Shown here in pieces: positions 1-42,039 of a stretch of 42,039 bases of DNA (position 1 is its first letter; the number at the start of each line of letters is the position of its first letter). Source of the DNA: Crocinitomix sp. (GTDB taxonomy: Bacteria > Bacteroidota > Bacteroidia > Flavobacteriales_D > Crocinitomicaceae); contig JALQVX010000020.1 of assembly GCA_023263555.1 (NCBI GenBank), positions 1-42,039 of the forward strand, written 5' to 3'. The translations under genes were made by a program, and so were the position numbers. Below the pieces are notes generated by a model. It was not told the DNA's origin, made no database searches, and worked only from the letters and a program-made list of their open reading frames with translations.

Positions 1-722
1 ATTTCTTCAGAATCAGCAGATAAATTATTAAATTTCTTATCAATGATCAAATAATCTTTGTAACCAAATATATCGGAACAAACTGCATTTGCATCCAAAA
101 TAATAAAATTATCCCCTTCTTTTTTTAAGAGTAAAATAGCATTGCTTCCTTTTTCAAATAAGTTGCGATACTTCCGCTCTGACAATTGTGAGGATTGACT
201 ATTATCGATTAATTTATTCAGCCATTGACTTACTAATAATGATCCAAATGAAAAACAAGCAACATACGCAACATACTCTAATTTTAATACGGAATAGTGC
301 TGACTTAAAAAGAATAAAAAGATATGGAAAGCAATAAAATAAGACAATGTTGTCTTAAATTCTAACCATAAATAACTACAAATCATTCCAATAAATAATA
401 AGTAGATCAGTTCTTTTAAAGATGGCCACTGTATAAACCAATAAATGCTAACACTCAATGCTAGCAATACAAAAGTTTGATGAAAACAGACCTGATGTTG
501 GCGAACAGTTTTATTAGCTCCAAAAATCATGAAAAATAAAAATGAAGTTAATAAGACCAATAATAGGACCGTATTTTCATAGTGATGCATAAAAAATGAT
601 TCAACACAAATGGCGATAAGAATAAAAGGAACTATATAAACAAAACTAGATCGATAGAGTTGAATGATCGAATAGTTTAATTCCTTCGTTTGATCGTTAC
701 TATTTTTCGTGCTAAATTTCAT
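1..722 (-). CDS. Multi-pass membrane sensor protein with C-terminal PAS-like domain (partial, runs off window start)
   Basis: My translation of the minus strand from ATG at 722: MKFSTKNSNDQTKELNYSIIQLYRSSFVYIVPFILIAICVESFF..., several hydrophobic helices, then SERKYRNLFEKGSNAILLLKKEGDNFIILDANAVCSDIFGY (PAS-like). Open to position 1. ATGA overlap with the upstream MORN gene stop. Confidence 0.75.
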   Translation of the reverse strand, partial: MKFSTKNSNDQTKELNYSIIQLYRSSFVYIVPFILIAICVESFFMHHYENTVLLLVLLTSFLFFMIFGANKTVRQHQVCFHQTFVLLALSVSIYWFIQWPSLKELIYLLFIGMICSYLWLEFKTTLSYFIAFHIFLFFLSQHYSVLKLEYVAYVACFSFGSLLVSQWLNKLIDNSQSSQLSERKYRNLFEKGSNAILLLKKEGDNFIILDANAVCSDIFGYKDYLIIDKKFNNLSADSEE

Positions 723-2293
723 TCATCTGTTTCAATAATAGGTTCTACCTTAAACCCATCTATTCTATTAATCTCACCTCTTTTATATTCTATCACTTGA
801 ATGAGTTCTCCCCTCTCGTTGTATTCATGCCAATTCCCATGTTTCTCACCCCCAAAATACTTGCCTTCTTTTTTTATTAAACCGTTTAAATGATAATAAA
901 CATGTTTACCTTTTGCTTCTCCATCACTATACTCACCGATAAAAGCCAATTTACCACTTTTATAATAATGTTTCCATATCCCATCTTCCAATCCCATAGA
1001 ATAACTGCCAACTTCTTTAAAATCTCCAACATGATAAAACCATGAGCCTTCACGCACGCCATTATAATAGTCTCCCTGTGTCAATTCATTCCCTAATGAA
1101 TCATATTCATATACAGTACCCTCTAAGAGCTCTTGGCGGTTATAAAATTCTTTTCTTTTCAATTGCCCGTTCGGATAATACCAATTCCACTCGCCACTTA
1201 ATTGATTATCTTTAAACGTTCCTTCCTGCTCCTTTTTACCATTTTCATAATAATAAACCCATTTACCATCTTTTCGACTATTGACATAAGCTCCTTTAGC
1301 TAATATGTCACCACTCTTGCTATAATAAACCCAATCTCCTTCATATACTCCATCACCTCTAATAATCCCCTCAGCAATTATTGTATCTTGTTTATAAATA
1401 TAACCATTGATGATTTTTCCTCCCTCATTATATTCTCTATAGATCCCCGTTCGCATTCCCTCATTCAATCCACCTACTAATTTTTCATTTCCATTTGGGT
1501 AAAATTCGCGGTATAAATCTATAATCACTATATCTTCGGAATGACCAGCTGTAGAATCTCCATACATCTTTTGTAAATCAATTAACTTCCCTTTTTTATC
1601 AAATGTTTTAACCAAACCATTTTTTATCCCACCCTGATAAGACATTTCTGTCTCGATATTTCCATTGGCAAAATAAGTTCTCCAAACGCCTACTTTTTTA
1701 CCATTTTCATCATATCTGTTAAACGTTTGACGGTCTTTTAAGTAACCGTTGTCATACTTCTCTTGGGTAATAATAATACCTAACGAATCATATTCGAAAG
1801 CTAAACCCTCTGGTTTACCATTTGCAAGCAATGTGCGTTTCTTGAGTGCTCCGTTTGGATAATAATCTAATTCTTCATCTTGTGGAATATCATTCCAATA
1901 AAACAACTCCTTGACCCTATTTCCACTCGTGTCATAATAAACGGCACATCCAAATTTTTTATCATCATAATAATCTAAAACTTGTTTTTTACGGCCTTCA
2001 CTATCAAAAAAGACCCACAAGCTATCTGATAAACCTTTTTCTTTTTTCCCAATCGATTTTAATGTTCCATCTGCATAATAATTTCTCCAAATTCCTGTGG
2101 GTAAACCATCTTTAAAATAGCCCTCACTGGCTATCCGCCCATTCGGATAATAAAAACTATTTTCACCATTTGGATCAATTTCTTGCGCGAGCGCCACCAC
2201 ATTAATCAACAATACAAGCATTACTTTAATACTATTAATTAATATTTTTTTATAAAAGTTGAAAGAAGACTTATTATTATTAGGGCTGTTCAT
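719..2293 (-). CDS. Secreted MORN / YwqK-type repeat protein
   Basis: 524-aa ORF with N-terminal hydrophobic signal and many repeats of the type YYPNGxxxxEGxYxxGxxxGxWxxYY. Confidence 0.85.
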   Translation of the reverse strand: MNSPNNNKSSFNFYKKILINSIKVMLVLLINVVALAQEIDPNGENSFYYPNGRIASEGYFKDGLPTGIWRNYYADGTLKSIGKKEKGLSDSLWVFFDSEGRKKQVLDYYDDKKFGCAVYYDTSGNRVKELFYWNDIPQDEELDYYPNGALKKRTLLANGKPEGLAFEYDSLGIIITQEKYDNGYLKDRQTFNRYDENGKKVGVWRTYFANGNIETEMSYQGGIKNGLVKTFDKKGKLIDLQKMYGDSTAGHSEDIVIIDLYREFYPNGNEKLVGGLNEGMRTGIYREYNEGGKIINGYIYKQDTIIAEGIIRGDGVYEGDWVYYSKSGDILAKGAYVNSRKDGKWVYYYENGKKEQEGTFKDNQLSGEWNWYYPNGQLKRKEFYNRQELLEGTVYEYDSLGNELTQGDYYNGVREGSWFYHVGDFKEVGSYSMGLEDGIWKHYYKSGKLAFIGEYSDGEAKGKHVYYHLNGLIKKEGKYFGGEKHGNWHEYNERGELIQVIEYKRGEINRIDGFKVEPIIETDE

Positions 2294-2751
2294 TTGTTAA
2301 TAAATCGTTTAGATCAATTCGCTTTTCTAAATTACTTCTTTTTTTTAATAAATTACTAACAGATCAAAACATATCTTTCGCCTGTAAATCAATGTTGAAT
2401 TAGGGTTATGAACAATTGGCTGCTTTTTGATACATGTGTATAACTTCTTATACTGTTTTGTATAATTGTGTCAATAAGTTCGTGTTAAAAAAAAGGCTAT
2501 GTTAAATTGCTTATTCATTTATTTATATACCTGAAAATAAAATTTGATAAACCAAATTATTTATACTTTTTTAATACTTCATTTATCAGCTAGTTTTTAA
2601 CAATTGAGGAGCTTTTTAGTTCGACCCTTCTTCACTGTTAACTACCTATTTTATTGACTTGGGTTTTTTGAGTGAAATAGATGTGAATAATTATTAACAA
2701 TTGATTTTTTCCTTTCGAAATAAAACAATAGCTTTGAAAAAACATTTATTT

Positions 2752-3180
2752 ATGGCTATTCCAATTGGCTGCGATCATGCAGGTTTTGAATTAAAAGAAA
2801 AGGTAGTTGAATACCTGGTTAACAAAGATTATTCTGTTCAAGATTACGGAACTTACAGTTTAGATAGTGTTGATTATCCTGATTTTGGTCATAAAGTGGC
2901 TGAGCATGTTGAGCGTACTGGGGAATTAGGTATTGTTATCTGTGGAAGTGGAAATGGAATAAACATGACGGTGAATAAACACCAAGGCATTCGTTCTGCA
3001 CTATGTTGGATGAAAGAAATTGCGGAATTAGCACGTTTACATAATGATGCAAATATCATTGCTGTTCCTGCTCGTTTTGTAAGTGAGGAAGTCGCACTTG
3101 AAATGATTACTATTTTCTTAGATACTGCTTTTGAAGGCGGTCGTCATGCCAATCGCGTGAATAAGATCAGTTGCAGCTAA
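2752..3180 (+). CDS. rpiB: Ribose-5-phosphate isomerase B
   Basis: MAIPIGCDHAGFELKEKVVEYL...VICGSGNGINMTVNKHQGIRSALC...NDANIIAVPARFVS: classic RpiB motifs. Internal ATG at 2752 is a better start than the ORF-track start at 2701. Confidence 0.92.
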   Translation: MAIPIGCDHAGFELKEKVVEYLVNKDYSVQDYGTYSLDSVDYPDFGHKVAEHVERTGELGIVICGSGNGINMTVNKHQGIRSALCWMKEIAELARLHNDANIIAVPARFVSEEVALEMITIFLDTAFEGGRHANRVNKISCS

Positions 3181-3187
3181 GCGCTTC

Positions 3188-4426
3188 TTATTCTCTAATT
3201 AATTGCTCGATAAATAGATTCGTCTTTTCTACAAATTTGTCATAATATACTCCAGTCCCAGGTCCATTAAAACCGGTGTGAATGCGGCGTATATTTCCCT
3301 TTTTGTCTATAAAAATAAGCGTGGGAAAGGAACTAATCTTATTCAGCATAGGAAAAAACTCTCCTGCACAAGCTTTACAAGCTTTACCACCTATAACAAA
3401 GGTGTAGTTAAGTGCTAAATTCTCTTTATAGCGGGTGACTTTTTCAATTTTTTCTTCAAGGGTTTCTTGTGTCTCAAAGGTTACCGCTAGAATTTCTAAA
3501 TTATCTCTGTATTTGTCTTTTTGCTCTTTTAAATAACGACTTTCATCTAGACAATTTGGACACCATGTTCCCATAATCTGAATGAGTGTTACTTTTCCTT
3601 CTGTAGTGGCATTCGGGTATTTATACGTTCCGTTATTTAAGTCTGGCAACGTAAGTTCTATTGTTTTATTATTCACCAAATAGGTTAAAGAGTCTGGATC
3701 TCTGAGTTTGGCGTTTTCGTTTCGAACGGCATACCACTTCGCTGAATAATGTGTTCCTGAAAGAAAATCACCCCATAAGGTATCATTCACGAATTTGGAG
3801 CGAAACAGGAAAGCGTGAGAACCATCAAAAGTAGATAGGTATAAGCTGTCGTTTGATGTATTTCCTTCTAAATAACGATAGTCTCCTGTTTCTGTTAGAA
3901 AAGTTCCTTTTATTTCATTTTTTTGACAACCCAGAGACTCACAGCAAGCGGGATGTAACGGATCAAAAAGACCTATTGCTTTTTCAGGAACTTGGTCGTA
4001 ATCAAAGGTAACCTCCCATTTTCCATAGATAGACAGGTCAGAAGGAGCAGTTGTGAAACGCGTGTCTTGTCCGCTAGTCGCGGTAAAAGGAATACTATAA
4101 TTCGGTCCTTTGGTATAATTATACCAAGAACCATTTATTCTATCTTTTGCGAAAATTTTTGCTTTGAGTTCAGAATCAAAAGTGGGGAAAGTAATAATCA
4201 GTGAATCGTTTTTATAGAGGATTTCTTTTAATTCAATTGATTCATCCGCGTTTTGAATGTATAATCGGATATTATTTTGCTTTTTTTCTAATAGGAAAGA
4301 GACAGGTAATATAGCAGTCTCATTGAGCTGAAATTCGAGATGCCATACACCAGTATTAACTTTGGAATTTTTAGAATGAACTTGTAATGAGAAGATTAAA
4401 AAAAGGAGGAGGCCAATAATTTTCAT
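3188..4426 (-). CDS. TlpA-like thioredoxin-family protein (secreted)
   Basis: Thioredoxin fold with GTWCPNC active site and FPTLIFIDKKGNIRRIHTGFNGPG. Signal peptide MKIIGLLLFLIFSLQVHS supports a start at 4426 rather than 4450. Confidence 0.85.
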   Translation of the reverse strand: MKIIGLLLFLIFSLQVHSKNSKVNTGVWHLEFQLNETAILPVSFLLEKKQNNIRLYIQNADESIELKEILYKNDSLIITFPTFDSELKAKIFAKDRINGSWYNYTKGPNYSIPFTATSGQDTRFTTAPSDLSIYGKWEVTFDYDQVPEKAIGLFDPLHPACCESLGCQKNEIKGTFLTETGDYRYLEGNTSNDSLYLSTFDGSHAFLFRSKFVNDTLWGDFLSGTHYSAKWYAVRNENAKLRDPDSLTYLVNNKTIELTLPDLNNGTYKYPNATTEGKVTLIQIMGTWCPNCLDESRYLKEQKDKYRDNLEILAVTFETQETLEEKIEKVTRYKENLALNYTFVIGGKACKACAGEFFPMLNKISSFPTLIFIDKKGNIRRIHTGFNGPGTGVYYDKFVEKTNLFIEQLIRE

Positions 4427-4566
4427 TTCCGTTATACGTTTAAGAAACAACGAAAGCTACTATAAAAGCCAAAGTTGCGGGTTAAAGATAGAAAATTTCT
4501 AATTTCTTATGCATGTCGTGCAACTTTTAAATAAACTTGTAGGTCTTATCTAATGGAAAGAGTATT

Positions 4567-5115
4567 ATGACGGAAGAACAATTAGTAAAAGCCTGTATTT
4601 CCGGAGATGCGATTGCCCAAAAAAAGTTCTATGATTTATTTGCGAAAAAAATGATGGGGGTTTGTTTGCGCTATTCATCTAATGCAGACGAAGCACAAGA
4701 TGTTCTTCAGGATGGATTTATTAAAGTGTTTAATAAATTACCTGACTTTGTCAATAAAGGTTCGTTGGAAGGCTGGGTAAGGCGTATTATGGTAAATACC
4801 GCGCTCGATCAGTATAGAAAGAATAAAAAATTTCAGCAAGATGTGGAAATCGATAGCGTTTCGTACAAATTGGAGAACAATGATTTTATTGTTGAACGAA
4901 TTAATGCGCAAGACCTCTTGAAAATAATTCAATCGATTCCAGAAGGATATCGTGTTGTTTTTAACCTTTTCGCAATTGAAGGGTATTCGCATAAAGAAAT
5001 TGCAGAGCAACTGGGTGTAACTGAAAGTACTTCAAAGTCACAGTTCTCCCGGGCAAAAAAAATGTTGAGAAAACGATTAGTTGAAAGTAATATAGTAGAA
5101 GAAAGTGAGCGATAA
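4567..5115 (+). CDS. ECF-type RNA polymerase sigma-70 factor
   Basis: MTEEQLVKACISGDAIAQKKFYDLFAKKMMGVCLRYSSNADEAQDVLQDGFIKVF (region 2) and EGYSHKEIAEQLGVTESTSKSQFSRAKKMLRKRL (region 4). Confidence 0.93.
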   Translation: MTEEQLVKACISGDAIAQKKFYDLFAKKMMGVCLRYSSNADEAQDVLQDGFIKVFNKLPDFVNKGSLEGWVRRIMVNTALDQYRKNKKFQQDVEIDSVSYKLENNDFIVERINAQDLLKIIQSIPEGYRVVFNLFAIEGYSHKEIAEQLGVTESTSKSQFSRAKKMLRKRLVESNIVEESER

Positions 5116-6247
5116 TTTAAACATAGAAGAGCTTTTTCGATCGAATTTAGGTTCGTTAGAAGCAGATGTTAGCCCTAATGCTTGGTCTAATATTCAGCAA
5201 GGCTTAAATACTCCTGCGGGCGCAACAGCAGCTGCCGCAGCAAAAACAGGATTGAGTTTTATTACGAAATCAATAATTGTCTCTACAGGAATTGTAGCAG
5301 CAACAATAGCTGGTATTTATTTATTTAATGAGGATCAATCTCAGAATAATTCAAGTGATGCTATTGTAGCAGTTGATGATAATCAGTTAGTAACAGATGA
5401 GCAAACAAAACCACTAACGGATCATGTAAATGAAGGTCCAGCTATTGTCAATAATGCTCAAAATGAGAATCAAACTGATCAAAGTCAACAAACAGTTATG
5501 CCTTTAATGGAGCCTATTGATTTATTTGATCCAGTTCCTGAAGTTGATTTAGAAGCTGGATCGAGTGGTGAACTTAATCAGGAGAATAATGGTGGGGTTG
5601 AAGTTGATAATAATACACAAAGAAATGGCGGTAGCGGTGCAGAAGTTGAAAATTTAGGGCAAGAGGGTTCTGTAATTGATAAGCAAGATAATGCAAGTGA
5701 ACAAAGGGAACCTTTACAAAAACAAATCTCAGCCAATCCTTCATTCACAGTTTTAACAGACAATAATGAAGCGCCAGCTACCTATGCTTTTGTTTCAAAT
5801 GCTGAAAATTGTTCAAAAGTACGCTGGGATTTTGGTGATGGAACAACAGCTGAAGGTTTTGAAGTTGAACATACTTACGAAAAACCAGGGACGTACAAGG
5901 TTGAAATGAACTGTTCTGAGGGCAATCAAGGTTATGTAGATGGCTTTACTGTGGAGGTCGAATCAATTTCTAAGATTACGCATGTTCCTAATATTATATC
6001 TCCGGATGGAGATCATAGAAATGATTTCTTTTTCATAGGAACGGAGCAAATGGAAAAAATGTCAATTATTATTAAAGATGATAAAGGGAATAATGTATTT
6101 GTTTCGGATGAAATAGATTTTAGATGGTACGCTACAGATATGGGTGGTAACAATTTGCCAGAAGGAATGTATGATTGGGTATTAATTGCATTTGGCGTTG
6201 ATGGGACTAAGTTTCAAAAGGCAGGTCAAATCACGGTTACTAGATAA
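5105..6247 (+). CDS. Single-TM protein with PKD domain and CHU_C/gliding-motility-type C-terminal domain; candidate anti-sigma factor
   Basis: GTG start overlapping the sigma gene by 11 nt. Short cytosolic N-terminus, TM helix (SIIVSTGIVAATIAGIYLF), PKD motif WDFGDGTTAEGFEVEHTYEKPGTYKV, C-terminus HVPNIISPDGDHRNDFFFIG... Confidence 0.8.
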   Translation: MSDNLNIEELFRSNLGSLEADVSPNAWSNIQQGLNTPAGATAAAAAKTGLSFITKSIIVSTGIVAATIAGIYLFNEDQSQNNSSDAIVAVDDNQLVTDEQTKPLTDHVNEGPAIVNNAQNENQTDQSQQTVMPLMEPIDLFDPVPEVDLEAGSSGELNQENNGGVEVDNNTQRNGGSGAEVENLGQEGSVIDKQDNASEQREPLQKQISANPSFTVLTDNNEAPATYAFVSNAENCSKVRWDFGDGTTAEGFEVEHTYEKPGTYKVEMNCSEGNQGYVDGFTVEVESISKITHVPNIISPDGDHRNDFFFIGTEQMEKMSIIIKDDKGNNVFVSDEIDFRWYATDMGGNNLPEGMYDWVLIAFGVDGTKFQKAGQITVTR

Positions 6248-6266
6248 CAATTAAAAAATAATGTCG

Positions 6267-6304
6267 AAAAGCGTCTTGGTTTCCAAGGCGCTTTTTTATT
6301 TTTT
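6267..6304 (+). terminator. Rho-independent terminator
   Basis: AAGCGTCTTGG-TTT-CCAAGGCGCTT followed by TTTTATTTTTT. Confidence 0.85.
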
Positions 6305-6404
6305 AGAGGCATATAATTCAAATTCTGTAACGAAGAATAAAATCGAGCGTATAAATGGGTTGGAATCATAGGCTTTTTATACATTTGATTCATAAATTGA
6401 TTAC

Positions 6405-8744
6405 GTGAAATTAGTTTTAAATCTTCTTTTTCTATTCTTTTCTGCTTTTATCTTTGGTCAAGAGGAGGTAACACTTTCGTTTGAGCCTCAAGGCGGAAAG
6501 TATGAAGAAGCAATTTCCGTTATTTTATTGTCTGATCCTGGAGCAAGTATTTATTATACACTAGATGGTTCGCTCCCCAATTCTGGTTCTGCACGTTATA
6601 CCAAACCTATTTCTGTTAAAGAGGTGAGTGTGATCAGAGCTGTTGCTTATTCTCAAGGTAAACGTTCTGCCACTCAAACGCAATCTTATTTTTGCGATCG
6701 CGCGTACAGTTTACCTATTATTTCAATCGCCACGAACCCTGAAAATTTATGGGATTACAGTTCTGGTATCTATGTGAAAGGTTGTTGCGCCGATACAATT
6801 GAACCCTATTTGGGTGCCAATTTTTGGAGAGATTGGGAGAAATATGCGAATATCGAAATGTATGACGAAGAGGGTGAATTGTGCTTCAATCAAGGGGTGG
6901 GAATAAATTTATTTGGTGGTTATAGTCGAATGTTGCCGCAAAAATCCCTCGCCGTTTTTGCCCGCTCTAAATACGGGGAAAAAAGAATAAAATATCCCAT
7001 TTTTCCTGAGCGTGATTTTGATGAATATAAATCCTTTATCATTCGTAATTCGGGTGGTGATTTTCAACGCACTCATTTTAGAGATGCATTTATGACGCAG
7101 TTGGCCGCTCCAACAGGTGTTGCTATTCAAGCTTACCGCCCTGCAATTGTATTCTTAAATGGACAGTACTGGGGAATTCAAAATTTGCGTGAAAAAATCA
7201 GTGAGCATTACCTCGAGTCTAATTTTGGAGTGGATAAAGATAATGTTGATATCCTCCGTCACAATGGGGTAGTCAGACATGGAACATCAAAGAACTATAA
7301 AGCGCTCTTGAATTTTTTAAGAACGAAAGATTTGTCCAAGGATGCTGTTGTGGATGAGCTGCGTGTGTTTATGGATATTGAGGATTATATCCGATATAAT
7401 ATCGCTGAAACGTACTCTGATAATCGAGATGCCGGTGGTAATATCCGTTATTGGAGGGAACGAACTGATTCGGCTAAATGGCGCTGGGTTTTCTATGATC
7501 TGGATTTAGGGTTAGGTAATAATGAACCTTCGGGTTATAAACACAATACCGTAAAAAAGTTCACCAGTGCTAATGCAGAGGCTTGGCCTGATCCTGCTTG
7601 GTCTACTTTCATTATTCGCTCCTTGTTGACAAATAAAAAATTAGAAATACAATACATTAATACGTTTGCCGATCATCTAAATACGGTTTACAGTGAAGAA
7701 ACGGCTTTGGCTTTAGTGGACAAAATGCAGAATAACCTCAAAGAGGAGATGCCTTATCATACGAAAAGATGGTTTACGTCTTATCAGAATTGGGAACATC
7801 ATGTAGATATCGTGCGGAATTTTGTGCGCGAACGACCAAAATATTTACGCCAATTTATCATGGAAAAGTTTGGTCTGAAAGGTACCTTGAATGTGGAGAT
7901 TAAATGTCCGAATAAGGAGGTGGCAAAAGTGGAGTTTAATAGTTTGAAAATTAAAAAGGATTTTACAGGGATATATTTTAAAAATGTACCGATCACAATG
8001 ACAGTGCAGCCGAAGCACGATTATATTTTTAAAGGTTGGAAAGGTAGAACCGAAACAGAAATGTCTATTACGATTGTTCCAACAACGGATCTAATTTTGG
8101 AGCCTATTTTTGAAGCAAAGGAAAAAAGTGTTTTTTATGATTCATTGATTTTTAATGAGTTAGCGGTTTATCAACCAGAGGATGATTCTTCGGGAGATTG
8201 GGTGGAATTGTACAACCGTTCAACAAAACCGCTGGATTTAAGTGGATGGGTGTTTACAGATGATGATTATAAAAATGGGTTTATCATTCCAAATGGTGTG
8301 AGTGTAAATCCAAGTAGTTACCTTATTTTGACAGAAAAATTACGCAACTTTCAAGCCTATTATTCGGCGGATTCAATTCAAGCAATCGGTGATTTTGATT
8401 TCGGTTTATCTAAAAAATCAGAGCATCTAAAATTATATGATAATAAAGGTTATTTAGTAGATTCCTTAACCTATAAAAAGCAAGAATGGGATACTTTGGC
8501 CACACTGAATTTAGTTCACCCTGATTCTTCCAGGCATGATCAAAGCCATTGGAACGTCGAAAAGCAGTCTATCGGAGGGAAGAGTGTAGCGTATCTAAAA
8601 TATCTCAAACACGAAGCCGACAAGGCCTATTGGACTAAAATTTATTATATCGGTGGCGGTAGCTTTTTTTTTATCTTGGTCGTTGGTCTCTTCTTACACC
8701 GATCTTCTAAAAAACGCAAGTTAAAAGAGTTGAACAATACGTAA
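6405..8744 (+). CDS. CotH-family kinase-like protein with chitobiase-C-like N-terminus, lamin-tail domain and C-terminal TM anchor
   Basis: GTG start, signal peptide. YYTLDGSLPNSGSARYTKPI (chitobiase_C-like), NLFGGYSRMLPQKSLAVFAR...WRWVFYDLDLGLG (CotH), FNELAVYQPEDDSSGDWVELYNRSTKPLDLSGWVFTDD (lamin-tail), terminal TM then HRSSKKRK. Confidence 0.87.
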   Translation: MKLVLNLLFLFFSAFIFGQEEVTLSFEPQGGKYEEAISVILLSDPGASIYYTLDGSLPNSGSARYTKPISVKEVSVIRAVAYSQGKRSATQTQSYFCDRAYSLPIISIATNPENLWDYSSGIYVKGCCADTIEPYLGANFWRDWEKYANIEMYDEEGELCFNQGVGINLFGGYSRMLPQKSLAVFARSKYGEKRIKYPIFPERDFDEYKSFIIRNSGGDFQRTHFRDAFMTQLAAPTGVAIQAYRPAIVFLNGQYWGIQNLREKISEHYLESNFGVDKDNVDILRHNGVVRHGTSKNYKALLNFLRTKDLSKDAVVDELRVFMDIEDYIRYNIAETYSDNRDAGGNIRYWRERTDSAKWRWVFYDLDLGLGNNEPSGYKHNTVKKFTSANAEAWPDPAWSTFIIRSLLTNKKLEIQYINTFADHLNTVYSEETALALVDKMQNNLKEEMPYHTKRWFTSYQNWEHHVDIVRNFVRERPKYLRQFIMEKFGLKGTLNVEIKCPNKEVAKVEFNSLKIKKDFTGIYFKNVPITMTVQPKHDYIFKGWKGRTETEMSITIVPTTDLILEPIFEAKEKSVFYDSLIFNELAVYQPEDDSSGDWVELYNRSTKPLDLSGWVFTDDDYKNGFIIPNGVSVNPSSYLILTEKLRNFQAYYSADSIQAIGDFDFGLSKKSEHLKLYDNKGYLVDSLTYKKQEWDTLATLNLVHPDSSRHDQSHWNVEKQSIGGKSVAYLKYLKHEADKAYWTKIYYIGGGSFFFILVVGLFLHRSSKKRKLKELNNT

Positions 8745-8745
8745 A

Positions 8746-8760
8746 CGCGCCCTGAGCGGA
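8746..8760. repeat. Partial copy of interspersed CCCTGAGCGGAGTCGAAGGG-type repeat
   Basis: CGCGCCCTGAGCGGA, identical to the left half of the copy at 8835-8858. Confidence 0.6.
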
Positions 8761-8836
8761 TTATTTCCAAAGATTCGTAGCGTTGATAAAAGAATATTTC
8801 TCAAATCAATGGATTTAACAATTAAACTTACCCCGC

Positions 8837-8858
8837 GCCCTGAGCGGAGTCGAAGGGC
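8837..8858. repeat. REP-like interspersed palindromic repeat GCCCTGAGCGGAGTCGAAGGGC
   Basis: Imperfect palindrome with GCCCT/AGGGC ends. This word is widely seen as an intergenic repeat in many bacterial genomes. Confidence 0.7.
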
Positions 8859-8863
8859 AAGGG

Positions 8864-8900
8864 ACAAAAAAACCCAACGTAAAACTTACGTTGGGTTTAT
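8864..8900 (-). terminator. Rho-independent terminator downstream of tRNA-Cys
   Basis: Perfect inverted repeat AACCCAACGTAA-AAC-TTACGTTGGGTT. On the minus strand it is followed by a T-run (TTGGGTTTTTTTG). Confidence 0.8.
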
Positions 8901-8903
8901 TCG

Positions 8904-8974
8904 AGGTCCCGAGCGGATTTGAACCGCTGTAGATGGTTTTGCAGACCACTGCCTAACCGCTCGGCCACAGGACC
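8904..8974 (-). tRNA. tRNA-Cys (GCA)
   Basis: Minus strand GGTCCTGTGGCCGAGCGGTTAGGCAGTGGTCTGCAAAACCATCTACAGCGGTTCAAATCCGCTCGGGACCT. Cloverleaf closes, anticodon loop CTGCAAA gives GCA. CCA not encoded. Confidence 0.95.
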
Positions 8975-9120
8975 ATTTGTTTTTCTGATACTATCTCATC
9001 TCGGCTTAGCCGAGACCACAGGATCATATCTTATGATATTTGCCCTGAAGCAAAAATCAAAGGAGAGCAAAGATAAAAATAATTTTTATTGAACCTTGCT
9101 AAAAAGCAAAGAAAAATCGT

Positions 9121-9474
9121 CTATCCTTCAATAATGACAGCCACCTCTTTCACTAAGCCTTGAATAGGAGGACTTTGTTTACGCACTTTTACACTTGCAG
9201 TAATTAAGGTTGGAAATTCACTTTTAAAGCGAACTAAAATACGATTTGCAACATGTTCAATGAGTTTTGAACGAATAGCCATTTCTTCAACCACAATATT
9301 GCGTACTGCAACATAGTCAATCGTATCAATGAGCTCATCTGTTTCGGCTGATTTCGAAAAGTCAGTTGAGAGGATTATATCAATGATGTATTTACCTCCT
9401 AAACGACCTTCTTCATCCATGCAACCGTGGTAAGCAAATACTTCTATTCCGGTTACTTCAATTAAGTTTTTCAT
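9121..9474 (-). CDS. folB: Dihydroneopterin aldolase
   Basis: MKNLIEVTGIEVFAYHGCMDEEGRLGGKYIIDIIL...DTIDYVAV...LIEHVANRIL...VRKQSPPIQG. Confidence 0.92.
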   Translation of the reverse strand: MKNLIEVTGIEVFAYHGCMDEEGRLGGKYIIDIILSTDFSKSAETDELIDTIDYVAVRNIVVEEMAIRSKLIEHVANRILVRFKSEFPTLITASVKVRKQSPPIQGLVKEVAVIIEG

Positions 9475-11003
9475 TGGTTAGCGGCTTTTAATGCATTGAT
9501 CGCGTCTATTCCATTTTCCATTCTAGAAATGACAGTGTCTTTTCCTAAGGTAGCACAAATATCAAACATAGAAGGTCCCATTCCTTTACCTGTTACCAAT
9601 AATCTAAATCCAGGGCCAACATGTCCAAAACCATATTCTTTTTTCGCTAAATAAGCGCTAAAAACAGTTTCAATGTTCTTGGTAGTAAAGTCCTTAATCG
9701 TTTTCAATTCCGCGAGTAATTCGGCCATGATAAGTGGTGTTTCTTCTTTCCACTTCTTAGACACCGTTTTGTCATCATAAACCGTTACCGCATTGAAAAA
9801 ATAATCGCCTTCAACAAGTATGTCTTGAATGAATGTTGCGCGTTCTTTCATGAGTTCACAAATCTTTGCTAAATATGAGGTTTCAAGTCCTTGGTGCGCT
9901 TCATCTAAAAGTGGACGGAGTAAATCAGCTAAATCCTCGTTACTTGTACTTCGTAAATAATATTGATTAAACCATTTTGTTTTATCTGGATCGAATCGTG
10001 CGCCTGATTTACCGACACGGTCAAGTGTAAACAATTCAACCATTTCTTCTAAAGACATGATCTCTTTGTTGTCTCCCGGATTCCAACCTAATAGTGCCAA
10101 CATATTTACAAATGCTTTCGAAAAGTATCCTCCTTCTTTGTAACCACTGTATTTTTCTCCTTCCGCAGACATCCAATCTAATGGAAATACAGGGAAACCT
10201 AATTTATCACCATCTCGTTTGCTCAGTTTTCCTTTTCCATCTGGTCTTAGAATTAAGGGTAAGTGTGCAAATCGCGGGCGGTCCCATCCAAAGCAATCGT
10301 AAAGGAAAACATGTAATGGGGCAGAGGGTAACCATTCTTCTCCGCGAATAACATGTGTGATTTCCATTAAATGATCATCAATGATATTCGCCATATGGTA
10401 AGTAGGCATACCCGTTTCTTTTACCAAAACTTTGTCATCTAAATTATTCGTGTTTACGGTAACCCATCCTCTAATTTCATCCTCAAGTTTGATATCCGTA
10501 TTGCGTGGCATCTTTATACGAACGGTATACGGATCACCATTTGCTAGTCTCTTTTCTACTTCCTCTTTTGAAAGTGAAAGTGAGTTTTTCATAGAAGAAC
10601 GTGTTACTCCATTGTATTGCCAGTTCGGTAAACCCATTTCTTTGGCTTGGTCACGCATGCGTTCCAAGTCATCTGATGTATCAAAAGCTAAATAGGCATG
10701 ACCCGATTCTATGAGTTGATCAATATAGGGTTGATACATTGACATACGTTCTGATTGAATATATGGCCCTTTATCTCCTCCGTATCCAACCCCTTCATTG
10801 GGCTCGATACCACACCATTTTAAAGAATCTATAATATATTCTTGGGCGCCAGGAACAAATCTTTTTTGATCCGTATCTTCAATTCGTAGTAAAAAATCTC
10901 CTCCGTGTTTTTTTGCGAAGAGATAATTGTAAAGAGCCGTTCTAACGCCTCCCATATGCAAAGGTCCTGTTGGACTTGGTGCAAATCGAACTCTAACTTT
11001 CAT
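9471..11003 (-). CDS. gltX: Glutamyl-tRNA synthetase
   Basis: MKVRVRFAPSPTGPLHMGGVRTALYNYLFAKKHGGDFLLRIEDTD...LSKRDGDK (HIGH- and KMSKS-like motifs). Start at 11003 preferred over 11072. ATGA overlap with folB. Confidence 0.95.
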   Translation of the reverse strand: MKVRVRFAPSPTGPLHMGGVRTALYNYLFAKKHGGDFLLRIEDTDQKRFVPGAQEYIIDSLKWCGIEPNEGVGYGGDKGPYIQSERMSMYQPYIDQLIESGHAYLAFDTSDDLERMRDQAKEMGLPNWQYNGVTRSSMKNSLSLSKEEVEKRLANGDPYTVRIKMPRNTDIKLEDEIRGWVTVNTNNLDDKVLVKETGMPTYHMANIIDDHLMEITHVIRGEEWLPSAPLHVFLYDCFGWDRPRFAHLPLILRPDGKGKLSKRDGDKLGFPVFPLDWMSAEGEKYSGYKEGGYFSKAFVNMLALLGWNPGDNKEIMSLEEMVELFTLDRVGKSGARFDPDKTKWFNQYYLRSTSNEDLADLLRPLLDEAHQGLETSYLAKICELMKERATFIQDILVEGDYFFNAVTVYDDKTVSKKWKEETPLIMAELLAELKTIKDFTTKNIETVFSAYLAKKEYGFGHVGPGFRLLVTGKGMGPSMFDICATLGKDTVISRMENGIDAINALKAANQ

Positions 11004-11246
11004 GTTTGTGTTTTTTGTGACGCGGCATTTCTGCCCTATCTTGCGTCTTTTCATTAAAATATGACGGCGCAAAGATACAGTTTTAGCCTGAAATACGTTA
11101 TTTATTGTAACGTTCGTCTTATGATTATATGTAACTTAGTAGGTTAGGACCTAAAACATGACTTTCTTTTGGGTTATACTGAACGGTTTTGCATGATTAT
11201 TGTACGTGCTAGAGGTAAGGTGGATTGTGATAAGTCAATTTAAAAA

Positions 11247-14200
11247 TTGGATACATTGAATACGTTTCAAAAGGTGATAAATCAAGTAGAACTTTTTATT
11301 AAAAAGTACTACAAGAATCAAATGTTAAAAGGGGCAATCCTTTTTGTAGCACTGCTATTGTCTAGTTATCTTTTGGTGACTGGTTTGGAATATGTCGGTC
11401 GTTTTAGTTCGGGTATACGCTTGGCACTTTTGATCGGCTTTATCGGACTGAACGTGGTCTTGCTCATTCGCTTTTTGATTATTCCCTTGTTAAAGTTGAA
11501 TAAATTGGGGAAACATTTATCATTAATTGAGGCGTCAGAAATGTTAGGAAAGATTTTTCCTGAGGTAGGGGATAAATTGAAAAACACGCTTCAATTGAAT
11601 AATGATAAGGCGGCTATGAAGATGAATTTTGATCTTGTTAATGCAAGTATCGAACAACGTTCGGAAAATTTATCGATTGTTCCTTTCGGAAAGGCCATTG
11701 ATTTAAAAGAAAATCGACGCTACTTGAAATACCTATTACCTGTTTTTGCTGTTTTTATAGCGATTGCGGTCATAGCACCTCGTTGGTTTTATGATGGTAC
11801 CGAAAGGGTCGTTAATTTCAGCACGGATTATGTTGAGCCAGCGCCTTTTGATTTTATTGTAGATAGTGAATTGGATGCGATTGAGGGGGAGAATTATACG
11901 CTTAAGATTCGATTAAAAGGTGACGAAATTCCAAACGAGGTTAAGATTTTTTCGAATAAAGGAAATTATAATTTAAAGCAAACGTCTAAAGTTACGTTTG
12001 AATATGATTTCATTAACTTGAATGAGAGTCTTTCTTTTTATTGTGTGGCGAATGAATTTGAATCTAAGCAATTTGAAGTGGGTATGTTGCATAAACCAAT
12101 CATTGATGATATTAGTTTGTCGGTGATTTATCCAAAGCATACTGGTAAATCTGCGGAAAAATTTCAGAATACAGGAGACATTGTTGTTCCAGAAGGTTCA
12201 GTTATTGAATGGAATATTGGAGCAACTAATTTGAAACGGATGCATGCTATCTTTCCTGATACAACGTTAGTCATAAATAATTCGCTGTCAAATCGATACA
12301 GTTTTAAAAAGGTTTTTATGGCCTCTTCACCATATGCTCTTAGTTTAAGTTCGGATGATATTGAAAACGCTGATTCGTTATACTATGAAGTTAATGTAAT
12401 AAAGGACGAATATCCTACAATTTCTATGACGGAAGAGGTTGATTCGTCGAATGTTTTATTGCGTTTTATCGAAGGCCGTATAAATGATGATTATGGATTT
12501 AGAAGCCTTACTGTTAAACTAAGCGTTTCTGGCAAGGACACATCTTACGCCATTACAAAAAGTTTAAAAGTGAATCCAAAACTGCAGACGCAATTGTTTT
12601 CGTATACATTGGATATTCGTCAATTTGATCTCAAACCAGGCTATAAATTAGATTATACATTTATTGTAACGGATAATGATGAGTTGAATGGGTATAAATC
12701 TACGGTCTCTTCTCGGGGTTTCTTTGAGGTTCCTCAATTGGATGAGTTAGAAAATTTAATGGGTGAAAAGGATGATGCCTTAAAAGATCAAATGGATCAG
12801 GCAGCAAAAGACGCCAAGGAATTAAAGCAGGAAATTAAGGAGGTAAAAAGTGAGCTGATCAATAAGGCGGAACTGGATTGGAAGGACAAGCAAAGTTTGG
12901 AAAACCTTATGGAGATGCAAAAGGAACTCGAGAAGAAAATGGAGGAGATCAAAAAAGATTATGATGAATCGAAAGAAGAGAAGGATAATTTCTTGGAAAA
13001 TTCTGAGGAGCTTAAGAAGAAGCAGGAAGAGCTGCAACGTTTGATGGAGGAATTAATGGATGATGAATTAAAGGAATTATTTGAGGAGTTGCAAAAGTTG
13101 ATGGAAGAGATGAATAAAGATAAATTGGTTGAGAATTTAGAGGAGATGGAACAGCAATCCGAAACTATGGAGGAGGAATTGGATAGGATGCTCGAGCAGT
13201 TTAAGAACATGGAGTTGGACCAGAAATTGGAAAATTTAGAAGAACAATTGCGTGAATTGGCGGAGGAGCAACTGGAACTAAAAGAACAATCTGAGAATAA
13301 AGCAATGTCTGAGGAAGAGTTGGCAAAAGAGCAGGAAAAGTTGAATGAGAAATTTGATGAAATTCAAAAGGATATGGATGAGATTCAAGAGAAGAATGAG
13401 GAACTTGAAAAGCCACGTGATATTGATTTTGATGAAGAGAAGGAAGAGAATATTGATAAGGAAATGAATGATTCAAAAGAAAGTTTAGATGATGGTAAAC
13501 AAAAAAAGGCGGAGGATAGTCAGCAAAAAGCGGCTGATATGATGAAAGAAATGGCGGATGACGCGGCTGCAATGAAGTCGGCTGGTGAACAACAGCAACA
13601 AGCAGAGGATATGGATGCGTTGCGCTTTTTATTGGAAAATTTGATAGCACTTTCTTATCAGCAGGAAGAGTTAATGAATCAATATGGAGAAACACCAACG
13701 AACGATCCAAAGTACTTGAAATTAAATAGAGAGCAAATCGATATTAAAAAGTCTACGGAGATTGTGAATGATTCGTTAGTGGCTTTAGCGAAGAGAGTGA
13801 TGGAATTATCGTCTGCGATCAATCAAGAATTAAATGATCTTTCGTATAATCTGGATAAATCGTTGGCGTATTCGGAGGAACGTAAAACGGGCACCCTAAT
13901 GCAACATCAGCAATATGCTATGACAAGTTATAACAATTTAGCGTTAATGCTTGCAGAAGTGCTCGAACAGATGCAGAATCAAATGAAGAACAAGATGCCT
14001 GGAAATGGCTCATGTGATAATCCCGGTGGAACGGGAAGTGGTGAATCGGGTAAGAAAATGACCATGGAGCAAATGAAAAAAGCGTTGGAAGAACAGATCG
14101 CTAAAATGAAAGGTGGTAAGAGTCCAGGTGGTGAAGAAGGTGAAGGGGAAAAGGGTAAAAATGGTCAAACACCAGGTGGCGAAGGTGGTTCTATTCCTCA

Positions 14201-14630
14201 ATTATCTGCAAAGGAAAAAGCTCAGATGGCCGCTGAACAAGGACGAATTAGAGATGGTTTAAAGGAATTGAAACAACAATTAAACAGTGATGGTAGTGGA
14301 GCAGGAAATGGACTAGATGAATTAATACAAGATTTAGATGATTTACAGAATGATCTAATTAATGGCCGTGTAGGGTCTGATTTTATGAAACGTCAAGAAG
14401 ATATTTATACGCGTTTGTTAGAGAGCGAAAAAGCATTACGTGAGCGTGGGTATAGTGAAGAAAGAGAAGCAAAAGAAGGAAAAAATCAAGAGGATAGTAA
14501 CCTTAAAGAATTTACGGAGTATACAAAAAATAAGGACGCAGAATTAGAGTTTATACGCTCTCTTCCTGTTGGTCTGCGGGTCTATTATAAAGGACTTGTG
14601 AATGAGTATTTTAATTCTGTAAATAAATAA
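11247..14630 (+). CDS. DUF4175-family large membrane/coiled-coil protein
   Basis: Two N-terminal TM helices (AILFVALLLSSYLLVTG, ALLIGFIGLNVVLLIRFLIIPLL), then a very long E/K/Q-rich coiled coil. Resembles the Bacteroidota DUF4175 family. TTG start. Confidence 0.8.
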   Translation: MDTLNTFQKVINQVELFIKKYYKNQMLKGAILFVALLLSSYLLVTGLEYVGRFSSGIRLALLIGFIGLNVVLLIRFLIIPLLKLNKLGKHLSLIEASEMLGKIFPEVGDKLKNTLQLNNDKAAMKMNFDLVNASIEQRSENLSIVPFGKAIDLKENRRYLKYLLPVFAVFIAIAVIAPRWFYDGTERVVNFSTDYVEPAPFDFIVDSELDAIEGENYTLKIRLKGDEIPNEVKIFSNKGNYNLKQTSKVTFEYDFINLNESLSFYCVANEFESKQFEVGMLHKPIIDDISLSVIYPKHTGKSAEKFQNTGDIVVPEGSVIEWNIGATNLKRMHAIFPDTTLVINNSLSNRYSFKKVFMASSPYALSLSSDDIENADSLYYEVNVIKDEYPTISMTEEVDSSNVLLRFIEGRINDDYGFRSLTVKLSVSGKDTSYAITKSLKVNPKLQTQLFSYTLDIRQFDLKPGYKLDYTFIVTDNDELNGYKSTVSSRGFFEVPQLDELENLMGEKDDALKDQMDQAAKDAKELKQEIKEVKSELINKAELDWKDKQSLENLMEMQKELEKKMEEIKKDYDESKEEKDNFLENSEELKKKQEELQRLMEELMDDELKELFEELQKLMEEMNKDKLVENLEEMEQQSETMEEELDRMLEQFKNMELDQKLENLEEQLRELAEEQLELKEQSENKAMSEEELAKEQEKLNEKFDEIQKDMDEIQEKNEELEKPRDIDFDEEKEENIDKEMNDSKESLDDGKQKKAEDSQQKAADMMKEMADDAAAMKSAGEQQQQAEDMDALRFLLENLIALSYQQEELMNQYGETPTNDPKYLKLNREQIDIKKSTEIVNDSLVALAKRVMELSSAINQELNDLSYNLDKSLAYSEERKTGTLMQHQQYAMTSYNNLALMLAEVLEQMQNQMKNKMPGNGSCDNPGGTGSGESGKKMTMEQMKKALEEQIAKMKGGKSPGGEEGEGEKGKNGQTPGGEGGSIPQLSAKEKAQMAAEQGRIRDGLKELKQQLNSDGSGAGNGLDELIQDLDDLQNDLINGRVGSDFMKRQEDIYTRLLESEKALRERGYSEEREAKEGKNQEDSNLKEFTEYTKNKDAELEFIRSLPVGLRVYYKGLVNEYFNSVNK

Positions 14631-14633
14631 TGA

Positions 14634-15035
14634 ATGCATAGTATTGAAATTGGGTCTGATTTAAAGAATATAACGGAGGTTGAACTTTTGATTGACACGG
14701 TGTGTGAGGACCTTAAATTGAATGAAGATCATTATGGCAATATTCTTATTGCGGTAACGGAAGCAGTAAATAATGCAATCGTACACGGTAACGGGAATGA
14801 TCAAGAGAAGAAGGTTAAAGTAGAAGTGGAAACGGCAGCGGATAAAGTAACGTTTGTTGTTGTGGATGAAGGAACTGGTTTTGATTTTAGCAATTTGCCG
14901 GATCCAACAGCTCCAGAAAATATTGAAAAACCTGATGGTCGTGGAATTTTTCTGATGAAGAATCTTTCAGACGAAGTTGATTTTGATTTGAATGGTTCAA
15001 AAGTTAGTATTACCTTTGCTGCCGAACATGGATAA
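14634..15035 (+). CDS. RsbW-like histidine-kinase-type ATP-binding protein
   Basis: N box (LIAVTEAVNNAIVHGNG), G1 (VVDEGTGFD), G2 (DGRGIFLMKNLSDEV). Confidence 0.88.
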   Translation: MHSIEIGSDLKNITEVELLIDTVCEDLKLNEDHYGNILIAVTEAVNNAIVHGNGNDQEKKVKVEVETAADKVTFVVVDEGTGFDFSNLPDPTAPENIEKPDGRGIFLMKNLSDEVDFDLNGSKVSITFAAEHG

Positions 15036-15459
15036 TGAAATAACATATCACTTTTTAGATATAGAAATTCCGGACTTCAATCCGGAATTTTTTAGTTTAT
15101 GGCTGGGGACAGTCTTAATAGATCATGGGTATGAACTGGGTGAACTAACCTATGTGTTTTGTACGGATGATTATCTTTTAGAAATGAACCGTGAACATTT
15201 AAATCACGATTATTATACCGATATTATTACGTTTAATTATAACGTAGATTTTAGTTTAAGTGGTGATCTGTTTATAAGCTATGAGCGTATTATGGATCAC
15301 GCCAATGAATATGATGTAGCGGTTTATGATGAATTATGTCGTGTAATGGTTCATGGAGTTTTGCATCTGGTCGGCTATAATGACAAGTCGGATGCAGAGC
15401 AAGAGGTGATGACGGAAATGGAAAATAAATATTTGAGCAAGCGAAATAGTTTCACGTGA
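15028..15459 (+). CDS. ybeY: rRNA maturation RNase YbeY
   Basis: Start MDNEITYHFLDIEIPDF at 15028. YYTDIITFNY...GDLFISYERI...ELCRVMVHGVLHLVGYNDKSDAE, i.e. the UPF0054 HGxLHLxGYDH-like motif. Confidence 0.92.
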   Translation: MDNEITYHFLDIEIPDFNPEFFSLWLGTVLIDHGYELGELTYVFCTDDYLLEMNREHLNHDYYTDIITFNYNVDFSLSGDLFISYERIMDHANEYDVAVYDELCRVMVHGVLHLVGYNDKSDAEQEVMTEMENKYLSKRNSFT

Positions 15460-15463
15460 AACA
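15448..15463. promoter_or_regulatory. parS: Candidate parS site 1 (AGTTTCACGTGAAACA)
   Basis: 15/16 match to consensus TGTTTCACGTGAAACA. Contains the ybeY TGA stop. Confidence 0.82.
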
Positions 15464-15472
15464 CTTCGTATT

Positions 15473-15488
15473 TGTTCCATGTGAAACA
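15473..15488. promoter_or_regulatory. parS: Candidate parS site 2 (TGTTCCATGTGAAACA)
   Basis: 14/16 match to the consensus; one mismatch from the B. subtilis variant TGTTCCACGTGAAACA. Just upstream of mnmG. Confidence 0.72.
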
Positions 15489-15493
15489 AAATT

Positions 15494-17368
15494 ATGTTAC
15501 CAGAATATGATATTATAGTTGTGGGAGGTGGTCACGCTGGATGCGAGGCTACTTATTCTGCTGCAAAAATGGGATCCAAGGTTTTGTTGGTGACTATGAA
15601 TTTGGCTACAATTGCGCAAATGTCTTGTAATCCTGCCATGGGTGGTGTTGCAAAAGGACAAATTGTTCGAGAAATTGATGCACTTGGTGGAGGATCGGGT
15701 ATTGTAACAGATAAGTCGGCGATACAATTCAAGATGTTAAACTTAAGCAAAGGACCCGCTATGTGGTCGCCTCGTGTACAGAGTGATCGTATGCGTTTTG
15801 CAGAAGAATGGCGTTTATTGCTTGAGGCGAATGAGAATGTTGACTTCTGGCAGGATATGGTGAATGGGCTTGTTATGGATGGTAAAACACTAAGAGGGGT
15901 TACTACTGTGATGGGTCAGACGATTCATGCGAAAGCGGTGATTTTAACGAACGGTACTTTTTTGAATGGGTTAATTCATTTAGGTGAAAAGAATTTTAAA
16001 GGGGGTCGTTCTGGCGAAAGTGCCAGCTATGGTATAACTGAGCAGTTGGTCGATCTGGGTTTTGAAACAGGTCGGATGAAGACTGGCACGCCACCGCGTG
16101 TAGATGGTCGCTCGTTGGACTATTCGAAAATGGAAGAACAACCAGGTGATGAAGTTCCTTCGCGCTTTTCGTTTTCACGTGAAACAATTACATTACCAAA
16201 ACAACGCAGTTGTTATATCACGTATACCAATCAAGAAACTCACGATATTTTAAGAACTGGATTTGATCGGAGCCCTATGTTTAATGGTTCTATTAAAAGT
16301 GTGGGTCCGCGTTATTGTCCTTCTATTGAAGATAAGATTAATCGTTTCGCGGAACGTGATCGTCATCAAATATTTGTAGAACCGGAAGGGTGGAATACCA
16401 TTGAAATTTATGTGAATGGTTTTAGCACATCCTTACCGGAGGAAGTCCAGTTGGCGGCAATGAAAACAATACCGGGTTTTGAAAATGTTAAAATGTTCCG
16501 ACCAGGGTATGCAATCGAATATGATTATTTTCCACCAACTCAATTGAAACATAGTTTGGAAACTAAATTGGTGAGTAACCTTTATTTTGCCGGTCAAATT
16601 AATGGTACAACAGGTTATGAAGAGGCAGCGTCTCAAGGTTTAATGGCTGGTATTAACGCACACAATAAATTGGTCGGAAAACCTGAGTTTATATTAGGTC
16701 GGGCAGATGCATATATTGGTGTTTTGGTGGACGATTTAATTACAAAAGGGACAAAAGAGCCGTATCGTATGTTTACTTCTCGTGCAGAGTATCGTATTTT
16801 ACTGCGTCAGGATAATGCTGATTTAAGGTTAACACAACTTGGTTATGATATTGGATTAGCCAGTAAGGATCGTTTAGATTTAATGAATTTAAAAATTAAG
16901 CATACACAAGAAATCATTAATTTGCTAGAAACGATAAGTTTATTGCCTGAAGAAGTGAATCCGTTTTTGGATGAAATGGGTTCGTCTGCAATTAAACAAA
17001 AATCGAAAGCAGATGGAATTTTAAGAAGGCCGCATGTTTCGTTAGAAGGATTAATTAAGTCTTCTCCTTTTCTTAAAAAGAAATTAGAGGCCTTGGGCGA
17101 ATTGCATGAAGATGCTTTAATCCAAGCTGAAATTCAAATTAAATACGAAGGCTATATTACCCGTGAAGAGGAAATGGCGAATAAGATGGATCGGTTGGAG
17201 AATGTAAAAATTCCTCCTGCAACGGATTATGCATTATTGTCGTCTTTGTCTTCTGAGGCAGTTGAAAAATTAACGAAGATACAACCTGTAACGATTGGAC
17301 AAGCGAGTCGAATAAGTGGTGTAAGTCCTTCTGATATTTCTATTTTACTTATCTATTTAGGCCGATAA
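15494..17368 (+). CDS. mnmG: tRNA uridine-5-carboxymethylaminomethyl modification enzyme MnmG (GidA)
   Basis: [62 protein letters not shown]...[12 protein letters not shown]...[22 protein letters not shown]. Confidence 0.97.
16171..16186. promoter_or_regulatory. parS: Candidate parS site 3, inside mnmG (GTTTTCACGTGAAACA)
   Basis: 14/16 match including the full core TTTCACGTGAAACA. Encodes (F)-S-R-E-T in frame. Confidence 0.75.
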
Positions 17369-18246
17369 TGAATACAATTAGTCATTGCCCAATTTGTGCA
17401 GCAACTGAATTCAAACCTTTTTTGAATGCTGTTGATTATACGGTTTCACGTGAAACGTATTCAATTGTTTCGTGTGCAAGCTGTGGTTTTCATTTTACAA
17501 ACCCTATTCCTACGAGTGATAAAATAGGGGATTATTATAAGTCTGAATCCTATGTTTCGCATTCGTCAACGAATAAGGGCTTAATCAATAAACTTTATCA
17601 ACGGGTGCGTAAACATACGCTCAAGCAAAAATTAGCACTCGTCTCTCGATTAGCAAATGGTAAATCAATTTTGGATATTGGAGCCGGTACAGGTCATTTT
17701 TTGAATGTATGTCAACAAGCGGGTTGGCAGGCGCTAGGGCTCGAACCGGATGCTGATGCGCGCGCTTTTGCAAAGAAAGAATTTGGGGTTGAATTGAAAT
17801 CAACGGATGAATTACATGATTTAGCGCCTAATTCAAAAGATGTGATTACCATGTGGCACGTATTGGAGCATGTCTATGAGTTGCGTAAAGATGTGGAACA
17901 GATCGTGAATGTTTTAAAAGAGGATGGTGTGCTTGTAGTGGCTGTTCCTAATCGGAATTCGTTTGATGCGAAACACTATAAAGAATTTTGGGCAGCTTAT
18001 GATTTGCCTATTCACCTATATCATTTCGTGCCAACTGATATTAAAACGTTATTCGGACAATTTGAAATGGAAGTCACGGAAATTTTACCCATGAAATTTG
18101 ACGCCTACTATGTTTCTATGTTGAGTGAAAAATATAAAGGTGGAAATATCATTAAGGCCTTTCTTAATGGATGGCGTTCCAATTTAAAGGCAAAAACCGG
18201 AACCTATTCTTCACAGATCTATATTTTGAAGAAAAAACGCAATTAG
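17368..18246 (+). CDS. Class I SAM-dependent methyltransferase with N-terminal Cys motif
   Basis: CPICAA...CASCGFHFTNPIP (zinc-ribbon-like), SILDIGAGTGHFLNVCQQAGWQALGLEPDADA, MWHVLEHVYELRKDV. Confidence 0.88.
   Translation: MNTISHCPICAATEFKPFLNAVDYTVSRETYSIVSCASCGFHFTNPIPTSDKIGDYYKSESYVSHSSTNKGLINKLYQRVRKHTLKQKLALVSRLANGKSILDIGAGTGHFLNVCQQAGWQALGLEPDADARAFAKKEFGVELKSTDELHDLAPNSKDVITMWHVLEHVYELRKDVEQIVNVLKEDGVLVVAVPNRNSFDAKHYKEFWAAYDLPIHLYHFVPTDIKTLFGQFEMEVTEILPMKFDAYYVSMLSEKYKGGNIIKAFLNGWRSNLKAKTGTYSSQIYILKKKRN
17442..17457. promoter_or_regulatory. parS: Candidate parS site 4, inside methyltransferase gene (GGTTTCACGTGAAACG)
   Basis: 14/16 match with perfect 14-bp palindrome GTTTCACGTGAAAC. 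Encodes V-S-R-E-T. Confidence 0.77.
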
Positions 18247-18523
18247 AAGCGATTTAAAAGCGTTTTGCTGTTCTTTATATCCAATCTATAAGCACATCTC
18301 GAGATCGTTAAATACAGCGTGTGTCTTTTTTAGTGGTTAAAAATCGGTTAATTTGTTCATTTTCAATTTATTAAATGTTTTTAGGTGCTAATTTTCGTTT
18401 TTTCGAAACAAATTCCATGAATTTTGTCGTGAATGCTTTTTGAGATAGTTCAGTCGTCGTCTGTTTTGCAAATTCCAACACATGAATTTCAATTCTAAAA
18501 CTCACTCCGTATTTAATTACGTT

Positions 18524-19204
18524 CTAGTCTGTCAATTTAAGTTTTACCGCCCGATAAAGTTCTCCCACCATAATCGAAAGTCCAAAACTATAATAGGCAC
18601 GATTAAATGAAGATCTCACTTCGGGAGTTGTATTGAATAACATGCGGTAACCAATTGAAAAACGTGGAGCTAGCCATGTTAAGATATAATATTTTGTTTG
18701 CAGCCCAGCGGCTAAACCTGAAAATGGAACTGCTGGCAAGGGCAAGAAGCTTCCTGTGCTATCTTCATAATATCCGGTGAGATTGCCAAAAAGAAATTCA
18801 GTAGGAATGGAAAATTCCCATTTTTTAGTTTTATAAAGTACACGTTCGTAGAAAAGGGAACCAAATCCAGCATTAAAAACTACGCGCGAAGTATCGGTTG
18901 CACCAGGTTGAGTAACATTAACGTCCGTAAAAACAACGTTGCGGTCTAATCCATAAAATCCAATACCAAATCGGTGAACTCCTCTGTATTGAACGCCTAA
19001 CCTTAAACCATTGATCTTAACAGGTCGACCGCGAAAGAAGGAGCGTCTTGCATCTAATCCAATAAGGGGTTTCCATTTTTTTGCTCCTAAATCGGGTGGT
19101 AGAAAAACATGATGATTGTGGTTTTTTAGTAGGCTGTCTTCTTGCGATTGACTTGATAAACAAGTAAATAAGGTGAGAATTAAGAAGAAATAAAGCGGTT
19201 TCAT
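18524..19204 (-). CDS. Exported hypothetical protein, possible outer-membrane beta-barrel
   Basis: Signal peptide MKPLYFFLILTLFTCLSSQS, followed by alternating aromatic/polar beta-strand-like segments. Confidence 0.6.
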   Translation of the reverse strand: MKPLYFFLILTLFTCLSSQSQEDSLLKNHNHHVFLPPDLGAKKWKPLIGLDARRSFFRGRPVKINGLRLGVQYRGVHRFGIGFYGLDRNVVFTDVNVTQPGATDTSRVVFNAGFGSLFYERVLYKTKKWEFSIPTEFLFGNLTGYYEDSTGSFLPLPAVPFSGLAAGLQTKYYILTWLAPRFSIGYRMLFNTTPEVRSSFNRAYYSFGLSIMVGELYRAVKLKLTD

Positions 19205-19320
19205 TGCGGATCAAATGTAAAAAGATCTTTCTTGAGTAAATAAGTGTTCTTTTAAATAAGGTCAACAGGGCACTGTTAATTCGAAAGCGTTACTTTTTAG
19301 AAATCCTGTATTTTAGAAGT

Positions 19321-20061
19321 ATGAATACTTCTTCAAGGTTTCTTTTTTTAATAAGCTGTTGGTCTGCAAGCCTCGTGAGTTGTGAATGTAACCTGCCTAT
19401 TGAACCAGTAGGGAGGAATCTTAATTTCCACCGTTCAATTCCTATGCACGAACAAGTTGAGATGATGGGGGAAGACGAAGCGAATAGTGTGAAACAGGAA
19501 AAGAACTTTACAGATGCAAATGGTTTAAAACAAGGTTTATGGGAAGAAAGAGGGTGGAAGAAAACGCTTGTTTCTCGCGTGTCTTATGTCAATGATGTCC
19601 CACATGGACCGTATATAATTAGTGACAATTATTATAAAGTAGGAACCTATAATTACGGTAAAAAACAAGGTTTGGAACGTTGGACTTATACGCTCGATAA
19701 GCCCGATAATGATGTAGTGGTACTTTATTTTGAGCATGATTCTATTCTTTGGCAAGCTCATCCAATGGCAGATGCTGGGCAGCTCATACCTGTAAAAGGA
19801 ATTAGAACTTATACTGATTCAGTGTTCGTAAACGTTCCGTTCTACAATGGTAAAACTTGGTATCAGGGTTTGTTTATCAGGGATAAACCAAAAGGAATTC
19901 ACAAAATTTATTCTCCAAATGGGGTTCTGCAAGGGCGGGTTAATTATGAGCTCTTTCAAGCCGAATCCTATGATTCCCTTGGTCATGTTTTAACTCAAGA
20001 TTCAGTTTGGTGGGGAGGAAATAATTATCTGATTGTTCCTAAAAATTTTCGAAAGAGATAA
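19321..20061 (+). CDS. Putative lipoprotein with MORN/YwqK-like repeats
   Basis: Lipobox-like SCWSASLVSCECN; DANGLKQGLWEERG...GPYIISDNYYKVGTYNYGKKQGLERW. Confidence 0.65.
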   Translation: MNTSSRFLFLISCWSASLVSCECNLPIEPVGRNLNFHRSIPMHEQVEMMGEDEANSVKQEKNFTDANGLKQGLWEERGWKKTLVSRVSYVNDVPHGPYIISDNYYKVGTYNYGKKQGLERWTYTLDKPDNDVVVLYFEHDSILWQAHPMADAGQLIPVKGIRTYTDSVFVNVPFYNGKTWYQGLFIRDKPKGIHKIYSPNGVLQGRVNYELFQAESYDSLGHVLTQDSVWWGGNNYLIVPKNFRKR

Positions 20062-20132
20062 GAACTTGGATAGATAATGCTGTGTTTAAACATTCCTCAG
20101 TACCTTTAACCCTTCTTTAGATCAATACATAA

Positions 20133-20660
20133 ATGAAATTCGAATATACACTCCAAGAAGAAGATTATCTCAGTTTTCAGCTTTACACCGCGCAACAACA
20201 ACCTCGGTTTTATTTGCGTCAAAAGAACGGTCGCTTTTTTTTAGCGCTCATCTTTGCCACCATGGGCATCTATTTTGGCTATTCTAAGGAGTGGGGAATG
20301 GTGACTTATTTTAGTTTAGTCACAATTGTGATATTTCTATTCTATCCACGTTATTTTAGATGGCGTCAAAAAATGCATTATTTGCGTTTCGTGCGTCAAC
20401 ATTATCGCAGTGCTTTTAATGCAGTGGAAACCTTCGAACGATCTGGTAAAACAGTCAAATTATCCAACCAAACTGGGGCCGGAACATTGCCGCAAGATGA
20501 ACTGGAAAGTTGGGTGGAAACAGGACAACATTTTTATGTTATACTAAAATCAAGTAGTGGGCTCGTGATTCCTAAAGCACAAGTTGATGAAGACGCGTTT
20601 CGGAAAGAAATGATGGCGCTGAACCTGTCTCACACTGAAGATTTGAATTGGGAGTGGTGA
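20133..20660 (+). CDS. YcxB-like membrane protein
   Basis: MKFEYTLQEEDYLSFQLYTAQQQP...two TM helices...LPQDELESWVETGQHFYVILKSSSGLVIPKAQVDEDAFRKEM. Confidence 0.72.
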   Translation: MKFEYTLQEEDYLSFQLYTAQQQPRFYLRQKNGRFFLALIFATMGIYFGYSKEWGMVTYFSLVTIVIFLFYPRYFRWRQKMHYLRFVRQHYRSAFNAVETFERSGKTVKLSNQTGAGTLPQDELESWVETGQHFYVILKSSSGLVIPKAQVDEDAFRKEMMALNLSHTEDLNWEW

Positions 20661-20775
20661 TTTTTTAAGACAGAAGAATTAAGACAAAAGACTTAAGATC
20701 CAAGACTAATTTCTAATTACCAGTCACCAATCACCAATCACTAAATCAAAAGTCAGGGGAACGCCCGAAAAGAGA

Positions 20776-22875
20776 TTATCCTTCTTCAAATCCAATATTA
20801 AAATCTGCTGTAAGTGTAAGTTTACCATTCTTCGTTTGATCGGTATTGGCTTGGTGGAAACCTTTGATGAGTGTTGTTTTTCCTTTGGAAATGAGGTCGA
20901 TTACTTGTTTTTCGGTGAGTTTTTTACCCATCATGACAAAAGGAACAACAAAATTGCACCCGTTTTGGTAATTAGAGCACCCGTACGCCTTTTTTCCTTG
21001 AATAACCTTACCAATGTTGCATTTAGGACATTTGAGGTCATCAAGCGAGGCTTTTGCCTTTTTTGCCGCTGCTGGTTTTGCCTTTTTTTCGGTTGCAATG
21101 GGAATGGCTTTCCCTTCTGATTTGATGACTTCGTTGGTGAGGTCAACAACCATTTGGGTGAGTTCTTCGCGAAATTGTTTCACGTCATACTCTCCGTTTT
21201 CAATTAGTCTTAGTTTATATTCCCACTGGCCTGTAAGTTCAGCCGATTTTAAAAGATCAGATTGGATGACATCTATAAGTCCTACTCCAGTTGAAGTAGC
21301 GTGAATGTTTTTGCGTTTTTTCTCTAGATATTTTCGTCTGAACAAGGTTTCAATGATATTGGCACGTGTAGATGGTCTGCCGATTCCATTCTCTTTCATG
21401 GCCTCGCGCAAATCTTCATCTTCTACGTTTTTACCGGCAGATTCCATGGCCCGCAAGAGTGTTGCTTCGGTATAATATTTCGGTGGACGGGTTTCTTTTT
21501 CTTGAATTTCTGGCACATGCAGTCCGCTCTCTCCTTCTTCAAACGTAGGCATGATATTTTCCTCGTCATTCGCCTTTGTATCTTTCTTTTCATTCTCGAA
21601 AACGACACGCCAACCCGGCTCTAAAATTTGTTTCCCCGTTGCTTTGAATTCTACTTTTTCAACATTGCCAATAACGGTGGTATTTGAGACAATACAATCG
21701 GGATAGAAAGCGGCAATAAATCGTTTGGCAATGGTGGCATAAATTTTTTGCTCGTCTGGATTGATGCCCGAAGGAGCAACGCCCGTTGGAATAATCGCGT
21801 GGTGATCCGTAACTTTATTATTGTTAAATACCTTCTTTGATTTTGGAATTTCTTTTTCCAAAAGGGGAGCTGTTAATTGCGAATAGAATTTTAATCCCGC
21901 CAAGATTTTAGGTACTTTCGGATAGATATCTTCAGATAGAAACGTTGTATCAACACGGGGATAGGTCACCAATTTTTTTTCGTATAAATTTTGAACGAGT
22001 TTTAAGGTTTGATCTGCCGAAAAAGCAAATTTATTATTTGCCTCTACCTGAATGGAAGTTAAATCGAACAAACGAGGGGGAGATTCGATTCCTTCTTTTT
22101 GGCTGTATTCTTTTACGACAAAAGGTTTGTCTTTTACATATTCAATAGCGCGCTCTGACTTTTCTTTGGTGTCCAATTTGCCAACTGTTGCAGAAAACAG
22201 CACTTCGCGATACGTCGTTTTTAATTCCCAATATTTCGCCGATTTAAACGCTTCAATTTCTTTTTGACGCTCTACAATCATAGCCAAAGTAGGCGTTTGC
22301 ACACGACCGATAGAAAGCACTTGTTTGTTTTGACCGTATTTAAGGGTATACAAGCGTGTGGCATTCATCCCTAACAACCAATCGCCAACAGCGCGTGAAC
22401 TTCCAGCAGCATACAAGTTTAAAAATTCGTCACCATTTCGCAAATTTTCAAAACCTTCGCGAATAGCCTCCTCTGTCAACGACGAAATCCATAAACGTTT
22501 GATCGGTTTCTTATTATTTGCCTTCAGTAAAACCCATTGTTGAATGAGTTCTCCCTCTTGCCCAGCATCCCCGCAGTTAATGACCTCGTCGCAACGTTGA
22601 ACTAAGCTTTCAATGGTGTGAAACTGTTTTTGCGCCCCGCCATTCTCCATGAGTTTAATGCTAAATGTAGAAGGAATCATGGGCAAGGTGGCTAAGTTCC
22701 ACCATTTCCACATGGGGGTATAATCGTGCGGTTCTTTCAGGGTGCAAAGGTGTCCAAAGGTCCACGAAACCCAGTAGCCATTTCCCTCAAAATAACCGTC
22801 CTTTTTTACATTAGCGCCTAAAATGGCAGCAATTTCTCTAGCGACGCTTGGTTTCTCGGCAATACAAAGTTTCAT
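20776..22875 (-). CDS. topB: DNA topoisomerase III
   Basis: MKLCIAEKPSVAREIAAILGA...GQEGELI...SIGRVQTPTLAMIVERQKEI...GIGRPSTRANIIETLFRRKYLEKK...C-terminal CPKCNIGKVIQGKKAYGCSNYQNGC. Confidence 0.94.
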   Translation of the reverse strand: MKLCIAEKPSVAREIAAILGANVKKDGYFEGNGYWVSWTFGHLCTLKEPHDYTPMWKWWNLATLPMIPSTFSIKLMENGGAQKQFHTIESLVQRCDEVINCGDAGQEGELIQQWVLLKANNKKPIKRLWISSLTEEAIREGFENLRNGDEFLNLYAAGSSRAVGDWLLGMNATRLYTLKYGQNKQVLSIGRVQTPTLAMIVERQKEIEAFKSAKYWELKTTYREVLFSATVGKLDTKEKSERAIEYVKDKPFVVKEYSQKEGIESPPRLFDLTSIQVEANNKFAFSADQTLKLVQNLYEKKLVTYPRVDTTFLSEDIYPKVPKILAGLKFYSQLTAPLLEKEIPKSKKVFNNNKVTDHHAIIPTGVAPSGINPDEQKIYATIAKRFIAAFYPDCIVSNTTVIGNVEKVEFKATGKQILEPGWRVVFENEKKDTKANDEENIMPTFEEGESGLHVPEIQEKETRPPKYYTEATLLRAMESAGKNVEDEDLREAMKENGIGRPSTRANIIETLFRRKYLEKKRKNIHATSTGVGLIDVIQSDLLKSAELTGQWEYKLRLIENGEYDVKQFREELTQMVVDLTNEVIKSEGKAIPIATEKKAKPAAAKKAKASLDDLKCPKCNIGKVIQGKKAYGCSNYQNGCNFVVPFVMMGKKLTEKQVIDLISKGKTTLIKGFHQANTDQTKNGKLTLTADFNIGFEEG

Positions 22876-22896
22876 GTTAAAAAGGCACTGAAAAGG

Positions 22897-23415
22897 TTAG
22901 ATGCGTGTATACTTGTAAACGTCAAAGATGTATTTGTTTTTTTCGTCTGTTGGATGGTGCATGATTAATTCACGGTTCCATTTACTTTCGTCAATTTCAG
23001 GAAAATAGGTGTCCCCATCAAATTCCTGATCGATAAAAGTGACATATAATTCGTCGCATAAATCATGCTTTAAACTATGCGCATATATTTGGCCACCACC
23101 AATGATAAATAAATCACGTGTTTCAGCGGTGTCGTTTTTATAATGTGCTAAAGCTTCCTCAATTGAATTAAACACGACACAGTCTGGATGCGAAAAGGTT
23201 TTACTGCGCGTAATGACCACGTTTTCGCGGTTAGATAATGGACGGTATTTTAGAGGAATAGAATCCCAATTCCGCCGACCCATTATCACGACATGTCCTT
23301 TTGTACTTTCGGTAAAAAAACGCATATCAGCCGGTAAATGCCAAATCAAATCATTGTCTTTACCAATGACATTATTCTTTGCTTTCGCTACAATTAGTTT
23401 TACTTTCATTCGCAC
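22897..23415 (-). CDS. folA: Dihydrofolate reductase
   Basis: VKLIVAKAKNNVIGKDNDLIWHLPADMRFFTESTKGHVVIMGRRNWDSIP...FIIGGGQIYAHSL. Confidence 0.95.
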   Translation of the reverse strand: MRMKVKLIVAKAKNNVIGKDNDLIWHLPADMRFFTESTKGHVVIMGRRNWDSIPLKYRPLSNRENVVITRSKTFSHPDCVVFNSIEEALAHYKNDTAETRDLFIIGGGQIYAHSLKHDLCDELYVTFIDQEFDGDTYFPEIDESKWNRELIMHHPTDEKNKYIFDVYKYTRI

Positions 23416-23419
23416 TGAT

Positions 23420-24244
23420 TTATACCGAAACGGCCCCTTTAATTGGTGGATGAAATTCGTAATTCACCAATTCAAAATCGTCAAAATCAAAGTCAAAAAT
23501 GGACTTAATTTCAGGATTTAATTTCATGGTCGGCAAGGGTTTAGGGTCACGTGTAAGTTGCAATTCAATTTGTTCTCGGTGATTATTATAGACGTGAACA
23601 TCTCCAAAGGTGTGAATAAAATCACCAGGTTCTAAATCGCATACTTGTGCCACCATCATGGTGAGCAAAGCATAAGAAGCAATATTAAAAGGAACACCTA
23701 AAAACACATCTGCACTGCGCTGATACAGTTGGCATGAAAGTTTGCCTTCGGTGACATAGAATTGGAAGAAAGCATGACAAGGAGGAAGGGCTGCTTTATT
23801 ATTAGCAACATTTTCTTCAAACGAAACGGATGTATCCGGCATCACACTTGGATTCCAAGCAGAAACCATCAAACGTCTGCTATTCGGATTCGTTTTAATT
23901 TGTTCAATTACTTCTGAGAGTTGATCGATTCCCTCATTATTCCAGTTTCGCCATTGCGCGCCATAAACAGGACCGAGGTCACCATTTTCATTCGCCCAAG
24001 CATCCCAAATTTTTACTCCGTTATCAGTCAGGTATTTTATATTGGTATCGCCTTTAATGAACCACAACAACTCATAAATAATAGATTTCAAATGCAGTTT
24101 TTTGGTGGTAACCATTGGAAAACCTTTTGAAAGGTCGAATCGCATTTGGTGCCCGAAAATACTTTTAGTTCCCGTTCCTGTTCGATCTCCCTTTTCTACT
24201 CCCGTTTCGTTAATTAATCGGAGTAAGTCTAAGTAATTTTGCAT
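23420..24244 (-). CDS. thyA: Thymidylate synthase
   Basis: [43 protein letters not shown]...[12 protein letters not shown]...[26 protein letters not shown]. Confidence 0.97.
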
Positions 24245-24389
24245 AGCGAATGAATTGAGGAATAAAGTTAAGGCTTATGGGCATGATTTCTGCATTTAAA
24301 AGTACACAAAGGTTTTGTTTTTATTAACAATGGTTGTGAATACGAGGTGGGGCGTCTATCTTCGTATCAGCGAATTTAACAGGTCTATT

Positions 24390-24788
24390 ATGAGGATGAA
24401 AATGAGTCTATTGGTTTTAGTACTTGTATTAGTGCGGATTACCGCTTTTGCGGAGGAATTGCCAAAGACGAGTTATGGAAAATATGGGGGAGAGATGCCC
24501 GCCTATGAAGTCTATGTTGATGGGCAACCTTTGTCAATCAGTTCACATGATGTGTTCATTTCTATTTTTGCTGATAAGGTGGTTTATAGCAGTGCCCATC
24601 TTGAGTTATCAGGTGCATATACGGTCTTCAAACAAAGCAAAAATGATTACGTGGTAAAGGCCCAGTTATCCAATGGAAAATCGGTTAACTATGAGATTGA
24701 ATTTACGTGGAATAAGAAGGAAAATAAGATATATCTATCAGCTCGAAATGGACAAGCGGCCGCAGTTTTAGAGCGAATGGATAGTTAA
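24390..24788 (+). CDS. Small exported hypothetical protein
   Basis: Signal peptide MRMKMSLLVLVLVLVRITAFA. The ORF track starts at 24315, but 24390-24402 is more plausible. Confidence 0.55.
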   Translation: MRMKMSLLVLVLVLVRITAFAEELPKTSYGKYGGEMPAYEVYVDGQPLSISSHDVFISIFADKVVYSSAHLELSGAYTVFKQSKNDYVVKAQLSNGKSVNYEIEFTWNKKENKIYLSARNGQAAAVLERMDS

Positions 24789-27700
24789 TCTTTATATTCG
24801 TTGCGGGCGTAACGCTCTTCAATTTCACGTATATGTTTCTCCTTTTTAACTTGTCTTAATTTAATTGCAGATTTTGTAAAATAGGTATGTTGATTGAGGA
24901 ATTTAATTTGAATTTCATCCCACAATCGATCACTATTTAATTTGCCATGTTCTCTTAATTCGCGACGTAAATAATCAGCAATCACATGAAAATCGTCGCG
25001 ACCTAAATAGTCCAAATCAGCGTCACACATAATTTGCTCGAGATGCGTTTTAGGACTTTGAGGAATTTCAGTGGATTTGATAAGTCCGTCGATAACATCC
25101 AATTGGACTTGCGTATACCCGTATTTCGGTAATACTTCACGTGCCATACGGATGCCTATTTCTTCATTCTTATCATAACGTTCAACAAAACCAGCATCAT
25201 GATACGTGGCGGCAGATTTTAGCAAGAAAAGATCTTCATCTGTAATGCCTTCCATAATTGCTAAACGCTCTACTGCTTGCGTTACATCTATGGTGTGGTT
25301 AATGCTATGATAGAGTAATTTAGGAGATAAAGAATCCTCCAATAATTTCATGATATGGCGTTCAGCTTTCATATAGTTGATAGAACTATACAAATGCAAA
25401 TCGACAATTTTCCAAAAATTATCATTTGGTAAAATACCTTCACCGTCAATCGATAATTCAGGTTTAATGCCTTTGACATAATACATGTCGAGCATTCCTT
25501 TGTGTTTGGTCTGAATTTTTCCACGGTAAACACAATCAAAATAAGGCGCTATAAACTCATAGGTATTACCAGAGACGTTTACAGTTCCCGGTTGACCGTG
25601 CATCTCCATTCGTTGCGCTTGGTTTACTGTAGAGCCCCAAATATCGTAGGCAAAACGCTTTAATCCAATTACACCCGCAATTACCTCACCGGTATTGATT
25701 CCAATTCTAATTTTCCACGACGTTTCACCCCGTTTTTTGGCATCTTCAGTGTATTGCTGCATGAAGTTTTTAATTTCCAAGGCCGCGAGCGTTACTTCAA
25801 TCGAATTACTCTTATTTCGAATTGGTACACCACCTGCACACATATATGAATCCCCGATCGTCTTGATTTTTTCGAGGTCATATTTTTCAATGATTTCATC
25901 AAAAGCAGAGAAATAGTCATCCAATTGCTGCACAAGTTCTTGCGGTTTCATGTCCTCTGCAATTTTCGAGAAGCCCACAAAATCGGTAAACATCACCGAT
26001 ACATTTTTATAATAACGTGCTTTAGAGCGCCCTTTATTTTTGAGTTCTTCTGCCGTTCCTACCGGTAAAATATTTAAGAGGAGTTGTTCTACTTTTTCTT
26101 TCTCGCGCTCCAAAAGTTCATTCTGATGTTCAATTTTTGCTTTTTGAATTTCAACTTTTTGCTTTTGATCTTGAATCTTTTTACTTTGTTCGGTAACTTG
26201 GCGTGTACGTTTCACCACTTCAATTTCCAAGCGCACCTTTTGGCGACGGATGGTATCAATACGTCGTCGATAAAAAACAAAACCCAAAATAATGACAAGC
26301 AAGGAGCAAATCGTAATAAACCACCACGTTAACCAAAATGGAGGAGTGATCGTAATTTGAATGGTAGTGGGTTCTTTTGACCATACACCATCTGCGCTTT
26401 GGGCATATACTTGAAAGATATAGGTGCCATCACTTATGTTTACATAGTGGGCTTTGTTTTCATTGTTTGAATAATAATTAAATTCTTCTTCCAGTCCAAC
26501 AAGACGACATTTATAGCGATTTCTGGTAGGGTCAGAATAGCTCGTCGCTGCAAATTGAAATGAAAGATCGTTTTGATCATAGGTAAGTTCGAGTGACTGA
26601 GTTGTGATTATATTTTCGGCGATTATTTTTTTAGACTTACTTCCCTTTGTGGACAAGATGACTTCACTTATGATAGCACGAGGAGGATTCGGATTAATTG
26701 TTATTTCGCGTGGATCGAAAATATTGTAACCATTAATCCCACCAAAATATAAAAGTCCTTTTGACGACTTTAAAAAGGCATTTGTGTTGAATTCATTACT
26801 TTGTAATCCGTCCTTTACATTGTAATTTGTAAACCGTTCTGTTTTAGGGTTAAATTTCGATATTCCTTTATTCGTGCTGCACCAAATATAACCATCATCA
26901 TCTTCCAAGAGGCCGTAAATGACATTGTTAGATAATCCTTCTGTTTCGGTGTAATTTTTTGTTTCACGGGTAACGAGATCTAATTTTTTAATTCCTTCCC
27001 CATAGGTTCCCAACCACATATTACCCGGTTCTGTTTGTAATAAACAGGTAATGCTTCCGCTCGACTCGTCATGGTGTTCTATATCACAATATTCAAAGAT
27101 GAAATTATTGGTTGAATTTTCATAAACGGCATATAGGCCTTTATTACTTGTCACGACCCAAGTTTGATCGGTTAGATCCTTGTAAATTGTTTTAACAGCT
27201 CCTTCACCTAATCCTGAACTTGTGCTTGAGTAGTAGTTAAATTCGTGCGTGGTTCGGTCCATCAAAGACAACCCTTCTCGCGTTCCTATCCAAAGGCGAT
27301 TGCTATCAATTGGGGTAAGTGCGTAAACGCGTTCGCTCTTTCGTAAATCATCTGGTAAGCACTGAACGGGGGTAAGCGTATATTCGATATTTTTCAGATT
27401 TGTAATGTTGAGTATGAAAAGGCCATCATCATAGCCCAACCAAATCTTACTTGGGTTTTCTACATAAATACTAAGGAGGTGATGGGTTGTGTTGATATCC
27501 CGAACAATATGATAATATAATTGCGTATGGTAATTATAGATGGTTAAATCTTTCTTCGTTCCGATATAGGTATTACCTTGATTGTCTTCTGCAAATGACC
27601 AAACACTATAGTCGATTAGACCTTTAGCCGGGTCATTGTTGAGAGAAATGGTTGTAAAGCCCTGTTTAAACTTATCAAATTTAGAGACTCCTTGTTCGGT

Positions 27701-28672
27701 ACCAATCCAAAAAACACCTGTTGCATCTTCGTATATGCACGAAATATTATTATCTCCAATTGATGAATGGTCGAGTGGATTATTTTGGTAATGGGAGATG
27801 ATTTGACGTTTGTCCTTCTCGCCCTGCAAAAGAACGAGTCCTGAGCGCTCTGTGCCAATCCACACATTGTTTTCGTCCTCAACGTACACGCATTGAATAT
27901 TCCCATAACGGATGTCGGCATATTCAGTATAGACTTGCAATTTCTTCTCATCATCAACGGTAAATAAACCCTTTGTTGTGAGCACCATTAGTGGTCCGCC
28001 AGGAACTTTATAGTAATCGTTTACGGCGGCAATAGTGAAGATAGAATTATAGTCTACACTGTGAAAATCAGCATATGGATATTCGGAATAATAGGTTTGA
28101 CCCGTTGCCGTTCCAACCCATAAAATGTCCTTGTCATCAATGTAAATCGCACTAATTTCTGTATTCCCCTCTACAGCTTTGATGGACTCTATTTTTTTTG
28201 TTTTAAGATTTATTTTGTTAATCCCGTTTTTCTCTGTGAGCGCCCATAATGCACCGTCTTTATCAAAGGTTAATGAGGTAAAGATATAGCCGTTTAAATC
28301 GGGATGGGTGTTTCGGCTGATGCGGTTCATCGTATAGTTTTTTGGGTTCATCTGACCAATACCTCTATTGGTTCCAAACCACAAATATCCAGCCTCATCT
28401 TTGGCTAAGAAATGAACATAATTATTAGGTATTGAATTGGTATTGTTTGGTTTATTTTTGAAGATTTTGAAGGAATAACCATCATATCGGTTGATGCCAT
28501 CTTGCGTTGATATCCAAATATATCCGAATTTATCTTGTACAATACCGGTAACTGAACTTTGGGAAAGACCATCTTCGAGAGAATAGGTGTCGAATTTGAT
28601 CGTTTTTTGCTGACCAAACGCTCCAATTGCTAGAAGGACAAAAAGGATAATTTGGCTCAGACGCTTAACCAT
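24785..28672 (-). CDS. Two-component-propeller/Y_Y_Y sensor fused to class III adenylate cyclase and C-terminal HD domain
   Basis: Propeller repeats (FGYIWISTQDGINRYDGYSF, AGYLWFGTNRGIGQMN...), Y_Y_Y-like segment, TM (WWFITICSLLVIILGFVFY), coiled coil. Cyclase: VSVMFTDFVGFS...KIKTIGDSYM...YDIWGSTVNQAQRME. C-terminal HD: NHTIDV...YHDAGF...CDADLDYLGRDDF. Confidence 0.9.
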   Translation of the reverse strand: MVKRLSQIILFVLLAIGAFGQQKTIKFDTYSLEDGLSQSSVTGIVQDKFGYIWISTQDGINRYDGYSFKIFKNKPNNTNSIPNNYVHFLAKDEAGYLWFGTNRGIGQMNPKNYTMNRISRNTHPDLNGYIFTSLTFDKDGALWALTEKNGINKINLKTKKIESIKAVEGNTEISAIYIDDKDILWVGTATGQTYYSEYPYADFHSVDYNSIFTIAAVNDYYKVPGGPLMVLTTKGLFTVDDEKKLQVYTEYADIRYGNIQCVYVEDENNVWIGTERSGLVLLQGEKDKRQIISHYQNNPLDHSSIGDNNISCIYEDATGVFWIGTEQGVSKFDKFKQGFTTISLNNDPAKGLIDYSVWSFAEDNQGNTYIGTKKDLTIYNYHTQLYYHIVRDINTTHHLLSIYVENPSKIWLGYDDGLFILNITNLKNIEYTLTPVQCLPDDLRKSERVYALTPIDSNRLWIGTREGLSLMDRTTHEFNYYSSTSSGLGEGAVKTIYKDLTDQTWVVTSNKGLYAVYENSTNNFIFEYCDIEHHDESSGSITCLLQTEPGNMWLGTYGEGIKKLDLVTRETKNYTETEGLSNNVIYGLLEDDDGYIWCSTNKGISKFNPKTERFTNYNVKDGLQSNEFNTNAFLKSSKGLLYFGGINGYNIFDPREITINPNPPRAIISEVILSTKGSKSKKIIAENIITTQSLELTYDQNDLSFQFAATSYSDPTRNRYKCRLVGLEEEFNYYSNNENKAHYVNISDGTYIFQVYAQSADGVWSKEPTTIQITITPPFWLTWWFITICSLLVIILGFVFYRRRIDTIRRQKVRLEIEVVKRTRQVTEQSKKIQDQKQKVEIQKAKIEHQNELLEREKEKVEQLLLNILPVGTAEELKNKGRSKARYYKNVSVMFTDFVGFSKIAEDMKPQELVQQLDDYFSAFDEIIEKYDLEKIKTIGDSYMCAGGVPIRNKSNSIEVTLAALEIKNFMQQYTEDAKKRGETSWKIRIGINTGEVIAGVIGLKRFAYDIWGSTVNQAQRMEMHGQPGTVNVSGNTYEFIAPYFDCVYRGKIQTKHKGMLDMYYVKGIKPELSIDGEGILPNDNFWKIVDLHLYSSINYMKAERHIMKLLEDSLSPKLLYHSINHTIDVTQAVERLAIMEGITDEDLFLLKSAATYHDAGFVERYDKNEEIGIRMAREVLPKYGYTQVQLDVIDGLIKSTEIPQSPKTHLEQIMCDADLDYLGRDDFHVIADYLRRELREHGKLNSDRLWDEIQIKFLNQHTYFTKSAIKLRQVKKEKHIREIEERYARNEYKD

Positions 28673-28676
28673 AAGC

Positions 28677-30506
28677 TTATATTCTTACTCCAATTACTAA
28701 TATATCATCAACTTGTTCAAAAGAACCTTGCCATGTTCGCATTGTTTTTTCTAAATATTTTTGTTGTTCAGGCATTGACTTTTGGTGAACGGAAAGTAAG
28801 TGTTCTCTAAATCGATTGTATAAAAACTTTTTACCACGTTCTCCACCAAATTGGTCTGCATAGCCGTCACTGAATAAATAGATCACATCATTCTTTTGCA
28901 GTTTAACAGTGTGTTGTGTGTATTTTTTAGACCCTGGTTCAAAGGATCCAATCGCAAATTTATCTGCTTTAATAATGATGAATTCATTATCGCGGATAAC
29001 GTAAAGTGGATTGTTAGCGCCCGCATACTTCAGCTCTAGTGTCTCATAGTCAATCGAACAAATCGCAATGTCCATTCCATCCCGAATTTGATTTTCTTCG
29101 TGGCTTTTATTTAAGGAAAGACTAACGAATGTATTGAGATGATCTAAAATTTCAGCCGGTTGATTTTTATTGTGTTCGCGAGTTGAAGTGTTCAAGCCGT
29201 TGGCACCAACCAAACTCATAAATGCACCTGGTACACCATGTCCTGTGCAATCAACAGCCGCGAAAAAATTAAGGTTCTGCGACTTTTCAAACCAATAAAA
29301 ATCACCAGATACAATGTCTTTGGGTTTATAAAGCACAAATGAATCTGGGCATATGGTTTGAATGACTTCTTTTGGCGGTAGAATTGAATTTTGAAGTCGT
29401 TTTGCGTAACGAATACTTGCAGTGACAGCTTTGTAAAGATCTTCAAGTTTTAAGCGTTGACGTTCGTTTTCATCTCGTTGAAGAACTATCTCTTCCGTTC
29501 GTTCTTTCACTTTTTGTTCTAGAATACGTTCCGTTTCGGCTAATTCATCACGCATTTTAAGAAGGGCGTGTCCTAAGACATCTTCTTCGCTTAATGGTTT
29601 GTAGGGTGAATTGAAATTACTTTGTCCTACTTCTTTTGCGAAGTGGGTTGTCTTTTTCATCCCATCAACAAGGTCAACTACAGCTGCAGACATGTCTCCA
29701 ACTTCGTCGTTTCTTATTTCTATTTCTTCTTTAGGGAAAATCCCTTTTCCAAGTGAAAGTAGGACTTCACGCAAATTATTAACTGGTTTTACAATCGTGT
29801 TCGTTGTAAATACAGCGATAAATATGGCAAAAATAATCAGGGATCCTCCTAGCCACCAATACAATTGTAACGATTGAAATTTTGCGCGCGATTGTTCTGA
29901 TGATGTCCGATTGATTGATAAAGCATTTCCTTCTTTTCTAATCAAACTAATTTTAAGAAAATCTAGATTTCTATTAATACTATTGACGTTTTCACTGATC
30001 GTTCCATTTTGATCGACTAAGATCCGTGCAGAAAACAATGAAAATGGATCATCATAGCTGCTGATGTTTGGAAGTAGGTCCATTATTTGATGATAGTCGG
30101 TAAAAACCAATTCGTACTGCGATTTAATGGCATTGAAGATTTCAACATCTTCTTGATCACTCCATTTCTTGCTTATCTCCTCCAACTGTTGAAGTTTGTT
30201 TGGAATGGCCTCGTTAATGATGTCTTTAAAGCGCATTTTATGCTCCACATCATTTCTACTTTGATCACTTAACCATTGCGACGCCAACTGACGAGATTCT
30301 ACGGTCAGTGATTTTAAGGCAACAACGTATTCTTTTGATGGCGTTAATATATTGATGAGCTGGTTAGAAGTTTTGTCAAGCTCTTTGAATGTTTTGATTC
30401 CGTCATAAACAGCCCAAAATGTTCCACCAAAAACGATTATAATGAATAAAATCAGGACACCAAAACCGGTACCAATTTTCTTCCCTATGGTGAATCTAAA
30501 GCTCAT
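28677..30506 (-). CDS. HAMP-domain membrane SpoIIE/PP2C-type serine phosphatase
   Basis: Two TM helices flanking a helical sensor, HAMP region, coiled coil, SGDFYWFE...AAVDCTGHGVPGAFMSLVG...LFSDGYADQFGG...EQVDDILVIGVRI. Confidence 0.9.
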   Translation of the reverse strand: MSFRFTIGKKIGTGFGVLILFIIIVFGGTFWAVYDGIKTFKELDKTSNQLINILTPSKEYVVALKSLTVESRQLASQWLSDQSRNDVEHKMRFKDIINEAIPNKLQQLEEISKKWSDQEDVEIFNAIKSQYELVFTDYHQIMDLLPNISSYDDPFSLFSARILVDQNGTISENVNSINRNLDFLKISLIRKEGNALSINRTSSEQSRAKFQSLQLYWWLGGSLIIFAIFIAVFTTNTIVKPVNNLREVLLSLGKGIFPKEEIEIRNDEVGDMSAAVVDLVDGMKKTTHFAKEVGQSNFNSPYKPLSEEDVLGHALLKMRDELAETERILEQKVKERTEEIVLQRDENERQRLKLEDLYKAVTASIRYAKRLQNSILPPKEVIQTICPDSFVLYKPKDIVSGDFYWFEKSQNLNFFAAVDCTGHGVPGAFMSLVGANGLNTSTREHNKNQPAEILDHLNTFVSLSLNKSHEENQIRDGMDIAICSIDYETLELKYAGANNPLYVIRDNEFIIIKADKFAIGSFEPGSKKYTQHTVKLQKNDVIYLFSDGYADQFGGERGKKFLYNRFREHLLSVHQKSMPEQQKYLEKTMRTWQGSFEQVDDILVIGVRI

Positions 30507-30527
30507 ATTCTTGTTGCTTTATTCGAG

Positions 30528-31535
30528 TTATTCGTCTTGTAAACGGTGTAACTCGTTTTTATACTTTTCGGCTTCTGCGCTATCAGGCAAAGTCACGGTG
30601 TAAATACGGATCAATATTTTCAGGTTTTCCTGATCTGTCGGGTCCTTTTTATACGTGTCTAAATAACTTGAAATGTAGTATAAATCGACAACTGTCTGAT
30701 AAATCAAGTATTCTGTTTCATTATTAAGGCCGTAGTAACAGCCCATGAGTGCTATTTTTACATTGATATCGTCAGCGTTAAGTCGTTCACATGTTTTTAA
30801 GAACGGTATCGCTTTTAAAAAGGCTTCTTCTGCTCTTTTTTGATTCATAATCAATTGCTCAATTGTAATTTCAGGATCAACACTTGTTATATAATCAACT
30901 GCAATACTGTAGTAAACTATTCCGATATTATAATTTGCTTGATAGTGTAGGCTATCAATCGCAATCGTTTTTAAACAATAGAAGATGGATTTCTCTCTAA
31001 GTTCTGCTTTTTTGCTCAGTTCAAAATCTTCTGCTTTATTGAGATATTCAACGCCCATTGCATTGTAAAACTCTGTATCTTTTTGATCAAAATTGTAAGC
31101 TGGATCAACCAAAGTGGAATAATGTTTTTTATATGTGTTGTAAGACTGTTCTGCTTTGTCAAATTCTATTTCTTCTGTCAAAAGTGTGACAGCATCATTA
31201 TAATAAAGCAGCACGGTACGTTTTAGATACTCATTAATTTTTGCAGTATAAATACCTGTGCTATCCAGTTTTTTCGCATGAACAAAGGATTCCATAGCAA
31301 TACCTCTGTAATAGAGTTGATCATCATCAGCAATGCTGCGATAAATTAAACCTCTTAATTGCCATGTTTGAGAATCAAAACGTTCTGAACTACTGACAGC
31401 AGAGTCAATGGCTACTTTAGCTTCTTCAAACTTTTGATTTTTATAAAGTTCATAAGCCGTACCTGTCCATTGACTGTAAGCTTGGTTAAAGCTTAAGCCA
31501 ATCACAATTAGCGATATGTATTTTATAAATCTCAT
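30528..31535 (-). CDS. Exported TPR-like protein
   Basis: Signal peptide MRFIKYISLIVIGLSFNQAYS; helical repeats such as AYELYKNQKFEEAKVAIDSAV. Confidence 0.75.
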   Translation of the reverse strand: MRFIKYISLIVIGLSFNQAYSQWTGTAYELYKNQKFEEAKVAIDSAVSSSERFDSQTWQLRGLIYRSIADDDQLYYRGIAMESFVHAKKLDSTGIYTAKINEYLKRTVLLYYNDAVTLLTEEIEFDKAEQSYNTYKKHYSTLVDPAYNFDQKDTEFYNAMGVEYLNKAEDFELSKKAELREKSIFYCLKTIAIDSLHYQANYNIGIVYYSIAVDYITSVDPEITIEQLIMNQKRAEEAFLKAIPFLKTCERLNADDINVKIALMGCYYGLNNETEYLIYQTVVDLYYISSYLDTYKKDPTDQENLKILIRIYTVTLPDSAEAEKYKNELHRLQDE

Positions 31536-32071
31536 TTTGTAACTTTCGCTGCAAGGTCAGCTAATTTGTCTGCGATAACTAATCTATGGTTTTTTGCGTT
31601 CGTTTTATTGATCTCGTATTTCTGTTGGTTGCCTTCTACAATAAAATTAATAATGGCTCCTTTCGCTAATGCTCCGTTTCGTTCTCCTACTAAAAGTGTA
31701 TTTTCTGTTAATAATGATCCTGACAAACTTGAAAGTTCATTCGTTCTTTCTTCTGTCACATAAAGTATATGGCAACCTTTAACTTCATCTTTATTTCTAT
31801 AATTCTTAACCACAATTTTTTGACTTCCAATGGATTTCCCAGAGTATTTTTTTATTAGTTCGTCATAAACGGCCGTTTTTTCACCATAAACACCAATGAC
31901 AAAATCACCTGTTCTTCGTTCAGCTGGCCATTCTACCAGCGTTGCAAAGGTATAGATGTACATTGCCTTAACGACAGAGCGCGTGTCAGTTATTTGATTA
32001 GAACGTGACGTAACACTGCTCAACCCTATCAAAAGGGTTAGTATCAGGGATATGTACGTTAATCTTTTCAA
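31532..32071 (-). CDS. YfiR/DUF4154-family exported protein
   Basis: VVKAMYIYTFATLVEWPAE...FVIGVYGE...GCHILYVTEE...TLLVGERNGALAKGAIINFIVEGNQQKYEINKTNA: typical YfiR/DUF4154 pattern, with signal peptide. Confidence 0.82.
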   Translation of the reverse strand: MKRLTYISLILTLLIGLSSVTSRSNQITDTRSVVKAMYIYTFATLVEWPAERRTGDFVIGVYGEKTAVYDELIKKYSGKSIGSQKIVVKNYRNKDEVKGCHILYVTEERTNELSSLSGSLLTENTLLVGERNGALAKGAIINFIVEGNQQKYEINKTNAKNHRLVIADKLADLAAKVTK

Positions 32072-32114
32072 AAAGTTCTATTTTGATATTTCGGTTAAGC
32101 TAAAAGCGTGCCAA

Positions 32115-32627
32115 TTATACGTTTGGTGCTCCAGGTTTAACATTTTGTATTGTTTCCAAATCGCGATCAAAAAGATATAATCCCGCTTTGTCATTACCGA
32201 TCATTTTTAATTTATCCAATATGTTGCGTGCTAGTGCCTCTTCTTCCAGTTGCTCGGCAACAAACCATTGCATAAAATTGTGTGTCGAATAATCTTTCTC
32301 TTCTAAACAAATATAAACCACTTCATTAATCATATTTGTAACCATTATTTCGTGCTCTAGCAATAACGTAAAAATATGTGTTAATGATTCAAATTCTTTT
32401 TGAGGAATGTCAATAGAAGGTATATCCGCTTTTCCACCACGCTCGTTAACGAACCGAACTAACTTAAGCATATGCGTTCGCTCTTCGTCTGAATGTTGAT
32501 ATAAAAAATTTGCTGTTCCATTAATACCCGCGTTCTCAGCCCATGAAGCCATGGCTAAATAGAGTTGAGATGATGTTGCTTCGGCCTTAATTTGTTTGTT
32601 TAATATGTTTTCGATTCGTGTATTCAA
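32115..32627 (-). CDS. Ferritin
   Basis: LNKQIKAEATSSQLYLAMASWAENAGINGTANFLYQHSDEERTHMLKLVRFVNERGG...NFMQWFVAEQLEEEALARNILDKL. Confidence 0.95.
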   Translation of the reverse strand: MNTRIENILNKQIKAEATSSQLYLAMASWAENAGINGTANFLYQHSDEERTHMLKLVRFVNERGGKADIPSIDIPQKEFESLTHIFTLLLEHEIMVTNMINEVVYICLEEKDYSTHNFMQWFVAEQLEEEALARNILDKLKMIGNDKAGLYLFDRDLETIQNVKPGAPNV

Positions 32628-32742
32628 TTTGTCTTACTTTAAATTAGATTTTACTCAAAGCCATAAAAATAATCTAAAAATTAGAACAAAGGGGGTTTAG
32701 ACCTAAATAATTCATAATTTTATATGGAATTTAAACTGCTGC

Positions 32743-34872
32743 ATGAGCAATAAAAACAAGAAGAGTAGACAAAAATTAAACGTACAGTTCCGTCAAGAAA
32801 TTGTTTCGTTTTTTGCCGAGAATCCTAGTGGAGGATATAATTATAAACAGATTGCTGCTTTTTTGGAAGTGACTGATAAAGCTTTAAGGAAGCTAATTTT
32901 CGAACTTTTACTGAATTTGAAAGAAGAGGGAATCTTGCGCGAAACGGAGCGTGGTAAGTTTAAATTTAATGGTGCACAATTGATAATTGAAGGTAAAGTT
33001 GATGTTGCCAAAAGGGGTGTTGGTTATATTATTTCTGATCAACTTGAGGAGGATTTAATGGTTCCCGTAAAGTATATGTCTCACATCATTCATGGTGATG
33101 TTGTGCGCGCTGAGGTGGTAAAATCCCGCGGTAGACTCAATGCTCAAGGACGAATTGTTGAGGTTTTGAACAGAGCCGAAAGAAGATTTGTTGGTACAAT
33201 TGATATTCAAAAGAAATATGCCTTCCTCATTCCTGATGACCCTAAAATTACGGTTGATATTTTTATCCCTAATGGGAAGACAAGAAAAGCCGAGAATGGG
33301 GATAAAGTGATCGGTCGTATTAGCGATTGGCCCGAAGATGCAAAGAATCCTTTTGGGGAAATTGTAGAGGTTTTAGGGGCAACTGACTCCAATGAAGTTC
33401 AAATGAAAGCTATTTTAGCTGGTCAGGGTATAAATTTTTCATTTCCTGATGAGGTGTTGGAAGAGGCGAATAAAATTAACGTTGAGTTGGATGTGGATGA
33501 AATCGGAAGAAGAAGGGATTTTAGATCCATTTTAACTTTTACAATTGATCCGGTTGATGCAAAAGATTTTGATGATGCGCTTTCAGTCGAATTTCTTGAA
33601 AATGGACTAACGAGAGTAGGTGTTCATATAGCAGACGTGGCTCATTATGTGAAGCCAGGCACCGCTTTAGATAAAGAAGCGATTGATCGTGGTAACTCCG
33701 TTTATTTGGTCGATCGTGTTATTCCAATGTTGCCCGAGCATCTTTCGAATGGTGTCTGTTCTTTACGCCCGAATGAGGAGAAATTCACTTTTTCGGCGGT
33801 ATTTGAGTTAACGAAAGAGGGTCAGGTTAAAAATGAATGGTTTGGAAAAACAGTAATTAATTCTGACCGTCGTTTTACTTACGAAGAAGCACAGGAAATT
33901 ATTGAGACGGGAAAGGGGGAATATGCTGAGGAAATACTTTGTATAGATGGTATTGCAAAAAAATTAAGAGCAGAGCGTTTAGCCTTGGGTGGTCTAGAAA
34001 TTGAAAGCGCGGAGGTGCGTTTTGAATTGGATGAAAATGGACTCCCAATAGGTGTTTACAAGAAAATAAGTAAAGACTCGAACAAATTAATTGAAGAATA
34101 CATGCTTCTTGCCAATAAAAGTGTTGGGAAGTTTGTTGGAGACCGAAAACGAAAAATGGTAATTCCCCTTATTTATAGGGTGCATGATAAACCAGATCGT
34201 GAAAAAGTTGAACAGTTTAGAGTTTTTGTTTCCAAGTTTGGTCGTGATTTCAAATTCAAGAATGATCATGATATTGCGTTACAAATGAATGAACTCTTCG
34301 GTGAAATGCGTGAAGATGCTAATTTCAATATGATTCAGCAAATGGCTATTAAGTCAATGGCGAAAGCAATATATGACACCGAAAATATTGGTCATTATGG
34401 TTTAGGTTTTGAGTATTACGCCCATTTTACATCTCCTATTCGTAGATACGCAGATTTAATGGTTCACCGAATTTTGTTTGAAACACTTGAAGGAAAGCAG
34501 AAACGCCACCCTCATCTAAGTGATATCGCTAATCATATATCAATTACTGAGCGCAGAGCTGTGGAAGCGGAAAGAGCGTCTAAGAAATATTTCCAAGCGC
34601 AATATTTACAAGATAAGATTGGTGAACGATTTACAGGTTTTATTACGGGAATTACCGATTGGGGAATGTATGTAGAAATGCATGAGAACCATTGTGAGGG
34701 CATGGTTACGCTAAAAAGTATGCGTGGTGACCGTTTTGTGTTTGATGAAAAAGAGTATGCAGTGATTGGTCAAAGAACAGGTGAATCTTATACCGTTGGG
34801 GACCCTGTAGAAGTTGTTTTATCTCGCGTTAGTTTAGTCAAGAAGCAAATAGATCTTGAATTGATAGACTAG
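32743..34872 (+). CDS. rnr: Ribonuclease R
   Basis: TIDPVDAKDFDDALSVEFLENGLTRVGVHIADVAHYVKPGTALDKEAIDRGNSVYLVDRVIPMLPEHLSNGVCSL...YAHFTSPIRRYADLMVHRIL, C-terminal S1 domain. Confidence 0.96.
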   Translation: MSNKNKKSRQKLNVQFRQEIVSFFAENPSGGYNYKQIAAFLEVTDKALRKLIFELLLNLKEEGILRETERGKFKFNGAQLIIEGKVDVAKRGVGYIISDQLEEDLMVPVKYMSHIIHGDVVRAEVVKSRGRLNAQGRIVEVLNRAERRFVGTIDIQKKYAFLIPDDPKITVDIFIPNGKTRKAENGDKVIGRISDWPEDAKNPFGEIVEVLGATDSNEVQMKAILAGQGINFSFPDEVLEEANKINVELDVDEIGRRRDFRSILTFTIDPVDAKDFDDALSVEFLENGLTRVGVHIADVAHYVKPGTALDKEAIDRGNSVYLVDRVIPMLPEHLSNGVCSLRPNEEKFTFSAVFELTKEGQVKNEWFGKTVINSDRRFTYEEAQEIIETGKGEYAEEILCIDGIAKKLRAERLALGGLEIESAEVRFELDENGLPIGVYKKISKDSNKLIEEYMLLANKSVGKFVGDRKRKMVIPLIYRVHDKPDREKVEQFRVFVSKFGRDFKFKNDHDIALQMNELFGEMREDANFNMIQQMAIKSMAKAIYDTENIGHYGLGFEYYAHFTSPIRRYADLMVHRILFETLEGKQKRHPHLSDIANHISITERRAVEAERASKKYFQAQYLQDKIGERFTGFITGITDWGMYVEMHENHCEGMVTLKSMRGDRFVFDEKEYAVIGQRTGESYTVGDPVEVVLSRVSLVKKQIDLELID

Positions 34873-34902
34873 ATGGTCCGGAAAGCAATGCGTTTATATT
34901 AA

Positions 34903-35607
34903 CTATTTCTTCTTCTTCTTTTTGAAGAGTTTTGAGGGTAAACTATATCCGTATTGAACCATGTATATATGGTTGATTTGCTGCGTCGAGCCAAAATCTT
35001 TTTCGTAGATATATTTTAATGAAATTTCATGTCTTGCCGGAAGGTCTAAGTCCAGTCCGGCATATAATCGATAAGCACTTATACCTTGTGCTTTGATCGG
35101 ATTAAATGATTTGAATAATTCATATCCAACACGTGGAAGAAAGCGTTTAAATGCGTCGTTTTTATAATCCAGCTCAAGTTTTAGTCGGAACATGTTTTCT
35201 GTATCCGGAAAGATGAGATTGTTGATGATGGTTAAACGGTCAAAACTATACTGATAACGTGCCCTAGCTTTAAATTTAAAACCAAGGTCGGTTATTTTTT
35301 TGTCATATGAAAGGTTTAAACAAATCCGATTATCTCCTAAATAATAGGTGTCTCTGTTTCTGCGCGAATAGCGATAAGTTGTTCCAATTTCTAAATTTTT
35401 AATCAGTTCATAATCAATCGAAAGCTCGTTATAATAGGTTTTGATACGTGTTGCATTTTGGTTAAAACGAGTTTGCGTTTCATATTTTAATGACAATTTT
35501 TTATTGATGTCAGCTTTTACCGCAGCACCAAGCCATAATTCGGCATCAACTTGTTGTGAAAAAGCAGTACCACTTAGGATTGAGAGAACAACAAGTATTT
35601 TTTTCAT
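34903..35607 (-). CDS. DUF2490-like outer-membrane beta-barrel protein
   Basis: Signal peptide; AELWLGAAVKADINKKLSLKYETQTRF...RYQYSFD...; beta-barrel pattern. Confidence 0.72.
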   Translation of the reverse strand: MKKILVVLSILSGTAFSQQVDAELWLGAAVKADINKKLSLKYETQTRFNQNATRIKTYYNELSIDYELIKNLEIGTTYRYSRRNRDTYYLGDNRICLNLSYDKKITDLGFKFKARARYQYSFDRLTIINNLIFPDTENMFRLKLELDYKNDAFKRFLPRVGYELFKSFNPIKAQGISAYRLYAGLDLDLPARHEISLKYIYEKDFGSTQQINHIYMVQYGYSLPSKLFKKKKKK

Positions 35608-35999
35608 TATTCGTAAATTACAAGATCTTCAATTGAAATGAGTTGTTTCTTTTCTGTGATTTCAACTGTTTTTGAAATCACTTCTTGGCCACTTGGACAG
35701 GCATCACATTTAGAGTATGAGAAAAGGGTGTATTTTCCAAGCGTCAAATTATTGAACACATAGGAGCCATCATAACTTGTTGCAAATTTATCGTTATACG
35801 TCGCGTTAGACTCGCCGTATATAATAAATACATCTTGATCCATGGCGTAGTATTCACCAACCGTATCTCCCGCAGCATTTAAATTGATCACATACAACTT
35901 GCCTTCAATAGAAGAGGTGCCTCCTTCTCCTTCAGTTTTATTACAAGAAATAATTGTTGTGACAAGGGTAAGTGCCAGAAAAAGTTTCGCTAATTTCAT
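35607..35999 (-). CDS. Putative lipoprotein with carboxypeptidase-regulatory-like fold
   Basis: LALTLVTTIISCNK lipobox; SYDGSYVFNNLTLGKYTLFSYSKC. TAATG overlap with the downstream barrel gene. Confidence 0.68.
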   Translation of the reverse strand: MKLAKLFLALTLVTTIISCNKTEGEGGTSSIEGKLYVINLNAAGDTVGEYYAMDQDVFIIYGESNATYNDKFATSYDGSYVFNNLTLGKYTLFSYSKCDACPSGQEVISKTVEITEKKQLISIEDLVIYE

Positions 36000-36153
36000 T
36001 TATGTAGTTAATATTAGTTAACGTGAATTTAATAATTTATTAATAACGAACGCCTCTAGTTCGCGTTTTTAAAAGTCATGCTCTCGCTTTATTACAATTG
36101 TAACGGTAAAACACCTATTTTTGATACAAAAAAAAGTATATTTTATTTAAAGT

Positions 36154-36360
36154 GTGAATCAATTCGAAGACAAAAAAGTCAATCTAAAACAATTTAAAGG
36201 ACATCAGAGGAGATTTCCTTGGGCCATGTTCGTTCGCGTTTTTGTTGCGTTTGCCACCATTACTATGATTTGGTACTTAATGAAATGGACAAAAGAGCTT
36301 GCTGACAAAAGAGCTGGTGAAGAAAAGGATCATTCGATTGAAATAGAATACAATCCTTAA
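36154..36360 (+). CDS. Small single-TM hypothetical protein
   Basis: GTG start; MNQFEDKKVNLKQFKGHQRRFPWAMFVRVFVAFATITMIWYLMKWTKELADKRAGEEK; ends exactly against the convergent gene. Confidence 0.55.
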   Translation: MNQFEDKKVNLKQFKGHQRRFPWAMFVRVFVAFATITMIWYLMKWTKELADKRAGEEKDHSIEIEYNP

Positions 36361-36695
36361 TATTGAACCTGCAAAGTACCTTGACGCGTCTCAATTGTTC
36401 CGTCCGGTTTTTCGAGTTCGACAAATACAAAATAGGTACCCGCCACAACTTTAATACCCGCATGGGTATAGGCGTCCCATGTTCCATTCAATCCATAAAA
36501 ACGATAAACAGGTTGTCCATATCTATTCATAATCGTACATGTCAACGCTACATAACCTGTCGCTCGAATTGAAAAAATATCATTGATGTCGTCGTTGTTT
36601 GGCGTAATGATATTCGGAATAAGAACGTCATCCTGAGACCAAATTTTTGGGGCACTCAGGAGCAATAATAAAAATATGATACTTAAGCGTTTCAT
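36357..36695 (-). CDS. Stand-alone CHU_C / gliding-motility-associated C-terminal domain protein
   Basis: Signal peptide then DDVLIPNIITPNNDDINDIFSIRATGYVALTCTIMNRYGQPVYRFYGLNGTWDAYTHAGIKVVAGTYFVFVELEKPDGTIETRQGTLQVQY. Confidence 0.85.
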   Translation of the reverse strand: MKRLSIIFLLLLLSAPKIWSQDDVLIPNIITPNNDDINDIFSIRATGYVALTCTIMNRYGQPVYRFYGLNGTWDAYTHAGIKVVAGTYFVFVELEKPDGTIETRQGTLQVQY

Positions 36696-36739
36696 GTTTA
36701 TTGTTCGAAGATATTAAAATTGCTCCAATTAATCATTAT

Positions 36740-39586
36740 TTATTCACTTTTAGGTTCTAAACCATAGTTTTTACCCTTGTCAATTGCCGGCACACCTTCA
36801 CTCATCCACGCTGGCATAGGGTAACCCATAAGGTAATAATCGAAGAACTGCTTCATGCGAATGCTCAGATCTTTTCGGTTAGCTGTTTCCATTAAGTTAT
36901 GTCCGTCTCCGTTATAATTAAGGAGCCAAACAGGTTCATCTAATCTTCTAAGTCCCATAAATAATTCAATTCCTTGATACCACGGAACAGCACCATCACC
37001 ATCATTGTGCATGATCAGCAATGGAGTATTGACATGGTCGAGGTGAAATAAAGGTGAGTTTTCAATATATAATTCGGGTTTCTCCCAAATTGTATAACCA
37101 ATTCTGCTTTGTGTTCGCTCATATTGAAACATACGACTTAAACCAGATCCCCAACGAATACCGCCATAGGCGGAAAACATATTACTTACCGGTGCGCCTG
37201 CCATAGCAGCGGCGTATTTATCGGTCATTGTAATTAATTGAGCGGTTTGGTAACCTCCCCAGCTTTGTCCCTGTAAACCCATACGAGTGCTTTCAATCCA
37301 TGTATGCTTTTCTGTCAAATAATCAGTACCACTTACAATGCAGTCGTAGGCAGATGCTGCAGGATGTCCAGGTGTATATTCGATATCTGGAATAAAGATG
37401 AGATAGCCACTACTAACATATTCAGTCGGGTATACGATCGAAGCTGTTGGTTTGGGCGAATAGTAATTGTGAAAATTTTCGGTATATTTCTCGTAATAGT
37501 AAGTAATCATTGGGTACGATTTTGTAGAATCGAAATCCTCAGGCTTGTACAATAAGCCCCTCAAGGCACGACCTTCAAAACTCGTCCATTCAACCATTTC
37601 TACTGTTCCCCAATTGTATTCATCCTGTTGCGGGTTTGCAGTGGTTAAGGTTTTTGGGTTTTTGAAATCGTTACCAACAGTTTCTAATTCAGGATAATCC
37701 GTAAAACTCATACGCCTAATGATAAATTGGTTATCTTTTTCAGACTTTTGGATGGAAATAAATTTATGAGGGGATGAGAGTTGTTCGTTCATCACAAATA
37801 GACCTTTTTGTCCTGTTGCAAGTTCACTACTTGGTATTTTTTCTAATGAATAAATTGTTTCATCTTTGGTTTTATCATCTACACCAACGATTAGGTCTGT
37901 TGCAAGTTGAGTATAGGTACTGTCTCTATCAAACCGGGTTAAACGAAAAAAATGGTGCATTTCTTTTCCTTTTCCATGTGTTACACTGAACGATAAATTG
38001 GGGTTGGTAGGACAAAGTGCCCAAACGTCATAACGAGAATTTACTAGAAAATATTCTGTACCGTCTATTAAGGTCCATCCTTCACTTCCCTCTGAAAAGG
38101 GAATAAACGGATTACCATTACCATCTGAAGCAAATTCAGCATTTATTTCACCTGTTAAGTTCACTATTGTATTGGTTGAAAATGATTGAGCATACCACGT
38201 TGAATCGTTTCCTTCGTACCAAACCATATGTTTTGAGCTTGGCGCAAGACTTGTGGCATAACCATGGTTTGATTTAACAAGTAAGCGTTCACCCGTAAGT
38301 AGGTTAATTAGATAAATGTCTTCTTTCCAAGGGAAATCCCAATTGGTCGCTTTTAAGTAGGGGAGATCTGAAAAACCGAGCGCATAGTTCGAATTACCAT
38401 GGTCAACTGGTTGAATTCGCTTCAGTATTTCATCTTCTAATTGAACGAAAAGCTGGTCTTTAAGGTGATAAACACTCAAATAACTATTTCTTTCATCCCG
38501 TTTTTGCTCAAGTAATTGTTGAGGTTGTAGGCGTAGGTCGAAACTGCTCCAAACGTCTAATGTTGCTTTTTCAGAAGGAAGTAATGTGTCTTTCGGTTCT
38601 TGCTTTACGATCTTATTTGTACCACAATAAATTCGCGTTCCATCTCCAGAAAAATAGGGGTTCGAGAATTCTGACACCGTATAACCTGTTGGCATTCCTA
38701 CGGTGGTCGAATCGATTAGAATTTTAGTAATTGCTGATTCGGTATTACAATAGGATAAAGTATAGGTCTTACGTTTGTTTGTATCATTCGAGTGTAGGAT
38801 TAGTGCTTGTTCTCCGTCGTGATCAAACGTAACTTGTCTGATACTGTATTGATCTGTGAGAAGTGTTGTTGTTTCAAAATTATTTAGATCAACCAAGTGC
38901 GTGGAAAGCGTATCCTCTTTACCTTTTAAACTTGAATTATAGATGAGGTATTTTCCAGCTTCATCAAAGTAATAGGTCTTTACACCATGCACGATCATAG
39001 CTTTATCCGTAGTTGGATTGATGATATGAAGGGTCGTGCCACTTGTCTCGAACCGTGAGCAATCTTTCTTTTTTTTATGCCATTTACACTTTCTTTTTTC
39101 TGGGCATGCAGGTTGTTCGTCTAATTCAGAAAGATATGCAAACCATTCCCCTTTTTCCGCGATTTTAAATGATTTTACAGCTGGAATAAGGACTAAACTA
39201 TCTGTAGCAGGGTAAAAGATTGCCAAGGTGTCTTTCGGTAATTTATCTTCTTTTACTTTCGCCAATTGTAGTTTGCGGATGGTGTCATACTCTGGTTGTA
39301 TTAGAAAAAGAATCGTTTTTTCATTATATAAGAATTGTGCTTTATTCCCTCTACTAAAACTTCTTTTTGCCTTGCCGTCTATACGCTCTATATATAAGAA
39401 ACCATCACCAGTTAGTGGGTTGATTTCGTAGGTTACCAAATTACCGTATGTGGATTGTTGAACGTTGCTGATAGAGTTCCAACTGTCATAAACGGTGTGA
39501 TCTAATTTTTTTTTCGTTTGCGCCGTTGCTCCTAAACTAAGAATTAGTGCGGCAATTAAAGCAGCGGTGTTTTTAAATAATTTCAT
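36740..39586 (-). CDS. S9-family (prolyl oligopeptidase-like) secreted peptidase
   Basis: YPMITYYYEKYTENFHNYYSPKPTASIVYPTEYVSSGYLIFIPDIEYTPGHPAASAYDCIVSGTDYL...MGLQGQSWGGYQTAQLIT...MHNDGDGAVPWYQG...NGDGHNL (Ser/Asp/His triad regions); signal peptide. Confidence 0.9.
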   Translation of the reverse strand: MKLFKNTAALIAALILSLGATAQTKKKLDHTVYDSWNSISNVQQSTYGNLVTYEINPLTGDGFLYIERIDGKAKRSFSRGNKAQFLYNEKTILFLIQPEYDTIRKLQLAKVKEDKLPKDTLAIFYPATDSLVLIPAVKSFKIAEKGEWFAYLSELDEQPACPEKRKCKWHKKKKDCSRFETSGTTLHIINPTTDKAMIVHGVKTYYFDEAGKYLIYNSSLKGKEDTLSTHLVDLNNFETTTLLTDQYSIRQVTFDHDGEQALILHSNDTNKRKTYTLSYCNTESAITKILIDSTTVGMPTGYTVSEFSNPYFSGDGTRIYCGTNKIVKQEPKDTLLPSEKATLDVWSSFDLRLQPQQLLEQKRDERNSYLSVYHLKDQLFVQLEDEILKRIQPVDHGNSNYALGFSDLPYLKATNWDFPWKEDIYLINLLTGERLLVKSNHGYATSLAPSSKHMVWYEGNDSTWYAQSFSTNTIVNLTGEINAEFASDGNGNPFIPFSEGSEGWTLIDGTEYFLVNSRYDVWALCPTNPNLSFSVTHGKGKEMHHFFRLTRFDRDSTYTQLATDLIVGVDDKTKDETIYSLEKIPSSELATGQKGLFVMNEQLSSPHKFISIQKSEKDNQFIIRRMSFTDYPELETVGNDFKNPKTLTTANPQQDEYNWGTVEMVEWTSFEGRALRGLLYKPEDFDSTKSYPMITYYYEKYTENFHNYYSPKPTASIVYPTEYVSSGYLIFIPDIEYTPGHPAASAYDCIVSGTDYLTEKHTWIESTRMGLQGQSWGGYQTAQLITMTDKYAAAMAGAPVSNMFSAYGGIRWGSGLSRMFQYERTQSRIGYTIWEKPELYIENSPLFHLDHVNTPLLIMHNDGDGAVPWYQGIELFMGLRRLDEPVWLLNYNGDGHNLMETANRKDLSIRMKQFFDYYLMGYPMPAWMSEGVPAIDKGKNYGLEPKSE

Positions 39587-39609
39587 TTATAATCTATAAT
39601 TGAGTCGTA

Positions 39610-41988
39610 TTATCGTTGGCCAGAACCTGCAACTTTTAGGTCTATTTTATAATAAAAAACAGGTAGAAAACCAAGTTGGTATCGTTCCGCTGTAGGATTA
39701 TTAATATCTCCAGTATAAGTCAGGCCTAGTACGTTTTGGGTACCTAAAACATTCACTAAATCCAGACCAAATTCGTGGGTTATCTTTTTAGCATTAATGG
39801 TATAATTAAGCTTAGTGTCCAAACGGAAATAATCTTTAAAACGTTTTTCATTGTATCCAGCATCAAGGAAAATAATTTCTTTCAAAGAGTCGGTCATTAC
39901 TTGATTAACAGTTCCATAGCGTTTTCCGCCAGCGTATGTTACTTTTAAACCTATCGCAAATGTGTTTTTCTTTTGCTTACCCGTTTTATATTCCTTACCG
40001 GCTAAGAAGTTTAAGATATAGTTTCCGTTAAAGTCAGTGCTTCTTTGAATCCCGTCGCTTCCTACATATTGTGAGTTATATAAGCTAGCGTTTGTCATAA
40101 AAAAGAAACTATTATCGAAGTATTTTTGAATAGTTAACTCAATTCCGATATTGGATCCTGTACCCGTATTTTGTAGGGTGTCTGGAAAAAATCGTGAAAA
40201 CCCACTTCCTTGATTGAGGAGAGAAAAGGCGGAAGGTGTCGCTTCAACAGGTATATCATATAGGTACTGATAATAAAGTTCTGTTTTAAACATCATTAAT
40301 TTTTTAAATTGAGTTGTATAGCTTAAAACGGTGTGTATACTTCGCGAGAAATCAATTCCTAAATTATGAGGCTCTGTGTTTCCTTGTAGCTGATATGCAT
40401 ATATGTAAAGTGGATGGATTTGTGAATGCATACCTGCACCAATTGCTAAGACGCCTTTTTCTGAAACGGCATACTTTAGCCCTAATCGCGGTTCTGCTGG
40501 CGAGATAGAATTACTCATGGTAAAATATTGACTGTGGATACCTGCGTTTAAGGTTAAACGTTGGTTAATTTTGTAACGCCATTGCATAAAACCTTGAAGC
40601 AGCAATTCGGGACGAGTAGATTTATAATTCCAGCGATAGTAAAAATTCGTGGTTGAATCCGAAATATCTGTGCGAATAGAATCGATAAGATTAAAATGAT
40701 AGGCATCTACATTTAATCCGAATTTAATCAAGTGCTTTTGATTGATTTTATGATTGATACTCGTATAGGCCGAAGCAGTACCAATATCATACAAGTACCC
40801 CATCATGTTGAAAGGTTTAACGTTTTCTGGATAGATCCATTTATCGTCAGCCCCTAAAGTGCGCAGAATATATCGGTGATCGGTGTATTGCCCTTGTCGA
40901 GCGTAAGAAACCGTAGTTTTAAGGAAGGTTTTCTGGTTAAGTGGTTTCTTATATGTCAATCCACTTACGATCATGTTAGATCCAAAATACTGATCTCTAT
41001 CTTGCTCGCCAAAGGCGTCTTGAGCTTTTTCAGTTTGGTCGGAAATCAGAATAGAAATTGAACTCGACCCAGCCATACCCCACAAGGATAATTGCCCTCC
41101 TTTATTTAAGGGAAAATTAAATTTGAATGCACCATCTCCATAAACCGGTACAGCGTCTGTGCCATATTTTATTCCAACCTTATCCATTAAAGTCAGTGTT
41201 GAATAGCGTCCTAGAATAAGATAGCTTGCCTTTGATTTCTTAGAGAGCGGTCCTTCAAAAAGTAATTCTGTTCCTAAAAAGCCAAATTGTCCAGTGAATT
41301 CGTGGTTCATATCGTTTCCGCTTCTTACGCGGAGATCAAACACACCCGAAGTACTATTACCATACTCTGCAGGGAAGGCACTCATAAAAAAGTCGGAATT
41401 GTCTAGAAACTTATTGTTTAGGATTGAAACGGGTCCACCTGTTGATCCTGCAACCGCAAAATGATTTGGATTCGGAATAGAAACTCCTTCAATACGATAG
41501 ACGATCCCTAAGGGTGAGTTGCCTCGAATGACGAGGTCATTTCGCGAGTCATCCGTTCCAGTAGCACCAGCATAATTGGCAATCATTCTGGCGGGATCTC
41601 CTCGGCTACCGGCATACCTATTGGTTTCTTCTAATGAAAAGGATTGCGCACTAACTGTTGCCATTTCGTTGATTATTTCGCCTTTTTTCTCTGACGAAAC
41701 AACAACTTCTTCTCCTGTGATTCCCTGCTCTTCTAATTCTATTGTTAAAATAAGTTCTCGACCAGTGGTAACGATTACAGGAAGCTCTCTGCCTTCATAG
41801 CCGATTGAACTAATCATTAAAAGTTGTTTTCCGACAGGGACATTGTAAATTGCAAATTCTCCTTGTTCGTTCGAAATCCCTCCGAGCAGATCCCCAGCAT
41901 CTGTAGTCAATTTAATTTTAGGGACTACTTGAAAATACCACTCCAAAAAGTCTTTCATAGATTCACGCCATGTTTCTTCGTCATTCAT
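39610..41988 (-). CDS. TonB-dependent receptor with CarbopepD_reg-like N-terminus (N-terminus uncertain, frame open to window end)
   Basis: GGISNEQGEFAIYNVPVGKQLLMISSIGYEGRELP, plug NDLVIRGNSPLGIVYRIEGVSIPNPNHFAVAGSTGGPVSILNNKFLDNSDFFMSAFPAEYGNSTSGVFDLRVRSG, long beta-barrel. The frame upstream of 41988 has no stop up to 42039. Confidence 0.85.
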   Translation of the reverse strand: MNDEETWRESMKDFLEWYFQVVPKIKLTTDAGDLLGGISNEQGEFAIYNVPVGKQLLMISSIGYEGRELPVIVTTGRELILTIELEEQGITGEEVVVSSEKKGEIINEMATVSAQSFSLEETNRYAGSRGDPARMIANYAGATGTDDSRNDLVIRGNSPLGIVYRIEGVSIPNPNHFAVAGSTGGPVSILNNKFLDNSDFFMSAFPAEYGNSTSGVFDLRVRSGNDMNHEFTGQFGFLGTELLFEGPLSKKSKASYLILGRYSTLTLMDKVGIKYGTDAVPVYGDGAFKFNFPLNKGGQLSLWGMAGSSSISILISDQTEKAQDAFGEQDRDQYFGSNMIVSGLTYKKPLNQKTFLKTTVSYARQGQYTDHRYILRTLGADDKWIYPENVKPFNMMGYLYDIGTASAYTSINHKINQKHLIKFGLNVDAYHFNLIDSIRTDISDSTTNFYYRWNYKSTRPELLLQGFMQWRYKINQRLTLNAGIHSQYFTMSNSISPAEPRLGLKYAVSEKGVLAIGAGMHSQIHPLYIYAYQLQGNTEPHNLGIDFSRSIHTVLSYTTQFKKLMMFKTELYYQYLYDIPVEATPSAFSLLNQGSGFSRFFPDTLQNTGTGSNIGIELTIQKYFDNSFFFMTNASLYNSQYVGSDGIQRSTDFNGNYILNFLAGKEYKTGKQKKNTFAIGLKVTYAGGKRYGTVNQVMTDSLKEIIFLDAGYNEKRFKDYFRLDTKLNYTINAKKITHEFGLDLVNVLGTQNVLGLTYTGDINNPTAERYQLGFLPVFYYKIDLKVAGSGQR

Positions 41989-42039
41989 TAGATAGACACA
42001 GCTTTTATATAACTTTTTTATTCTAGCCGTATTACCTGT

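Follow-up and report, generated by a model that had tools for sequence, protein, structure and literature searches.

A tightly packed minus-strand operon in the window, i.e. the whole stretch of 42,039 nucleotides of Crocinitomix sp. DNA analyzed here, probably relays information on the state of the cell envelope into the cell. Its conserved core consists of three genes, which encode an exported YfiR-like protein, an exported TPR protein and a membrane phosphatase whose catalytic domain resembles that of SiaA; a fourth gene, for an adenylate cyclase, is accessory. We somewhat favor the reading that the operon is an envelope-gated phosphatase switch with an optional cAMP output. Built from known components, this conserved signalling module appears to be undescribed: in the literature searched, with subscription papers mostly outside it, no published account combining YfiR and SpoIIE was found and DUF1987 is mentioned in one paper, in line with the preliminary description, which had not recognized the operon as a described system.

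Layout, conservation and putative promoter of the operon

The four ORFs (DUF4154/YfiR-like, TPR, HAMP-SpoIIE and propeller-adenylate cyclase-HD) were re-checked in the window, and the coordinates, strand and spacing given for them in the preliminary description all matched. The features of the locus, in the direction of transcription, are:

32115..32627, minus strand: ferritin gene, conserved upstream neighbor (72/100 loci)
32099..32114, minus strand: sigma54-like −24/−12 element TTGGCACGCTTTTAGC, after the ferritin stop codon and ahead of the YfiR start codon
31532..32071, minus strand: exported YfiR-like protein (DUF4154), 179 aa, TTG start
30528..31535, minus strand: exported TPR protein, 335 aa; TPR-like helical repeats preceded by a signal peptide
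28677..30506, minus strand: SiaA-like membrane phosphatase, 609 aa; TM, periplasmic helical bundle, TM, HAMP, coiled coil, SpoIIE/PPM
24785..28672, minus strand: cyclase, accessory fourth gene, 1295 aa; signal peptide, Reg_prop propeller, Y_Y_Y, TM, coiled-coil stalk, class III adenylate cyclase, HD

The YfiR-like and TPR genes overlap by 4 nt, whereas gaps of 21 nt and 4 nt separate TPR from SpoIIE and SpoIIE from the cyclase gene, respectively. Across the order, the median gap is −4 nt for YfiR-TPR (73 pairs), 9 nt for TPR-SpoIIE (69 pairs) and 6 nt for SpoIIE-cyclase (26 pairs); because such short median gaps recur, the packing goes beyond chance, and chance gene order is ruled out by these gaps together with the 100 tandem loci described below.

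The sample of the order comprised 199 genomes, in which about 115 neighborhoods were inspected. The operon is carried by 105 of these genomes, so that the gene order is not peculiar to this strain, a possibility raised in the preliminary description. The YfiR-TPR-SpoIIE tandem was found in 100 loci, and four more have TPR-SpoIIE without a recognized YfiR. Taken singly, DUF4154 was matched in 125 of the 199 genomes and the TPR protein in 117 (E ≤ 0.001), the latter in many cases weakly and outside the operon. In the 100 tandem loci, the gene after SpoIIE encodes a propeller-adenylate cyclase-HD protein in 18 cases, while 7 loci have adenylate cyclase-HD lacking the propeller there and 2 have only HD; thus, a cyclase-type fourth gene is present in 27/100 loci, and the remainder have none at this place, 7 of these ending at a contig edge. 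The conserved unit of four genes proposed earlier accordingly holds for YfiR-TPR-SpoIIE but not for the cyclase: because about two thirds of the loci are without an adjacent cyclase, only the three genes form the core, to which the cyclase is accessory, HD being its most persistent part. Among 396 phylum-wide genomes, operon-type TPR matches (>280 bits) were found in only two, both of this order, and therefore the module looks confined to an order-level group; the remaining phylum-wide matches to the TPR profile mostly belong to a different TPR family (frames of about 400–500 aa, <90 bits).

The ferritin gene lies 43 nt upstream of the YfiR-like gene and, like the sigma54-like element and the optional nature of the cyclase, had been overlooked in the preliminary description; in 72 of the 100 loci, ferritin is found within four genes upstream. 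A TTGGCACGCTTTTAGC-type −24/−12 element is present in 9/9 operon-bearing members of the family, 41–47 nt before the YfiR start, and nowhere else in the window genome, which encodes rpoN, is the family pattern matched exactly. Compared with the published sigma54 consensus, TGGCAC-N5-7-TTGCT (PMC12316311), the match is a variant, with many members reading G[AG]GT, not GC, at −12. The sigma54-like pattern occurs in 21 of 87 YfiR upstream regions vs. 11 of 948 other genes, but the pattern was drawn after viewing some of the sequences and the count is therefore partly circular; the fixed position of the element within one family is the stronger point. We consider it a putative sigma54-dependent promoter ahead of the first gene, whose TTG start codon is kept in nine family members. 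A sigma70-type scan gave no more promoter sites than in shuffled sequences, and no terminator-like site was detected in the ferritin-YfiR gap; read-through from ferritin into the operon may occur. The near-zero gaps, along with a promoter-like element seen only before the first gene, argue against a separate promoter for each gene. The same element was sought at the SiaB-SiaC gene pair considered below and was absent upstream of SiaB, leaving a shared sigma54 regulon of the operon and this pair unsupported.

Phosphatase and proposed periplasmic input

The catalytic domain of the phosphatase is most similar to SiaA. In PDB, its best match by sequence is SiaA (6k4e, 207 bits), followed by SpoIIE with 23 bits, and SiaA is the nearest solved relative by fold as well. 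In the predicted model, two long helices flank a periplasmic helical bundle, and HAMP, a coiled coil and a PPM fold follow; in Pfam, the protein matches PF07228 SpoIIE (78 bits), whereas HAMP is sub-threshold (19 bits vs. a cut-off of 25). The SiaA equivalog model gives 228 bits against a cut-off of 700, with the best stretch at residues 283–609, and most sampled Bacteroidota SpoIIE proteins score alike; four other SpoIIE proteins of the same genome, a 3.1-Mb draft that is 85% complete, outscore the window phosphatase against SiaA, slightly or clearly.

Of the two exported proteins, the YfiR-like one matches PF13689 DUF4154 with 111 bits (cut-off 24.9) and reaches 19 of the 85 bits required by the narrower YfiR equivalog; a PDB search with its sequence returned no match. 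Pfam gives no match for the TPR protein, but AlphaFold2 models it as a helical repeat (pLDDT 89.8), for which the best structure matches are consensus TPR proteins, so that misannotation was rejected and the earlier label of the product stands.

The DUF4154 domain also occurs outside the operon, in architectures that bear on its role. Fusions to a TM-SpoIIE protein occur in seven genomes (L134, L138 and L312–L316); elsewhere in the order the domain is fused to histidine kinases in L132 and L133, and it adjoins CHASE8-HAMP histidine kinases in L120 and L121; no fusion with a cyclase was seen among the DUF4154 proteins of the order that were examined. These arrangements support the view that YfiR is a periplasmic input module which can be combined with different membrane effectors. 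The DUF4154-SpoIIE fusions are the best evidence that YfiR would be an input to the phosphatase, and they strengthen the earlier proposal to this effect. In addition, with the catalytic domain controlled for, distances between SpoIIE periplasmic domains show a partial correlation with those of YfiR (0.47) and TPR (0.42), compared to 0.20 for the ferritin control; this result is supportive of the YfiR/TPR-phosphatase pairing but not decisive, given that the ferritin control is also above all permutations and that fast-evolving sequences can correlate via saturation. Taken together, control of the phosphatase by YfiR/TPR is likely.

In pseudomonads, from which YfiR and SiaABC are known, each of the two feeds into a diguanylate cyclase. 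In the YfiBNR system of P. aeruginosa, YfiR represses the membrane cyclase YfiN from the periplasm (PMC4655355), and the window operon likewise has an exported DUF4154/YfiR protein beside a HAMP membrane effector. However, this effector is a phosphatase and not a diguanylate cyclase, and a TPR protein is present instead of YfiB: no GGDEF or CHASE8 match was obtained for the operon proteins in Pfam, and no OmpA-like (YfiB) match among the operon proteins or the scanned window neighbors. Furthermore, the two conserved cysteine pairs of YfiR are missing in nearly all members of the module.

Accessory cyclase

The fourth gene encodes a multidomain protein with matches to PF00211 (adenylate cyclase, 170 bits), PF07494 Reg_prop (139 bits), PF07495 Y_Y_Y (42 bits) and PF01966 HD (25 bits). 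Class III cyclases rely on two metal-binding Asp residues, an adenine-specifying Lys/Asp pair, and Asn and Arg for the transition state. In 28 relatives, D897, D941, K937, D1010, N1017 and R1021 are conserved, K937 being undetermined in one, and K937 and D1010 point to ATP as the substrate. The HD residues are invariant in the 28 cyclases, as are the metal residues in 69 phosphatases. Thus, the catalytic motifs of both enzymes are intact, as the preliminary description had it, and neither domain has the marks of inactivity. The propeller part has its best PDB matches in 4a2l and 3v9f, and a PDB search with the C-terminal HD region yielded only weak, unrelated matches. The periplasmic propeller and Y_Y_Y are shared with the Reg_prop-Y_Y_Y hybrid sensor kinases of Bacteroidota; however, the output of the latter is a histidine kinase with a response regulator, whereas that of the window protein is adenylate cyclase and HD.

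Candidate targets of the phosphatase and competing readings

The phosphorylation state of T68 in P. aeruginosa SiaC is determined by SiaA and SiaB, and it is the unphosphorylated form of SiaC that activates SiaD (PMC7647112, PMC8457831). The window operon resembles SiaABCD in having a HAMP-PPM membrane phosphatase, whose catalytic domain is SiaA-like as in most SpoIIE proteins sampled, and a nucleotide cyclase gene beside it, and the window genome, in encoding SiaB and SiaC-type proteins with a conserved SiaC phosphosite context (PMC7647112, PMC8457831). There are also clear differences. The sensor part of the window phosphatase, a predicted helical bundle, is unmatched by the SiaA model (only 283–609 match); the operon includes YfiR and TPR genes, with SiaB and SiaC unlinked; and the cyclase is an optional class III adenylate cyclase (PF00211), not a diguanylate cyclase as SiaD, with no GGDEF match.

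The relationship to SiaA and the SiaB/SiaC-type partners, overlooked in the preliminary description, give the phosphatase a concrete candidate substrate. The window genome has a SiaB-SiaC gene pair, in which SiaB scores 169 bits over a cut-off of 85 (SiaB_fam_kinase) and SiaC 154 bits (PF09345). The paired SiaC keeps the context of the phosphosite, LEYFNTSSSK compared to LLYLNTSSIK around T68 in P. aeruginosa (PMC7647112), with NTSS aligned with T68. SiaB is present in 105/105 operon genomes vs. 67/94 others, a difference in which kinship is not corrected for and which weakens to p = 0.0016 when one genus is removed. In five cases (L070, L089, L170, L171 and L184), SiaB and/or SiaC genes adjoin SpoIIE genes. 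At the window operon there is neither SiaB nor SiaC; SiaC and, among the matches listed, SiaB lie on other contigs. That a SiaC-type protein is the substrate appears to us an evenly balanced proposition, and with 12 SpoIIE, 4 SiaB and 4 SiaC matches in the window genome, the pairing of this phosphatase with one particular SiaC is unproven.

Under the reading we favor, some condition of the periplasm or outer membrane would be sensed by the exported YfiR-like and TPR proteins, whose point of action would be the helical periplasmic domain of the SiaA-like phosphatase; via the second TM helix, HAMP and the coiled coil, the signal would reach the cytoplasmic PPM domain and alter its activity. In turn, the phosphatase would dephosphorylate a small SiaC-type phosphoprotein, itself phosphorylated by a SiaB-type kinase encoded elsewhere. 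In some families, a propeller-gated adenylate cyclase with HD would be co-expressed and provide a cAMP output; this output may answer to the same switch, although we consider it doubtful that the cyclase is a target of it.

With the same envelope input, the phosphatase could instead serve a STAS/RsbW switch, dephosphorylating a stand-alone STAS protein of the anti-anti-sigma type, for which an RsbW-like kinase would be the opposing enzyme. STAS proteins are known substrates of the SpoIIE and RsbU phosphatases; the window encodes a stand-alone RsbW/SpoIIAB-like HATPase (14634-15035), and its genome has two stand-alone STAS frames. However, the nearest solved catalytic domain is that of SiaA by a wide difference in score (207 vs. 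23 bits), SiaB is found in every operon genome, and the neighbors seen for SpoIIE genes of this kind are SiaB/SiaC, not STAS, genes; this alternative is therefore unlikely.

The two other alternatives center on the cyclase, and the absence of an adjacent cyclase from most YfiR-TPR-SpoIIE loci weighs against both. By analogy with the binding of SiaC to the SiaD stalk (PMC8457831), dephosphorylated SiaC might activate cAMP synthesis by binding to the neighboring adenylate cyclase at its coiled-coil stalk. The phosphatase and the cyclase are adjacent, like SiaA and SiaD in one operon, a coiled-coil stalk precedes the cyclase catalytic domain, and the genome has a SiaC with the phosphosite; the SiaD-type S-x3-Q contact pattern, however, is not conserved in the cyclase stalks, which vary in length, and was dropped as support for SiaC-stalk binding. 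We regard this reading as rather improbable. If true, it would mean a SiaC-type partner switch driving cAMP, not c-di-GMP, joined to a YfiR-type periplasmic input. Alternatively, the periplasmic target of YfiR might be the cyclase instead of the phosphatase; Pseudomonas YfiR does repress a membrane cyclase (PMC4655355), and the cyclase here has a large periplasmic propeller, but the partner in the DUF4154 fusions is SpoIIE or a histidine kinase and in no case seen a cyclase, making such regulation very unlikely.

In the favored reading of a phosphatase switch, a YfiR-type input is coupled to a SiaA-like phosphatase, by gene order in more than 100 genomes and by fusion in some. To our knowledge, DUF4154 proteins in Bacteroidota have no assigned partner, and none appears in the literature searched. 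If this reading is true, Bacteroidota would be able to link the envelope to Ser/Thr dephosphorylation, with a further link to cAMP in some lineages, and DUF4154 proteins would gain a specific, testable partner outside c-di-GMP signalling.

Genes adjoining the module and a candidate kinase

32115-32627, minus strand: ferritin gene, upstream of the YfiR gene
14634-15035: stand-alone RsbW/SpoIIAB-like ATPase (HATPase_c_2, 93 bits)

The ferritin gene upstream of the YfiR gene is conserved in 72 of the 100 loci examined. In one genus, two to three membrane-protein genes are inserted between the SpoIIE and cyclase genes (L072:7806-10149 and L082:6419-9431, locus handles with positions within the locus); the first inserted frame encodes 185-187 aa and the next about 557-560 aa.

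The RsbW/SpoIIAB-like ATPase of the window, the gene of which is followed by ybeY and then mnmG, is a possible partner-switch kinase. In a SiaC paralog (L113:3455-3856), the phosphorylatable Thr is replaced by Ile (YFNIASSK), and therefore, judging from the sequence, this protein may escape the SiaB-type kinase.

Sensor inputs and output enzymes

In five loci (L157, L163, L175, L178 and L204), the propeller is fused to SpoIIE in proteins of about 1050-1100 aa, an architecture that pairs this sensor with a phosphatase as output, besides its pairing with the cyclase. Fusion of the cyclase to HD is recurrent: a second, additional cyclase-HD protein in its genome (L298:6865-8580) has an N-terminal part that resembles a response-regulator receiver (putative). 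DUF4154 adjoins CHASE8-HAMP histidine kinases, or is found in histidine kinase fusions, in L120, L121, L132 and L133; thus, YfiR-type input seems to be common to several output enzymes.
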